The notes beneath the pieces were generated by a model that worked only from the letters and a program-made list of their open reading frames with translations, was not told the DNA's origin and searched no databases. From Embleya scabrispora (GTDB lineage Bacteria > Actinomycetota > Actinomycetes > Streptomycetales > Streptomycetaceae): a stretch of 64,000 bases of DNA. Positions 1 to 64,000 of the stretch are shown in pieces; within the stretch, counting starts at the first letter, position 1; every line of letters begins with the position of its first letter. The translations under genes and the position numbers were made by a program. The stretch spans positions 2,542,001 through 2,606,000 of the forward strand of contig NZ_MWQN01000001.1 of the NCBI RefSeq assembly GCF_002024165.1, in the 5' to 3' direction.

Positions 1-948
1 CAGCGCGGCGACCATCGCGCCGTTGTCGGTGCACAGGCCCGGTCGCGGCACGCGCAGCACGATCCCGGCCGCGTCGCAGCGCTCCCGCGCCAGCGCCCGC
101 AGGCGGGTGTTGGCGGACACGCCGCCGCCCATCATCAGGTGCTCGACGCCGTTCTCCTTGCAGGCCCGGATCGCCTTGCGGGTGAGCACGTCGACCACCG
201 CCTCCTGGAAGGAGGCCGCCACGTCGGCCACCGGCACGCTCTCCCCGGCCCGCTGCCGGGCCTCGACCCAGCGCGCGACCGAGGTCTTGAGGCCGGAGAA
301 GGAGAAGTCGAACGGCGCGTCGCGCGGACCGGTCAGCCCGCGCGGGAAGGCGATCGCGGCGCGGTCGCCTTCCCGCGCCCACCGATCGATCACCGGCCCG
401 CCCGGGAAGCCGAGTCCGAGCACCCGCGCGACCTTGTCGAACGCCTCGCCCGCCGCGTCGTCGATGGTCGACCCCAGCGGGCGCACGTCGGAGGTGATGT
501 CGGGCACGAGCAGCAGCGAGGAGTGCCCGCCGGAGACCAGCAGCGCCATGCACGGCTCGGGCAGTCTGCCGTGCTCCAGCTGGTCCACGCACACGTGCGA
601 GGCCAGGTGGTTGACGCCGTACAGCGGCTTGTCGAGGGCGACCGCGTAGCCCTTGGCAGCGGCGACGCCGACCAGCAGCGCGCCCGCCAGGCCGGGTCCC
701 GAGGTGACCGCGATCGCGTCGATGTCGCCCATCGTGACGCCCGCGTCGGCGAGCGCGCGCCGCACCGTCGGCACCATCGCCTCCAGGTGCGCGCGACTGG
801 CGACCTCGGGCACCACACCGCCGAACCGGGCGTGTTCGTCGACGCTGGAGGCGACCGCGTCGGCGAGCAGCGTGGTGCCGCGCACGATGCCGATGCCAGT
901 CTCGTCGCACGAGGTCTCGATGCCCAGGACGAGTGGTTCGTCAGCCAC
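1..948 (-). CDS. tsaD: tRNA t6A threonylcarbamoyltransferase TsaD (partial, 3' end off window)
   Basis: First 316 residues of TsaD (Gcp/YgjD), the catalytic subunit that works with TsaB and TsaE to move the threonylcarbamoyl group from threonylcarbamoyl-AMP onto A37 of ANN-decoding tRNAs in the cytoplasm. The metal-binding HLASH motif is at residues 114-118 and the ASKHA-fold phosphate loop ETSCDET at 11-17. The family is about 340-360 residues, so the last 30-40 residues lie beyond the window edge; the last visible stretch, [10 protein letters not shown], is still conserved core. The GTG start overlaps the end of rimI by 8 bp (GTGGCTGA) and gives the expected N-terminus. It lies in a tsaB-rimI-tsaD run. 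Confidence 0.96.
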
Positions 949-1429
949 CGGTGGCCGTTCCTTCCCGACGTTCCTTCAGATCGCAGCGCATCACCAACGC
1001 GTCCACGTTGGCGGGCTGGTAGTAGCCCCGGCGCACGCCGATCCCCTTGAAGCCGAAGCGCTCGTACAGCGCCTGCGCGCGGGCGTTGTCCACCCGCACC
1101 TCGAGCAGTACGTCCCGGCAGCCGCGGGCCACGGCCAGGTCGAGCAGTTCGGTCAACAGCAGCGCGCCCAGGCCCGTGCCCCACCGATCGCGACGCACCC
1201 CGATGGTCTGCACGTCGCCCTCGTCGCCGATCACCGCGAGCCCGGCATATCCCGCCAGGCCGCCGGTCTCGTCCTCGGCGACCACGTAGTGCCGCATCTC
1301 GGGCTCCGACAACTCGGACCAGAACATGCCCGCCGACCACGCGTCCTCGGCGAACAACTCGTGTTCGAGTCGCATCACGGCCTCGATGTCCCACCATCGC
1401 ATCCGCCGCAGGCGAGACCCGAATTCCAT
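941..1429 (-). CDS. rimI: ribosomal protein S18-alanine N-acetyltransferase RimI
   Basis: A GNAT-family acetyltransferase of 162 residues. RimI acetylates the N-terminal alanine of ribosomal protein S18, although actinobacterial members next to tsaD may have other targets. The acetyl-CoA pyrophosphate loop is visible as RDRWGTGLG at residues 80-88, followed by the ALYERFGF and [11 protein letters not shown] segments typical of RimI. The position between tsaB and tsaD is the usual actinobacterial arrangement and supports the assignment. I kept the ATG at the upstream end because a TAGACT box lies 6 nt before it, consistent with a leaderless start. An internal ATG at residue 10 is the alternative. 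Confidence 0.93.
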
Positions 1430-1435
1430 GCGGGA

Positions 1436-1441
1436 AGTCTA
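1436..1441 (-). promoter_or_regulatory. putative -10 box for leaderless rimI
   Basis: TAGACT on the minus strand ends 6 nt before the rimI ATG, so transcription would begin at or next to the start codon. No Shine-Dalgarno sequence is present. No clear -35 box is visible. Confidence 0.45.
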
Positions 1442-1468
1442 GGGCCTGCCCGGCGGATCCCGGCGGGG

Positions 1469-2152
1469 CTACGCCCCGGGCGGGGGCCCCGCGGGGGTGA
1501 CGGCCTTGTAGCCGGCGGGGACCTGGGCGTCGGGGCGGCGCAGGTAGAGGGGCTCCGGCGGGAGCAGGGCGAGGCCGGCGGTCAGGCGTTCGACGGCGAA
1601 CGCCGCGAGTGCGGCGGCGTCCGGGTGTTCGGGGCCGCGCACGTCCGCGAACGAGTCCGGGTACAGCGCGGCGCCCGCGCCGACGGCGGGCAGCGCGGTG
1701 ACGGTCGCGGCCAGGTCGCCGGCGCGGTCCACCGACGGTCCCTCGACGCGCGTGTGGGCGTCGTCGTACCGCGCCCAGTAGACCTCCTTGCGGCGCGCGT
1801 CGGTCGCGGCCGTGAACGGCCCGGCGACGGTGGCGTCGCGGCCGGCGGCGTACGCGAGCGCGTCCAGGGTGCAGACGCCGTGCACGGGGATGCCGAGCGC
1901 GTCGCCCAGCGCGAGCGCGGTCACGATGCCCACCCGCAGGCCGGTGTACGGCCCGGGGCCGACGCCGACCGCGATGTCGGTGAGCTCGGCGCGGGTGCGT
2001 CCCGCCGCCCGGAGCACGTCGACGATCCCGGGCGCGAGCAACTCGCCCTGCCGGCGCGCGTCGATCCGGGTGGAACCGGCGAGCACGCGGGAATCGTCGT
2101 GGAGGGCGACCGTGACGGCCGGGGTGGCGGTGTCGAAGGCGAGCAGCAGCAC
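1469..2152 (-). CDS. tsaB: tRNA t6A biosynthesis protein TsaB
   Basis: A 227-residue TsaB, the non-catalytic ASKHA-fold partner that dimerises with TsaD and is required for t6A synthesis on tRNA. The N-terminus MLLLAFDTATP and the YTGLRVG segment are typical. It lacks the HxxxH metal site of TsaD, as expected. The gene is followed after 39 bp by rimI and then tsaD; tsaE is nearby but separated by two plus-strand genes. The start is GTG, with a TAGCCT box 6 nt upstream, suggesting a leaderless message. The GC-rich C-terminus ends without a recognisable domain. Confidence 0.94.
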   Translation of the reverse strand: MLLLAFDTATPAVTVALHDDSRVLAGSTRIDARRQGELLAPGIVDVLRAAGRTRAELTDIAVGVGPGPYTGLRVGIVTALALGDALGIPVHGVCTLDALAYAAGRDATVAGPFTAATDARRKEVYWARYDDAHTRVEGPSVDRAGDLAATVTALPAVGAGAALYPDSFADVRGPEHPDAAALAAFAVERLTAGLALLPPEPLYLRRPDAQVPAGYKAVTPAGPPPGA

Positions 2153-2158
2153 GGCACC

Positions 2159-2164
2159 AGGCTA
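2159..2164 (-). promoter_or_regulatory. putative -10 box for leaderless tsaB
   Basis: TAGCCT on the minus strand, 6 nt before the tsaB GTG codon, matching the TANNNT consensus at leaderless spacing. The -35 region is GC-rich and unconvincing. The rest of the 150-bp divergent gap to the next gene shows no other signal. Confidence 0.45.
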
Positions 2165-2302
2165 CCGACCGCGCGGCGCGGGCCCGCCCGCCGCCGCCTC
2201 CCGGGACGCGTTCGCGAGGAAAAGCCGACCCGGCTCCGACGCGGGGACACCGGCTGCCGGCACCATGGAGGCCGACACACGGCGGAAGAGGGACCCAAGG
2301 CA

Positions 2303-2926
2303 ATGGCGAAGCGGCTCAACCCGGGCGTGGCCGTCGCGGGCATCACCATCGCCGCGCTGGTCGGCGTCGGCTTCCTCGCGGTCCAGGCGGCGAACTCCGC
2401 ACCGGAGAATCGGGGGATAGCGCGCACGAGCACCCCGACCCCCTCCGGCGCCTCCGGGGCGCCCGTGGCGCCGGTCTACGTCCCGCCCGCGGTGCCCGCC
2501 AACTCCGGCACCGGCAAGCGGGTCGTCTACTCGCTCAAGGACAGCCACGTCTGGCTGGTCGACGAGGCCGAGCGCATGTTGCGCGAGTATCCGGTGGCCG
2601 CCGCGCCGATCAAGCCGCAGCCGGGCACGTTCCAGGTGACGCTGAAGAAGGAGGAGGCGCAGACCGGCAGCGACGGCCTGCGGATCACCTACTCCGTGCG
2701 CTTCGGCGCGGTGCAGGGCGTGCCGCTCGGCTTCGCGGCCACGGACACCCCGCTGGAGCAGATCGACGGCGGCGCCAAGCCCGGCCCCTCCCCCACCGGC
2801 ACCGCCCGTCCGCGCACCTCCGCACCGCCCGCCAAGCAGAGCGCGGGCATCCGCTCGAAGCCGGACGACGGCGTCGCGCTGTGGAACTTCGCCCCGGTCG
2901 GCACACCCGTCATCGTGGTGCCCTGA
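2303..2926 (+). CDS. membrane-anchored, degenerate L,D-transpeptidase-like protein
   Basis: A 207-residue protein with one N-terminal membrane segment (about residues 7-27, GVAVAGITIAALVGVGFLAV), a Ser/Thr/Pro linker and an extracellular domain. That domain (VVYSLKDSHVWLVDEAER, then EYPVA, a GTFQV strand, and a C-terminal ALWNFAPVGTPVIVV) follows the order of a YkuD L,D-transpeptidase. The region that should carry the catalytic SHGC[IV]R motif reads SAGIRSKPDD, with neither histidine nor cysteine, so I infer a pseudo-enzyme, perhaps a wall-binding protein. The next gene is a penicillin-binding protein on the same strand, which fits a cell-wall role. The family call rests on pattern only; a plain hypothetical protein remains possible. 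Confidence 0.7.
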   Translation: MAKRLNPGVAVAGITIAALVGVGFLAVQAANSAPENRGIARTSTPTPSGASGAPVAPVYVPPAVPANSGTGKRVVYSLKDSHVWLVDEAERMLREYPVAAAPIKPQPGTFQVTLKKEEAQTGSDGLRITYSVRFGAVQGVPLGFAATDTPLEQIDGGAKPGPSPTGTARPRTSAPPAKQSAGIRSKPDDGVALWNFAPVGTPVIVVP

Positions 2927-2960
2927 GCCCCGGTCGCGACGCGCCGGGCCCAGGCGGCGG

Positions 2961-3007
2961 TGCCCTGGGCCCCGCCGCGGTGCCCTGGGCCCCGCCGCGG
3001 TGCCCTG
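2961..3007. repeat. 2.3-copy 20-bp tandem repeat
   Basis: Two exact copies of TGCCCTGGGCCCCGCCGCGG and 7 bp of a third lie directly after the stop codon of the degenerate L,D-transpeptidase gene. The rest of the 246-bp gap before the penicillin-binding protein contains no gene. Confidence 0.85.
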
Positions 3008-3172
3008 AACCGTTCGGGCCCGCCACGCCACGCCCACCATTGTCCGATTCGGCGGCCTTTCTTCGGCTTTGCCCACATATCATCGGGACGATGATCCCTC
3101 CGGTCACACCGGCCCCACCGGGCGCACGCGGGCGGCCGGTGGGGCCGTCAGGGCAATGGCACCGAGGAACAG

Positions 3173-5479
3173 GTGGGCGGCGTGGCGCACGACTCCTCCG
3201 GTCCGAGCGGTCCCGGTGACGTCCAGGGGCCGACTCCCCGGCGCAGGCTGTTCGACTATCCCCGGAGCAATCGCCGGGGTCCGCGCCGTTGGCTGCCCTC
3301 GTTCAAGCACCTGCTCACCCTGCTGCTCCTGGCGCTCTCCGGCCTGTTCGCCGCCGTGGGCCTGGTCTACGCGATCACCCCGGTTCCCGAGACGGTCAAC
3401 GCGCAGGCCCGGCAGGAGAGCAACGTCTGGAACTGGAGCGACGGCACCGAGATCACCCGCACCGGCGCCACCAACCGGCAGGCGGTGCCGCTGGCCGCGA
3501 TCCCGATCGACGTGCAACACGCGGTGCTCGCCGCCGAGGACCGCTCGTTCTACTCGAACTCCGGGGTCTCGATCACCGGCACCGTCCGCGCCCTGCTGAG
3601 CAATCTCGCCGGCGGCGGAGGCGGCCTCCAGGGCGGCTCGACGATCACCCAGCAGTACGTCAAGAACGTCTATCTCACCCAGGAACAGACCCTCGGCCGC
3701 AAGTTCAAGGAAGCGATCATCGCGGTCAAGCTCGACCGCACCGTGCCCAAGGACGACATCCTCACCGGCTACCTCAACAGCGTGTACTTCGGGCGCGGCG
3801 CCTACGGCGTCGAGGCCGCCGCCCAGGCGTACTACGGCGTGGACGTCGGGCAGCTCACCGTCGAACAGGGCGCCTACCTCGCGGTGTTGCTCAACGCGCC
3901 GAGCGCCAACGACGTGCGCAACGCGGGCGAGTCGGGGCGGCGGCGCATCCTCGCCCGGTGGAACTACGTGCTCGACGGCATGGTCAAGGAGAAGTGGCTG
4001 ACCCCCGAGCGGCGCGCCGGCATCGTCTTCCCGGAGCCGGTCGATCCTCGCCCGGCGGCCAACCTGGCCGGGGTCAACGGCTACCTGGTCGAGATGGCCA
4101 AGCGCTACCTGCTCGACCACAAGGTGGTCGACGAGGTCCGGCTCGACGCGGGCGGCTACGCGATCACCACCACGTTCGACAGGCACAAGACCGAGACGCT
4201 GTACAAGACCGTCCAGGACCAACTCGCCCAGTCGCTCGACCCCGCCGACCGCTCCGTCGACGTCGGGGTGCGGGTGGCCGCCGCGTCCGTGGAGCCCGCC
4301 ACCGGGCGCATCGTCGCGGTCTACGGCGGCCCGAACTACGTCAAACAGTTCGTCAACGACGCCACCCGCCGCGATGTACAGGTCGGCTCCACGTTCAAGC
4401 CGTTCGTGCTCGCCGCCGGACTGCGCGACGGCGCGCAGGGCCCGGACGGCAGACGGGTCCGGATCACCCCGGCCACGGTCTACAACGGCAACGACAACGT
4501 GGTGATCCGCTATCCGAACGGCAAGCCGGTGATCGAGAACGGGGTCCCGTGGCAACCCGGCAACGAGGACGGGGCGAGCTACGGGCAGATCACCCTGGCC
4601 CGGGCCATGGACCGGTCGGTGAACACCGCCTACACCCAACTCGGCATGGACGTGGGCGCCGATCGGGTGGTGCGGGCCGCGGTGGACGCGGGACTGCCCG
4701 CGACCACGCCGGGATTGCGCCCCGTACCGTCCGTCTCGCTGGGCACCTCCACACCCAGTGCCCTGGACATGGCCTCGGCCTACGCCACCTTCGCCGCCGA
4801 GGGCAAGCAGCACGACGCGTACCCGGTGGACCGGCTCAGCCGCGGCGGCGACACGATCGACCTGCCGGACCACGACGCCAAGGACGCCTACGACAGCCGG
4901 CAGGCGGACGCGGTCACCCGGGTGTTGCGCGGCGTCGTGGACGACGGCACCGGATTTCGCGCGCAGGCGCTGAACCGCCCGGCGGCGGGCAAGACCGGCA
5001 CCACCGACGACAACCGTTCGGCCTGGTTCGTCGGGTACACCCCGGACCTGGCCACCTCGATGGGCATGTTCCGCGAGGACGCCGGCACGCACGCGTTCCT
5101 GTCCCTGTCCGGGGTCGCCGGGTTGGCCCGGGTGGACGGCGGCAACCTGCCGACCCGGATGTGGACGACCTACATGCGCGCCGCGCTCGCCGGCGCCGGC
5201 GTCGCCGACTTCCCGGAGGACACCGAGGGCGGCCTCGGCGGTCCCGACACCGCTCTGGTGCCGCCGAGCACCGGTACGCCGCCGCCCGGCACGGCGCCTT
5301 CGACGACGGCGCCCGCGAGCAGCGCGCCGCCGACCACCACCGCGCCGACCACCGCGGCGCCGACCGGCACCTCCTCGCCGGGTGCGACCACCGGCGGCGG
5401 AGCGACCACGCGCCCGCCGAGCCGGTCCCCGAACCCGCCCGAGACGCCCGCCTCCCAGTCCCCGGGAGCGGGCACCTGA
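3173..5479 (+). CDS. class A penicillin-binding protein (bifunctional glycosyltransferase/transpeptidase)
   Basis: A 768-residue bifunctional PBP that polymerises lipid II and crosslinks peptidoglycan at the outer face of the membrane. A basic cytoplasmic N-terminus is followed by one membrane segment at about residues 46-68. The GT51 domain holds catalytic E122 in AAEDRSFY and the QGGSTITQQ motif. The transpeptidase domain has the SxxK box STFK at 406-409, SVN at 482-484 and KTGT at 607-610, so both active sites look intact. The last 100 or so residues are a Ser/Thr/Pro-rich tail, common in actinobacterial PBPs. GTG start chosen after the GAGGA motif; another in-frame GTG lies 9 bp downstream. 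Which PBP paralogue it is cannot be told. Confidence 0.95.
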   Translation: MGGVAHDSSGPSGPGDVQGPTPRRRLFDYPRSNRRGPRRWLPSFKHLLTLLLLALSGLFAAVGLVYAITPVPETVNAQARQESNVWNWSDGTEITRTGATNRQAVPLAAIPIDVQHAVLAAEDRSFYSNSGVSITGTVRALLSNLAGGGGGLQGGSTITQQYVKNVYLTQEQTLGRKFKEAIIAVKLDRTVPKDDILTGYLNSVYFGRGAYGVEAAAQAYYGVDVGQLTVEQGAYLAVLLNAPSANDVRNAGESGRRRILARWNYVLDGMVKEKWLTPERRAGIVFPEPVDPRPAANLAGVNGYLVEMAKRYLLDHKVVDEVRLDAGGYAITTTFDRHKTETLYKTVQDQLAQSLDPADRSVDVGVRVAAASVEPATGRIVAVYGGPNYVKQFVNDATRRDVQVGSTFKPFVLAAGLRDGAQGPDGRRVRITPATVYNGNDNVVIRYPNGKPVIENGVPWQPGNEDGASYGQITLARAMDRSVNTAYTQLGMDVGADRVVRAAVDAGLPATTPGLRPVPSVSLGTSTPSALDMASAYATFAAEGKQHDAYPVDRLSRGGDTIDLPDHDAKDAYDSRQADAVTRVLRGVVDDGTGFRAQALNRPAAGKTGTTDDNRSAWFVGYTPDLATSMGMFREDAGTHAFLSLSGVAGLARVDGGNLPTRMWTTYMRAALAGAGVADFPEDTEGGLGGPDTALVPPSTGTPPPGTAPSTTAPASSAPPTTTAPTTAAPTGTSSPGATTGGGATTRPPSRSPNPPETPASQSPGAGT

Positions 5480-5490
5480 CGGGGGCCTGT

Positions 5491-5507
5491 CCGGCGGATC
5501 GCGCCGG
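5491..5507. terminator. weak hairpin between convergent PBP and tsaE genes
   Basis: CCGGCG and CGCCGG form a 6-bp stem around a 5-nt loop in the 37-bp gap between converging genes. There is no T tract, so it is only a weak terminator candidate. Confidence 0.35.
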
Positions 5508-5516
5508 CGCCGGGCG

Positions 5517-6047
5517 TCAGCCCGCCAACCCGTCCAGGTCGGCGCCGGCCCAGCGGGCCCCGATCCCGGTCACCCGGATCGTGCGCACCTCGTCGCCGGC
5601 GAAGTCGCCCGCGCTCGCCGCGAGCGGGTCGGCCTCGGCGTGGTCACGGTCGATGGCCACCTCCAGGCGGTCCTCGGTCAGGTCCTCGACCATGCCCTCG
5701 CCCCACTCCACGACGGTCACCGACTCGTCGAGCGAGGCGTCGAGGTCGAGGCCGTCGATCTCCGCGGTGACGTCGGCGGAGCCGCCGAGTCGATAGGCGT
5801 CGACGTGCACCAGGGCCGGGCCGCCGACCTCGGACGGATGTACGCGGGCGATCACGAACGTCGGCGAGGTCACCGCGCCGCGCACGCCCAGGCCCGTCCC
5901 GATGCCCTGGGTCAGGGTCGTCTTGCCCGCGCCCAGGCCGCCGGACAACACCAGCAGGTCGCCCGCCCGCAACACCTTCGCCAACCGGGCGCCCAGCGCG
6001 CGCGTGTCCGCGCCGCCGGCGACCGTCACGGTCACACTTCGCACCAC
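5517..6047 (-). CDS. tsaE: tRNA t6A biosynthesis ATPase TsaE
   Basis: TsaE, a P-loop ATPase that resets the TsaB-TsaD complex during t6A synthesis. The Walker A sequence GGLGAGKTT, the TSPTF motif and HVDAYRL are all present, in the order usual for the family. The C-terminus carries about 40 extra residues after the conserved VVEWGE block, common in actinobacteria. I chose the GTG that follows GGGAG by 7 nt (176 residues). An upstream ATG that overlaps the hydrolase stop codon as ATGA would add 33 arginine- and proline-rich residues and suggests possible translational coupling. The neighbours alr and the hydrolase are the usual Streptomyces arrangement. Confidence 0.92.
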   Translation of the reverse strand: MVRSVTVTVAGGADTRALGARLAKVLRAGDLLVLSGGLGAGKTTLTQGIGTGLGVRGAVTSPTFVIARVHPSEVGGPALVHVDAYRLGGSADVTAEIDGLDLDASLDESVTVVEWGEGMVEDLTEDRLEVAIDRDHAEADPLAASAGDFAGDEVRTIRVTGIGARWAGADLDGLAG

Positions 6048-6142
6048 TTCAGCACTCCCACCACGCCGGTCCGTCGGCCCGAACCGCCTCGGACCCCACC
6101 GTCGTCCCGAATCCGCCCGCGGCTCGGGACCCCTGCACGGGA

Positions 6143-7339
6143 TCACTCTCCGTCAGGATCCCGACCCGCGTCGAATCCGACCGGTGCGGACGATTCGCCG
6201 CGCCCGCGCCCACCGGATTTCCCGACGCGCCCACCGGGCGCGCTCGTGGCACGCGCGAGCAGCCCGCGCAGCGCCGCGTTCACCACCTCCGGATGCTCCA
6301 GCGGGGTCAGGTGTCCGGAGTCCGGCACGATCAGCAACTCGGCACCGGGCAGCGCCTCCTTGATCGCCTCGCTGTGCGAGGCGGGCGCGATCAGGTCGCC
6401 CTCCCCGGCCACCACCAGCGTCTCCACCGATTCCAGCGCCGGCAGCGCGGCCAGCTTGTCGTGCGTCTCGAACGCGGGGAAGAACTCGGCGATCACGTCG
6501 ATCGGCGTGCCCGAGATCATCCGGTCGGTGAACCGCACCAGGGTGGGGTCCACCTCCGAGTCGAAGGCGTATCGCTCGGTGAACAGGTACACCAGGTCGC
6601 GGGCCGCGCGCCGGCCCGCCTCCACCAGCGCGGCGCGCCGGCCGAGGGTACGCAGCAGCCCCGGCGCGATCCGGTGCACCAACCGGGCCCCGGCCGCCGG
6701 GATGCCCAGCGTCACCGTCGCCCAGCGGCCCGCCGACGTGTTCATCAGCGCGACGCCGATCACCCGCTCCCCGAACAGCTCGGGGTGCTGGTCGGCGAGC
6801 GCCATGATGGTCATCCCGCCCATCGAGTGGCCGAGCAGCACCAGGGGCCCCTCGGGCGCGAGCTCGCCGAGCACGGTGTACAGGTCGGCGCCGAGGTGGT
6901 CGATCGTCGAGGTCTCCGGCGCGCCGCGACCGGAGCGGCCGTGGCTGCGCTGGTCGTAGAACACCAGCCGGTATTCGTCGCGCAACGCGGCCCGCTGGTA
7001 GTGCCAGCAGTCCATGTCGAGGCAGTAGCCGTGGCACAACACCACCGTCACCGGGGCGTCGCGGTCGCCGTCCACCTCGGCGTACAACTCGACGCCGTCA
7101 TCGGCGGTGATCAGGTGCGGCTCGCCGCGCAGCGTGCCGAACTCGGCGAGCGCGTCCAATTGGGCCTCGGTACGGCGGCGGAAGGCGCGGCCGACCGTCA
7201 TGCGCTCTATCGCCACGCCCGCGGCGGCGCCCGCCGCGAGCACACCGACCGCGGCGCCGAGGATGCCGGCCCGGCGGCCGAGCGCGCGACCGGCGCCCGA
7301 GGCGGCGGGCACGGGGGTGGCGGGCAGGGGGGTGGTCAC
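6143..7339 (-). CDS. membrane-anchored alpha/beta hydrolase
   Basis: A 398-residue alpha/beta-hydrolase fold protein. It begins with a hydrophobic segment (about residues 25-46, ILGAAVGVLAAGAAAGVAI) that looks like a signal anchor. The fold is marked by VVLCHGYCLDMDCW (oxyanion loop), the VFYDQRSHGRS strand-turn, the nucleophile elbow GHSMGG and the late histidine in DSGHLTPLEHP, so a Ser-His-Asp triad is plausible. The substrate is unknown. The GTG start overlaps the alanine racemase stop as GTGA, indicating a coupled operon alr-hydrolase-tsaE. Conservation next to alr and tsaE in Streptomyces is a known arrangement without a firmly assigned role. Confidence 0.85.
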   Translation of the reverse strand: MTTPLPATPVPAASGAGRALGRRAGILGAAVGVLAAGAAAGVAIERMTVGRAFRRRTEAQLDALAEFGTLRGEPHLITADDGVELYAEVDGDRDAPVTVVLCHGYCLDMDCWHYQRAALRDEYRLVFYDQRSHGRSGRGAPETSTIDHLGADLYTVLGELAPEGPLVLLGHSMGGMTIMALADQHPELFGERVIGVALMNTSAGRWATVTLGIPAAGARLVHRIAPGLLRTLGRRAALVEAGRRAARDLVYLFTERYAFDSEVDPTLVRFTDRMISGTPIDVIAEFFPAFETHDKLAALPALESVETLVVAGEGDLIAPASHSEAIKEALPGAELLIVPDSGHLTPLEHPEVVNAALRGLLARATSAPGGRVGKSGGRGRGESSAPVGFDAGRDPDGE

Positions 7340-8466
7340 GACGCGCCCGTCCCGGTGTGGACCCTGGGCACCCGGGCGCCGATGCGGGTGACGATCTCGT
7401 AGGAGATGGTGCCGATCGCCACCGCCCAGTCCTCGGCGGTGGGCTCACCCCGGTCGCCGGGGCCGAACAGGATCGCCTCGTCGCCCGCGCTCGCCTCGTC
7501 GTCGCCGAGGTCGACCACGAACTGGTCCATCGCCACCCGGCCCGCGATCGTGCGCCGCCGCCCCGCCACCTGGACCGGGCCGACGTTGCTCGCGTGGCGG
7601 GGGATGCCGTCGGCGTAACCGGTGGGGATCAGCGCGAGGTTGGTGTCCCTCGGCGCGATCCAGGCGTGCCCGTAGGAGACGCCGTGGCCGGCCGGCACCC
7701 GCTTGACCCCGGCCAGGTTCGCCGCCAGCGTCATCGCCGGGCGCAGGCCGAAGTCGGCCGGGCCGCCGACCTCGGGCACGGGCGAGAGGCCGTAGCCGGC
7801 CAGGCCGACCCGGACCAGGTCGAAGTGCGTGTCGGGCAGGAGCAGTGTGGCCGGCGAGTTGGCCATGTGCCGCACCTCGGGGGTGACCCCGCGGCCCTCG
7901 GCGTGGGCGAGCATCGCCACGAACTCGTCCAGTTGGGCCGGCACGGACGGATGTCCGGGCTCGTCGGCGCAGGCGAAGTGCGACCACAGGCCGACCACCT
8001 CGACCGAGCCGTCGGCCTCGGCCTTGAGCGCGGCGTCGACCAGGGCCGGCCAGTCGGCGGGCGTGCAGCCGTTGCGCCCCAGGCCGGTGTCCGCCTTCAG
8101 GTGCACGCGCGCCGGTCGCTCGGCCGCCCGGGCGGCCGCCACCACCTCGCGCAGCGCCCACGCTCCGCTCACCGAGATGTCCACGTCGGCGCGCACCGCG
8201 TCCTCGAAGGCGTCCCCCGGGGCCCACAGCCAGGTGAGCACCCGGCCGGTGTCGCCCGCCGCGCGCAGCGCCAGCGCCTCCTCGACCACGGCGGTGCCCA
8301 GCCAGGTCGCGCCGCCCGCGCGGGCCGCGCGGGCGCAGGGGACCATGCCGTGTCCGTAGGCGTTCGACTTGACCACGCTCATCACCGCCGCCGACCCCAC
8401 CCGGGCCCGGATGGCCGCGATGTTGTCCCGAATCGCATCCAGATCGATCCGCGCTTCGGCACGCAT
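7336..8466 (-). CDS. alr: alanine racemase
   Basis: Fold-type III PLP enzyme interconverting L- and D-alanine for peptidoglycan. The PLP lysine is in VVKSNAYGHG near the N-terminus (about residue 33); the racemase-type LKADTGLGRNG and the late GRVAMDQFVVDLG segment are present. The predicted length of 376 residues is normal for the family. I chose the ATG starting MRAEARIDLD, preceded by GGAAGG; an in-frame ATG 30 bp upstream is possible. It overlaps the following hydrolase gene by 4 bp. Confidence 0.95.
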   Translation of the reverse strand: MRAEARIDLDAIRDNIAAIRARVGSAAVMSVVKSNAYGHGMVPCARAARAGGATWLGTAVVEEALALRAAGDTGRVLTWLWAPGDAFEDAVRADVDISVSGAWALREVVAAARAAERPARVHLKADTGLGRNGCTPADWPALVDAALKAEADGSVEVVGLWSHFACADEPGHPSVPAQLDEFVAMLAHAEGRGVTPEVRHMANSPATLLLPDTHFDLVRVGLAGYGLSPVPEVGGPADFGLRPAMTLAANLAGVKRVPAGHGVSYGHAWIAPRDTNLALIPTGYADGIPRHASNVGPVQVAGRRRTIAGRVAMDQFVVDLGDDEASAGDEAILFGPGDRGEPTAEDWAVAIGTISYEIVTRIGARVPRVHTGTGAS

Positions 8467-8599
8467 GGGGCAGGTGGTCCTTCCGACGACGATCATCGAA
8501 CACGAGTCCGGGGCGCGGTCCCGGCCGGCCGCCGGGCCCGGAAGATCCCCGAGCTCAAGACTCCCAGTGTGGCAGGCCCGAACCCGGGCGGCGTCCTCC

Positions 8600-10066
8600 T
8601 CACGTGCCGGTGACGTCCGCCCACACCCCGGGCAGCGCCCGGACCAGGTCCGGCGCGGTCACCGGGCCGGGCAGCGTCCGGGCGGCCAGTCCGTGCAGCC
8701 AGGCGGCCACCGAGCCGGCGTCCAGCGCGTCCAGACCGGCCGCGAGCAGCGCGCCGGCCAGGCCGGAGAGCACGTCGCCGCTGCCCGCGGTGGCCAGGCG
8801 CGGGGTGCCGGTGGGATTGACCCGGGCCCGGCCGTCGGGCGCGGCGATCACCGTGGTGGAGCCCTTGAGCAGGACCACGCAGCGGTACAGCGCGGCGAGC
8901 CGGCGCGCGTGCTCCAACCGCGCCGCCTCGATCCGCTCGCGGGTGACCTCGACGCCCGCGGCGGCGAACAGGCGCACCGCCTCGCCCGCGTGCGGGGTCA
9001 ACAGCGCCGGGGCGGGCCGGGTGCCGGGGGCGGAGCGGGCGAGCAGGGTCAGGCCGTCCGCGTCCACCAGCACGGGCACCTCCGCGCCCAGCACGCTCGC
9101 GAAGCGCGCCTCGGCGTCCGGGTCGGTGTCCAGGCCGGGACCGACCACCCACGCCTGCACCCGGCCGGCCTCCGCCGGGGGCGCCTGGGTCGCCAGCGCC
9201 TCCGGGTGGGCCGCGAGCACCGGGCCGAGCACGGCGGCCGGCCCCGTGCAGCGGACCGCGCCGACCCCGCCGCGCACCGCCGCGCCGACCACCAGGACCG
9301 CCGCGCCCGGGTAGCGGGGCGAGCCCGCGGCCACGCCGAGCACACCGCGCGAATACTTGTCGCTCTCCCCCGAGGGGGTGGGCAGCAGCCGGGCCACGTC
9401 GTCGAGTTGCAGCACGGTCGGATTCGGCTCCGGCAGGTGCGGGCCGAGGCCGATGTCGACCAGGTGCACCACCCCCGCGTGGGCCGCGCCGGGGTCGATC
9501 AGCAGGCCCGGTTTGTGGGTGCCGAAGGTGACCGTCACATCGGCCCGTACCGCCGCGCCCGCGACCTCGCCGGTGTCCGCGTCCACCCCGCTGGGCACGT
9601 CGACCGCGACCACCATCGCCCCCGACACCCGGGCGAGCAGCGCGGCGGCCGTCGGTCGCAGTGCGCCCCGGCCGCCGATCCCGACGATGCCGTCCAGGAC
9701 CAGGTCGGCCCGGCCGAGCAGGCCGGCGAGGCCCGGGCGGTCCGGGTCGACCGCGTCCAGCGCCCGTACGCCGGCCGCCCGGGCCCAGGCGAGGCCGGCC
9801 GCGTGGGCCCGGTCCGGGGCGAGCAGCAGGGCGTCCACGCGCGCGCCGCGCCGGGCCAGCATGCCGCCCGCGTACAGCGCGTCGCCGCCGTTGTCGCCGC
9901 TGCCCACCAGGAGCACCACGCGGGCGCCGTAGACCCGGTCGAGCAGGCGCACGCAGGTGCCGGCCAGCCCGGCCGCGGCGCGGCGCATCAGGGTGCCCTC
10001 GGGCAGCGTCGCGAGCAGCGCGGCCTCCGCGGCGCGTACCTGCTCGACCGTGTGTGCGGCGCGCAT
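8600..10066 (-). CDS. nnr: bifunctional NAD(P)HX epimerase/dehydratase
   Basis: A two-domain metabolite-repair enzyme of 488 residues. The N-terminal YjeF/NnrE half (about residues 1-210) epimerises damaged R-NAD(P)HX; GSGDNGGDAL is its conserved binding loop. The C-terminal NnrD half (about 225-488) is the ADP/ATP-dependent S-NAD(P)HX dehydratase, marked by LTPHAGE, LLKGSTT and the anion-hole GSGDVLSG. The ATG (MRAAHTVEQ) lies 10 bp after the acpS stop and is preceded by GGGGGT. The acpS-nnr-alr order is typical of actinobacteria and points to co-transcription of acpS and nnr. Confidence 0.95.
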   Translation of the reverse strand: MRAAHTVEQVRAAEAALLATLPEGTLMRRAAAGLAGTCVRLLDRVYGARVVLLVGSGDNGGDALYAGGMLARRGARVDALLLAPDRAHAAGLAWARAAGVRALDAVDPDRPGLAGLLGRADLVLDGIVGIGGRGALRPTAAALLARVSGAMVVAVDVPSGVDADTGEVAGAAVRADVTVTFGTHKPGLLIDPGAAHAGVVHLVDIGLGPHLPEPNPTVLQLDDVARLLPTPSGESDKYSRGVLGVAAGSPRYPGAAVLVVGAAVRGGVGAVRCTGPAAVLGPVLAAHPEALATQAPPAEAGRVQAWVVGPGLDTDPDAEARFASVLGAEVPVLVDADGLTLLARSAPGTRPAPALLTPHAGEAVRLFAAAGVEVTRERIEAARLEHARRLAALYRCVVLLKGSTTVIAAPDGRARVNPTGTPRLATAGSGDVLSGLAGALLAAGLDALDAGSVAAWLHGLAARTLPGPVTAPDLVRALPGVWADVTGT

Positions 10067-10076
10067 GGGCGACCCC

Positions 10077-10445
10077 CTAGCCCTCGGCGATGACGACAGC
10101 GGAAGCGATGCCCGCGTCGTGGCTGAGCGACACATGCCAGTGCATCACACCCAACTCGGCGGCGCGCGCGGCTACCGTGCCGGTGACGGCCAGCAGTGGG
10201 CGGCCGGAGTCCTCGGTGGTCACCTCGGCGTCCAGCCAGTGCAGTCCGCCGGGCGCGCCGAGCGCCTTGGCCAGTGCCTCCTTGGCGGCGAAGCGCGCGG
10301 CCAGCGAGGCGACCCCGCGGGGCTGTCCGGGACGCACGTTCCGCTCCGCCTCGGTGAACAGCCGATCGGCCAGTCCGGGCGTGCGCTCCAGCGACTGCCC
10401 GAAGCGTGCGATGTCCGCCACGTCGATACCCACACCGATGATCAC
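10077..10445 (-). CDS. acpS: holo-[acyl-carrier-protein] synthase
   Basis: A 122-residue AcpS that transfers 4'-phosphopantetheine from CoA to the serine of acyl carrier protein. The Mg2+ and CoA-binding motifs GVGIDVADI (residues 4-12) and [14 protein letters not shown] are intact, and the C-terminal HVSLSHD is typical. Length is normal for group I phosphopantetheinyl transferases. The start is GTG with TAGGCT 6 nt upstream, a leaderless arrangement; no Shine-Dalgarno sequence is seen. nnr follows after 10 bp. Confidence 0.96.
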
Positions 10446-10451
10446 GGCCCG

Positions 10452-10457
10452 AGCCTA
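10452..10457 (-). promoter_or_regulatory. putative -10 box for leaderless acpS
   Basis: TAGGCT on the minus strand, 6 nt before the acpS GTG. It fits TANNNT at leaderless spacing. Confidence 0.5.
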
Positions 10458-10525
10458 TTGCCGGGCACGGCGCCGAAGGACACACACCGACCCGGGCTCG
10501 GCGCACCGCGCGCCGACAACGCGGC

Positions 10526-10556
10526 CGGGCCGCATCCCCGGCGGGGACGCGGCCCG
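10526..10556 (-). terminator. hairpin downstream of the EamA transporter gene
   Basis: CGGGCCGC pairs with GCGGCCCG, with an inner CCCC/GGGG stem, about 55 bp after the transporter stop. No T tract follows, which is common for actinobacterial terminators. Confidence 0.5.
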
Positions 10557-10610
10557 ATCGGCTCGCGAAACGGTCCTGCGCGGTGCTCGTGGCGGCGTAC
10601 CCCCGCCCGC

Positions 10611-11570
10611 TCAGGAGGCTTCGACAACCTCCGATGTGCGAGTCCGCCCGGCGATGGTGACCGGCGCCTCGACCCGCCGCACCGCGGGGGCGCGCCGGGG
10701 GGCCCGCTGACCCAGCACCATCGCGCCCAGGGCGATCACCAGGCCGAGCACCTGGAGCGGGGTCAGCGTCTGGCCCAGCACGATCAGGCCGGCGAGCGTG
10801 GCGATCACCGGGTTGACCAGGCCGAGGAAGGAGGCCACCCCGGCGCCGAGCCGCTCGATGCCGCGGAACCACAGGACGTAGGCGAGCGCGGTGCCGATCA
10901 GCACGAGGTAGCCGAAGCCGAGCAGGTTGCGGCCGGTGGGCACCGGCGGCATGCCCTCGACGGCGAACATCAGCGGGACGATGACCATGCCGCCGACGGT
11001 GAGCTGCCAACCGGTGGTGGCCAGGAGCGAGACGCCCTCGGGACGACCCCAGCGGGCCGACATCACCACGCCGGCCGCCATCAAGGTGGTGGCGACGAGC
11101 ATCAGGCCGACCCCGATCGGGTCGATCTTCGCCTGCGAGCTGAGCACCAGCAGGCCGACCCCGATCACCCCGCCGACACCGGCGAGCAGGACCCGGGGCT
11201 GCGTGCGCACCTTCAGGATCAGAAACGACAGGCCCGCGACGATCAGCGGCGACACCGCGCCGATCGTGGCGGCGACACCGCCGGGCAGGCGGTAGGCGCC
11301 GGCGAAGATCAGCGGGAAGAACAGTCCGACGTTGAGCATCCCCAGGACGAACGAGCGCCACCACCACACGCCGGTGGGCAGTCGGCGCGCCAGGGCGACC
11401 AGGATCAGCCCCGCGGGCAGCGCCCGCACGCCCGCCGCGAGCAGCGGCCGGTCCGCCGGGAGCATCTGCGTGGTCACGAGGTAGGTGGTCCCCCACGTGG
11501 CCGGGGCCACGGCCGTCGCCAGGAGCATTCCCAGGCGACCGAGTCCCTTGCTACCGCCCTGCACCGCCAT
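10611..11570 (-). CDS. EamA/DMT-family transporter
   Basis: A 319-residue integral membrane protein of the drug/metabolite transporter superfamily with two EamA repeats and about ten hydrophobic helices. Repeat 1 starts at LLATAVAPATWGTTYLVT and repeat 2 near SLLATTGWQLTVGG; PLIVAGLSFLIL and FLGLVNPVIATLAGLIVLGQ are typical helices. Probably an exporter of small metabolites; the substrate is unknown. ATG chosen after GGTGAAGG. A MarR regulator is divergently transcribed 112 bp away, with a perfect 18-bp palindrome between them, so the transporter is probably under MarR control. Confidence 0.9.
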   Translation of the reverse strand: MAVQGGSKGLGRLGMLLATAVAPATWGTTYLVTTQMLPADRPLLAAGVRALPAGLILVALARRLPTGVWWWRSFVLGMLNVGLFFPLIFAGAYRLPGGVAATIGAVSPLIVAGLSFLILKVRTQPRVLLAGVGGVIGVGLLVLSSQAKIDPIGVGLMLVATTLMAAGVVMSARWGRPEGVSLLATTGWQLTVGGMVIVPLMFAVEGMPPVPTGRNLLGFGYLVLIGTALAYVLWFRGIERLGAGVASFLGLVNPVIATLAGLIVLGQTLTPLQVLGLVIALGAMVLGQRAPRRAPAVRRVEAPVTIAGRTRTSEVVEAS

Positions 11571-11576
11571 GACCTT

Positions 11577-11594
11577 CACCTCAACGCTAGTTTT
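11577..11594. promoter_or_regulatory. weak MarR half-operator beside the transporter start
   Basis: CTCAACG at 11580-11586 repeats one half of the central palindrome; the whole 18-mer matches it at about 10 of 18 positions. It lies directly upstream of the transporter ribosome-binding region. Confidence 0.4.
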
Positions 11595-11606
11595 ACGAGC
11601 ACTGAC

Positions 11607-11624
11607 TATCTCAACGTTGAGATA
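11607..11624. promoter_or_regulatory. MarR operator, perfect 18-bp palindrome
   Basis: TATCTCAACGTTGAGATA is a perfect inverted repeat in an AT-rich patch between the divergent transporter and marR genes. Size and symmetry fit the binding site of a dimeric winged-helix MarR protein covering the promoters of both genes. Confidence 0.75.
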
Positions 11625-11655
11625 AGTAAATACCCAGGGTCTGCGAGCGTCAAGT

Positions 11656-11673
11656 AGATGAGCGTTGAGATAA
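11656..11673. promoter_or_regulatory. second MarR operator overlapping the marR leader
   Basis: TAGATGAGCGTTGAGATA matches the palindrome at 14 of 18 positions, with the right half (CGTTGAGATA) identical. It ends 9 bp before the marR ATG, suggesting autorepression. Confidence 0.6.
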
Positions 11674-11682
11674 ATTGGAGCC

Positions 11683-12198
11683 ATGACAGGACGCGACGCA
11701 ATTGATGACGTATGGGACCAATGGCACCGTGAACGCCCCGAGATCGACCCCGACCTGCTGGACGTGATGGCCGCAGTCGGCCGCATGAACCGACTGCGCC
11801 GCCACATCGACCAGACGTTGCGGACCTACTTCGCCCGATACGGGCTCGACTTCTCCGAGTTCGACGTGCTGGCCACGCTGCGCCGCTCCGGCGGCGCCGA
11901 GGGGGTCAGCGCGGGCACGCTGCTGCGCTCGGCGATGGTGACGTCGGGCGCGATCACCAACCGGGTGGACAAGCTCACCGCCAAGGGCCTGGTCGAGCGC
12001 TCGGTCTGCGCGGAGGACCGCCGCTCGGTCCGGGTCAAGCTGACCCCGGAGGGCATCCGGCTCGTGGACGACATCCTGCTCGGCCACATCGAGAACGAGG
12101 CACGCTTCCTGGCCGTACTCGACGCAGACGAGCGCGACCTGCTCAACAACTTGCTACGCAAACTGCTGATCGCGCAGGGGGATACGCACTTGGGTTGA
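11683..12198 (+). CDS. MarR-family transcriptional regulator
   Basis: A 171-residue winged-helix regulator. Helices at the N-terminus (residues 1-45) would form the dimer interface. The DNA-binding core includes LDFSEFDVLATLRRSGG, the recognition-helix region VTSGAITNRVDKLTAKGLVER and the wing DRRSVRVKLTPEG, all close to the MarR consensus. The ATG follows TTGGAG at good spacing. It most likely represses itself and the divergent EamA transporter through the palindromes in the shared promoter, and would be released by a small ligand that cannot be predicted. Downstream lies the giant repeat, not another gene. Confidence 0.92.
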   Translation: MTGRDAIDDVWDQWHRERPEIDPDLLDVMAAVGRMNRLRRHIDQTLRTYFARYGLDFSEFDVLATLRRSGGAEGVSAGTLLRSAMVTSGAITNRVDKLTAKGLVERSVCAEDRRSVRVKLTPEGIRLVDDILLGHIENEARFLAVLDADERDLLNNLLRKLLIAQGDTHLG

Positions 12199-12236
12199 TC
12201 GGCGGGAGGGGGCGGGGCGGGGGTGGGAGGGGTGGG

Positions 12237-12536
12237 TGGGTCGGGATCGCGGCGAGGGCGGAGGGGCGGGCCGGGGTCGCGACGGGAGCGGGAGGGTGGG
12301 CGCGGTCGCGACGGGGGCGGGTGGGTGGGCGCGGTCGCGGCGGGGGCGGGTGGGTGGGCGCGGGGGCGGAGGGGCGGGCCGGGGTCGCGGCGAGAGCGGG
12401 TGGGTGGGCGCGGTCGCGGCGAGAGCAGGAGGGTGGGCGCGGTCGCGGCGAGAGCAGGACGGCAGGCACAGTCGCGACGAGAGCGAAAGGGTGGGCGCGG
12501 TCGCGACGGGAGGGCAGGGGTGGGCCGGGGTCGTGG
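12237..12536 (+). repeat. 29-bp degenerate tandem array, about 10 copies
   Basis: G-rich units built around GGTGGGCGCGGTCGCGGCG. The TCGC core recurs at 12247, 12277, 12306, 12335, 12385, 12414, 12443, 12472, 12501 and, as TCGT, 12531: spacing is 29 or 30 bp except for one 50-bp step, where a unit lacks its core. The array has no unique spacers, so it is not CRISPR. Confidence 0.85.
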
Positions 12537-12690
12537 TGGCGGCGGCGGCTTTTTATTGGGCGCTTCGCGCCGGCTCGCGAGGCACCGCTTTTCTGCTCCC
12601 CCGCTTCGCTCCTCCGCAGAAAAGCGGCACCCCGCTCGCGGCTGTGCGCCCCTCCGCTTCGCTCCGGGTCGCCCAGCCTAAAAAAACAAG
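12518..12690 (+). repeat. left arm of 173-bp perfect inverted repeat
   Basis: Read in reverse complement, this stretch is identical to 12950-13122 at every base I compared. Imperfect pairing continues outward to 12500 and inward to about 12761. Within it are smaller palindromes, including a 12-bp stem CCGCTTTTCTGC/GCAGAAAAGCGG at 12585-12596 and 12616-12627. Confidence 0.9.
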
Positions 12691-12701
12691 GCGGCTCCGC
12701 C
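12680..12701 (-). terminator. candidate intrinsic terminator in the left arm (minus strand)
   Basis: On the minus strand, GGCGGAGCCGCC is followed by TTGTTTTTTT. It could stop transcripts leaving glmS after they have copied the right arm. The stem is short (4-5 bp), weaker than its right-arm counterpart. Confidence 0.45.
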
Positions 12702-12934
12702 GCTCTCCGCGCTTCGCGCGTCGATCACCACCTCGGCCCCACTCGTGGGCGCTGACGCGCCGACGGGGTGCACCAACGACTCGGGTCACCGGGCAAGGCC
12801 CACATCGCGGCGGTGGCCAGGCGGGGCGGGACCCGCGTCGTGTCGCGAGCCTGGCCTCCCCGCCCCTCACCCCCGTGGCGCGTCAGCGCCCACGAGAAGG
12901 GCCGCCCACGCGATCGACGCGCGCAGCGCGGAGA

Positions 12935-12960
12935 GCGGCGGAGCCGCCGCTTGTTTTTTT
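12935..12960 (+). terminator. intrinsic terminator in the right arm (plus strand)
   Basis: GCGGCG-GAGC-CGCCGC stem-loop followed by TTGTTTTTTT, a classical rho-independent terminator and unusual in so GC-rich a genome. It would stop marR readthrough after the left arm and loop have been transcribed. Confidence 0.6.
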
Positions 12961-13122
12961 AGGCTGGGCGACCCGGAGCGAAGCGGAGGGGCGCACAGCC
13001 GCGAGCGGGGTGCCGCTTTTCTGCGGAGGAGCGAAGCGGGGGAGCAGAAAAGCGGTGCCTCGCGAGCCGGCGCGAAGCGCCCAATAAAAAGCCGCCGCCG
13101 CCACCACGACCCCGGCCCACCC
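12950..13122 (-). repeat. right arm of 173-bp perfect inverted repeat
   Basis: Exact reverse complement of 12518-12690. Pairing continues imperfectly outward to 13140 and inward to about 12877, where CACGAG-type sequence mirrors CTCGTGGGCGCTGACGCGCC at 12742-12761. Confidence 0.9.
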
Positions 13123-13215
13123 TTTCACTCCCGTCGCGACTCCGGCCCGGAGCCCTACCACCGCCGCGACCCCGGCCCGGAGCCTTAACCGTCACGACTC
13201 CGGCCCGGAGCCCCC
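13105..13215 (-). repeat. inverted 28-30-bp tandem array, about 4 copies
   Basis: Units of the form CGACTCCGGCCCGGAGCC start near 13107, 13137, 13167 and 13195. In reverse complement they resemble the left array (GGGCCGGGGTCGCGGCG), so both arrays appear to belong to one large palindromic structure. The last unit ends just before the glmS stop codon. Confidence 0.75.
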
Positions 13216-13222
13216 GCGCCCC

Positions 13223-15073
13223 CTACTCCACCGTCACCGACTTCGCCAAGTTCCGCGGCTGGTCCACCTCGTGCCCCTTGGCCGTGGCCAGTTCACACGC
13301 GAACACCTGGAGCGGCACCGTGGACACCAGCGGCTGCAGCAGTACCGGCGTGGCCGGGATGCGCACCAGGTGGTCGGCGTACGGCACGACCGCCTCGTCG
13401 CCCTCCTCGGCGATCACGATGGTGCGCGCGCCCCGGGCCCGGATCTCCTGGATGTTGGACACGATCTTGTCGTGCAGCACCGAGCGCCCGCGCGGCGACG
13501 GGACCACCACGACCACCGGCAGGCCCTCCTCGATCAGCGCGATCGGGCCGTGCTTGAGCTCGCCCGCGGCGAAGCCCTCGGCGTGCATGTACGCCAGTTC
13601 CTTGAGCTTCAGCGCGCCTTCGAGGGCCACGGGGTAACCCACGTGCCGGCCCAGGAACAACACCGAGCCCGCGTCCTTGAGCGATCGCGCCAACTCGCGC
13701 ACCGGCTCCATGGTGTCCAGGACCTTGTCCACCATCTCGGGCATCGCCGCGAGCTGCTCGATCACCTCGGTGATCTCGTCGCCCCACTTGGTGCCGCGCA
13801 CCTGGCCCAGGTACAGCGCGACCAGATAGCACGCGACCAGCTGGGTCAGGAACGCCTTCGTCGAGGCCACCGCGACCTCGGGGCCGGCGTGCGTGTACAG
13901 CACGGCGTCCGCCTCGCGCGGCATCGTCGAGCCGTTGGTGTTGCAGATGACCAGTACCTTGGCGCCCTGCTCGCGGGCATGCCGCTGGGCCATCAGGGTG
14001 TCCATCGTCTCGCCGGACTGCGAGATCGTCACCACCAGCGTCTGCCGGTCCAGGATCGGGTCGCGGTAGCGGAACTCGCTGGCCAGCTCGACCTCGCAGG
14101 GCACCCGGGTCCAGTGCTCGATCGCGTACTTGGCGATCAGGCCCGCGTGGAACGAGGTGCCACAGGCGATGATCACCACCTTGTCGATCTCGCGCAGCAC
14201 CTCGTCGGCGATCCGCACCTCGTCGAGCACCAGGCGCCCGTCGGTGCCGATCCGGCCCAGCAGGGTGTCGCCGACCGCCTTGGGCTGCTCGGCGATCTCC
14301 TTGAGCATGAAGTAGTCGTAGCCGTCCTTCTCCGCGGCCGACACATCCCAGTCGACGTGGTACTCGCGAAAGGCCGCCGGCGCGCCGTGGAAGTCGGTCA
14401 CCGTGACGCTGTCCCGGCGCAGCTCCACGACCTGGTCCTGACCCAGCTCGATCGCCTCGCGCGTGTGCTCGATGAACGCGGCCACATCCGACGCCAGGAA
14501 GTTCTCGCCGACGCCGCGACCGACCACCAGCGGGGAGTTGCGGCGCGCGCCGACCACCACGTCGGGGGCGTCGGCATGCGTCGCGACCAGGGTGAACGCG
14601 CCCTCCAGGCGGCGGCAGACCCGGCGCATCGCCTCGGCCAGGTCCTGCCCCGCGCCCGGGAACTCCTCGGCCAGCAGGTGCGCGACGACCTCGGTGTCCG
14701 TCTCGGAGGCCAGCTTGTGCCCGCGCTCGGTCAGCTCGGCCCGCAACGCCGCGAAGTTCTCGATGATCCCGTTGTGCACGACCGCGACCCGGCCCGCGTT
14801 GTCCAGGTGCGGATGCGCGTTCACGTCGTTGGGCGCGCCGTGTGTGGCCCACCGCGTATGACCGATGCCGCACGTCCCCACCGGAAGCGGCGACTGCGTC
14901 AGCGCGTCCACGAGGTTGGCCAGTTTCCCGGCCCGCTTCTCGCTCACCAGCGCCCCGTCCACGAGCACGGCCACCCCGGCCGAGTCGTAGCCGCGGTACT
15001 CCAGCCGCCTGAGCCCGCCGATGACCACATCCAGCGCCGATTGAGCGCCCACATATCCCACAATCCCGCACAT
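13223..15073 (-). CDS. glmS: glutamine-fructose-6-phosphate aminotransferase (isomerizing)
   Basis: A 616-residue GlmS that makes glucosamine-6-phosphate from fructose-6-phosphate and glutamine, the first step to UDP-GlcNAc. The N-terminal glutaminase domain starts MCGIVGYVG, with Cys2 as nucleophile, and includes HTRWATHG. Two SIS domains follow, with [18 protein letters not shown] and [10 protein letters not shown]; the C-terminus KSVTVE is universal. ATG chosen because it exposes Cys2. TAGGCT 7 nt upstream suggests a leaderless transcript; no glmS ribozyme fits in the 93-bp divergent gap to coaA. glmM lies 3 kb away on the same strand, supplying the next step. Confidence 0.98.
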
Positions 15074-15080
15074 GGGGGCC

Positions 15081-15086
15081 AGCCTA
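15081..15086 (-). promoter_or_regulatory. putative -10 box for leaderless glmS
   Basis: TAGGCT on the minus strand ends 7 nt before the glmS ATG; no Shine-Dalgarno sequence is seen. Confidence 0.45.
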
Positions 15087-15166
15087 CGGGGTCCGCATCC
15101 GGCCGGCGGAAAGGCGTTCGACGGCCCGGCGACGGGCGGCCCGCGCCCACTGGCGACAATGAGCGG

Positions 15167-16135
15167 GTGCATTCCTTCGCGGCTCAGGGGCCGGCTCGCG
15201 ACCTGTCCCCCTTCGTCGAACTCGACCGCGCCGCCTGGACCCGACTTCGGGCCGGGACGCCGCTGCCGCTCACCGCGGACGAACTCGAGCGCCTGCGCGG
15301 CCTGGGCGACGTGGTGGACCTGGACGAGGTCTCCGACGTCTACCTGCCGCTGTCGCGCCTGCTCAACCTCTACGTCGGCGCCACCCGGGGTCTGGGTCGC
15401 GCGCTCACCACGTTCCTGGGCAACGGCGAGAACCCGGGGATACCGTTCGTGATCGGCGTCGCCGGCAGCGTCGCCGTCGGCAAGAGCACCACCGCGCGCA
15501 TCCTGCGCGAACTGCTCGCCCGCTGGCCCGACCATCCGCACGTGGAACTGCTGACCACCGACGGCTTCCTGTACCCCAACGAGGAGTTGGAACGCCGCGG
15601 CATCATGCACCGCAAGGGTTTCCCCGAGTCCTACGACCGGCGGGCCCTGGTGCGCTTCGTGGCCGACGTCAAGGCGGGCAAGCCCGAGGTCACCGCGCCG
15701 GTCTACTCGCACCTGACCTACGACATCGTGCCGAACGAGCGGCTGACCATCCACCGGCCCGACATCCTGATCGTCGAGGGCCTCAACGTGCTGCAACCGG
15801 CGTCGCCGACCGCCGACGGGCGCCCCCGGCTCGCGCTGTCCGACTTCTTCGACTTCAGCGTGTACGTGGACGCGCGCACCCAGGACATCCGCCGCTGGTA
15901 CCTGGAGCGCTTCCTCAAGCTGCGCCAGACCGCGTTCCGCGACCCGGCCTCGTACTTCCGCAAGTACGCGGTGATGACGCCCGACGACGCGCTGCGCTAC
16001 GCGGAGAACACGTGGGCGACGATCAACGAGGTCAATCTCGTGCAGAACATCCGCCCCACCCGCGGGCGCGCCACGCTGGTGCTGCAAAAGGACGCGGAAC
16101 ACGCGGTGAGCCGACTGCGGCTGCGGAAGTTGTGA
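15167..16135 (+). CDS. coaA: pantothenate kinase, type I
   Basis: A 322-residue CoaA that phosphorylates pantothenate, the committed step of CoA synthesis. The P-loop [12 protein letters not shown] is at residues 97-108. [19 protein letters not shown] and the late [12 protein letters not shown] are signatures of the bacterial type I enzyme, which is feedback-inhibited by CoA. GTG start (VHSFAAQG) gives a normal family length; no good Shine-Dalgarno is visible. It is divergent from glmS and runs toward DUF389, 19 bp downstream. Confidence 0.97.
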
Positions 16136-16142
16136 ACCCGGG

Positions 16143-16148
16143 TACCTT
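16143..16148 (+). promoter_or_regulatory. putative -10 box for leaderless DUF389 gene
   Basis: TACCTT lies 6 nt before the ATG of the DUF389 gene, just after the coaA stop codon. No Shine-Dalgarno is present. Confidence 0.45.
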
Positions 16149-16154
16149 CACGGG

Positions 16155-17129
16155 ATGTTTCATCTTCGGCTGATCGTCCCCGTCGAGCGCAGCGCCGCCG
16201 TGCGCGACCTGCTGCTCACCGAGCCCGGAGCCACCCACCTGGTGATCTGGCCGGGCGCCGCGGTACAGCCCGCGGGCGACGTGATCTCCTGCGACCTCGC
16301 CCGTGAGGCCACCAGTTCGGTGATCGCCGAACTGCGCGCGCTGAACCTGCACCGGGACGGCTCGATCGCGCTCGAGGACCTGGACGTGATGTTGTCCCGC
16401 TCCGCCGACGAGGCGGAGCGGGACGCGCCGGGCGAGAGCGCCGACTCCGTGGTCTGGGAGGAGATCGAGGAGGCCACCTCCGAGGAGTCCACCCTCTCGG
16501 TGACGTTCCTGGCCTTCTTGACGGTGGCCACCATGATCGCGGCGTGCGGCGTGCTGCTCGACAACGCCATCCTGATCGTCGGCGCGATGGTGGTCGGTCC
16601 CGAGTTCGGCCCGCTGGCCGGACTGTGCGTGGCCGCGGTACAGCGCCGGCCCCGGCTCGCCGCCCGCTCCGGGCTCGCCCTGCTGATCGGCTTCCCGGTC
16701 GCGATGCTGGCCACCATGGCCTTCACCGCGCTCCTGGGCGTGCTCGGCCTGTTCGAGCGAGACATGCTGGAACGCCCGCGCCCGCTCACCGAGTTCATCT
16801 ATCAACCGGACTGGCTGTCGTTCTGGGTCGCGATGTTGGCCGGTGTCGCGGGCATGCTCTCGTTGACCAGCGCCAAGTCCGGCGCGCTGATCGGTGTGCT
16901 GATCTCGGTCACCACCGTGCCCGCCGCCGCGAACGCGGCGGTGGCGATCTGGTACACCGACTACGCGCAGGCGGGCGGCTCGCTGGGCCAACTCGGCCTG
17001 AACCTGGTCGCCATCGTCATCGCCGGCACCCTGACGCTGCTCGTCCAGCGCGGCCTGTGGAACCTGCGGGCGGCACGCACCAAGCGGCGGCCCCCGGCCG
17101 TCGCGCCGGGAGCCGCCGAGTCGTCGTGA
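16155..17129 (+). CDS. DUF389 family membrane protein
   Basis: A 324-residue protein of the DUF389 (TIGR00341-like) family. A soluble N-terminal part of about 110 residues, containing DLAREATSSVIAEL, precedes an acidic linker and at least five hydrophobic helices, starting at TFLAFLTVATMIAACGVLLDNAILIVGAMVVGPEFGPLAG, the family hallmark. Further helices are ALLIGFPVAMLATMAF, WVAMLAGVAGMLSL, SGALIGVLISVTTVP and LNLVAIVIAGTLTLL. Biochemical function is unknown; an ion or small-molecule transport role is only a guess. It ends in a converging hairpin with glmM. Confidence 0.88.
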   Translation: MFHLRLIVPVERSAAVRDLLLTEPGATHLVIWPGAAVQPAGDVISCDLAREATSSVIAELRALNLHRDGSIALEDLDVMLSRSADEAERDAPGESADSVVWEEIEEATSEESTLSVTFLAFLTVATMIAACGVLLDNAILIVGAMVVGPEFGPLAGLCVAAVQRRPRLAARSGLALLIGFPVAMLATMAFTALLGVLGLFERDMLERPRPLTEFIYQPDWLSFWVAMLAGVAGMLSLTSAKSGALIGVLISVTTVPAAANAAVAIWYTDYAQAGGSLGQLGLNLVAIVIAGTLTLLVQRGLWNLRAARTKRRPPAVAPGAAESS

Positions 17130-17143
17130 ACCCGCGCGGGTTC
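17128..17143. terminator. 16-bp palindrome between convergent DUF389 and glmM
   Basis: GAACCCGCGCGGGTTC is a perfect palindrome that begins at the DUF389 stop codon. It can fold as a short hairpin in both transcripts. There is no T tract. Confidence 0.45.
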
Positions 17144-17150
17144 GACCGCG

Positions 17151-18518
17151 CTACTCCAGCGCGAGCAACGTGCGTACCACTTCGGCCAGATGCGCGGCCT
17201 CGTCGTGCGCCTGGTCGTGGGTCTCGGCCTCGACCATCACCCGGACCAGCGGCTCGGTGCCCGACGGACGCAGCAGCACCCGGCCGGTGGCGCCCAGCCG
17301 CTCCTCCACCAGCGCGACGGCGCGGGCGAGTTCGGGGGTGGTGTGCACCCGGGTGCGGTCCACGCCGGCGACGTTGACCAGCCGCTGCGGCAGGCGGGTC
17401 ATCACCGACGCCAACTCGTGCAGCGGCTTGCCGGTCTCCGCGACGCGCGCGAGCAGGCGCAGCGCGGTCAGCGTGCCGTCGCCGGTGGTCGCGTGCTCCA
17501 ACAGCACCACGTGGCCCGACTGTTCGCCGCCCAGCGAGAGCCCCGAGGCCTGCATGGCCTCCAGTACGTAGCGGTCGCCGACCGCGGTCTCCACCATCTT
17601 GATGCCCGCGGCCTGCATGGCCAGCCTGAGCCCGAGGTTGGACATCACGGTGGCCACCAACGTGTTGTCCACGAGATGCCCGCCGTCGCGCATGGCCAGC
17701 GCGAGCACCGCCAGGATCGCGTCGCCGTCGACCAGCTCGCCGCGCGCGTCCACCGCCAGACACCGGTCGGCGTCGCCGTCGTGCGCGATGCCGGCGTCGG
17801 CGCCGTGCTCGACCACGGCCGCCGCGAGCGCGTCCATGTGCGTGGAGCCGCAGTTGTCGTTGATGTTCAGGCCGTCGGGCTCCGCGTGGATCGCGATCAC
17901 CTCGGCCCCGGCCCGGCGCAGCGCGTCCGGCGCGACCGCCGAGGAGGCGCCGTTGGCGCAGTCCACGACCACCTTGAGCCCGTCCAGGCGGTGCGGCAGG
18001 GACGACAGCAGGTGCTCGACGTAGCGCTCGTGACCCTCGGGGTGGTCCTGTACCCGGCCGACCGCGGAGCCGGTCGGCCGCTCCCACTCGGTGCCGAGCA
18101 GCGCCTCGATCCGGTCCTCCACCTCGTCGGGCAGCTTGTGGCCGCCGCGCGCGAAGAACTTGATCCCGTTGTCCGGCATCGCGTTGTGGCTCGCCGAGAG
18201 CATCACGCCCAGGTCCGCGCCGAGCAGCCCGGTCAGGTAGGCGATCGCCGGCGTCGGCAACACGCCGGCGCGGTAGACGTCCACGCCCGCGCCCGCAAGC
18301 CCGGCGACCACGGCGGCCTCCAGGAACTCCCCGGACGCCCGCGGGTCACGACCCACCACGGCGAACGGCCTGCGGCCGTGCCCTGATTGCGGAATCCCGT
18401 CCCGGCCGCGTGATCCGAGCACCCGCGCGGCGGCGACCGCCAGATCGAGCGCCAGTTCCGCGGTCAGCCGGCCATTCGCCAGGCCACGCACGCCGTCCGT
18501 ACCGAAGAGTCGTCCCAC
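17151..18518 (-). CDS. glmM: phosphoglucosamine mutase
   Basis: A 455-residue alpha-D-phosphohexomutase converting glucosamine-6-phosphate to the 1-phosphate for UDP-GlcNAc. The catalytic phosphoserine is Ser110 in SASHN, the Mg2+ loop is HDGDADRC, and the phosphate-binding loop [15 protein letters not shown] is near the C-terminus. I chose the GTG giving [12 protein letters not shown], because GGGAG sits 8 nt upstream and the known Streptomyces enzyme begins there. Upstream in-frame starts would add 13 or fewer residues. Downstream of the rplM-rpsI terminator, so separately transcribed; it works after glmS. Confidence 0.97.
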
Positions 18519-18591
18519 AGTTGGATCTCCCGCATACATTCCGGATGTCTCGGACACTACCTCTCGGCGTCACTCCTCCAGGAGTGCGCCG

Positions 18592-18641
18592 GAAAAAAGC
18601 ATCAGGCCCCGGGGGCACGAACCGTGCCCCCGGGGCCTGAT
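18592..18641 (-). terminator. strong intrinsic terminator of the rplM-rpsI operon
   Basis: A perfect 19-bp stem (18601-18619 with 18623-18641) closes a 3-nt AAC loop. On the minus strand it is followed by GCTTTTTTCC. It lies 37 bp after the rpsI stop and separates rpsI from glmM. Confidence 0.9.
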
Positions 18642-18678
18642 GACGCTGCGAACAGCCGCAGAGGGTGCTGCGGGCTGT

Positions 18679-19164
18679 TTAGCGCTTGCTGTACTGAGGC
18701 GCCTTGCGCGCCTTCTTCAGACCGTACTTCTTGCGCTCCGTGGCACGCGGGTCACGGGTCAGGAAGCCGGCCTTCTTGAGCGCCGGGCGGTTCGCCTCGA
18801 CGTCGGCCTCGTTCAGCGAACGGGCCACACCCAGACGCAGCGCGCCGGCCTGGCCGGAGACGCCGCCACCGTGGATGCGGGCGTGCACGTCGTAGCGGTC
18901 GTCCAGCTCGAGCACCTTGAAGGGCTCGTTGACCAGCTGCTGGTGCACCTTGTTCGGGAAGTATTCCTCGAGCGAACGCCCGTTGATCTTCCACTTGCCG
19001 GTGCCGGGCACGATGCGAACGCGCGCGACGGCCTCCTTGCGGCGGCCGGTGGCCGCGCCCGCCTGCGGCTCGCTGAAGCGCGACGCGAGCGACTCGGAGG
19101 TGTAGCTCTCGAGCGGAAGACCCTCGGTCTCCTCGATCGGGGTTTCTGCAATGGTCTCGGCCAC
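18679..19164 (-). CDS. rpsI: 30S ribosomal protein S9
   Basis: S9 (161 residues), whose C-terminal tail reaches the P-site tRNA anticodon. The C-terminal [26 protein letters not shown]-type tail and the core [12 protein letters not shown] and [12 protein letters not shown]-like [19 protein letters not shown] are clear. A 35-residue acidic N-terminal extension is common in actinobacteria. GTG start (VAETIAETP) chosen because GAGGAG lies 6 nt upstream. It follows rplM after 41 bp, the standard L13-S9 operon. Confidence 0.98.
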
Positions 19165-19205
19165 TGTTCTCCTCAAACTATTCGTTCGTCAGGCGGTGGC
19201 CGTGA

Positions 19206-19649
19206 CTACTGCGCGACCTGGGTGATCTCGAACGGAACCGGCTGCTGCGCCGAGTGCGGGTGCTCGGAACCGCGGTACACCTTGAGCTTCGACAACATCT
19301 GCCGACCCAGGGTGTTCTTCGGGAGCATGCCCTTGATGGCCTTTTCCACGGCCTTCTCGGGGTTCTTCTCCAGCAGCTCGTCGTAGCGGACGGCGCGGAG
19401 GCCACCCGGGTAGCCGGAGTGGCGGTACGCCATCTTCTGGCTGCGCTTGTTGCCCGACAGGTGAACCTTGTCGGCGTTCACAATGATGACGAAATCGCCG
19501 GTGTCGACGTGCGGCGCGTACACCGGCTTGTGCTTACCCCGGAGCAGGGCAGCAGCCTGGGTGGACAGACGGCCGAGCACGACATCGGTCGCGTCGATGA
19601 CGTGCCACTGACGCTGGACGTCGCCGGGCTTGGGGCTGTACGTGCGCAC
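19206..19649 (-). CDS. rplM: 50S ribosomal protein L13
   Basis: L13, an early-assembly 23S rRNA-binding protein of the large subunit, 147 residues as expected. [19 protein letters not shown] at the N-terminus, [16 protein letters not shown] and the [13 protein letters not shown] block are conserved. GTG start chosen after GAAGG; the frame stays open upstream but shows no conserved residues. First gene of the rplM-rpsI operon, with a candidate promoter about 150 bp upstream. Confidence 0.98.
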
Positions 19650-20004
19650 GGTCGATAGCCTTCGCTTCTTCGTGAGTGTGTGCTGACGGATGCCGACTGG
19701 CTGTCCGGGAGATGATTCCGAACCATGCGGACTCCGGTGGCCGGCGGCCCGGCGTACCGACTCCACTCAAGCAAGCCAATACGCACAACGAACCGGCACA
19801 ATACCGGGTCAAGGGGGTGCCGGTCAAAACGAGCAATGGGGCGATGATTTGCTCATGCCCCTCTCCAGCGTAAGCCATCGCCGGGAGTGCTCCGACCGTG
19901 CCACGCCGACACTTCCCGCTTCGGTGACGGATACGATGCGCCGAACGGCCGGAGCGTCGGCACATGGGGAGCCGGGGCGGGTCATTTCCTTGCAGGGGGC
20001 GGAT
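19650..20004. other. divergent intergenic region rplM / membrane protein gene
   Basis: 355 bp containing the candidate rplM promoter and the ribosome-binding site AGGGGG of the plus-strand gene. I see no RNA gene and no further coding region. Confidence 0.6.
19798..19827 (-). promoter_or_regulatory. rplM: candidate rplM-rpsI promoter
   Basis: Minus-strand TTGACC (-35, 19827-19822), an 18-nt spacer and TATTGT (-10, 19803-19798). This would give a 5' leader of about 140 nt before rplM. Confidence 0.55.
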
Positions 20005-21066
20005 GTGTCGGGGGTCGGAACACCCGGAGACGACGGGCAACGCCCATGGAGCGTACGCCCGGGCGGGCCCGGTACGCCGGGGCAGCCGCAACACGCCTGG
20101 GACCCGTTCCCCTCGCACGCGCACGGATCCCAGGGGCAACCGCCGCCACAGCAGCCCCAACAGCCCTTCGCGCAACCCCCCTCGCAAGCCCAACAGCCCG
20201 CAGGACAACAGCAGTTCGGCGGCGCGGGCGGGTCGAGCGGCCCGGACTGGAGCCGGTTGGCGGAGGAGCGGGACTCGGCCGCCCGGCGACGCAGGCTGAT
20301 GTTCGCCGTGGGCGGCACCGTGCTCGGGCTCGCCCTGGTCGGCGGCGTGGTCGCCGCCGCGATGACGCTGTCCGGCGGTGACGACGACAAGAAGGCCGGC
20401 CCCGGCACCTCCGGCGGTCCGTCCGCCGCGACGTTCGCCCCGGAGAAGCCGACGTTCCGCCCGGCGCCGACCGTGCCGGCGCCGCCGCCCGCCCGCGCGG
20501 TGCTCGCCGACCCGGCCCTGGACACCGCGCCCTTCACCGTCGAATCGTTGTTCCCCAACCAGAAGTTCACCGTCAACGGACGGCAGTACTCGGTGGCCGC
20601 GGGCAAGCTGGACAACACGTGCTCCGACGGCACCGACGCCAAGCTCGGCGCCGCGGCCCGCGACCGGCAGTGCACGCAGCTGATCCGGCTCGCGGTGATC
20701 GGCCCCAACGGGGTGGTCTCCACCGCGGGGGTCGCCTCGTTCCCGTCCGAGGACAAGGCAGCCGCGGTCAAGAACGGCAAGGACGGCGGCGAACTGCTGC
20801 CGCTGGCCGGTCCCGGGGTCAAGGTGTTGGACGCCAAGAAGCAAAAGCACGGCAAGCTGCGCAACTCGGTGGGCCGCTACGGCCTGTTCACCCTCGACTG
20901 GTACGCCGACGGCAAGGACCCGGTCGGCGACGACAAGACCATGGCGCAGGCCCAGGACGACGTGGACAAGTTCCTGTGGAACTCGTTGACCGCGCGCGGC
21001 GAGGCGATCTCCAAGCAGATCGACGACGAGAACCGGCGCAAGGCGCTGGAGCAGATCCAGGGCTGA
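20005..21066 (+). CDS. single-pass membrane protein with extracytoplasmic domain, function unknown
   Basis: A 353-residue protein I do not recognise by family. The first 75 or so residues are rich in Gly, Pro and Gln (PPPQQPQQPFAQPPSQAQQP), then a basic stretch RRRR precedes one membrane segment, LMFAVGGTVLGLALVGGVVAAAM. A Pro-rich linker leads to a compact outside domain with two cysteines (CSDGTDAKL and RDRQCTQL) that could form a disulfide. GTG start chosen from AGGGGG 8-9 nt upstream; an ATG two bases earlier is out of frame. It converges on truA. Streptomyces genomes have similar proteins here, without known function. Confidence 0.75.
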   Translation: MSGVGTPGDDGQRPWSVRPGGPGTPGQPQHAWDPFPSHAHGSQGQPPPQQPQQPFAQPPSQAQQPAGQQQFGGAGGSSGPDWSRLAEERDSAARRRRLMFAVGGTVLGLALVGGVVAAAMTLSGGDDDKKAGPGTSGGPSAATFAPEKPTFRPAPTVPAPPPARAVLADPALDTAPFTVESLFPNQKFTVNGRQYSVAAGKLDNTCSDGTDAKLGAAARDRQCTQLIRLAVIGPNGVVSTAGVASFPSEDKAAAVKNGKDGGELLPLAGPGVKVLDAKKQKHGKLRNSVGRYGLFTLDWYADGKDPVGDDKTMAQAQDDVDKFLWNSLTARGEAISKQIDDENRRKALEQIQG

Positions 21067-21074
21067 GCGACATC

Positions 21075-21095
21075 GGGGCGGCGCGGGGCCGCCCC
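21075..21095. terminator. bidirectional hairpin between convergent membrane protein gene and truA
   Basis: GGGGCGGC and GCCGCCCC form a perfect 8-bp stem with a 5-nt loop in the 33-bp gap between the two stop codons. Confidence 0.55.
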
Positions 21096-21099
21096 GCGC

Positions 21100-21942
21100 T
21101 CAGCTGCCGTCGCGGCGCCGCCGGGTGGCGCTCACCCGGTCCGCGAGCAGTTCGTCGGCCGGATACGCGACCTCCTCCAGGGTGAGCCCGTGCGCGGGCG
21201 CGACATGCACGCCCGAGTCGCGCACCGCGCGCCCCAGGACCTCCAGCGGCCAGGCCGGCGGCTTGCGCCCGGTGCCCACCGCGAACATCGCGCCGACCAG
21301 CGAGCGCACCATGTTGTGGCAGAACGCGTCGGCCCGCACGGTCGCCACGATCACCGGTCGGTACGCCGGACCCACGTCCGCCCCCGTCGGCGTCTCGCGG
21401 GCCCAGGAGAAGTCCTGGAGACAGCGCACCGTCGTGGCCCCCTCGCGCCGGCGGCAGAACGACGCGAAGTCGTGCTCGCCGATCAGCCGGCCGGCCGCCT
21501 CGTTCATCCGGTCCTCGTCCAACGGCCGGTCGTGCCACACCACGTCGCCCCGGCGCAGCGGGTCCACCCCGCCCGGCGCGTCGCACACCCGGTACGCGTA
21601 GCGCCGCCAGATCGCGCCGAACCGCGCGTCGAACCCGGCCGGCGCCACGGTGATGTCGCGCACCCGCAGATCCCGCGGCAACCGCCCGGTGACCCGACGC
21701 AGCGCCACCTCGCCCAGGTCGGCCCACACCTCGTCGGGCACGTCCAGGTGCGCCACCTGGCCCCGTGCGTGCACCCCCGCGTCGGTCCGCCCGGCCACGG
21801 TCAGCTGCGCGGGCTCCGCCAGCCGCAGCACCGTGGTCAGCGCGCTCTCCAACGTCCCCTGCACGGTGCGCAGTTCGCGCTGCCGGGCCCACCCGGCGAA
21901 CTCGGTGCCGTCGTACGACAGATCGATGCGCAAGCGCACCAC
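21100..21942 (-). CDS. truA: tRNA pseudouridine(38-40) synthase
   Basis: TruA isomerises U38-U40 in the anticodon arm of many tRNAs. The catalytic aspartate is in [17 protein letters not shown], and [16 protein letters not shown]-like [17 protein letters not shown] at the N-terminus is typical, as is the [13 protein letters not shown] segment. 280 residues is a normal length. I chose the GTG 8 nt after GGAGG ([12 protein letters not shown]), 9 bp inside the longest open frame. Last gene of the alpha-operon neighbourhood, 98 bp after rplQ. Confidence 0.96.
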
Positions 21943-21965
21943 GTCATCCACCTCCGGACATGGCG

Positions 21966-22003
21966 CGAGCCCGCCCTCCGTACACAGACGGAGAACGGGC
22001 TCG
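21966..22003 (-). terminator. nested hairpin downstream of rplQ
   Basis: Outer stem CGAGCCCG/CGGGCTCG encloses an inner CTCCGT/ACGGAG stem, 37 bp after the rplQ stop. There is no T run; probable terminator of the alpha operon, with readthrough into truA possible. Confidence 0.6.
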
Positions 22004-22040
22004 CACAGGAATACGGAACGCCTGGAGCGTCCGACCCGGC

Positions 22041-22559
22041 TCAGGCCTTGTCGGCGTCCTTGCTCTCCTCGGCCTCGGCGGCCTCGGCGGGCGCGTCCTC
22101 GGTCTCGACGGCCTTGGCCGTCTCGACCTTGGCGGTCTCCTGCTCCTTGACCGAGCGCTTGGTGGCGGCCTCGGCCTCGCCGACCGCGGTCTGCGCCACG
22201 GTCAGCGCCTCGACCAGCTCGATGACCGCCATGGGCGCGTTGTCGCCCTTGCGGGTGCCGATCTTGGTGATGCGGGTGTAGCCGCCGGGGCGGTTCGCGT
22301 AGCGCGGACCGATCTCCTCGAACAGCGTGTGCACGACGCCCTTGTCACGAACGACGGTGAGCACCTGGCGACGGTTGTGCAGGTCGCCCTTCTTCGCCTT
22401 GGTGATCAGTCGCTCGGCGACGGGACGCAGCCGGCGCGCCTTGGCCTCGGTCGTGGTGATGCGACCGTGCTCGAACAGCGCCGTCGCGAGACCGGCCAGG
22501 ATCAGCCGCTCGTGGGACGGGCCGCCGCCGAGGCGCGGACCCTTGGTGGGCCTGGGCAT
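22041..22559 (-). CDS. rplQ: 50S ribosomal protein L17
   Basis: L17, 172 residues, bound near the peptide exit tunnel. The conserved first 120 residues start [40 protein letters not shown] and [25 protein letters not shown] are typical. The last 50 residues are an Ala/Glu/Lys-rich tail usual in actinobacteria. Last ribosomal gene of the alpha operon, 98 bp after rpoA. Confidence 0.98.
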
Positions 22560-22657
22560 GTTCTCTCCTTGATATTCCTGCGCCGGCCGGATCAGGTACC
22601 GGCGTCAGTCCACCCGGGCCGGTCGACCCGGGTGGCGGCAACGCCTTGCGGCGAAGC

Positions 22658-23674
22658 TCAGTACTGCTCGGTCTCCGCGAAGCCGTGGTCGTCCTCGTCG
22701 CCGAAGCTGTCCGCGGCGGCGGTCGGGTCGAACCCGGGCGGGCTGTCCTTGAGGGCCAGACCCATCCCGTTGAGCTTCGCCTTGACCTCGTCGATGGACT
22801 TCGCGCCGAAGTTGCGGATGTCCAGCAGGTCGGCCTCGCTGCGCGCGACCAGCTCACCCACGGTGTGGATGCCCTCGCGCTTGAGGCAGTTGTAGGAGCG
22901 GACCGTGAGCTCGAGCTCCTCGATCGGCAGCGCCAGGTCGGCCGCGAGCGCGGCGTCGGTCGGCGACGGGCCCATGTCGATGCCCTCGGCGTCGATGTTC
23001 AGCTCGCGCGCGAGACCGAACAGCTCGACCAGGGTCTTGCCCGCGGAGGCCATGGCGTCGCGCGGACGCATGGACTGCTTGGTCTCGACGTCGACGATCA
23101 GCTTGTCGAAGTCGGTGCGCTGCTCGACACGGGTCGCCTCGACCTTGTAGGTGACCTTGAGCACCGGCGAGTAGATCGAGTCGACCGGCACGCGGCCGAT
23201 CTCCTGGCCCGCCTGCTTGTTCTGCACCGCGGAGACGTAGCCGCGACCGCGCTCGACGGTCAGCTCCATCTCCAGCTTGCCCTTGGCGTTCAGCGTGGCC
23301 AGGACCAGGTCGGGGTTGTGCACCTCGACACCGGCCGGCGGCGCGATGTCGCCGGCGGTGACCACACCCGGGCCCTGCTTGCGCAGGTACATCACGACCG
23401 GCTCGTCGTGCTCCGAGGAGACGACCAGCTGCTTGATGTTCAGGATGAGGTCGGTGACGTCCTCCTTGACGCCCGGCACGGTGGTGAACTCGTGCAGGAC
23501 ACCGTCGATCCGGATGCTGGTGACGGCAGCGCCCGGGATCGAGGACAGGAGGGTACGACGGAGCGAGTTGCCGAGCGTGTAGCCGAAGCCGGGCTCGAGG
23601 GGCTCGATGACGAACCGCGAGCGGTATTCGTCGACGACGTCCTCGGTGAGGGTCGGCCGCTGGGCGATAAGCAT
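22658..23674 (-). CDS. rpoA: RNA polymerase alpha subunit
   Basis: RpoA, 338 residues. The N-terminal domain (1-230) dimerises and nucleates core assembly; [28 protein letters not shown] is its hallmark. The C-terminal domain (about 245-315), with [21 protein letters not shown] and [14 protein letters not shown], contacts upstream promoter DNA and activators. An acidic tail follows. ATG (MLIAQRPTL) chosen after GGAGG. It sits between rpsD and rplQ, as in most bacteria. Confidence 0.99.
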
Positions 23675-23730
23675 GGGGTGCCTCCATGTCATTGGCGTCC
23701 GCTATATGACGCCAGTGAGAACAAGGATAC

Positions 23731-23780
23731 GGGCGGACCGGCACACGGGGCTTGTGTGGAAACCCCGTGGCGGTCCGCCC
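23731..23780 (-). terminator. large nested hairpin between rpsD and rpoA
   Basis: GGGCGGACCG pairs with CGGTCCGCCC, and inside it CACGGGG pairs with CCCCGTG. It begins 17 nt after the rpsD stop. No U tract follows, so it may be an attenuator or RNase processing site rather than a full terminator. Confidence 0.5.
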
Positions 23781-23796
23781 GTTCCGTGGAGCGCTA

Positions 23797-24423
23797 CTAC
23801 TTGGAGTAGAGCTCGACGATCAACTGCTCCTGCACCTGCGTGTCGATGACCTGACGCGCCGGGAGGGAGTGCACGAGGATGCGCATCTTGCCCGGGATGA
23901 CCTCGAGCCAGGCCGGGACGGTGCGCTCGCCGGCCTCGGCACGGGCGACCACGAACGGGGTCAGCTCGACCGAGTCCTTGCGGACCTCGATGATGTCGTT
24001 GTCGGAGACCCGGAACGACGGGATGTCCGTCTTGACGCCGTTGACCACGATGTGACCGTGGCGCACGAGCTGACGGGCGTGGTCACGCGACTTGGCGAAG
24101 CCCGCGCGGTAGACCACGTTGTCCAGGCGCGACTCGAGGATGCGAAGCAGGTTCTCGCCGGTCTTGCCCTGGCGACGGTTCGCTTCCTCGTAGTAGCCCT
24201 TGAACTGCTTCTCGAGAACGCCGTAGATGCGCGCGCACTTCTGCTTCTCGCGCATCTGCAGCAGGTACTCGCTGTCCTTGGTACGGCCACGACCGTGCTC
24301 GCCCGGCGGGTAGGGGCGAATCTCGATCGGGCACTTCGGGCCCTCGCACTTGCTGCCCTTGAGGAACAGCTTCATCTTCTCGCGACGGCAGCGCTTGCAG
24401 TCCGCGCCGGTGTAACGCGCCAT
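23797..24423 (-). CDS. rpsD: 30S ribosomal protein S4
   Basis: S4, 208 residues, a primary 16S rRNA binder and often a translational repressor of the alpha operon. Cys9, Cys12, Cys26 and Cys31 form the zinc-binding N-terminus of the C+ type. The S4 RNA-binding domain runs from [31 protein letters not shown]. It starts 6 bp after the end of the shifted rpsK frame. Confidence 0.98.
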
Positions 24424-24429
24424 TGTTCT

Positions 24430-24852
24430 TTAACTCCTAGTCAGCTGCGGGTCAGACGCGGCGGCGCTTGGGGGGCGGCAGCCGTTGTGCGGCACGGGGG
24501 TGACGTCCTGAATGGAGCCCACCTCCAGGCCGGTGGCCTGCAGCGAACGAATGGCGGTCTCCCGACCGGAGCCCGGGCCCTTGACGAAAACGTCGACCTT
24601 GCGCATGCCGTGCTCCTGCGCACGACGCGCGGCGGACTCGGCGGCCATCTGCGCGGCGAAGGGGGTCGACTTGCGCGAGCCCTTGAAGCCGACGTGGCCC
24701 GCGGAGGCCCACGAGATCACGTTGCCGCTGGGGTCCGTGATCGAAACGATGGTGTTGTTGAACGTGCTCTTGATGTGGGCGTGCCCGTGAGCGACGTTCT
24801 TCTTTTCCTTGCGGCGCACCTTCTTGGCGCCCGCGCGGCTCTTGGGAGGCAT
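24430..24852 (-). pseudogene. rpsK: 30S ribosomal protein S11, C-terminus frameshifted at a C homopolymer
   Basis: S11 lines the mRNA exit near the 16S platform. Residues 1-129 are normal ([42 protein letters not shown]), but the universal ending PKRRRV is replaced by [12 protein letters not shown], 140 residues in all. The plus-strand G run at 24470-24475 is six bases; seven would restore CRPPKRRRV and a TGA at 24452-24454, giving the usual 134 residues. A one-base sequencing or assembly deletion is the likeliest explanation, since this C-terminus is nearly invariant. Preceded by rpsM, followed by rpsD. Confidence 0.93.
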
Positions 24853-24919
24853 CTGCTGAAAACTCCTGAGGTCGTCGGTCCGCTACGAATTGAGGACCGC
24901 GTGATCCGTCGTACGCGGA

Positions 24920-25300
24920 CTACTTCTTGCCCGGCTTCTTCTTGCCGGCGATCGCGCGGCGCGGGCCCTTGCGGGTACGCGCGTTGGTGTGGGTGCGCTG
25001 ACCGCGGACGGGAAGACCGCGACGGTGACGCAGACCTTCGTAGCAACCGATCTCGACCTTGCGGCGGATGTCGGCGGCGACTTCGCGGCGGAGGTCACCC
25101 TCGACGCGGTAGTTGCCCTCGATCCAGTCGCGAAGCTTGATCAGGTCGTCCTCGGCGAGATCGCGGACGCGGGTGTCGGGGTTGACACCGGTGTTCTTCA
25201 GCGTGTCCAGCGCACGAGTGCGCCCGACGCCGAAGATGTAGGTCAGAGCGACCTCGACCCGCTTGTCACGGGGGAGGTCGACGCCGACGAGGCGTGCCAT
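24920..25300 (-). CDS. rpsM: 30S ribosomal protein S13
   Basis: S13, 126 residues, contacts P-site tRNA and forms intersubunit bridges with L5. [21 protein letters not shown] and the basic tail [17 protein letters not shown] with KKKPGKK are typical. ATG chosen after GGAG. The 187-bp gap to rpmJ upstream shows no gene or clear signal. Confidence 0.98.
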
Positions 25301-25487
25301 ATGTGTGGCTCCTGGTTTCAGTCGGAGGTCTGGCCCAGCACCGGTCCGGCGCATCCACGGGGGATGTGCTCGGTCCTCGGCCTCCGGCCGAGGGTGGCGT
25401 CCCGCACGGGGCGGGGGTCGGGTGCTGCGGCTCTTACGGGGTGCGTCGCGCGTCGATCGCTCGTTGTGCGAAGGGGGGTGGTGCCGC

Positions 25488-25601
25488 TCAGCCCTGGCGC
25501 TGCTTGTGGCGCAGGTTCTCGCAGATCACCATGACCCGGCCGTGACGGCGGATCACCTTGCACTTGTCGCAGATCTTCTTGACGCTCGGCTTGACCTTCA
25601 T
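25488..25601 (-). CDS. rpmJ: 50S ribosomal protein L36
   Basis: L36, 37 residues, the smallest large-subunit protein. The zinc ligands Cys11, Cys14, Cys27 and His32 are all present (KICDKCK and [13 protein letters not shown]), so this is the zinc-containing C+ form. It lies between infA and rpsM, as in other actinobacteria. Confidence 0.98.
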
Positions 25602-25717
25602 GATTTCTCCGGTACGTGTGACGAAGGCGTGCGGGCACGCCGCCGTCGCCGAGTCGGTTGTCGGTTTGCTGCCAGGCCCCACACACCACGCACGGCGTGG
25701 GCGGGACCGGGGCTCGC

Positions 25718-25939
25718 CTACTTGTAGCGGTAGACGATCCGGCCGCGGGTCAGGTCGTAAGGGCTCAGCTCCACGACAACCCGGTCGTCCGGCAGAATGC
25801 GGATGTAGTGCATCCGCATCTTCCCACTGATGTGCGCGAGGACCTTGTGCCCGTTCTGAAGCTCCACGCGAAACATGGCGTTGGGGAGCGACTCGATGAC
25901 GGTGCCCTCGATTTCGATGGCCCCTTGCTTCTTGGGCAT
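25718..25939 (-). CDS. infA: translation initiation factor IF-1
   Basis: IF-1, a 73-residue OB-fold protein that blocks the ribosomal A site during initiation. [50 protein letters not shown] and RYK form the complete domain. The start is MPKKQGAI with GGAGG just upstream; actinobacterial IF-1 usually has MAKKQGAI, a trivial difference. Confidence 0.98.
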
Positions 25940-26160
25940 GTCCTCCGCGCTTCGTGTCTCGGGATCAACTACCGTTACCCGGCGCACATGACGATGCTCA
26001 AATTCTTGACGCCCGACGGGCGTGCCAAACCTGGCTACATGCGAGCCGACGAGTCAGTCTAAGCCACTGGACGGGTGAAAGCGAAACCGGCCCCGGAACC
26101 GCGGATTCCGCGCCCGGACGCGACCTCGAACCACCGCGCCCGCGCGCGCCGGCGCGAGGA

Positions 26161-26541
26161 TCAGCGCACGAAGTAGACCAGCGCCCACACCAGTACGCCG
26201 AGGCTCATCACGACCAACCAGACCTTGTTCAACATCGCGTTGGACACCCGCGACCGGTGCTCCTCGGCCGGACCGTAGGCACCGGCGCGAAACGGCGCCT
26301 CGACGGGGCGGTCGTATCCCGGCGGCGGCGTCGCGCCCGCCGCCTCGGACCGATCGTCGCGACCCGGCAGGTTCGCCGCGAGCGCGTCCAGCTCCCCCAC
26401 CGTGACCGCCCGGCGCACCCCGTCCAGGCCGGCCCGGTAGTCGGACAGCGCCAGGCGACCCGACGCCAGGTGCTCACGCAGCTCGGCGGTCACACGCTCG
26501 CGGTCCGCCGGCGTCGCGGGGGCGTTCGGATTCCGGTCCAT
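26161..26541 (-). CDS. DUF1707 domain membrane protein (first of two)
   Basis: A 126-residue protein with an N-terminal DUF1707 domain (about residues 13-62: RERVTAELREHLASGRLALSDYRAGLDGVRRAVTVGELDALAANLP) and one C-terminal membrane helix, KVWLVVMSLGVLVWALVYFV. DUF1707 is a small helical module of unknown function common in actinobacteria, often on anchored or secreted proteins. It and the next gene form a tandem pair inserted between map and infA. TACGCT 6 nt before the ATG suggests a leaderless message of its own. Confidence 0.85.
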   Translation of the reverse strand: MDRNPNAPATPADRERVTAELREHLASGRLALSDYRAGLDGVRRAVTVGELDALAANLPGRDDRSEAAGATPPPGYDRPVEAPFRAGAYGPAEEHRSRVSNAMLNKVWLVVMSLGVLVWALVYFVR

Positions 26542-26547
26542 GCCCCG

Positions 26548-26553
26548 AGCGTA
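26548..26553 (-). promoter_or_regulatory. putative -10 box for leaderless DUF1707 gene 1
   Basis: TACGCT on the minus strand ends 6 nt before the ATG, in the gap between the two DUF1707 genes. Confidence 0.45.
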
Positions 26554-26580
26554 GTCCCGCTCGGCCCGCCGGCGCCCGGG

Positions 26581-27174
26581 TCACGGCGCGGCGCGGCCGT
26601 GTCGCCACATGATCATCTGGATCGACCCCAGCACCGCGGCCGCCGGACCGTAGACCCACACCGGCCAGAAGTACACGACGCCCGTGCCCGCGACCGCGAC
26701 CAGCAGCCAGATCACCACGTTCAGCGCGGTGACCGCGTTCAACACCGTCCAGGCCGCGCGCAGGCCCCGCGCCGCGGTGGCCCAGCCGTCGCCCGGGCGC
26801 CGCACCGGGGCGGCCGACCACCGCACCTCGGCCGGCACCGGCGGCAGCGGCGGCGAAAGCGGCATCGCGGGAAGCACCGACGTCGCCGGCTCCACACCCG
26901 ACGCCGACGGCCGGGCGAGCGCCGCCCGGGTGCGCGCCTCCTCGTAGGCCATCCGCGCACGGATCACCTCGACGTCCGCCTCCAGATGCTCCGGAGGCGG
27001 CAGATCGGAGATCAACCGGGCCAGATCCCCCAGGGTCACCGCCGCGATGGCCGCGCCCATGCGCTCGTTGAACTCTGCCAGCGTCAGCCGTCCGACCAGA
27101 TGGTGCTCGCGAAGGAGCGTCACCGCCGCCTCACGGTCCACGTCGGATGCCCGCATCGTCGGATGCCTCACCAT
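26581..27174 (-). CDS. DUF1707 domain protein with two C-terminal membrane helices (second of two)
   Basis: A 197-residue protein. The DUF1707 domain (MRASDVDREAAVTLLREHHLVGRLTLAEFNERMGAAIAAVTLGDLARLISDLP) occupies residues 7-60. A Pro/Ala-rich linker leads to two hydrophobic segments, VTALNVVIWLLVAVAGTGVVYFW and WVYGPAAAVLGSIQMIMW, a 2TM arrangement also known in this family. Function unknown. ATG (MVRHPTM) chosen; TAGTGT lies 7 nt upstream and GAAGG overlaps the spacer, so either a leaderless or a conventional start works. Confidence 0.85.
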   Translation of the reverse strand: MVRHPTMRASDVDREAAVTLLREHHLVGRLTLAEFNERMGAAIAAVTLGDLARLISDLPPPEHLEADVEVIRARMAYEEARTRAALARPSASGVEPATSVLPAMPLSPPLPPVPAEVRWSAAPVRRPGDGWATAARGLRAAWTVLNAVTALNVVIWLLVAVAGTGVVYFWPVWVYGPAAAVLGSIQMIMWRHGRAAP

Positions 27175-27181
27175 GCCTTCG

Positions 27182-27187
27182 ACACTA
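27182..27187 (-). promoter_or_regulatory. putative -10 box for DUF1707 gene 2
   Basis: TAGTGT on the minus strand, 7 nt before the ATG. Confidence 0.4.
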
Positions 27188-27248
27188 GGCAGGCACCGCG
27201 GTCTCGTACATGGGGCCAGCCCCACCATCGGCGGGGGTCTGTCCTCAG

Positions 27249-28016
27249 TCAGGGCGCGGTGAGCACCACGGGCCCGTTCGCGGTGATCGCGATCGAGTGC
27301 TCCCAGTGCGCCGCGTGGCCGCCGGCGGTGGTCTTGACCGTCCACTCGTCGGGCAGCGTGTAGGTGTCCGGCTTGCCGAGGGTGACCATCGGCTCGATCG
27401 CCAGGCACACCCCGACCTCCAGGCGCGGACCGCGGCCGCCCGGGCCGTAGTTGAGCACGTGCGGGTCCTGGTGCATCTCGGTGCCGATGCCGTGGCCGCC
27501 GTAGTCCTCGACGATCCCGTACTTCGCGCCGCCCGGCAGCCGGTGCGAGCGGATCGACTTCTCCACCGCGTGGCTGATGTCGGTCAGCCGACCGCCCGCC
27601 ACCGCCGCCTCGATGCCCGCCCACATCGACTGCTCGCACACCCGGCTCAGTTCCAGCACCTCGGGCACCACCGTGCCGATCGGCACCGTGATCGCCGAGT
27701 CGCCGTGCCAGCCGTCCAGGATCGCGCCGCAGTCGATCGAGATGATGTCCCCGTCCCGCAGCGGAGTCTCGTCGGGGATCCCGTGCACCACCACGTCGTT
27801 GACCGACGCGCAGATCGACGCCGGGAAGCCGTGGTAGCCCTTGAACGAGGGAATCGCCCCGGCGCCGCGGATCGACCGCTCGGCGATCGTGTCCAGATCG
27901 GCGGTGGTCACCCCGGGCACCGCCGCCTCGCGCAGCAGGGCCAGTGTGTTCGCCACCACCGCGCCGGCACGACGCATCTTCTCGATCTGCTCGGGCGTCT
28001 TGCGTTCGATCCGCAT
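27249..28016 (-). CDS. map: methionine aminopeptidase, type I
   Basis: Type I MetAP, 255 residues, removing the initiator methionine from nascent proteins. The metal ligands are recognisable in SIDCGAILDGWHGDSAI (two Asp), GGHGIGTEMHQDP (His), AIEPMVT (Glu) and HWEHSIAI (Glu). I chose the ATG giving MRIERKTPEQIEKMR, with AGGAAG 6 nt upstream; an in-frame ATG 24 bp earlier, also with a purine-rich site, is possible. The adk-map linkage is the usual spc-operon tail. Confidence 0.96.
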   Translation of the reverse strand: MRIERKTPEQIEKMRRAGAVVANTLALLREAAVPGVTTADLDTIAERSIRGAGAIPSFKGYHGFPASICASVNDVVVHGIPDETPLRDGDIISIDCGAILDGWHGDSAITVPIGTVVPEVLELSRVCEQSMWAGIEAAVAGGRLTDISHAVEKSIRSHRLPGGAKYGIVEDYGGHGIGTEMHQDPHVLNYGPGGRGPRLEVGVCLAIEPMVTLGKPDTYTLPDEWTVKTTAGGHAAHWEHSIAITANGPVVLTAP

Positions 28017-28134
28017 GTGCCGCTTCCTGAACACCGGCATGGCCGTCCTCACCTGTCATCCACTGAAAGCACGATGGGCGATCCGGGGTTTCCCCGGATC
28101 GCCCATGTGTGATGTCTGTCGCGGCCGGCGCCGA

Positions 28135-28788
28135 TCAGGCGCCGAACTCCCGAAGTGCGGTCATCGCGCGCTCGGTGACCTCCTTGACCGGACCCGTGGC
28201 CTGGATCGGCAGCAGGAGGTTGCGCTCCGAGTAGTAGCCGACCAGGGGTTCGGTCTGCTCCTTGTAGACGTCCAGACGGTGCCGGACGGTCTCCTCCCGG
28301 TCGTCGTCGCGCTGGTACAGCTCGCTGCCGCACTCGTCGCAGATCCCGGCCACCTTCGGCGCGTCGGTCAGGATGTGGCAGACGTGCCCGTTGGCCCGGC
28401 ACTGCCGACGGCCCGAGATGCGCTGGATGATCTCCGAGTCGTCGACCTTGAGTTCGAGCACCACGTCCAACTCGGTGTCGTTCTCGGCCAGGATCTCGTC
28501 GAGCACCTTGGCCTGCGCCGTGTTGCGCGGGAACCCGTCGAGGAGGAAACCTCCGGCCACGTCCGGCTGCGCCAGGCGCTCCCGGACCATGCCTATGGTC
28601 ACTTCGTCGGGTACGAGGTTGCCCGCGTCCATGTAGGTCTTCGCCTCGCGGCCGAGCGGAGTGCCCTGGCTCACGTTGGCGCGGAAGATGTCACCTGTCG
28701 AGACTGCGGGAATCGACAGGTTGGCGGCGATGTACTGGGCCTGGGTTCCCTTACCCGCGCCGGGAGGCCCCACGAGAACGATACGCAT
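28135..28788 (-). CDS. adk: adenylate kinase
   Basis: A 217-residue adenylate kinase balancing ATP, ADP and AMP. The P-loop GPPGAGKGT is at residues 7-15; DGFPRN and the lid [12 protein letters not shown]...[14 protein letters not shown] follow, the latter with four cysteines suggesting a zinc lid. The ATG immediately follows the secY stop (TAAATG), so translation is probably coupled. Confidence 0.98.
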
Positions 28789-30111
28789 TTAGCGGAGGAA
28801 GCCTTCGTAGTTGCGCTGCTGGAGCTGACTCTCGATCTGCTTCACGGTTTCCAGACCCACTCCCACGATGATCAGGATGCTCGTGCCGCCGAACGGGAAG
28901 TTCTGGTTGGCGTTGAAGAGCACGAGCGCGATGCTGGGTACCAGCGCGATCATGCCCAGGTACAACGATCCGGGCCACGTGATCCTGGTGAGGATGTAGT
29001 TCAGGTATTCCGCGGTCGGTCTGCCGGCGCGGATCCCCGGAATGAAGCCACCATACTTCTTCATGTTGTCGGCTACTTCTTCGGGGTTGAACGTGATGGC
29101 CACGTAGAAGAACGCGAAGAAGACGATCAGCAGGAAGTACGTGATCATGTACAGCGGGTGGTCGCCCTTGACGAAGTGTCGTTCGATCCACACCGCCCAG
29201 TCCGACTTGCCACCGCTGAACTGCGCGATCAGAGCCGGAATGTAGAGCAGCGACGAGGCGAAGATGACGGGGATGATGCCCGCCTGGTTCACCTTGAGCG
29301 GGATGTAGGTCGAGGTCCCGCCGTAGGCGCGACGCCCGATCATGCGCTTGGCGTACTGCACCGGGATCCGGCGCTGCGCCTGTTCCACGAAGACCACCAG
29401 GCCGACCATCACGAGGCCGATGGCGATGACGGTGAAGAACGGGATCCAACCGTCGCCGATGGTGCCCTGCTCCTTGATCGTCCACAGCGCGGCCGGGAAG
29501 CCGGCGGCGACCGAGACGAACATCAGGATCGACATGCCGTTGCCGATGCCGCGGTCGGTGATCAGCTCACCGAGCCACATGATCGTCGAGGTGCCGGCCG
29601 TCATCACGACGACCATCACGATCACCCGGAAGAGCGAGTCGTCCGGAACGATGCCCTGCGGATCGCAGGTGGCGCTGCGGGCGCTGGAGAACAGCGCGCC
29701 GCTGCGGGCGGTGGCGATCAGCGCGGTCGCCTGGAGCACGGACAGCGCGATGGTGAGGTAGCGGGTGTACTGCGTGATCTTCGCCGTGCCGGCCTGGCCC
29801 TCCTTCTTGAGGGCCTCCAGCCGCGGGATCACGACGGTGAGCAGCTGGAGGATGATGCTCGCCGTGATGTACGGCATGATCCCCAGCGCGAAGATCGTGA
29901 GTTGCAGCAGCGCGCCACCGCTGAACATATTCACGAGCCCGAACAGGCTGTTCTTGTTGGAGTCCTCTACGCAAGAGCGCACCATCTCGAACGAGACGCC
30001 GGGTACCGGGATGTGCGACCCGATCCGGAAGAGGACGATGATCGCCAACGTGAACAGCAGCTTCTTGCGCAGGTCGGGCGTGCGGAACGCCCTGGCGAAC
30101 GCGGTGAGCAC
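28789..30111 (-). CDS. secY: preprotein translocase subunit SecY
   Basis: SecY, 440 residues with ten predicted helices, forms the protein-conducting channel with SecE (58.2 kb in this window) and SecG. FRIGSHIPVPGVSF, the plug region after it, GIMPYITASIILQLL, GIGNGMSILMFVSVAAGFP, and the cytosolic loops RRIPVQYAKRMIG and NPEEVADNMKKYGGFIPGIRAG are strongly conserved. It begins the secY-adk-map group, separated from rplO by 349 bp. Confidence 0.99.
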   Translation of the reverse strand: MLTAFARAFRTPDLRKKLLFTLAIIVLFRIGSHIPVPGVSFEMVRSCVEDSNKNSLFGLVNMFSGGALLQLTIFALGIMPYITASIILQLLTVVIPRLEALKKEGQAGTAKITQYTRYLTIALSVLQATALIATARSGALFSSARSATCDPQGIVPDDSLFRVIVMVVVMTAGTSTIMWLGELITDRGIGNGMSILMFVSVAAGFPAALWTIKEQGTIGDGWIPFFTVIAIGLVMVGLVVFVEQAQRRIPVQYAKRMIGRRAYGGTSTYIPLKVNQAGIIPVIFASSLLYIPALIAQFSGGKSDWAVWIERHFVKGDHPLYMITYFLLIVFFAFFYVAITFNPEEVADNMKKYGGFIPGIRAGRPTAEYLNYILTRITWPGSLYLGMIALVPSIALVLFNANQNFPFGGTSILIIVGVGLETVKQIESQLQQRNYEGFLR

Positions 30112-30460
30112 ACTGCCTCCTGCGCCCCGCCCGTCTCAGGGGCGAGTCGATCGAGTCGTCGGTCCGGGAAGAGGACCACTGGTCAGGTCCCTCACAGGAC
30201 CTCACGGACAATAACAGCGCCGACGGCCCGGAAGTATCGCCCGGGCCCGACGTTCCTGCGTCATGACACAACACAAGTGAAATACGGAGCAAGTCATGTG
30301 AGGGGGTGGCGCAATGAACCCACCCCCACGGCACAGCAAACCACAGGGGCGCCACCACCTTACCGGCGTGACGCCCCTGCGCTATAGCCTCCAACGACGT
30401 CAAGGCCCGTTCGGTACCGATCCGAACGGGCCATGACGGTCATTCCTTGTCCGCGAGGGG
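30112..30460. other. secY leader / rplO downstream region
   Basis: 349 bp without a gene. It holds three hairpins: one just after rplO (listed separately), CAGGGGCG/CGCCCCTG at 30345-30379, and GGGGGTGG/CCACCCCC at 30302-30327. A separate promoter for secY probably lies here, but no box is convincing. Confidence 0.6.
30404..30432 (-). terminator. hairpin after rplO
   Basis: GGCCCGTTCGG and CCGAACGGGCC form a perfect 11-bp stem with a 7-nt loop, 29 bp after the rplO stop. No T run. Likely terminator or attenuator of the spc operon before secY. Confidence 0.65.
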
Positions 30461-30919
30461 TCAGACCGACAGTTCGTCGGCCGAACCGCCCGCGGCGGCG
30501 ATCTTGGTCTTGGCGGAGCCGGAGAAGGCGTGGGCCTTCACCTGGACGGCCACCGAGATCTCGCCGGTGCCCAGGACCTTGACGGGCAGGTTCTTGCGAA
30601 CCGCGCCCTTCTCGATCAGACCCTCGACGGTGACCTCGCCACCGTTGGGGTACAGGGACTCGATCTTGTCCAGGTTCACGACCTGGAACTCGACCCGGAA
30701 CGGGTTCTTGAAGCCCTTGAGCTTGGGCAGCCGCATGTGCAGCGGCATCTGCCCACCCTCGAAGCGGGCCGGCACCTGGTAACGAGCCTTGGTGCCCTTG
30801 GTACCACGACCGGCGGTCTTGCCCTTGGAGCCCTCACCACGACCCACGCGGGTCTTGGCGGTCTTGGCGCCCGGGGCGGGCCGCAGGTGGTGCACCTTCA
30901 GCGGGTTGTCAGCACCCAT
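30461..30919 (-). CDS. rplO: 50S ribosomal protein L15
   Basis: L15, 152 residues, a late-assembly large-subunit protein. The Gly-rich [23 protein letters not shown] segment, [22 protein letters not shown] and the C-terminal [23 protein letters not shown] block are complete. It starts 1 bp after the rpmD stop. Confidence 0.98.
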
Positions 30920-30920
30920 G

Positions 30921-31103
30921 TCAGTCGACCTCCTCGACGGTGACGAGGTGCGACACCGTCGCGATCATGCCGCGGATCTCCGGGCGGTCCTCCTTGACGA
31001 CCACGTCGTGGACGCGCTTGAGACCGAGCGAACGGAGAGTGTCCCGCTGGTTCTGCCTGCCACCGATCTTGGATCGGGTCTGCGTGACCTTGAGACGTGC
31101 CAT
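30921..31103 (-). CDS. rpmD: 50S ribosomal protein L30
   Basis: L30, 60 residues ([40 protein letters not shown]), binding 23S rRNA near the central protuberance. The ATG shares one base with the rpsE stop (TAATG), indicating coupled translation. Confidence 0.97.
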
Positions 31104-31708
31104 TACGCACCAACCCCCGCGCGGGCCCGCAGGAGCGCGGCCGGGGCCACGTCCTCCAGGGGCAGGCCACGACGAGCCGCGATCTCCTCGGGGCGAACGA
31201 GCCCCTGGAGCGCCGCGACGGTCGCGTGCACGATGTTGATCGGGTTCGACGAACCGAGCGACTTGCTCAGCACGTCGTGGATGCCGGCGCACTCGAGCAC
31301 GGCGCGCACGGGGCCACCGGCGATGACACCGGTACCCGGCGAGGCCGGCTTCAGGAGCACGACGCCGGCAGCCTTCTCACCCTGGATCGGGTGCGGAATG
31401 GTGCCCTGGATACGGGGGACCTTGAAGAAGTGCTTCTTGGCCTCTTCAACACCCTTGGCGATCGCGGCCGGCACCTCCTTGGCCTTGCCGTAACCGACAC
31501 CTACGGTGCCGTCGCCATCGCCCACCACGACCAGCGCGGTGAAGCTGAAGCGACGTCCACCCTTCACGACCTTGGCGACGCGATTGATCGCGACGACGCG
31601 CTCGACGTAAGCGGTCTTCTCGGCGGCTGCGCCACCATCACGTCGATCCCGCCGGTCCCGCCGCTCGCCGCCGCCGGCGCCGCCACCGCGGCGCTGGGGT
31701 CCAGCCAT
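31103..31708 (-). CDS. rpsE: 30S ribosomal protein S5
   Basis: S5, 201 residues, a decoding-fidelity protein. [34 protein letters not shown] is the S5 N-terminal double-stranded-RNA-like domain; [34 protein letters not shown] is the C-terminal domain. An Arg/Gly-rich N-terminal extension ([22 protein letters not shown]) is common in actinobacteria. ATG (MAGPQRRGG) chosen; the frame is open further upstream without conserved sequence. Confidence 0.97.
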
Positions 31709-31754
31709 CAGAATGTCCTCATCTGTCGTTCGAAGCTTGTCCGGAGCAGCGGGC

Positions 31755-32138
31755 TCAGAAGGTGAGCCCGTTTCCGCGTGCGGCATCCGCGAGAGCGGCG
31801 ATGCGACCGTGGTACCTGTTGCCACCGCGGTCGAACACGACGGCCTCGACACCCGCGGCCTTCGCGCGCTCGGCGACCAATTCGCCGACCTTGCGAGCCT
31901 GGGCGGTCTTGTCACCCTCGGCACCGCGGATGGACGGGTCCATCGTGGACGCCGAAGCGAGAGTGTGGCCGGCGATGTCGTCGATAACCTGCGCCACCAT
32001 GTGACGGGTGGAGCGGCTCACGACGAGACGGGGCCGCAGCGGGGTGCCGGAAACCTTCTTCCGCACCCGGATGTGCCGGCGCTTGCGTGCGACAGACTTC
32101 TTCGCAACGCCCTTGCCGGTCTTCACGCCGACAGCCAT
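31755..32138 (-). CDS. rplR: 50S ribosomal protein L18
   Basis: L18, 127 residues, binds 5S rRNA with L5 and L25. [37 protein letters not shown] and the end [26 protein letters not shown] are typical. It lies 2 bp after the rplF stop. Confidence 0.98.
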
Positions 32139-32140
32139 GC

Positions 32141-32680
32141 CTACTTACCAGCCTTTCCGACCTTGCGGCGGATGACCTCGCCCGCGTACTTGACGCCCTT
32201 GGCCTTGTACGGGTCGGGCTTCCGCAGCTTGCGGATGTTCGCGGCGATTTCACCGACCTTCTGCTTGTCGATGCCCTCGACCGAAAAACGGGTGGGGGCC
32301 TCGACCGCGAAGGTGATGCCTTCCGGGGCCTCGACGACCACGGGGTGGCTGAATCCGAGCGCGAACTCCAGCGAGGAGCCCTTCTGCTGGACACGGTAGC
32401 CGACACCGCTGATCTCGAGCTTCTTGATGTATCCCTGGGTCACACCAGTGATCATGTTCGCCACCAGCGTCCGGGACAGCCCGTGCAGGGCCTTCGAGCG
32501 GCGCTCGTCGTCGGGACGGGTCACCGCGAGGGTGCCGTCGTCCGACTTGGCGATCTCGATCGGGGCGGCGATGGTGTGCGACAGGGAACCCTTGGGGCCC
32601 TTCACGACGACCTCGCGGCCATTGATGGTGACGTCCACACCGGTGGGAACCGGGATGGGGAGACGTCCGATGCGCGACAT
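32141..32680 (-). CDS. rplF: 50S ribosomal protein L6
   Basis: L6, 179 residues, two tandem domains near the sarcin-ricin loop. [19 protein letters not shown] begins domain 1; [20 protein letters not shown] starts domain 2 and [24 protein letters not shown] is the conserved end. Confidence 0.98.
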
Positions 32681-32698
32681 TGCTCTCCTTCCCTTCCC

Positions 32699-33097
32699 TT
32701 ACCAGACGAAGGCGAGGACTTCCCCGCCCACGCCCTTCTTGGCCGCCTGCTTGTCGGTGAGGAGACCGGTCGACGTCGAGATGATCGCGACGCCGAGGCC
32801 ACCGAGTACCTTCGGCAGGTTCGTGGACTTTGCGTACACCCGCAGACCGGGCTTCGACACGCGGCGGACGCCGGCGATCGAGCGCTCGCGGTTCGGGCCG
32901 TACTTGAGGACGACGGTGAGCTTCTTGCCCACCTCCGCGTCCTCGACGCGCCAGCCCTGGATGTAACCCTCCTGCTGGAGGATCTCCGCGATGTGCGACT
33001 TGATCTTGCTGAACGGCATCACGACATCGTCGTGGTATGCCGAGTTGGCGTTCCGCAGACGGGTCAGCATGTCTGCGATGGGGTCGGTCATGGTCAT
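32699..33097 (-). CDS. rpsH: 30S ribosomal protein S8
   Basis: S8, 132 residues, a central-domain 16S rRNA binder and the classical translational repressor of the spc operon in E. coli. [22 protein letters not shown] and [35 protein letters not shown] are diagnostic. The 189-bp gap to rpsZ upstream contains a CCGCCGCC/GGCGGCGG hairpin (33149-33173). Confidence 0.98.
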
Positions 33098-33286
33098 GAC
33101 GGCCTCAAGGCCTTTCTCGCCGTGGTTTCCCGGCGTGCGATCCCTCGCCCGCCGCCGACCCGAGGGGCGGCGGCGGACGGCGACTGCGGTGCGGGACCTA
33201 CGACGTCGTTACTGTTCTCGCTCCGCCCAGCGGGCGAGCGATGTGTTGCGGTAGCGGTAGCTCTCGGCCGCCGAGGCGGCCGCGGA

Positions 33287-33472
33287 CTACCAGCTGCTCT
33301 TGGTGACGCCCGGCAGCTCGCCGGCGTGCGCCATGGTGCGCAGGCACACACGGCACAGACCGAACTTGCGGTACACCGAGTGAGGACGGCCACAGCGCTG
33401 GCAGCGCGTGTAGCCGCGAACCTCGAACTTCGGCTTGCGGGCGGCCTTTGCGATCAGGGCCTTCTTCGCCAC
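33287..33472 (-). CDS. rpsZ: 30S ribosomal protein S14, zinc-binding type Z
   Basis: A 61-residue S14 with two CxxC pairs (CQRC and CRVC), the zinc-binding short form, which is the constitutive version in actinobacteria. A longer zinc-free paralogue often occurs elsewhere in such genomes. [25 protein letters not shown] is the conserved end. It lies between rplE and rpsH, as expected. Confidence 0.97.
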
Positions 33473-33516
33473 GTCTCAGTCTCCTTGTTGCGTTCCTCAG
33501 CCGCCGAGGCGACTGC

Positions 33517-34086
33517 TCACGCTTCCTTGAACGGGAAGCCGAGGAGACGCAGCAGAGCGCGGCCCTCGTCGTCGTTCTTGGCGGTGGTCACCACAGTGAT
33601 GTCCATGCCACGAACGCGGTCGATCTTGTCCTGGTCGATCTCGTGGAACATCGACTGCTCCGTGAGACCGAAGGTGTAGTTGCCGCGGCCGTCGAACTGC
33701 TTGGGCGAAAGCCCGCGGAAGTCACGGATACGCGGCAGGGCGATCGACAGCAGACGGTCCAGGAACTCCCACATGCGGTCGCCGCGCAGTGTAACGTGCG
33801 CGCCGATCGGCTGACCCTCGCGCAGCTTGAACTGCGCGATGGACTTGCGGGCCTTGGTGACCTGGGGCTTCTGGCCGGTGATGGCCATCAGGTCCTTGAT
33901 CGCGCCGTCGATCAGCTTGGAGTCGCGGGCGGCGTCGCCCACACCCATGTTGACCACGATCTTGGTGACGCCGGGAACCTGCATGATGTTCTCGAACGAG
34001 AACTCCTCACGCAGCTTGCCCAGGATCTCCTCGCGGTAACGCTGCTTCAGACGCGGCAGTTCACGCGCCTCGGTGGTGACCGTCAT
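33517..34086 (-). CDS. rplE: 50S ribosomal protein L5
   Basis: L5, 189 residues, carries 5S rRNA and contacts P-site t[24 protein letters not shown] and [30 protein letters not shown] are conserved. The ATG shares one base with the rplX stop. Confidence 0.98.
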
Positions 34087-34421
34087 CAGATGTCCTCACC
34101 GGTCCGCTTGGCGTACCGGATCTTGTTGCCCTCGTCGTCGAACCGGAAGCCGGTCCGGGTCGGGACCTTCTTACCGTCCTTCTCCACGACCAGCATCACG
34201 TTGCTGATGTGGACGGACGCTTCCTGGGTGATGATGCCGCCGGTCTTGGCACCCTTGGCGGACTGACCCACCTTGGTGTGCTTCTTGATCCGGTTGACAC
34301 CCTCGACCAGGACGCGCTCCTGGGTCGGGTAGGCCGCGATGACCTTGCCCTGCTTGCCCTTGTCCTTGCCGGTGATGACCTGTACCAGGTCACCCTTCTT
34401 GATCTTCATCGCCTTCGCCAT
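34086..34421 (-). CDS. rplX: 50S ribosomal protein L24
   Basis: L24, 111 residues, an assembly initiator at the 5' end of 23S rRNA. The KOW motif [25 protein letters not shown] is at the N-terminus, followed by [12 protein letters not shown]. Starts 3 bp after rplN. Confidence 0.97.
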
Positions 34422-34424
34422 TGG

Positions 34425-34793
34425 TTAGAGCACCTCCGGCGCGAGCGAGATGATCTTCATGAACTTCTTCTCGCGAAGCTCACGGCCGACCGGGCCGAAA
34501 ATACGGGTGCCACGGGGTTCGCCATCGTTCTTCAGGACGACGGCGGCGTTCTCGTCGAAGCGGATGTAGGAGCCGTCGACACGCCGGCGCTCCTTGACCG
34601 TCCGCACGACGACCGCCTTGATGACGTCGCCCTTCTTCACGTTGCCACCGGGGATCGCGTCCTTGACGGTGGCAACGATGACGTCCCCGATGCCCGCGTA
34701 GCGCCGGCCGGAGCCACCGAGCACACGGATGCAGAGAATCTCCTTCGCACCCGTGTTGTCGGCGACTCGCAGTCGCGACTCCTGCTGGATCAC
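34425..34793 (-). CDS. rplN: 50S ribosomal protein L14
   Basis: L14, 122 residues, at the subunit interface. [28 protein letters not shown] and [24 protein letters not shown] are near-invariant. A 62-bp gap separates it from rpsQ. Confidence 0.98.
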
Positions 34794-34855
34794 GTCTAAC
34801 TCCTGATCGTCACGTCGCGGTCACGACCCACGGATGGTGGGGCGACCGGCGCTCG

Positions 34856-35137
34856 CTACTTGGCCTTTTCGAGGATCTCGACGATGCGCCAGCGCTTGCT
34901 GGCGGACAGCGGCCGAGTCTCCATGAGGACGACACGGTCACCGACGCCACAGGCGTTCTGCTCGTCGTGAGCCTTCAGCTTGTTCGTGCGGCGGATGACC
35001 TTGCCGTACATCGGGTGCTTCACGCGGTCCTCGACGGCGACGACGACGGTCTTGTCCATCTTGTCGCTGACGACGAGGCCCTCACGGGTCTTGCGGAATC
35101 CCCGGGCTGCTTCAGTCATCTCAGTCTTCTCGCTCAC
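34856..35137 (-). CDS. rpsQ: 30S ribosomal protein S17
   Basis: S17, 93 residues, an OB-fold early 16S rRNA binder. [40 protein letters not shown] is the core and [13 protein letters not shown] the end. GTG start overlaps the rpmC stop as GTGA, a coupled arrangement. Confidence 0.97.
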
Positions 35138-35367
35138 GCCGCGCCTCCGGTCTCCTGCACGTCGATGCCCAGCTCGCGCTCGCGCATCAGCGTGTAGATC
35201 CGGGCGATGTCCTTACGGACAGCCTTGAGCCGCCCGTGGTTTTCGAGCTGCCCGGTCGCCGCCTGGAAACGGAGGTTGAACAGCTCCTCCTTGGCTTCGC
35301 GGAGCTTGGCGACGATCTCCTCGTCACCGAGTTCGCGGAGCTCGGACGCCTTGGTAACGGCCGCCAT
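35134..35367 (-). CDS. rpmC: 50S ribosomal protein L29
   Basis: L29, 77 residues, a helical hairpin near the tunnel exit that helps dock SRP and trigger factor. [49 protein letters not shown] is complete. ATG chosen because it overlaps the rplP stop by one base; a GTG one codon earlier is the alternative. Confidence 0.96.
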
Positions 35368-35786
35368 CACGCCTCACCAGCCTCGCGCCGGACGATCCGG
35401 CACTTCATCGGCAGCTTGTGCACGGCGCGGGTGAGCGCCTCACGAGCCACCTTCTCGTTCGGGTACGACAGTTCGAACATCACCCGACCGGGCTTGACGT
35501 TCGCGACCCACCACTCGGGCGAGCCCTTACCGGAACCCATGCGGGTCTCGGCAGGCTTCTTGGTCAGCGGACGGTCGGGGTAGATGTTGATCCACACCTT
35601 GCCACCACGGCGGATGTGCCGGGTGATGGCGATACGAGCGGACTCGATCTGACGGTTGGTGACGTACGCCTGGCCGAGGGCCTGGATGCCGTACTCGCCG
35701 AACGCCAGTTCCGTACCGCCCTTGGCGCGGCCACCACGCTTGGGGTGGTGCTGCTTGCGGTGCTTGACCCTGCGGGGGATCAGCAT
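35367..35786 (-). CDS. rplP: 50S ribosomal protein L16
   Basis: L16, 139 residues, near the A site and 5S r[68 protein letters not shown] and [12 protein letters not shown] are conserved. It follows rpsC after 5 bp. Confidence 0.98.
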
Positions 35787-35791
35787 CGGGG

Positions 35792-36664
35792 TCAGGCCTC
35801 CGATCCGGATTCGGGCGCCGAGTTCACAGCCTCGGCCGCCGGCGCGGAACCGGTGTCCGAGGAACCGGTGGCCTGCGCGTCGTTCTGCTGCGGACGTCCG
35901 CCGCGGCCACCACGGCCACCGCGCTCGCCACCACGACCGCCGCCGCCACCCTCGCCGCGGCGGGGACGCTCGGGAGCGCCACCACGGGCGGGACGGTTGC
36001 TGGCACGCGCCGCGGCGTTCTCGGCACGGACCTCGGCGATGTTCTTCACGTCGCCCTTGTAGATCCACACCTTCACACCGATGCGACCGAACGTCGTACG
36101 GGCCTCGAAGAAGCCGTAGTCGACGTTGGCGCGCAGCGTGTGCAGCGGCACCCGACCCTCGCGGTAGAACTCCGAACGGGACATCTCGGCCCCACCCAGA
36201 CGACCACCGCACTGGATCTTGATGCCCTTGGCCCCGGCCTTCATGGAGCTCTGCATCGCCTTGCGCATCGCGCGGCGGAAGGACACGCGGCTCGAAAGCT
36301 GCTCGGCCACACCCTGCGCGACCAGCTGGGCGTCCACCTCGGGGTTCTTGACCTCGAGGATGTTCAGCTGGACCTGCTTGCCGGTGAGCTTCTCCAGCTC
36401 ACCGCGGATGCGGTCGGCCTCCGCACCACGACGGCCGATGACGATGCCCGGCCGGGCGGTGTGGATGTCGACGCGGACGCGCTCACGGGTGCGCTCGATC
36501 TCGACCTTCGAGATCCCGGCGCGCTCCATGCCCTTCGTCATCATCTGACGAATCTTGACGTCCTCGCCGACGTAGTCCTTGTACAGCTTGTCGGCGTACC
36601 ACCGGGACTTGAAGTCCGTGGTGATGCCGAGACGGAACCCGTGCGGGTTAACCTTCTGGCCCAC
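35792..36664 (-). CDS. rpsC: 30S ribosomal protein S3
   Basis: S3, 290 residues, at the mRNA entry channel with helicase-like function. [22 protein letters not shown] begins it; the KH domain includes [19 protein letters not shown], and [18 protein letters not shown] is in the C-terminal domain. The last 70 residues form a Gly/Arg-rich then acidic tail ([19 protein letters not shown]), longer than in E. coli but usual for actinobacteria. GTG start overlaps the rplV stop by one base. Confidence 0.98.
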
Positions 36665-37008
36665 TAGCGGGTCCTCTCCTTCTCGGCGACAACCACGGTG
36701 ATGTGGCTGGTGCGCTTGCGGATGCGGTACGCCCGGCCCTGTGCCCGCGGACGGAAACGCTTGAGGGTCGGACCCTCGTCCACGTAGGCGGAGGACACGT
36801 ACAGGTTGTTCGTGTCCAGGTTGTGGTTGTGACCGGCGTTGGCAATGGCGCTGTCCAGCACCTTGCCGACCGGCTCACTCGCGGCCTGCGGGGCGAATCG
36901 CAGGACCGCCTGGGCCTCCGCGGCGTTCATGCCACGGATGAGGTCCACCACACGGCGGGCCTTCATGGGCGTGACGCGGATGTACCGCGCCTGAGCCCTG
37001 GCTTCCAT
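36664..37008 (-). CDS. rplV: 50S ribosomal protein L22
   Basis: L22, 114 residues, whose loop lines the exit tunnel; macrolide resistance can arise there. [26 protein letters not shown] and [23 protein letters not shown] are conserved. I chose the ATG after AAGGGGACGTCG; in-frame ATGs 18 and 30 bp upstream would add MSKGTS-like residues. Confidence 0.97.
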
Positions 37009-37051
37009 CGACGTCCCCTTGCTCATCTCGATATCCATGCGATTCGCCGCG

Positions 37052-37333
37052 TCAGCGACGACGCGACTTCCGGTCGTCCTTCTCGTGACCGCGGAAGGTC
37101 CGAGTCGGCGCGAACTCGCCGAGCTTGTGGCCGACCATCGACTCGGTCACGAACACCGGGACGTGCTTGCGGCCGTCGTGCACCGCGATCGTGTGGCCCA
37201 ACATCGCCGGGACGATCATCGAGCGGCGGGACCAGGTCTTGATGACGTTCTTGGTTCCCTTGTCGTTCTGTACGTCCACCTTCTTGATGAGGTGGCCGTC
37301 GACGAAGGGTCCCTTCTTCAGACTGCGCGGCAT
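37052..37333 (-). CDS. rpsS: 30S ribosomal protein S19
   Basis: S19, 93 residues, in the 30S head, part of bridge B1a. [70 protein letters not shown] is practically invariant. Between rplB and rplV as usual. Confidence 0.98.
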
Positions 37334-37344
37334 CGAGACTGCTC

Positions 37345-38181
37345 CTAGCGCTTCTTGTTCGTCTTGCGGCGGCGGATGATGAGCTTGTCGCTGGCCTTCT
37401 TCGGCCGACGAGTACGACCCTCGGGCTTGCCCCAGGGGCTCACCGGGTGGCGACCACCGGAGGTCTTGCCCTCACCACCACCGTGCGGGTGGTCGATGGG
37501 GTTCATCGCCACACCGCGGACGGTCGGGCGCTTGCCCTTCCAGCGCATGCGACCGGCCTTGCCCCAGTTGATGTTCGACTGCTCGGCATTGCCGATCTCG
37601 CCGACCGTCGCCCGGCAGCGCACGTCCACCAGGCGAATCTCGCCCGAGGGCATGCGGAGGGTCGCGTGGGCGCCCTCCTTCGCCAGCAGCTGCACGCTGA
37701 CACCCGCGGAACGGGCGATCTTCGCGCCGCCACCGGGCCGGAGCTCGATGGCGTGGATGACCGTACCGACCGGGATGTTCCGGAGCGGCATGTTGTTGCC
37801 CGGCTTGATGTCGGCGCCCGGACCGTTCTCGATCCGGTCGCCCTGCTTCAGCTTGTTCGGGCACAGGATGTAGCGCTTCTCGCCGTCCGCGTAGTGCAGG
37901 AGAGCGATGCGCGCGGTGCGGTTCGGGTCGTACTCGATGTGCGCGACCTTGGCCGGAACGCCGTCCTTGTCGTTGCGCCGGAAGTCGATCAGTCGGTACG
38001 CGCGCTTGTGTCCGCCACCCTGGTGGCGAGCGGTCACGCGGCCGTGGTTGTTACGACCACCCTTGCTGTGCAGAGGGCGGACCAGCGACTTCTCCGGCTC
38101 GGACCGCGTGATCTCGACGAAGTCGGCGACGCTGGCGCCACGACGGCCCGGCGTCGTCGGCTTGTACTTGCGGATGCCCAT
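37345..38181 (-). CDS. rplB: 50S ribosomal protein L2
   Basis: L2, 278 residues, needed for subunit association and peptidyl transfer. The OB and SH3-like domains are complete, and the segment [26 protein letters not shown] carries the conserved histidine near the peptidyl-transferase centre. Basic C-terminus [17 protein letters not shown]. Follows rplW after 34 bp. Confidence 0.98.
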
Positions 38182-38215
38182 GGCTTCTCTTAGTCCTCGT
38201 CCGTATCAGCGGCCG

Positions 38216-38557
38216 TCAGCCGACGGGTCCACCGAAGATGTCGATCCGCTCGCCCTCTGCAAGGGTGACGATCGCGCGCTTCGTGTCCTTGCGCTTGCCG
38301 AAACCGGTCTTGGTGCGCTTGCGCTTGCCGACGCGGTTGATCGTGTTGACGCTTTCGACCTTGACCCCGAAGACCGCGATGACGGCCTGCTTGATCTGGG
38401 TCTTGTTGGCGTCGGGGTGCACGATGAACGTGTACTTGTTCTCGTCGATGAGCCCGTAGCTCTTCTCCGAGATCACCGGCTTCAGCAGCACGTCGCGCGG
38501 GTCGGTGTAGGTCTTGCTGGTGACCTTCGTCGTGCTCTCGACGGTGTCGGTGCTCAC
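38216..38557 (-). CDS. rplW: 50S ribosomal protein L23
   Basis: L23, 113 residues, the tunnel-exit docking site for trigger factor and [56 protein letters not shown] is the complete core. GTG start overlaps the rplD stop as GTGA. Confidence 0.97.
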
Positions 38558-39231
38558 GCGATGCTCCCTTCGAGCTCGTCGGAGCCCGCGACCGCCGAGG
38601 CAGCCTTCGCCGGTCCGGCGATGAAGCGCTCCAGAGCGGCCTTCGTGAAGACCACGTCGTCGGAGACGAGCACGTCGTAGGTGTTCAGCTGCCCGACCTC
38701 GAGCACGTGCACCTGCGGGAGGTTGCGAGCGCTCAGCCAGGCGGCGGTGTCGGACTTCTCGACGACCAGGAGCAGGTTCTTGCGCTCGCTGATCTTGCCG
38801 AGGAGGGTCTTCGCGGCCTTGACCGAAGGCGTCTCGCCCTCGACCAGCGCGGAGACGCAGTGGATGCGCTCGTGCCGAGCCCGGTCCGAGAGGGCGCCGC
38901 GCAGGGCGGAGGCCTTCATCTTCTTCGGGGTCCGCTGCTCGTAGTCGCGCGGCACGGGACCGTGCACGACGCCACCACCGGCGAACTGCGGCGCGCGGGT
39001 CGAGCCCTGACGGGCGCGACCGGTGCCCTTCTGGCGGTACGGCTTGCGCCCACCGCCGCGGACCTCGCCACGAGTCTTGGTCTTGTGCGTGCCCTGACGG
39101 GCGGCGGCGAGCTGCGCCACGACGACCTGGTGGATCGTCGGGATGCTCACCTGGACGTCGAAGATCCCCGCGGGGAGCTCGATCGTCCCGGACTTGTCGC
39201 CGGCGGGCGAAAGAACGTCAATGCTGGTCAT
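38554..39231 (-). CDS. rplD: 50S ribosomal protein L4
   Basis: L4, 225 residues; its extended loop reaches the exit tunnel, and in E. coli L4 represses the S10 operon. [49 protein letters not shown] is the loop. ATG (MTSIDVLSP) chosen; a GTG 9 bp upstream overlaps the rplC stop and is possible. Confidence 0.97.
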
Positions 39232-39236
39232 GAGAT

Positions 39237-39881
39237 TCACACACCCTTCGCCGCAGTGCGCACCAGAACCAGGCCGCCGTTCGGACCGGGGACCGCACCC
39301 TTGATCAGGAGCAGGCCCTTCTCCGCGTCCACGGCGTGAACGGTCAGGTTCTGGGTGGAGACGCGCTCGTTGCCCATGCGGCCCGCCATGCGCACACCCT
39401 TGAACACACGACCCGGGGTGGCGCAGCCACCGATCGAGCCGGGCGAGCGGTGCTTGCGCTGCGTACCGTGCGAGCTGCCGAGACCCTTGAAGCCATGTCG
39501 CTTCATGACACCGGCCGTGCCCTTACCCTTCGAGGTGCCCATGACGTCGACCTTTTGGCCGGCCTCGAACACATCGGCGGTGATCTCCTGCGCCAGCGTG
39601 TACTCGCCGGCGTCGGAGGTGCGGAGCTCGACCAGGTGGCGACGCGGGGTCACACCGGCCTTGGCGAAGTGGCCGGCGAGCGGCTTGTTCACCTTGCGCG
39701 GGTCGATCGCGCCGAACGCGATCTGGACGGCGGAGTAGCCGTCGACCTCGCTGTTGCGGACCTGGGTCACGACGCACGGCCCGGCCTCGACCACAGTCAC
39801 TGGAACGACGCGGTTGTTCTCGTCCCAGACCTGGGTCATGCCGAGCTTCTTGCCCAGGATGCCCTTCATCTGCTTCGTCAT
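39237..39881 (-). CDS. rplC: 50S ribosomal protein L3
   Basis: L3, 214 residues, an assembly initiator near the peptidyl-transferase centre. [32 protein letters not shown] and the loop [34 protein letters not shown] are typical. 13 bp after rpsJ. Confidence 0.98.
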
Positions 39882-39894
39882 CGTCGGTGCGTCC

Positions 39895-40203
39895 TCAGAG
39901 CTTGATCTCGATGTCGACGCCGGCCGGCAGGTCGAGACGCATGAGCGAGTCGACCGTCTTCGGCGTGGGGTCGAGGATGTCGATGAGCCGCTTGTGAGTG
40001 CGCATCTCGAAGTGCTCGCGCGAGTCCTTGTACTTGTGCGGCGAGCGGATGACGCAGTACACGTTCTTCTCGGTCGGCAGCGGCACCGGTCCCGCAACCT
40101 GCGCACCAGTACGCGTCACCGTCTCGACGATCTTCTTCGCCGAGCTGTCGATGACCTCGTGGTCGTAGGCCTTGAGCCTGATGCGGATCTTCTGTCCCGC
40201 CAT
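39895..40203 (-). CDS. rpsJ: 30S ribosomal protein S10
   Basis: S10, 102 residues, first gene of the S10 operon and, with NusB and NusG, part of antitermination complexes. [46 protein letters not shown] and the end [28 protein letters not shown] are standard. It is preceded by a long leader with a conserved hairpin shared with rpsL. Confidence 0.98.
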
Positions 40204-40301
40204 GGCTGCTTCGAATTCCTTCTCTCGTACCGCTGCGGATCACCCCCGCTGACACGGGGAGAAGACTTGGGCTGAAAACCCCTCGGGGTTTCCCTTCCCC
40301 G

Positions 40302-40328
40302 CCGACCCCCGCGGTCGGGCGTGTCGCC
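40302..40328 (-). promoter_or_regulatory. conserved ribosomal-operon leader hairpin (copy 1, rpsJ)
   Basis: 27 nt identical to 45169-45195 upstream of rpsL. On the minus strand it reads GGCGACACGCCCGACCGC and continues so that CCGACC pairs with GGTCGG around a GCGGG loop. Ends 98 nt before the rpsJ ATG. Confidence 0.75.
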
Positions 40329-40571
40329 TTGTTGCTCACAAGCGCCCCTTGGAAACCCTTACGGGCGGCCTGGGGGCCTGGGCAACGTACGCTCGGCGTC
40401 ACCTTCGCTGCGGCAAGCGAAAGGACGGCACGAGGTCACTAAGCGACGACGCCGGCTGCATGGGTGGCAGGACAGAAGTCCACCGATTGTTCGGAGCCAA
40501 CGGGGGCCGCGCTACGTACCGTCTTCGCGACAGGCACGGCGCAGCCCGTTGTCCATCCGAGCAACTTGGCT

Positions 40572-40602
40572 AGTATGCCCCACCGATGGCGGGCTTGGCC
40601 AA
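40572..40602 (-). promoter_or_regulatory. candidate S10-operon promoter
   Basis: Minus-strand TTGGCC (-35, 40602-40597), 19-nt spacer and CATACT (-10, 40577-40572). Would give a leader of about 365 nt that contains the conserved hairpin. Confidence 0.45.
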
Positions 40603-40687
40603 TCGAGCGGCTCCCCCGGGATGGAGAGAGCCCCCGAGCAATGGATATCCGGTCCCACCTAGGGGGTGGAATCGATCCGGACAAAGC

Positions 40688-40721
40688 CCCGCCCGCCGAC
40701 CCAGGTGGACCGGCGGGCGGG
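40688..40721 (-). terminator. tuf terminator
   Basis: Perfect 11-bp stem CCCGCCCGCCG/CGGCGGGCGGG with a 12-nt loop, just after the tuf stop; on the minus strand it is followed by GCTTTGT. Confidence 0.75.
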
Positions 40722-40727
40722 ATTTCA

Positions 40728-41921
<1,194 letters not shown>

Positions 41922-42054
41922 TGGGGTCCTCCTGTGGACTGGTTCTTTACGCCGTACGACGTCGGGTATCGGGGGTGAGCCGGGGCGGAGGCCCCGGAGT
42001 CCGTCTACGGACCCCGGGTCCCCCAGGTATCGCTGGTGCCGCGCCTGCGGGAAA

Positions 42055-44184
42055 TTACTCGCCGCGCGACTTGGCGATGATCTCCTCGGCGACGTTCCTC
42101 GGAACCTCGGCGTAGGAGTCGAACTGCATGGAGTAGCTCGCGCGACCCGAGGTCTTGCTGCGGAGGTCGCCGACATAGCCGAACATCTCCGACAGCGGGA
42201 CCAGAGCCTTGACGACACGCGCACCGAAGCGCTCGTCCATGGCCTGGATCTGGCCGCGACGCGAGTTGAGGTCGCCGATCACATCGCCCATGTAGTCCTC
42301 GGGCGTGGTGACCTCGACGGCCATCATCGGCTCGAGAAGAGCCGGCGACGCCTGCCGAGCCGCTTCCTTGAACGCCTGCGAACCGGCGATCTTGAAGGCG
42401 AGTTCGGACGAGTCGACCTCGTGGTAGCCACCGTCGATCAGCGTCAGACGCACGCCGACCATCGGGTAGCCCGCGAGCACGCCGTACTGCATGGCCTCCT
42501 GCGCGCCCGCGTCGACCGAGGGGATGTACTCCCTCGGGATGCGGCCACCGGTGACCTTGTTGACGAACTCGTACGCGTCGCCCTCGAGCGGCTCGAGCGC
42601 GATCTGCACCTTGGCGAACTGACCGGTACCACCGGTCTGCTTCTTGTGCGTGTAGTCCACGCGCTCGACGACCTTGCGGATCGTCTCGCGGTAGGCCACC
42701 TGCGGCTTGCCGACGTTGGCCTCCACGCGGAACTCGCGCTTCATCCGGTCGACGAGCACCTCGAGGTGCAGCTCGCCCATGCCACCGATGATGGTCTGGC
42801 CGGTCTCCTCCTCGGTGTGCACCTGGAAGGAGGGGTCCTCTGCGGCGAGGGACTGGATGGCGACACCCAGCTTCTCCTGGTCGCCCTTGGACTTCGGCTC
42901 GATCGCGACCTCGATGACCGGGGCCGGGAACGTCATCGACTCCAGGATCACCGCGTTCGACGGGTCGCAGAGCGTCTCGCCGGTGGTGGTGTCCTTCAGA
43001 CCCATCACCGCGATGATGTCGCCCGCGCCGACCGACGGGATCTCCTCACGCTTGTTCGCGTGCATCCGGTAGATCTTGCCGATGCGCTCCTTCTTGCCCT
43101 TCACCGAGTTCAGCACGGAGCTGCCGGCTTCCAGGACACCCGAGTAGACCCGGACGAAGGTGAGCTTGCCGAGGTGCGGGTCACGCATGATCTTGAACGC
43201 GAGGCCCGCGAAGGGCTCGTCGTCGCTCGGCTGGCGAACGATGACTTCCTCTTCGTTGTTGACCGCGTGACCCTGGATGCCCTCGATGTCGAGCGGCGAC
43301 GGCAGGTAGCGCACGACCGCGTCGAGCAGGGGCTGGACGCCCTTGTTCTTGAACGCGGTACCGCAGAACACGGGGGTGAACGTGGGCTTGCCCTTGTTCT
43401 CACCCTTGGTCGAGGCGATGGTCGCGCGACGGATCGCGGCGATCAGCTGCTCCGTGTCGGGCTCCTGGCCCTCCAGGTACAGCTCCATCATCTGGTCGTC
43501 GTATTCGGCGATCGTCTCGAGCAGCTTGCCGCGGTATTCGGCGGCCGCCTCGACGTGCGTGGCCGGGATGTCGACGACGTCGTACATCTCGCCCTTGGCC
43601 GCTTCGGCGGACCAGACCAGCGCCTTCATGGCGACCAGGTCGACAACGCCCTGGAAGTCCATCTCGGTGCCGATCGGCAGCTGCATGACCAGCGGAACCG
43701 CGCCCAGGCGCGCGTCGATCATGTCGACGCAGCGGTGGAACTCGGCGCCGGTGCGGTCGAGCTTGTTCACGAAGCAGATGCGCGGCACGCCGTACCGGTC
43801 GGCCTGACGCCAAACGGTCTCGGACTGCGGCTCCACGCCGGCGACACCGTCGAAGACGGTGACGGCGCCGTCGAGCACGCGCAGCGAACGCTCCACCTCG
43901 ACGGTGAAGTCGACGTGGCCCGGGGTGTCGATGATGTTGATCGTGTGATCGACGTCGTCGAGCGTCCAGTGACAGGTCGTCGCGGCAGACGTGATGGTGA
44001 TGCCGCGCTCCTGCTCCTGTTCCATCCAGTCCATGGTGGCAGCGCCCTCATGAACCTCACCGATCTTGTAGTTGACCCCGGTGTAGAACAGGATCCGCTC
44101 GGTGGTGGTGGTCTTGCCCGCGTCGATGTGGGCCATGATGCCGATGTTTCGGACCTTGGCCAGATCAAGAGCAGTGGTAGCCAT
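42055..44184 (-). CDS. fusA: translation elongation factor G
   Basis: EF-G, 709 residues, the translocase GTPase. G1 AHIDAGKTT at 18-26, switch [14 protein letters not shown]3 DTPGHVDF and G4 NKLDR, then domains II-V; the domain IV tip includes [20 protein letters not shown]. Length is standard. Between rpsG and tuf in the str operon. Confidence 0.98.
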
Positions 44185-44226
44185 CGTGGCTTGTCTTCTC
44201 TCGGCTTCTCGTCGTTGCGGGTGGAA

Positions 44227-44697
44227 CTACCAGCGGTAGTGCGCGAAGGCCTTGTTGGACTCGGCCATCTTGTGGGTGTCCTCGCGGCGCTTGACCGCGG
44301 CACCCAGACCGTTGCTCGCGTCCAGCAGCTCGTTCATCAAACGCTCGGTCATCGTCTTCTCGCGACGGGCGCGGGAGTAGCCGACGAGCCAGCGGAGAGC
44401 GAGGGTCGTGGAGCGGCCCGGACGGACCTCGACCGGCACCTGGTAGGTCGCGCCACCGACACGGCGGCTGCGGACCTCGAGGGTCGGCTTCACGTTCTCG
44501 AGCGCGCGCTTGAGCGTGATGACCGGGTCGGTACCGGTCTTCTCGCGGCAGCCTTCGAGCGCGCCATAGACGATCTTCTCGGCGACGGAGCGCTTGCCGC
44601 TCATCAGGACCTTGTTCACCAGCGAGGTGACCAGCGGCGAGTTGTAAACCGGGTCGATGATGACCGGTCGCTTGGGGGCAGGGCCCTTACGCGGCAT
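44227..44697 (-). CDS. rpsG: 30S ribosomal protein S7
   Basis: S7, 156 residues, nucleates the 3' domain of 16S rRNA and in E. coli represses the str operon. [47 protein letters not shown] and the end [13 protein letters not shown] are typical. ATG shares a base with the rpsL TAA stop (TAATG). Confidence 0.98.
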
Positions 44698-45071
44698 TAG
44701 CTCTTCTCCTTCTTCGCGCCGTAGCGGCTGCGCGCCTGCTTGCGGTTCTTGACACCCTGGGTGTCGAGCGAACCACGGATGATCTTGTAGCGGACACCGG
44801 GGAGGTCCTTCACACGACCACCGCGAACGAGCACGATGGAGTGCTCCTGGAGGTTGTGACCCTCGCCGGGAATGTAGGCCGTCACCTCGATGCCACTCGT
44901 GAGGCGCACACGCGCGACCTTGCGAAGCGCAGAGTTCGGCTTCTTCGGCGTCGTCGTGTAAACACGGGTGCACACGCCGCGACGCTGCGGGCTCCCCTTG
45001 AGCGCCGGAGTCTTGGCCTTGTCGACCTTGTCCTGGCGGCCCTTTCGGACCAGCTGCTGGATCGTGGGCAC
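44697..45071 (-). CDS. rpsL: 30S ribosomal protein S12
   Basis: S12, 124 residues, at the decoding centre. [36 protein letters not shown] and [30 protein letters not shown] are intact. The lysines in TPKKPNSAL and [11 protein letters not shown], whose mutation gives streptomycin resistance, are wild type, so no resistance allele is seen. GTG start. First gene of the str operon, with a long leader. Confidence 0.98.
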
Positions 45072-45167
45072 CGCGTCTCCGTCTTCTTCGTGCCGAGCGG
45101 TCTTTTTGAAGCGACTGCAATGTCTGAATCGGCCTGCATCCCGGTCGACGCCGGAACCACCGGCAAG

Positions 45168-45195
45168 CCCGACCCCCGCGGTCGGGCGTGTCGCC
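45168..45195 (-). promoter_or_regulatory. conserved ribosomal-operon leader hairpin (copy 2, rpsL)
   Basis: Same 27 nt as upstream of rpsJ, with one extra pair here: CCCGACC pairs with GGTCGGG around GCGGG. Ends 96 nt before the rpsL GTG, at nearly the same distance as the rpsJ copy. Confidence 0.75.
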
Positions 45196-45323
45196 CGGTC
45201 TTGGGAGTGTGCTTGCTCAGGAGGCTGCGGGTCGGTCTCCCGCGCCCTCTCACGCACGCATCCCGAGAGGTTTGCGGTGAGCGCAGGCACAAGAGCCCGG
45301 GGACACCCCAGGCACAAGGAGAG

Positions 45324-45352
45324 AGACTACCTACCACAGCAGCAGAGGTCAA
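45324..45352 (-). promoter_or_regulatory. str operon promoter
   Basis: Minus-strand TTGACC (-35, 45352-45347), 17-nt spacer and TAGTCT (-10, 45329-45324), an excellent match to the actinobacterial vegetative consensus. Confidence 0.75.
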
Positions 45353-45521
45353 AGCGAAAAGAAAGACCCCCACCACGACACCGAATCCGACGCTCTCACG
45401 CTGGTGGAGCACCGATTCGCTCGGGCCGATATGTCACTCTCCGGGCCCCACCGTACCCGGCATCGCGGCAAGAGGCGAACGAGCGCACGGGGCCGCTCCC
45501 CCGGGCGGGCCGGGCTTCGGG

Positions 45522-46037
45522 TCAGCGCACGCCGCTTCCTCCGACGAGCAGGCCGAGGTAATCGGAATACCCGTGGTCGTGCCCGGAATCGACGATGAGC
45601 GCCACGATCACCACCGCGAGCACCGCCATGCCGACCCAGCCGAGCACCACGCCGGCGATCGCCATGCCGCGGCCCTCCTGGCCGGTGCGGGCGGTCTGGG
45701 CCAGGGCTATGTGCCCGAAGATCACCGCGAGCAGGCTGCCGAGCCAGTAGATCCAGACGATGCCCAGGATCATCGACGCGATGGCCAGGCCGTTGGTGCC
45801 CGGCTGGGGCAGGTGACCGCCGTAGCCGGGCTGGTAGTAGCCGTAGGCGTGGGGCGGTTGGCCGTAGGGGGCGTGCGGGTCGTAGGGCTGCCCGTACGGC
45901 GCCTGGCCGTAGCCGTACGACGCGGCAGGGTCGCCGTACGGCGCCTGCCCGCCGGGGGCGCCGTAGGGGCCCTGCGAGTCGTCGGCGGGTCGTTCGCCGA
46001 AGGAGCCGTACGGGCCGGGCCCGCCGGGGGTGCTCAT
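45522..46037 (-). CDS. DUF4190 domain membrane protein
   Basis: A 171-residue protein with a Gly/Pro/Tyr/Gln-rich N-terminus of about 85 residues (repeats such as GQAPYG and PYGQP) and two helices, GLAIASMILGIVWIYWLGSLLAVIFGHIAL and GMAIAGVVLGWVGMAVLAVVIVALIV, the DUF4190 pattern. Function unknown; such proteins are abundant in actinobacteria. ATG (MSTPGGPG) chosen after GGGAGGGA. It lies alone between rpoC and rpsL. Confidence 0.9.
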   Translation of the reverse strand: MSTPGGPGPYGSFGERPADDSQGPYGAPGGQAPYGDPAASYGYGQAPYGQPYDPHAPYGQPPHAYGYYQPGYGGHLPQPGTNGLAIASMILGIVWIYWLGSLLAVIFGHIALAQTARTGQEGRGMAIAGVVLGWVGMAVLAVVIVALIVDSGHDHGYSDYLGLLVGGSGVR

Positions 46038-46133
46038 GGGTCCCTCCCGGGGTACGACGGAGCGTTGAGAGCATCGTCGCACCCCCGGGACCCTCGTGGA
46101 GAGACCTTCGGGCACGCGGGCTCGGACATGCGG

Positions 46134-46165
46134 CAGGGCCGCCACCCCGAAGGATGGCGGCCCTG
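46134..46165 (-). terminator. rpoBC terminator
   Basis: CAGGGCCGCCA and TGGCGGCCCTG form a perfect 11-bp stem with a 10-nt loop, 18 bp after the rpoC stop. No T run. Confidence 0.75.
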
Positions 46166-46182
46166 TCCGGTACCGGGGCGGA

Positions 46183-50057
<3,875 letters not shown>

Positions 50058-50157
50058 TGTTTCGTCAATCCCTCTTTCGGGGTTTGGTCCCGGCGGTCAC
50101 GGCGGGGGCTGTGCCGTGTCCACCAGTGTGTGTCTTCATCAGGACTGGGGTCGAAAT

Positions 50158-50187
50158 CCCGGGTCCGGCCTCGCGGCCGGACCCGGG
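50158..50187 (-). terminator. 13-bp hairpin between rpoB and rpoC
   Basis: CCCGGGTCCGGCC and GGCCGGACCCGGG form a perfect stem with a 4-nt loop, 8 nt after the rpoB stop. Because rpoC must be expressed, it is more likely an mRNA processing or stability element than a full terminator. Confidence 0.6.
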
Positions 50188-50195
50188 AGGGAGCC

Positions 50196-53100
50196 TCAGA
50201 CCTCTTCGACGCTGCTCGGCTCGCGCCGCGACAGGTCGATTCCAAGCTCCTCCGCAGCGCGGAAGACGTCCTCGTCGGTGTCGCGCATCTCGATCGACAT
50301 ACCGTCGCTGGAGAGGACCTCCACGTTGAGGCAGAGCGACTGCATCTCCTTGATGAGCACCTTGAAGGACTCGGGGATGCCCGGCTCCGGGATGTTCTCG
50401 CCCTTGACGATCGCCTCGTACACCTTCACGCGGCCGAGGACGTCGTCGGACTTGATGGTCAGCAGTTCCTGGAGGGCGTAGGCGGCACCGTATGCCTCGA
50501 GCGCCCACACCTCCATCTCACCGAAGCGCTGGCCACCGAACTGGGCCTTACCACCCAGCGGCTGCTGGGTGATCATCGAGTAGGGACCGGTCGACCGGGC
50601 GTGCAGCTTGTCGTCGACCAGGTGGTGCAGCTTGAGGATGTACATGTAGCCGACCGAGACCGGGTGCGGGAACGGCTCGCCGGAGCGGCCGTCGTACATC
50701 TTCGCCTTGCCGGTGCCGTCGATCAGCCGGACACCGTCACGGGTCTTGTTGGTCGAGTCGAGGAGACCGGTGATCTCCTCCTCGCGCGCGCCGTCGAAGA
50801 CCGGGGTGGCGACGTTGGTGCCGGGGGCACCCTGGTCGGCCGCGATCGCCCGGAGGCGACCCTTCCAGTCCTCGTCGTCGCCCTCGACGCTCCAGCCGGT
50901 CTTGGCGATCCAGCCGAGGTGCGTCTCCAGGACCTGACCCGGGTTCATCCGGGACGGGACGCCGAGCGGGTTGAGGATGATGTCGACCGGGGTGCCGTCC
51001 TCCAGGAACGGCATGTCCTCGACCGGCAGGATCTTCGAGATGACGCCCTTGTTGCCGTGCCGACCGGCGAGCTTGTCACCGTCGGTGATCTTGCGCTTCT
51101 GCGCGACGTAGACGCGGACCAGCTGGTTCACGCCCGGCGGCAGCTCGTCGCCGGCCTCGCGGTCGAACACGCGCACGCCGATGACCTTGCCGGACTCGCC
51201 GTGCGGGACCTTGAGCGAGGTGTCGCGCACCTCGCGCGCCTTCTCGCCGAAGATCGCGCGGAGCAGGCGCTCCTCCGGGGTCAGCTCGGTCTCGCCCTTG
51301 GGCGTGACCTTGCCGACCAGGATGTCGCCGGGGACGACGTCGGCGCCGATCCGGATGATGCCGCGCTCGTCCAGGTCGGCGAGGACCTCTTCGGAGACGT
51401 TCGGGATGTCCCGGGTGATCTCCTCCGGGCCGAGCTTGGTGTCACGGGCGTCGACCTCGTGCTCCTCGATGTGGATCGAGGAGAGGACGTCGTCCTGCAC
51501 CAGACGCTGCGACAGGATGATCGCGTCTTCGTAGTTGTGGCCCTCCCACGGCATGAACGCCACGAGGAGGTTCTTGCCGAGGGCCATCTCGCCCTCTTCG
51601 GTGCACGGACCGTCGGCCAGCACCTGGCCGGCCTCGACCCGCGCGCCCTCGTCGACGACGACCTTCTGGTTGAAGGACGTGCCCTGGTTGGAGCGCATGA
51701 ACTTCTGCACGCGGTACGTGGTGTACGTCGCGTCGTCGTTCATCACGGTGATGTAGTCGGCCGAGACGTCCTGCACCACGCCGGGCTTCTCGGCGGTGAT
51801 CACGTCGGCGGCGTCGACCGCGGCTCGGTACTCCATGCCGGTGCCCACCAGCGGCGACTCCGCCTTCAGCAGCGGCACCGCCTGGCGCATCATGTTCGAG
51901 CCCATCAGCGCGCGGTTCGCGTCGTCGTGCTCGAGGAACGGGATCATCGCGGTCGCGACCGACACCATCTGGCGCGGCGAGACGTCCATGTAGTCGACTT
52001 CGTCGCCGGGGATGTAGTCGATCTCGCCGCCGCGGCGGCGCACGAGCACACGGGCCTCGGCGAACGAGTCGTCCTCGTTCAGCGGGGCGTTGGCCTGCGC
52101 GATGACGAAGCGGTCCTCTTCGTCGGCCGTCAGGTAGTCGACGCCGTCGGTGACCCGGCCCTCGACGACCTTGCGGTACGGCGTCTCGACGAAGCCGAAC
52201 GCGTTGACCCGGCCGTAGGAGGCGAGCGAGCCGATCAGGCCGATGTTCGGGCCTTCGGGGGTCTCGATCGGGCACATGCGGCCGTAGTGCGACGGGTGCA
52301 CGTCGCGGACCTCGAAGCCGGCCCGCTCACGCGAGAGGCCACCGGGGCCGAGCGCGGACAGACGACGCTTGTGGGTCAGGCCCGACAGCGGGTTCGTCTG
52401 GTCCATGAACTGCGACAGCTGGCTGGTGCCGAAGAACTCCTTGATGGAGGCGACGACCGGCCGGATGTTGATCAGCGTCTGCGGCGTGATCGCCTCGACG
52501 TCCTGGGTGGTCATGCGCTCGCGGACGACGCGCTCCATCCGGGCCAGGCCGGTACGGACCTGGTTTTGGATGAGCTCGCCGACGTTGCGCAGGCGGCGGT
52601 TGCCGAAGTGGTCGATGTCGTCGACCTCGACCACGATCTCCTGGCCCGACGCGCCTTCCATGGCCTCTTCGCCGGCGTGCAGCTTGACCAGGTACTTGAT
52701 GGTCGCGATGACGTCTTCGACGGTCATGACGCCGGCGTCCAGCGCCTGCTCGACCCCGAGCTTCTTGTTCACCTTGTAGCGGCCGACCTTGGCGAGGTCG
52801 TAGCGCTTCGGGTTGAAGTAGAGGTTCTCGAGCAGGGTCTGCGCGGCCTCGCGGGTCGGCGGCTCCCCCGGACGCAGCTTGCGGTAGATGTCGAGCAGCG
52901 CGTCGTCCTGGCCCTGGGTGTGGTCCTTCTCCAGGGTCTGGCGCATCGACTCGTACTGGCCGAACTCCTCCAGGATCTGGGAGTCGGTCCAGCCGAGCGC
53001 CTTGAGCAGCACGGTGACGCTCTGCTTGCGCTTGCGGTCGATGCGGACACCGACGGTGTCGCGCTTGTCGATCTCCAGCTCCAGCCAGGCACCGCGCGAG

Positions 53101-53675
53101 GGAATCACCTTCGCGCTGAAGATGTCCTTGTCGGACGTCTTGTCGACCTGGCTGTCGAAGTAGACACCCGGCGAGCGGACCAGCTGGGACACCACGACAC
53201 GCTCGGTGCCGTTGATGATGAAGGTGCCCTTGTTGGTCATGAGCGGGAAGTCGCCCATGAAGACCGTCTGGCTCTTGATCTCGCCGGTCTCGTTGTTGGT
53301 GAACTCGGCCGTGACGAACAGCGGCGCCGAGTAGGTGAAGTCGCGCTCCTTGCACTCCTCGATGGAGTTCTTCGGAGGTTCGAACCGGTGGTCCCGGAAC
53401 GTCAGGGACATCGAACCGGAGAAGTCCTCGATCGGCGAGATCTCTTCGAAGATCTCTTCGAGTCCGGACTTGGTGGGCACATCCTGTCCGCCCGCGAGGG
53501 CGGCCTCGACCCGTGCCTTCCACGCACTGTTGCCGAGCAGCCAGTCGAAGCTCTCGGTCTGCAACGCGAGAAGGTTCGGAACCTCCAGGGGTTCCCTGAT
53601 CTTGGCGAAGGAGATGCGGAGCGGGGCAGTGGCGGCGCCGGGGTTGGTAGCGGAGGCGGTGCGCGAGGCGGCCAA
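50196..53675 (-). CDS. rpoB: RNA polymerase beta subunit
   Basis: RpoB, 1159 residues, complete. The rifampicin region reads [20 protein letters not shown], with Asp516, His526 and Ser531 (E. coli numbering) wild type but Thr at the usual Asn518. The [12 protein letters not shown] and [31 protein letters not shown] blocks of the active-site region are intact. TTG start, preceded by GGAAGG at good spacing; the same TTG start is common in Streptomyces. The gap to rplL contains its own promoter. Confidence 0.98.
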
Positions 53676-53768
53676 GAGGGGTCCTTCCGAGGGCTCGGAC
53701 TCACTATGCGCATACTGGACGGCCCGGGTTCATACACCGGGGTAAGTCAATAGGCAGCGCAAAGGGTC

Positions 53769-53797
53769 AGTGTAGCCACAAGGCACACCGCTGTCCA
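53769..53797 (-). promoter_or_regulatory. rpoBC promoter
   Basis: Minus-strand TGGACA (-35, 53797-53792), exact 17-nt spacer, TACACT (-10, 53774-53769). Predicted start of transcription is roughly 90 nt upstream of rpoB. Confidence 0.7.
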
Positions 53798-54294
53798 GCC
53801 CCTATGAAGGGCCGGTCCACCACCCGGATTCGTGAACCATCCGGCAACCGTGCTTCAGGGGTGCGTCCGAAGAATTGCGCGCCCCGATCCGTTCGTCAAG
53901 GGGTTGCTTTCCCCCTGACAGCCGACGGAACCCTTCCGAGCGCCGAGAAAACCGGACCTCCGTCCCGAACTCGCGGCCTGCGGCGAGAGTCTCGTCACAG
54001 CGGCCGACCGAGTTGGCGAGAAGCCTCGGGAAGCCGCAAAAACACGGTAGACCGCCGGTCCGACAACGCCCGGACGGCGCGCTTCGAACCGGCCGCGCGC
54101 GCCCTGGCGCACGCCCTCGGCGAGGACACGACGACGCTGGTGCGCGGGGGTTCGGCGACTGCTCAGGGTGTTGGGAGTATCACCCTTTCGGGCGAGGCCG
54201 ATCGGGGCGGATCGGGCGCCGCGCGACGCCTTGCGGTGACCCGTCGAAGCCGGCGGACCGGGTGCGGGCGGCCCCGGAATCGGCCCCGGAAAGC

Positions 54295-54330
54295 CCGAAG
54301 GCGACCGCCCTGACGGACGATCGCCTTCGG
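54295..54330 (-). terminator. hairpin after rplL (attenuator)
   Basis: CCGAAGGCGA and TCGCCTTCGG form a perfect 10-bp stem with a 16-nt loop, followed on the minus strand by GCTTTCC, 28 nt after the rplL stop. Partial termination here is the usual way rplJL and rpoBC levels are separated. Confidence 0.65.
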
Positions 54331-54358
54331 TGATGCCGCCCGCGTGGGCGGCGTCTGA

Positions 54359-54742
54359 TTACTTGACCTCGACCGAGGCGCCGGCGCCTTCGAGGGCGGC
54401 CTTCGCCTTCTCGGCGGCCTCCTTCGAGACCTTCTCCAGGAGCGCCTTGGGGGCGGAGTCCACGAGGTCCTTGGCCTCCTTCAGGCCGAGGCTCGTGAGC
54501 GCGCGCACCTCCTTGATGACCTGGATCTTCTTGTCGCCGGCACCCGTGAGGATGACGTCGAACTCGTCCTGCTCCTCGACGGCCTCGGCAGCGGCGCCGC
54601 CGCCGGCGGGGCCGGCGATGACGGCGGCCGGGGCGGCGGCCTTGACGTCGAAGGTCTCCTCGAACAGCTTCACGAAGTCCGCGAGCTGGATGAGGGGCAT
54701 GGCCTTGAACTCTTCGATGAGCTCTTCGTGGGTGAGCGCCAT
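54359..54742 (-). CDS. rplL: 50S ribosomal protein L7/L12
   Basis: L7/L12, 127 residues, the stalk protein that recruits GTPase factors. N-terminal dimer domain [29 protein letters not shown], Ala/Gly hinge around residues 35-52, and the C-terminal domain [36 protein letters not shown]. Follows rplJ after 93 bp. Confidence 0.98.
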
Positions 54743-54835
54743 GGTCGGCGATCCTTCCTGATCATTCGGCTGGTGCCGGGTGGTGTGGATGGGCGGGGGC
54801 GCTGCCCCCGGCGACCGTGGGTCGCGACTGCCGAA

Positions 54836-55399
54836 CTACTCGGCGGTCTCGGCCTCGGCGGCGGGAGCCGGCTCGCCGGCACCGCCCTGCTCGACCTTCG
54901 CCCGGAGCGCGTCCGCGGTGCGGGCGAACTGGGTGAGCGGGGCCTGGAAGGTCGCCGCGGCCTTGGCCAGGGAACCCTGCATGGCACCCGCCAGCTTGGC
55001 GAGCAGCACCTCGCGGGACTCAAGGTCCGCGAGCTTCTTGATCTCGTCGGCGCTGAGCGCCTTGCCCTCAAGGACGCCGCCCTTGATGACGAGAAGGGGG
55101 TTCGCCTTGGCGAAGTCACGCAGGCTCTTCGCGGCCTCCACGGGGTCACCCGTGACGAACGCGATCGCGGACGGGCCCTCGAGGAGCTCGTCCAGCTGAT
55201 CGATGCCCGCCTCGTTGGCGGCGATCTTGGTCAGCGTGTTCTTCACCACGGCGTACTGCGCGTTCTCACCGAGCGAACGACGCAGCTCCTTGAGCTGCGC
55301 GACGGTGAGCCCGCGGTACTCGGTCAGCACTGCGGCGTTCGAGTCACGGAACTGGTCCGTGAGCTCGGCGACCGCGGCCGCCTTGTCGGGCCTCGCCAT
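54836..55399 (-). CDS. rplJ: 50S ribosomal protein L10
   Basis: L10, 187 residues, the base of the stalk; with L12 it autoregulates its operon through a leader [46 protein letters not shown] and [14 protein letters not shown] are typical, with an Ala/Glu-rich tail. ATG after GGAGG. Its 5' region contains an L10-leader-like element. Confidence 0.98.
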
Positions 55400-55501
55400 A
55401 GGGCTGGCCTCCTTCCGCGATGCGATTGCCGGTCGACCGTGGCGGTCGACCTATGCCGGATGAATTCGCCGGTCCGCGGGGCGGAAGGGGTCCATACACA
55501 C

Positions 55502-55533
55502 GAAAAACGCCCCGGCGCAGGCGCACGGGGCGT
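55502..55533 (-). terminator. intrinsic-terminator-like hairpin in the rplJ leader
   Basis: ACGCCCCG and CGGGGCGT form an 8-bp stem, with a second small TGCGC/GCGC pairing in the loop, followed on the minus strand by a run of T (GTTTTTCG). It lies inside the presumed rplJ leader, so it may act as an attenuator. Confidence 0.6.
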
Positions 55534-55574
55534 ACATCCTCGATTCACACGGCATCCGTATGTATCGGGGGTAA

Positions 55575-55680
55575 CGTCTCACGTTCACACCTGCGCAGGC
55601 CGTCCGCGATGCGGAACCTTCGTTTGTCGACCCGCCTTGCGGCACGACGACAACGACCGACGGTCTTTGGCTTGGGGTAA
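55575..55680 (-). ncRNA. L10 leader-like regulatory RNA
   Basis: The minus strand carries CCAAAGACCGTCGGTCG, GCAAGGCGGGTCGACAAACG and GGCCTGCGCAGGTGTGAACG, which resemble the pattern I know from actinobacterial L10 leaders, where L10(L12)4 binds the rplJ message. Recognition is by eye; boundaries are approximate. Confidence 0.55.
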
Positions 55681-55709
55681 AGGTACGCGACGGCACTCGT
55701 TCGGAGCAA
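55680..55709 (-). promoter_or_regulatory. candidate rplJL promoter
   Basis: Minus-strand TTGCTC (-35, 55709-55704), 18-nt spacer, TACCTT (-10, 55685-55680), directly upstream of the leader RNA. Confidence 0.45.
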
Positions 55710-55776
55710 ATCGGTTCCGTCGGGCGGCCGGCGCGGGCTTCGCCGGCGCCCGGGCGTGGGCGGGGCCGGACGTGCC

Positions 55777-55810
55777 GAGGCCCGGCACACCGTGCGGGGT
55801 GCCGGGCCTC
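55777..55810 (-). terminator. rplKA terminator
   Basis: GAGGCCCGGCAC and GTGCCGGGCCTC form a perfect 12-bp stem with a 10-nt loop, 18 nt after the rplA stop. No T run. Confidence 0.75.
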
Positions 55811-55828
55811 GTTCGCGTGCGGGGCGGA

Positions 55829-56545
55829 TCAGACCGCCTCTTCCTCCACCAGGAGGTTGCGGGTGCGGTTGGGGTCGACCTGGATGCCGGGGCCCATCGT
55901 GGTCGAGACGCCGACCTTCTTGATGTAGCGGCCCTTGGCGGCCGACGGCTTCGCGCGGAGCACCTCTTCGAGGGCGGCGGCGTAGTTCTCGACGAGCTGG
56001 GCGTCGTCGAACGTCGTCTTGCCGATGATGAAGTGCAGGTTCGAGTGCTTGTCGACGCGGAACTCGATCTTGCCGCCCTTGATCTCGTTCACGGCCTTCG
56101 CCACGTCGGGCGTGACCGTGCCGGTCTTCGGGTTGGGCATCAGACCACGCGGGCCGAGCACGCGGCCCAGGCGGCCGACCTTGCCCATGAGGTCCGGGGT
56201 GGCGACGACGGCGTCGAAGTCGAGCCGACCCTTGGCGACCTCGTCGATGAGCTCGTCGGAGCCGACGATGTCGGCGCCGGCGGCCTTGGCAGCCTCGGCA
56301 CGGTCACCGGTCGCGAAGACCAGGACCCGGGCGGTCTTGCCGGTGCCGTGCGGGAGGATGACCGTGCTGCGGACCATCTGGTCGGCCTTGCGCGGGTCGA
56401 CGCCCAGGCGCATGGCCACCTCGACGGTGCCGGCGAACTTGGTGGGCGAGGTCTCCTTGGCCAGACGAACGGCCTCGAGCGGCGAGTAGAGGCGCTCGTG
56501 GTCGATCTTGGTGTCGGCCTCGCGGTAGGACTTGCTGCGCTTCAC
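55829..56545 (-). CDS. rplA: 50S ribosomal protein L1
   Basis: L1, 238 residues, moves the E-site stalk and in many bacteria represses rpl[72 protein letters not shown] is the N-terminal domain; [39 protein letters not shown] follows. It lies 133 bp after rplK. Confidence 0.98.
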
Positions 56546-56678
56546 TGAAAGCTCCTGGAATTCTGAAAGGAGTTGTGGTGGGAGCGGGTCGCGCGGACCC
56601 TTCCACTCCGCGAGCCGGTGGGCGTACGCACACCTTCTCGCGCTGTTTCGGTACTGCCGGAGTGCTGCGGGGGCTGGA

Positions 56679-57113
56679 TCAGCCCTCGACCGTGATGCCC
56701 ATCGAACGCGCGGTGCCGGAGATGATCTTCTCGGCGGCGTCGAGGTCGTTGGCGTTCAGGTCGGCCATCTTGGTCTGCGCGATGCCGCGGACCTGCTCGC
56801 GAGAGATCTTCGCGACCTTGGTCTTGTGCGGCTCGCCCGAGCCCTTCTCAACACCGGCGGCCTTGAGGATCAGGCGCGCGGCCGGCGGCGTCTTCGTCAC
56901 GAAGGTGAAGGAGCGGTCTTCGTAGACCGAGATCTCCACCGGGACGATGTCGCCACGCTGCGACTCGGTCGCCGCGTTGTAGGCCTTGCAGAACTCCATG
57001 ATGTTGACGCCGTGCTGACCCAGCGCGGGGCCGACCGGCGGGGCCGGCGTGGCTGCGCCGGCCTTGATCTGCAGCTTGATGATCGCTGACAGCTTCTTCT
57101 TCTTGGGAGGCAT
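56679..57113 (-). CDS. rplK: 50S ribosomal protein L11
   Basis: L11, 144 residues, of the GTPase-associated centre, target of thiostrepton together with 23S r[52 protein letters not shown] with the proline-rich N-terminal domain is standard. RNA-binding C-terminal domain ends SMGITVEG. Followed by rplA. Confidence 0.98.
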
Positions 57114-57248
57114 TTTTCCGGGTCCTTCGACGAGATGTACGTCCCGATCACCACGCGGAGCGCGGACGTGTTCGGGCCCGCCACGCGGTGCGGCGCCCAC
57201 TCAACGATAACCACCGTTGTGAGGGCGCCTTGTCCACCACCCGGATGC

Positions 57249-57268
57249 GGCCCCGGCGAACCGGGGCC
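57249..57268 (-). terminator. hairpin after nusG
   Basis: GGCCCCGG-CGAA-CCGGGGCC, a perfect 8-bp stem with a stable tetraloop, 16 nt after the nusG stop. Confidence 0.6.
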
Positions 57269-57284
57269 CCACCAGGGGGAAGTA

Positions 57285-58136
57285 TCAGTTCTTCTGGATC
57301 TGGTTGAACGAGAGCTCGACCGGCGTCTCGCGCCCGAAGATCTCCACCAGGCCCTTGACCTTCTGCGAGTCGGCGTTGATCTCGTTGATCGTCGCCTGCA
57401 GCGTCGCGAAGGGGCCGTCGATGACGGTGACCGAGTCGCCGACCTCGAAGTCGAGCACCTTGACCTCGGTGGTGCTCTTGGCGCCGCTGCCGCCGCCGGT
57501 CGCCTTCTCCTCCTCGGGGGCGAGGATCTTGACGACCTCGTCGAGGGTGAGCGGGAAGGGCTCGTGCGCGTTGCCGACGAAGCCGGTGACACCGGGGGTG
57601 TTCCGCACGGCGCCCCACGACTCGTTGGTCAGGTCCATCCGGACCAGCACGTAGCCGGGGAACTTGTTGCGCTTGACGGTCTTGCGCTGACCGTTCTTGA
57701 TCTCGACGACCTCTTCCTGCGGCACCTCGACCTGGAAGATGTAGTCCTCCATGTTGAGCGAGGTGGTGCGGGACTCGAGGTTGGCCTTCACCCGGTTCTC
57801 GTAGCCGGCGTACGAGTGGATGACGTACCACTCGCCCGGGGCGCGACGGAGGACTTCCTTGAAGTCCTCGACGGGGTCGCCCTCGGGGGCGTCCTCGGCT
57901 GCCTCGGGCTCGTCGGCGAAGTCGTCGTCGTCTTCGTCGTCGGCGAACTCGGCTTCCGCGCCCTCGGCGTCGTCCTCGCCGGCCTCGGCGTCTTCCACGT
58001 CGTCATCGGTGGAGACGGCCGGGGCCTCGGCCGCGTCCTCGAGGGCGATGTCCTCGAGAGCCGCGGCCTCCGCCTGCTCCGACAGGGTCCCCGTCTCATC
58101 GGCGGAGTTGTCGGCGGACAGGTTCGGGTCAGACAC
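57285..58136 (-). CDS. nusG: transcription termination/antitermination factor NusG
   Basis: NusG, 283 residues, links RNA polymerase with Rho or the ribosome. Residues 1-95 are a very acidic extension ([20 protein letters not shown]) usual in Streptomyces. The NGN domain ([50 protein letters not shown]) and the C-terminal KOW domain ([25 protein letters not shown]) are complete. GTG start; secE lies 65 bp upstream. Confidence 0.97.
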
Positions 58137-58201
58137 GTTGGGTGCTTCTTCCTGGCTGGGGGTCGAACGGTCGTTGCAGGCGCGCTGCGAGGGAACGGGG
58201 C

Positions 58202-58528
58202 TCAGCCGAAGACGGCGAGCGCGGCCTTCGCGAAGGCGAGGTCGAGTCCGTAGACGATTCCGATGATCATCAGACAGAACACGATGACCACGGTGGTGTA
58301 CGTGCTCAGCTCGTTGCGGGTCGGCCAGACGACCTTGCGCAGCTCGGCAATGATCTGCCGGTAGAAGAGAGCCGCCCGCGCGAACAGGTTTTTCTTCTTC
58401 TGCTCCGGCTTGCCCGAGGAGCCCTTCGGGCGATTCGCCCGGCGACCGCCGGGGGGCACGTCGTCGGAGCCGTGGCCATCAGAGCTGCTGTGCTCAGGCG
58501 TAGCCGTGGAGCCGTGGGCCTCCGTCAA
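58202..58528 (-). CDS. secE: preprotein translocase subunit SecE
   Basis: SecE, 108 residues, clamps SecY. A Ser/Gly/Lys-rich cytoplasmic N-terminus precedes the conserved amphipathic helix [42 protein letters not shown] with one membrane helix. I chose the TTG (MTEAHGS) because GAGGA precedes it and Streptomyces SecE begins alike; an upstream GTG would add 12 residues without a ribosome-binding site. Confidence 0.95.
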
Positions 58529-58647
58529 CTCGTCCTCACCTGATCCGGTCCGACCGTGGATCACCGACGGGGTTGTCGGCGCCGACAGTTTGCGCTGACT
58601 GCGTGCACGTCACGGTCGATCCGAGGATCGACCGCTGTCGCACATCG

Positions 58648-58720
58648 CAGGGCACGAGGGACTTGAACCCCCAACCCCCGGTTTTGGAGACCGGTGCTCT
58701 GCCAATTGAGCTAGTGCCCT
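58648..58720 (-). tRNA. tRNA-Trp (CCA anticodon)
   Basis: 73-nt cloverleaf: acceptor AGGGCAC/GTGCCCT, D arm TAGCTCAATTGGCAGAGCA, anticodon stem CCGGT/ACCGG with loop CTCCAAA giving anticodon CCA, and T arm with GGTTCAAGTCC. The 3' CCA is not encoded. The tRNA-Trp-secE-nusG linkage is conserved in actinobacteria. Confidence 0.97.
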
Positions 58721-58733
58721 TCGTTTGGTCATC

Positions 58734-58739
58734 AACCTA
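58734..58739 (-). promoter_or_regulatory. candidate -10 box for tRNA-Trp
   Basis: TAGGTT on the minus strand, 13 nt upstream of the mature tRNA-Trp 5' end. A weak TTCTCG lies about 16 nt further upstream. Confidence 0.4.
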
Positions 58740-58926
58740 GCGGAGTCACCGGCCCGAGAACACAGGATTTCGGGCGCGGCAGCACACAGGTTGGGACCGC
58801 CAAGCGTCGAGTGTACGGGGTCGGGTGCGTCAGGTCGAACCCGTGCCGCGACGGTACTCGGTTCGGGTGCCCCCGCGGCGCGGAAACGGCGTGCTCTCGG
58901 TGGGGGCGGATGCGACGATGGCCGGC

Positions 58927-60186
58927 ATGACGGCTTCCACCCCAGGCTCTTCGTCCGTGCCCGCGTCCGGGTCCGGGTCCGCCGCCGGGCGACGGGTCTC
59001 GGCCCGCGTCGGCGCCATCGCCGAGTCCGCGACGCTCGCGGTCGACGCCAAGGCGAAGGCGCTCAAGGCCGCCGGGCGTCCCGTGGTCGGCTTCGGCGCC
59101 GGCGAGCCGGACTTCCCGACGCCGGACTACATAGTGGACGCGGCGGTCGCGGCCTGCCGCGAACCACGCTTCCACCGCTACACCCCGGCCGGCGGGCTGC
59201 CGGAGTTGAAGGCGGCGATCGTGGCCAAGACGCTGCGCGACTCGGGGTTGGTCGTGGATCCGGCGCAGGTCCTGGTCACCAACGGCGGCAAGCAGGCCAT
59301 CTACGAGGCCTTCGCGGCTCTGCTCGACCCGGGCGACGAGGTGTTGGTGCCGGCGCCGTACTGGACCACCTACCCCGAGTCGATCAAGCTCGCGGGCGGC
59401 GTCCCGGTGGACGTGGTCGCCGACGAGAGCACCGGCTACCTGGTGTCGGTCGAGCAGTTGGAGGCGGCCCGTACCGAGCGCACCAAGGTGCTGGTGTTCG
59501 TCTCGCCGTCGAACCCGACCGGCGCGGTGTACTCGCGGGCGCAGACCGAGGCGATCGGGCGTTGGGCGGTCGAGCACGGCTTGTGGGTGCTGACCGACGA
59601 GATCTACGAACACCTGGTCTACGACGACGCCGAGTTCGTCTCGATGCCGGTGGTGGTGCCGGAACTGGCGGACCGCTGCGTGATCGTCAACGGGGTGGCC
59701 AAGACCTACGCGATGACCGGGTGGCGGGTCGGGTGGATCATCGGCCCCCGGGACGTGGTGGCGGCCGCGGCGAACCTGCAGTCGCACGCCACCTCCAACG
59801 TCTGCAACGTCGCCCAGGCTGCCGCCCTGGCCGCGCTGAACGGCGATCTGTCGGCGGTGGACACGATGAGGGCGGCGTTCGACCGGCGCCGGCGCACCAT
59901 CGTGCGGATGCTGAACGAGATCCCGGGCGTCGAGTGCCCCGAGCCCAAGGGCGCCTTCTACGCCTATCCGTCGGTGAAGGGGGTGCTCGGCCGGGAGATC
60001 CGGGGCGCGCGTCCCGCGACCTCGGCGGAGTTGGCGGGGCTGATCCTGGACGAGGTCGAGGTGGCGGTGGTGCCGGGCGAGGCCTTCGGCACTCCGGGCT
60101 ACCTGCGCCTGTCGTACGCGCTCGGCGACGAGGACCTGGTCGAGGGCGTGCGCCGGATCGCGGAACTGCTGGCCGAGGCGAAGTAG
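58927..60186 (+). CDS. aspC: PLP-dependent aspartate-type aminotransferase
   Basis: A class I/II aminotransferase of 419 residues, probably aspartate aminotransferase (AAT subgroup Igamma) linking oxaloacetate, glutamate and aspartate. PLP-site features are [11 protein letters not shown], the [12 protein letters not shown] aspartate-tyrosine, and the Schiff-base lysine in [18 protein letters not shown]; the substrate-carboxylate arginine is in [13 protein letters not shown]. The N-terminus has a Ser/Gly-rich extension before [11 protein letters not shown] chose the ATG 7 nt after GACGAT (leaderless spacing); another ATG lies 9 bp upstream. Next to secE/tRNA-Trp as in Streptomyces. Confidence 0.93.
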
Positions 60187-60195
60187 CCGCCCGTC

Positions 60196-60240
60196 GTCGT
60201 TCAGGTCGTCGCCGTCGTTCAGGTCGTCGTTCATGTCGTC
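60196..60240. repeat. three copies of a 15-bp GTCGTTCAGGTCGTC repeat
   Basis: GTCGTTCAGGTCGTC occurs twice and GTCGTTCATGTCGTC once, overlapping, between the aminotransferase and deaminase genes. Low-complexity; no function evident. Confidence 0.7.
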
Positions 60241-60323
60241 GCCGCCGAAGTTTCCGCTCTCCTTCAGGGGGATCATCGGCGGTACCCCTCACGCGTGCGG
60301 GGCCGGTGGTCCATGATCTGTGG

Positions 60324-61385
60324 ATGGATCGTCCCGCACGCGATGTCCGCACCCTCCCGAAGGCTCATCTCCACCTGCACTTCACGGGATCCATGCGGTC
60401 GGAAACCCTGTTGGAACTGGCGGACCTGCACGGTGTGCGGCTGCCCGACTCGCTGACCTCGGGCCGGCCGCCACGATTGCGGGCCACCGACGAGCGCGGC
60501 TGGTTCCGCTTCCAGCGGCTGTACGACATCGCGCGCTCGTGTGTGCGCTCCGAGGACGACATGCATCGGCTGGTCCGCGAGGCGGCCGAGGACGATCGGG
60601 CCGAGGGGTCCGGGTGGCTGGAGATCCAGGTCGATCCGACCTCGTACGCGCCGCGGCTGGGTGGGCTGACCCCGGCGGTGGAGATCGTGCTGGACGCGGT
60701 GGAGGCGGCACGGGCGGCGACCGGGATCGGGATCGCCGTGGTGATCGCGGCGAATCGCACCAAGCACCAGTTGGAGGCGCGGACGCTCGCGCGGCTCGCG
60801 GCGCAGTACACCGATCGCGGCGTGGTCGGGTTCGGGCTGTCCAACGACGAGCGGCGCGGGCGGGCGCCGGCGTTCGAGAAGGCCTTCGAGATCGCCCGGC
60901 ACGCGGGGCTGTTCGCCGATCCGCACGGTGGCGAGTTGGACGGGCCGCGCAGTATCCGGGACTGCGTGGACGTGTTGGGGGCGCGGCGGCTCGGGCACGG
61001 GATCCGGGTCGTGGAGGATCCCGAGTTGATGGCGGTGTTGGCCCGGCGGCGGATCGTGTGCGAGGTGTGTCCGGCCTCCAATGTCGCGCTCGGCGTCTAC
61101 GACAAGGCGGCGGACGTACCGTTGCGGACGTTGTTCGAGGCGGGGGTGCCGATCGCGCTGGGCGCGGACGATCCGCTGCTCTTCGGGTCGCGGTTGGCCG
61201 CGCAGTATGAGCTGGCTCGGGACGAACACGATTTCACCGACGCGGAGTTGGCGGAGCTGGCGCGGCAGTCGATCCTGGGCTCGGTGGCGCCGGCGGAGGT
61301 GCAGCGGGAGTTGCTGGACGGGGTGGAGCGGTGGCTGGCGGGGGTGGGGGCGGAGTTCGTGCCCACCCGCCCACCCGTTGCGTGA
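60324..61385 (+). CDS. adenosine deaminase-like metallohydrolase
   Basis: A 353-residue amidohydrolase-superfamily protein of the adenosine/AMP deaminase family. Zinc ligands appear in HLHLHFTGSM (HxH), PHGGE and the Asp pair LGADDPLLF; the RLGHGI histidine motif is also present. The HAGE and T/SDDP consensus of true adenosine deaminases is altered to HGGE and ADDP, so the substrate may be adenosine, another 6-aminopurine nucleoside or something else. Similar proteins occupy this place in Streptomyces. ATG (MDRPARDV) chosen; CATGAT lies 6 nt before it. Converges with murB. Confidence 0.85.
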   Translation: MDRPARDVRTLPKAHLHLHFTGSMRSETLLELADLHGVRLPDSLTSGRPPRLRATDERGWFRFQRLYDIARSCVRSEDDMHRLVREAAEDDRAEGSGWLEIQVDPTSYAPRLGGLTPAVEIVLDAVEAARAATGIGIAVVIAANRTKHQLEARTLARLAAQYTDRGVVGFGLSNDERRGRAPAFEKAFEIARHAGLFADPHGGELDGPRSIRDCVDVLGARRLGHGIRVVEDPELMAVLARRRIVCEVCPASNVALGVYDKAADVPLRTLFEAGVPIALGADDPLLFGSRLAAQYELARDEHDFTDAELAELARQSILGSVAPAEVQRELLDGVERWLAGVGAEFVPTRPPVA

Positions 61386-61428
61386 GGTGAAGGGCTGCGG
61401 AATCGGGGTGCGGGTTGGGGGCCGACTG

Positions 61429-61455
61429 GGGCCCGGATGCAGTGGGGCCGGGCCC
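61429..61455. terminator. hairpin between convergent deaminase and murB genes
   Basis: GGGCCCGG and CCGGGCCC form an 8-bp stem with an 11-nt loop just before the murB stop. Confidence 0.5.
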
Positions 61456-61459
61456 TGGG

Positions 61460-62512
61460 TCAGAGCTTGGCGTTGATGAGGACTGGTTCGTTGGTCAGGG
61501 TGATGCCGAAGGTTTCGGCTACGCCGTCGCGGACCTCTCGGGCCAGGGTGAGGAGGTCTTCCGTGGTGGCCTTGCCGCGGTTGGTCAGGGCCAGGGTGTG
61601 TTTGGTGGAGATGCGGGCTCTGCCTTCTCCGTAGCCCTTGGTGAAGCCTGCCCGTTCGATCAGCCAGGCCGCGGAGGTCTTCACGTGGTCGTCGCCGGAC
61701 GGGTAGCGGGGCGGGGTGACGTCGGGGCCCAGGTGCCGGGCGACGCGCGCGGTGAGGTCGGCGAAGGCGTCGTGGGTCAGGATCGGGTTGGTGAAGAAGG
61801 AGCCCGCGCTCCAGGTGTCGTGGTCGGCCGCGTTCAGGACCATGCCCTTGCCGCGGCGCAGTTCGAGCACGGCGGCGCGGGCTGCGGCCGGTGAGACCCG
61901 CTCCCCCGGCTCGACGCCGAGCACGCGGGCCAGTTCGGCGTAGCGGACCGGGGCCGAGCGGCCGTCGTCGTCGTGCAGCCGGAAGTGCACCCGCAGCACC
62001 ACGAAGCGGTCGTTGCCCTTGAACACGCTGTGCCGGTACGTGAAGCGGCAGTCGGCGGCGGTGAGCGTGCGCGGGCGGCGCTCGGTGCGGTCGTAGACCT
62101 CGACGGAGGTGATCGTCTCGGCGACCTCCTGGCCGTAGGCCCCGACGTTCTGCACCGGGGTGGCGCCCGCGCTGCCGGGGATGCCCGCGAGGCATTCGAT
62201 GCCGGACAGGCCCGCGTCGACCGCGGCGGTGACCACGTCGTCCCACGGCACGCCGGCGTCCACGCTCAGCGTGGTGCCGTCGACGCGCAGGTCCGTGGTG
62301 GCGATTCGCAGCACGTCGCCGGCGAAGCCGTCGTCGCCGACGACCAGGTTGCTGCCGCCGCCGAGCACCAGCAGCGGGGTGCCCTGCTCGTCGGCGGCGC
62401 GGACGACCGCCAGGACCGCGTCCGTGGTCGTGGCCGTGTGGAGCCGACGGGCCGGGCCGCCGAGGCGGAGGGTGGTCAGGGCGGCGAGGGGCGCGTCGAT
62501 TTCAGGCTGCAC
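61460..62512 (-). CDS. murB: UDP-N-acetylenolpyruvoylglucosamine reductase
   Basis: MurB, 350 residues, an FAD enzyme reducing UDP-GlcNAc-enolpyruvate to UDP-MurNAc. FAD-binding PCMH domain: LVLGGGSNLVVGDDGF and GIECLAGIPGSAGATPVQNVGAYGQEV. The catalytic serine is in WSAGSFFTNPI and the Glu in the C-terminal region near ITLTNEPVLI. GTG start with GAGAAT 6 nt upstream (leaderless-like). Upstream lie the two hot-dog genes. Confidence 0.97.
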   Translation of the reverse strand: MQPEIDAPLAALTTLRLGGPARRLHTATTTDAVLAVVRAADEQGTPLLVLGGGSNLVVGDDGFAGDVLRIATTDLRVDGTTLSVDAGVPWDDVVTAAVDAGLSGIECLAGIPGSAGATPVQNVGAYGQEVAETITSVEVYDRTERRPRTLTAADCRFTYRHSVFKGNDRFVVLRVHFRLHDDDGRSAPVRYAELARVLGVEPGERVSPAAARAAVLELRRGKGMVLNAADHDTWSAGSFFTNPILTHDAFADLTARVARHLGPDVTPPRYPSGDDHVKTSAAWLIERAGFTKGYGEGRARISTKHTLALTNRGKATTEDLLTLAREVRDGVAETFGITLTNEPVLINAKL

Positions 62513-62569
62513 CGTTGGATTCTCGCATTCCCCGCCCGGCGCCGGGCTCGGGCGGCCCCGGCCCGGGGC

Positions 62570-62998
62570 TCAGGCCAGTTGCACCACGGCCCTGGGTACG
62601 CCCAGGACCTTGGCGCCGGCGGCGGTGACCACGAGGTCCACGCGGGCCCGGCGGTCGTCCAGCAGCACCGCGACCTTGCCGGTGACCTCGATGGTCGCGC
62701 CCTCGACGGTGTCCGGGACCACGACCGGCTTGGTGAAGCGCACGCCGAATTCGACCAGCGCGCCCGGGTCGCCGAGCCAGTCGGTGACCACGCGGGCGGC
62801 CTCGGCCATGGTGAACATCCCGTGTGCGATCACGTCGGGCAGGCCGACGTCGGTCGCGAACCTGCCGTTCCAGTGGATCGGGTTGAAGTCGCCCGACGCG
62901 CCCGCGTAGCGGACCAGGGTCTCCCGGGTGACCGGGAAGCTGCGCGTGGGCAGTTCGGTGCCGACCACGACGTCGTCGAAGGAGATCTTGGCGGTCAT
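62570..62998 (-). CDS. MaoC-like dehydratase (HadB-type)
   Basis: A 142-residue single hot-dog protein. The hydratase-2 motif YAGASGDFNPIHWN contains the Asp and His pair of R-specific enoyl hydratases, so the fold is probably catalytic. It lies 2 bp from the next gene, resembling the mycobacterial hadA-hadB pair beside rpmG, but this organism need not make mycolic acids. Role in acyl dehydration is inferred. Confidence 0.85.
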   Translation of the reverse strand: MTAKISFDDVVVGTELPTRSFPVTRETLVRYAGASGDFNPIHWNGRFATDVGLPDVIAHGMFTMAEAARVVTDWLGDPGALVEFGVRFTKPVVVPDTVEGATIEVTGKVAVLLDDRRARVDLVVTAAGAKVLGVPRAVVQLA

Positions 62999-63000
62999 GG

Positions 63001-63459
63001 TCAGCCCTCCGATTCGTCGGCGGCGCGGGCCACCAGGCTCGACAGCGCGGTGACGACGTGCTCGCCCTCCACGGTCCTGACTTCGGCGCGGGTGGTGAGG
63101 ACGTCGTTGCCCGCGAGGACCTTGATGTCGTCCACGGTGGTCACCACGGTCAGCCGGTCGCCGGCGCGGACCGGCCGGGTGTACGTGAACTTCTGGTCGC
63201 GGTGGACCACACGCGAGTAGTCCAGGCCCAATTCGGGGTCGTACACGACCTGGTCCGCGGCGCGCATCGTGACCACGATCGCGAAGGTCGGCGGCGCGAT
63301 CACGTCGGGGTGACCGAGGGCCTTGGCCGCCTCGGGGTCGTTGTACGCGGGATCGGGGTCACCGATCGCGGCGGCGAACTCGCGGATCTTCTCCCGACCC
63401 ACCTCGTACGGCTCGGTGGGCGGGTAGGTCCGCCCGATGAACTTCGCGTCCAGCGGCAT
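63001..63459 (-). CDS. HadA-type FAS1-like dehydratase domain protein
   Basis: A 152-residue hot-dog protein with the N-terminal half characteristic of HadA: KFIGRTYPPTEPYEVGREKIREFAAAIGDPDPAYNDPEAAKALGHPDVIAPPTFA, then the central helix and a strand with FTYTRPVRAGDRL. HadA normally lacks the MaoC catalytic pair and partners HadB, as here: the two genes are 2 bp apart. ATG (MPLDAKF) chosen, with AGGGAG 10 nt upstream. Confidence 0.85.
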   Translation of the reverse strand: MPLDAKFIGRTYPPTEPYEVGREKIREFAAAIGDPDPAYNDPEAAKALGHPDVIAPPTFAIVVTMRAADQVVYDPELGLDYSRVVHRDQKFTYTRPVRAGDRLTVVTTVDDIKVLAGNDVLTTRAEVRTVEGEHVVTALSSLVARAADESEG

Positions 63460-63530
63460 GAAGCGGTTCTCCCTGGTGGAGGCGGCGGTGGCCGGCGAGC
63501 CGGCGGGGCAACGCTGCGGAGAATACGACA

Positions 63531-63564
63531 ACGAGGCCACCCCCCTCGTGGGGAGTGGCCTCGT
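63531..63564 (-). terminator. rpmG terminator
   Basis: ACGAGGCCAC pairs with GTGGCCTCGT, with an inner CCCC/GGGG stem, 21 nt after the rpmG stop and upstream of the HadA-type gene. Strong stem, no T run. Confidence 0.65.
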
Positions 63565-63585
63565 CGGTGTCGGGGTGCGAAACGC

Positions 63586-63750
63586 CTAGCGGGTTTCGCG
63601 GTGCGCGGTGTGCGCGTTGCAGCGGGGGCAGTGCTTCTTCATCTCAAGACGGTCCGGGTCGTTGCGCCGGTTCTTCTTGGTGATGTAGTTCCGCTCCTTG
63701 CACTCCACGCAGGCCAGCGTGATCTTCGGGCGGACGTCGGTGGCAGCCAC
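63586..63750 (-). CDS. rpmG: 50S ribosomal protein L33
   Basis: L33, 54 residues, translated as [20 protein letters not shown], then [20 protein letters not shown] and [14 protein letters not shown]. Cysteines in CVEC and CPRC form the zinc-binding C+ ribbon. GTG start after GGAAGG. Located between tRNA-Met and the hot-dog pair, as in many actinobacteria. Confidence 0.97.
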
Positions 63751-63826
63751 TGGAGTGCCTTCCTTGCGGTCAGGGGTGAATACAGCAAAAGCAGCCGATA
63801 CGGAGTCTCCCCCGAATCGGCTCGCT

Positions 63827-63902
63827 TGGTAGCGGCGACCGGACTTGAACCGGTGACACAGCGATTATGAGCCGCTTGCTCTACCGACTGAGCTACGCCG
63901 CC
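63827..63902 (-). tRNA. tRNA-Met, elongator (CAT anticodon)
   Basis: 76-nt gene with encoded 3' CCA: acceptor GGCGGCG/CGCCGCT, D arm TAGCTCAGTCGGTAGAGCA, anticodon stem AGCGG/TCGCT around CTCATAA (CAT), T arm CCGGTTCAAGTCCGG. The elongator call fits the G-U first acceptor pair and lack of the initiator-specific mismatch. Confidence 0.95.
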
Positions 63903-63912
63903 TCGACAAGGC

Positions 63913-63934
63913 CCCCGCCTGTCACCAGGCGGGG
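63913..63934 (-). terminator. hairpin between tRNA-Thr and tRNA-Met
   Basis: CCCCGCCTG and CAGGCGGGG form a perfect 9-bp stem with a 4-nt loop between the two tRNA genes; a terminator or processing element. Confidence 0.55.
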
Positions 63935-63947
63935 ATCCCATCGTCTG

Positions 63948-64000
63948 AGCCCCAATACGGAATCGAACCGTAGACCTTCTCCTTACCATGGAGACGCTCT
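63948..64000 (-). tRNA. tRNA-Thr (GGT anticodon), partial at window end
   Basis: 3' part of a tRNA: anticodon arm CTCC-ATGGTAA-GGAG (anticodon GGT), T arm TACGGTTCGATTCCGTA and acceptor 3' strand TTGGGGC. The D arm and 5' acceptor lie beyond the window. Confidence 0.85.

What the first reader, a model, noticed from the sequence alone, without database searches (positions are those of the whole stretch)
12500..13140. Giant inverted repeat with 173-bp perfectly identical arms between convergent marR and glmS
By direct reading, 12518-12690 is the exact reverse complement of 12950-13122, and imperfect pairing extends this to about 12500-12761 and 12877-13140 around a centre near 12820. No gene, transposase or target duplication is present. 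Perfect arms of this size are expected to be deleted or rearranged quickly, so their identity suggests recent origin or active homogenisation. A transcript crossing the region would fold into a very long double-stranded RNA hairpin. It may be a new type of bacterial repeat element, an overbuilt bidirectional terminator, or an RNase III-dependent RNA source.
Basis: seen in the sequence. Interest (0 to 1): 0.85.

Follow-up and report, generated by a model that had tools for sequence, protein, structure and literature searches.

The report
Embleya-specific paired structured-RNA repeat element
The giant inverted repeat is two head-to-head copies of a roughly 205-base repeat, seen only in the bacterial genus Embleya among the genomes searched, that is scattered in dozens of copies, keeps a folded shape and can sit where relatives have a plain hairpin at the ends of two genes.

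Summary
In detail: 12518-12690 and 12950-13122 are exact reverse complements (173 bp) between convergent marR and glmS. The locus is one inverted pair (doublet) of a ~205-bp unit with 52 full-length and 8 partial matches in this genome. The unit's invariant loop is in 4 of 4 Embleya genomes and 0 of 390 other Streptomycetaceae genomes searched. Stems covary while loops stay fixed, and on one strand G.T pairs outnumber A.C mismatches 153:2, so that strand seems to act folded, most simply as RNA. Copies at shared sites resemble copies in their own genome more than their orthologue: concerted evolution. The arms are identical because two similar alleles met; 11 other doublets have 81-89% identical arms. 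At this site (two relatives) and one other (one relative), genomes lacking the unit carry a plain GC-rich hairpin instead. No IS200-type transposase was found. Best reading: a recombination-homogenised structured-RNA cassette that can take over 3'-end formation. Identity is firm; the 3'-end role is inferred and untested; a parasitic mobile element is the main rival.

The parts
12554..12761 (-). left unit (subtype II), full-length structured repeat, read leftwards
   Evidence: covariance model R1, 210.4 bits, E 2e-52 (this very sequence was not in the model's alignment, its partner unit was)
12877..13086 (+). right unit (subtype I), full-length structured repeat, read rightwards
   Evidence: covariance model R1, 210.7 bits, E 2e-52 (this unit, as L068:3878-4087, was part of the model's alignment)
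12762..12876 (.). spacer between the two units, conserved among doublets at other loci
   Evidence: alignment of 13 doublets
12518..12690 (+). left exact arm, 173 bp
12950..13122 (+). right exact arm, reverse complement of the left
12225..12533 (+). outer ~29-bp tandem repeats on the marR side, G-rich on the + strand (C-rich in the outward direction)
   Evidence: Tandem Repeats Finder
13131..13213 (+). outer ~30-bp tandem repeats on the glmS side, C-rich on the + strand
   Evidence: Tandem Repeats Finder
13006..13062 (+). central hairpin H5 of the right unit; invariant loop at 13025-13043
   Evidence: H5 stem covariation; coordinates read
13069..13081 (+). 3'-end hairpin H6 with GAA loop, right unit
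   Evidence: covariation of the stem; coordinates read
12933..12952 (+). terminator-like hairpin followed by a T-run, right unit (rightward transcripts)
12691..12703 (-). terminator-like hairpin followed by a T-run, left unit (leftward transcripts)
11683..12198 (+). MarR-family regulator gene, convergent partner
   Evidence: matches below the curated cut-offs of the named MarR models
13223..15028 (-). glmS (start as called; the true start may lie upstream)
   Evidence: TIGR01135 / NF001484 above cut-off

Best explanation
The inverted repeat is a doublet of a ~205-bp repeat whose strand running from the spacer outwards folds into several hairpins. SHOWN: a dispersed family, found only in Embleya among the genomes searched, of singles, inverted doublets and one tandem array; covarying stems with fixed loops; strand-specific wobble pairs; concerted evolution; presence/absence differences between species. 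INFERRED: the folded strand is RNA and the units act on transcripts as portable 3'-end modules. A polymerase leaving marR crosses the left unit backwards, then makes the right unit's hairpins, a hairpin + U-run and a C-rich tail; glmS transcripts meet the mirror image. This would stop both convergent transcripts by hairpin/U-run and possibly Rho-dependent termination, or protect their 3' ends, in place of the plain hairpin that relatives have. INFERRED: copies are spread and kept alike mainly by homologous recombination, with some hairpin template switching, while selection keeps the fold and the loop, which a trans-acting factor may read.
For: Copies: 60 matches in own genome, 52 above 200 bits (150 candidates scored); core 36-mer in 55 places, 54 with no mismatch, 1 with one, none with 2-3. 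Distribution: loop motif (exact) in 4 of 4 Embleya (52, 32, 15, 10 copies) and 0 of 390 other family genomes; backwards-pattern control 0. Structure: 97.0% of cells paired versus 41-54% when slid; 17 of 44 pairs with two-sided changes (1/500 shuffles reach it); covariation score 0.260 versus 0.119 shuffled, 0/500. Strand: 153 G.T against 2 A.C cells inside the helices of up to 78 units; 10 pair positions with G.T in two or more units, none with A.C (sign test p 0.002). Replacement: marR-glmS lacks the unit in G002 and G003 and holds an 18-19-bp GC-rich hairpin; the L083 site lacks it in G002 and holds a perfect GC-rich hairpin, while units fill the gap in G000 and G001. Terminator-like matches in the window element: 6 (4 distinct sites) against 0.8 +/- 0.9 in shuffles. 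C>G skew 5' of singles in 36 of 40; 17 G000 singles against 55 control gene ends p 2e-5. Concerted evolution: 10 unit comparisons at 9 shared sites are 76-91% identical, each lower than the best in-genome relative on either side (90-100%); all four combinations of two H4 and two H5 alleles occur in G000.
Against: No expression data. Single-unit folding energy does not tell the strands apart (-115.2 vs -116.9 kcal/mol, z -4.4 vs -4.6). Number of extra pair types is not beyond shuffles (36 vs 33.2, 43/500), and H4 has unpaired positions. Only some alleles (both here included) have a U-run after a hairpin. Of the three plain hairpins at unit-free sites only one, in G003 and on the glmS side, meets the hairpin + U-run scan; G002 marR-glmS does not, and the L083-site hairpin shows no U-run by eye, so calling them terminators is itself inference. 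Doublets are not confined to convergent genes: 2 of 13 convergent, 7 co-directional, 4 divergent by my own gene caller, some neighbours over 1 kb away. Of 19 singles with a called 5' neighbour 13 are sense to it. At lexA-dinG the unit was added beside a hairpin that stayed. C>G skew fails in G003 (2 of 5). Twenty neighbour proteins share no theme. Template switching could make some two-sided changes without selection (one loop-inverted copy).
Confidence: 0.45

Rival explanations
1. A non-autonomous mobile element (REPIN- or MITE-like): the fold and fixed loops are the recognition site of an unknown transposase or recombinase, and the copies do nothing for the host.
For: Dispersed copies, doublets with a shared spacer, sharp inner ends in singles, presence/absence at marR-glmS and lexA-dinG, intergenic location at unrelated genes, doublets at divergent genes too.
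Against: No Y1/IS200-type transposase (PF01797) in 4 Embleya genomes, with 5 of 14 control genomes positive; other transposases were not searched. No simple target duplication seen by eye at the filled/empty comparisons; sequence was replaced or extra DNA came along. 17 of 20 fetched G001 regions have the flanks of a G000 unit locus (16 of 33 G000 loci), so mobility looks low. G.T over A.C bias would need single-strand recognition.
Confidence: 0.32
2. A DNA-level element: cruciform or single-stranded hairpins that bind gyrase, nucleoid proteins or repair enzymes and shape the chromosome; compensatory changes come from replication template switching rather than selection on RNA.
For: A copy with the loop inverted inside an intact stem, as a template switch would give (L151); 29 of the 33 pattern loci on the 7.0-Mb contig C1, p 0.003; long palindromes in doublets.
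Against: A symmetric DNA process predicts equal G.T and A.C; 153 to 2 was seen. Arms of one doublet are less alike than arms of different loci, odd if a perfect cruciform were the working form.
Confidence: 0.13
3. Multi-copy small-RNA genes: each unit is transcribed on its own and the invariant loop titrates or guides a factor.
For: Strand-specific wobble pairs, invariant loops, structure.
Against: Singles have unlike DNA directly upstream; no sigma-70-like promoter was found at the window doublet (other promoter types not covered). No Rfam family matches.
Confidence: 0.06
4. Assembly fold-back or chimera.
For: In 23 of 24 G002 regions fetched a unit or fragment lies within 350 bases of a contig end, so they are hard to assemble; one G001 locus (L128) joins flanks of two G000 sites.
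Against: The two units here differ in subtype and flanks; 12 other doublets lie at other loci; G001 contigs break in the same orthologous gap, one of them at the edge of the element.
Confidence: 0.02

Closest known systems
REP / BIME / REPIN (GTAG-tagged palindromes with RAYT)
   Same: Dispersed intergenic palindromic repeats occurring as singles and inverted pairs with a spacer; often downstream of genes (PMC3116915 passages; PMC3733652 abstract and passages)
   Different: Unit ~205 nt with several hairpins instead of 20-40 bp; no GTAG tag seen in the consensus; no RAYT-type transposase found in the 4 genomes
CGTC-tagged REPs
   Same: Inverted pairs predominate, no dedicated transposase known (PMC3733652, passages)
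   Different: Those have 8-9 bp stems with the CGTC tag outside the pairing; here a CGTC string lies inside the first hairpin and the element is far larger
Inverted DNA uptake sequences serving as terminators in Neisseria/Haemophilus
   Same: A recombination-linked repeat that doubles as a terminator when inverted (recalled; PMC2397512 seen only in a search listing)
   Different: No uptake role suggested here; structure far larger; unrelated genus
Plain GC-rich hairpins of the terminator kind
   Same: Occupy the same convergent gaps in relatives without the unit
   Different: Single hairpins, different in each species, not a repeat family

Membership tests
REP/REPIN mobilised by RAYT | RAYT (Y1_Tnp, PF01797) in the genome | tested here: not met
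   0 of 4 Embleya genomes; 5 of 14 controls positive
REP/REPIN mobilised by RAYT | 20-40 bp palindrome tagged GTAG | tested here: not met
   unit is ~204-210 bp in G000; consensus holds no GTAG
REP/REPIN mobilised by RAYT | two inverted copies plus spacer as a dispersed unit | tested here: met
   13 doublets sharing spacer and arm subtypes
MITE / insertion sequence | target-site duplication and defined terminal inverted repeats | tested here: inconclusive
   unit ends are similar hairpins (GGCGC..GCGCC) in G000 and G001 but not in most G002 copies; no clean duplication seen by eye
MITE / insertion sequence | matching transposase in the genome | not tested
   only PF01797 was searched
Known structured RNA family | match to an Rfam model | tested here: not met
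   window 12000-13400: two matches at E 0.58, far below gathering score; L083, L140, L161: none at E 0.1
Intrinsic terminator | GC hairpin followed by a U-run on the transcript | tested here: met
   for both units in the window; not for all alleles
Intrinsic terminator | causes transcription to stop | not testable with these tools
   no RNA data
Rho-dependent terminator | C-rich, G-poor transcript before the stop point | tested here: inconclusive
   C>G skew 5' of 36 of 40 singles but 2 of 5 in G003; above control in G000; no Rho data
Structured RNA element | compensatory base changes with G-U wobble on one strand | tested here: met

The most novel reading that the evidence does not exclude
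Embleya has evolved a genus-wide structured-RNA 3'-end cassette, about 50 copies in this genome, that replaces plain terminator hairpins at unrelated genes, is spread and homogenised by recombination without a dedicated transposase, and is read by a trans-acting factor through its near-invariant loop GGAGGAGCGAAGCGGGGGA. Hairpin stems drift in a coordinated way; the doublet form gives opposing terminators back to back.
Probability: 0.28. Interest if true: 0.78.

Novelty: new variant of a known kind. Interest (0 to 1): 0.62.

Why it matters
Dispersed palindromic repeats in bacteria are common but the best-known kinds are tiny and tied to RAYT transposases. Here is a large one with strong covariation evidence for a folded single strand, with filled and unit-free sites in sister species, and with clear concerted evolution. 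That makes it a testable case of how a multi-copy RNA element spreads, stays uniform and may take over a host function without an obvious transposase. It may also explain why contigs of draft Embleya assemblies end at these places.

Tried and rejected
Considered and set aside: RAYT/REPIN (no PF01797); known Rfam RNA; a coding gene in the gap; phage origin (no match in the phage collection); plasmid origin (1 record matched, an Embleya 5.7-Mb replicon with one 83.5% copy); a regulon of related genes (20 proteins); arm-to-arm homogenisation inside a locus; hairpin H2 as a local stem (no pairing in the register tested; RNAalifold offers a weak closing helix instead). One hit outside the genus with the covariance model (E 0.006, one of 196 genomes) was taken as chance. 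An integron-attC resemblance of the 3' end was considered from memory and dropped because many copies break it. Seven paper searches found no description of this element: (open-access library only; most subscription papers are missing). The Embleya genome paper PMC13152386 was seen as abstract and passages: 'palindrom' and 'hairpin' occur 0 times in it. PMC12306157 and PMC2267715 were seen as passages only: neither names Streptomyces.

Full report
OBSERVATION. The exact 173-bp arms are real (12518-12690 / 12950-13122). Near-matching extension reaches 12493 and 13147, with an inner 82% pair. The region folds to -685 kcal/mol against -361 for 20 shuffles, and no other exact inverted pair of 22 bp was found in the window. 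The gap lies between a MarR-family gene and glmS; my gene caller put no gene in it.

WHAT IT IS. A 151-bp piece of the arm has 40 near-full-length matches in this genome at 88-100% identity, its own two copies included (40 candidates scored). The repeat resolves into a unit of mostly 204-210 bp, starting GGCGCGTCAGCGCC and ending GGCGC-GAA-GCGCC-CAACA. The core 36-mer occurs 55 times: 54 without a mismatch, 1 with one. A covariance model built from 43 units finds 60 matches in the genome, 52 of them above 200 bits and 8 partial, and two strong ones in the window: 12877-13086 (+) and 12554-12761 (-). The 55 pattern hits lie at 33 loci: 13 hold an inverted doublet (one with a tandem array attached, L078) and 20 hold single or same-strand units. 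The model adds at least one full-length copy outside these 33 loci (C1:3603408). The doublets share a spacer and have one arm each of two subtypes. The window doublet has the most similar arms: 0.948 against 0.805-0.886 in the other 11 compared; the array locus was left out. Arms of one locus average 0.845 and arms across loci 0.869; 97% of permutations were at least as similar as observed. So the perfect arms here are two similar alleles meeting, and the family if anything avoids perfect palindromes.

DISTRIBUTION. The genus is Embleya: contigs of E. hyalina NBRC 13850 and E. scabrispora DSM 41855 hold the pattern, and their lengths match contigs of G001 and G002 (an inference). The loop motif, searched exactly, is present in 4 of 4 Embleya genomes (52, 32, 15 and 10 copies) and in 0 of 390 other family genomes. 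The covariance model agrees (4 of 4; one marginal hit in 196 others; 12 candidates scored per genome), as does the arm by BLAST (4 of 200; 3 candidates scored per genome). Of the 33 loci 29 lie on the 7.0-Mb contig (p 0.003). The 5.7-Mb replicon of Embleya sp. NBC_00888 showed one copy.

STRUCTURE. Across 43 units from four species the hand-drawn structure keeps 97.0% of cells paired, against 41-54% when slid. 17 of 44 pairs show changes on both sides (1/500 shuffles reach it), the covariation score is 0.260 against 0.119 shuffled (0/500), while the number of further pair types is not exceptional (36 vs 33.2, 43/500). Shuffles do not model relatedness, and cells count copies rather than events. 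H4 and H5 carry most of the covariation (8 pairs each), H6 one; H1 and H3 never vary in this alignment and say nothing. H4 has unpaired positions. RNAalifold adds a weak closing helix that would make a multi-arm junction. Over 78 distinct units, of which 74-78 could be read per helix, helices hold 153 G.T and 2 A.C cells on the unit's own strand. Counting positions with two or more units gives 10 to 0 (p 0.002). Register shifts among stems of different length mix some positions. Folding energy of one unit does not separate the strands (-115.2 vs -116.9 kcal/mol). Deamination of a transcribed strand could also make G.T, but the flanks are mostly C-rich, not C-poor, on that strand. One copy (L151) has the loop inverted inside an intact stem, so template switching happens too; a paper on this mechanism was seen only in a search listing (PMC8794818).

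EVOLUTION. Of 20 G001 regions fetched, 17 have the flanks of a G000 unit locus (16 of the 33 G000 loci); some are shared with G002 and G003 too. In some G001 regions only fragments remain, and in L133 the profile found none. At 9 shared sites with full units (10 comparisons) the units are 76-91% identical, while the best relative in the same genome is 90-100% identical; the 100% is a duplicated contig region, L116/L117. The orthologue ranks 2nd to 14th among 14 G001 units. Flanks of these nine sites match at 83.6-97.6%, most stretches above 91%, but these are largely coding, so the paralogue ranking is the better evidence. All four combinations of two H4 and two H5 alleles occur in G000, which suggests recombination between copies. 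At a HelD/HelR-like gene (below curated cut-offs) a unit or unit remnants follow in all four genomes; in G001 they are decayed partial copies.

FILLED AND UNIT-FREE SITES. marR-glmS: in G002 and G003 the gap is ~95-100 bp and folds into one 18-19-bp GC-rich hairpin, different in each species. Only the G003 one meets a hairpin + U-run scan, on the glmS side; G002 does not. In G001 the contigs end in the gap, one of them at the edge of the element. L083 site: in G002 a perfect GC-rich hairpin without a U-run (by eye); in G000 and G001 units fill the gap between the two stop codons. lexA-dinG: unit only in G000, added with extra flanking DNA beside a hairpin that is kept, by eye. So two of three sites compared show replacement of a plain hairpin and one shows addition.

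CONTEXT. By my own codon-model gene caller, doublets lie between convergent (2), co-directional (7) and divergent (4) genes, with some neighbours over 1 kb away. Of 20 single or same-strand loci, 13 are sense to the 5' neighbour, 6 antisense and 1 has no called neighbour. Twenty neighbour proteins scanned share no theme. The sequence 5' of singles is C>G in 36 of 40 rows (16/17, 13/13, 5/5 and, against the trend, 2/5 in G003), and 3' of them in 31 of 40; 3' of doublet units in 24 of 26 in G000 and 0 of 1 in G002; all 9 tandem rows are C>G on both sides. Rows with short or N-holding flanks were dropped, and one pair of G001 rows is a duplicate. Controls after ordinary stop codons average -0.03 (n 55). 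Terminator-like matches in the window element: 6, at 4 distinct places, against 0.8 expected.

MECHANISM. Taken together, the most likely use is at the 3' end of transcripts: opposing structured units with hairpin/U-run and C-rich tails that end or protect both convergent RNAs. This is inference: no expression data were available, not every allele has a U-run, and doublets between divergent genes are unexplained by it. The chief rival is a non-autonomous mobile element whose fold serves its own spread; no RAYT-type transposase was found, but other enzymes were not searched.

KNOWN RELATIVES. It resembles REP/BIME/REPIN repeats in layout (PMC3116915 passages, PMC3733652 abstract and passages) but fails their size, tag and RAYT features, so it is not filed as one. 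No Rfam family matches, and the paper searches made here show no description of it.

Noticed in passing
L078:3589-5992 (G000 C1:4445.1-4447.5 kb): A doublet followed by a tandem array of same-strand units with two alternating variants, period 635 bp for the pair; array repeats are nearly identical, suggesting recent amplification.
   Followed up: partly
L151:2497-2703 (G002): One unit has its central loop inverted within an intact stem, a template-switch signature.
   Followed up: yes
L128 (G001:C58:30600-35800): Flanks of two different G000 unit sites (L083 and L062) are joined at a unit: either a rearrangement between units or a misassembly.
   Followed up: no
G002 regions L135-L154 and L171-L174: In 23 of the 24 G002 regions fetched (all but L148) a unit or unit fragment lies within 350 bases of an end of the region, nearly always a contig end, so the family seems to break draft assemblies; the regions were chosen from unit matches.
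   Followed up: partly
L073:1095-3227 and orthologous regions L132, L140, L161: A HelD/HelR-like gene is followed by a unit or unit remnants in all four genomes; in G002 the unit abuts the stop codon.
   Followed up: partly
window 12225-12533: G-rich ~29-bp minisatellite directly after marR; similar repeats flank many units on their outer side and could form G-quadruplexes or R-loops (a guess).
   Followed up: no
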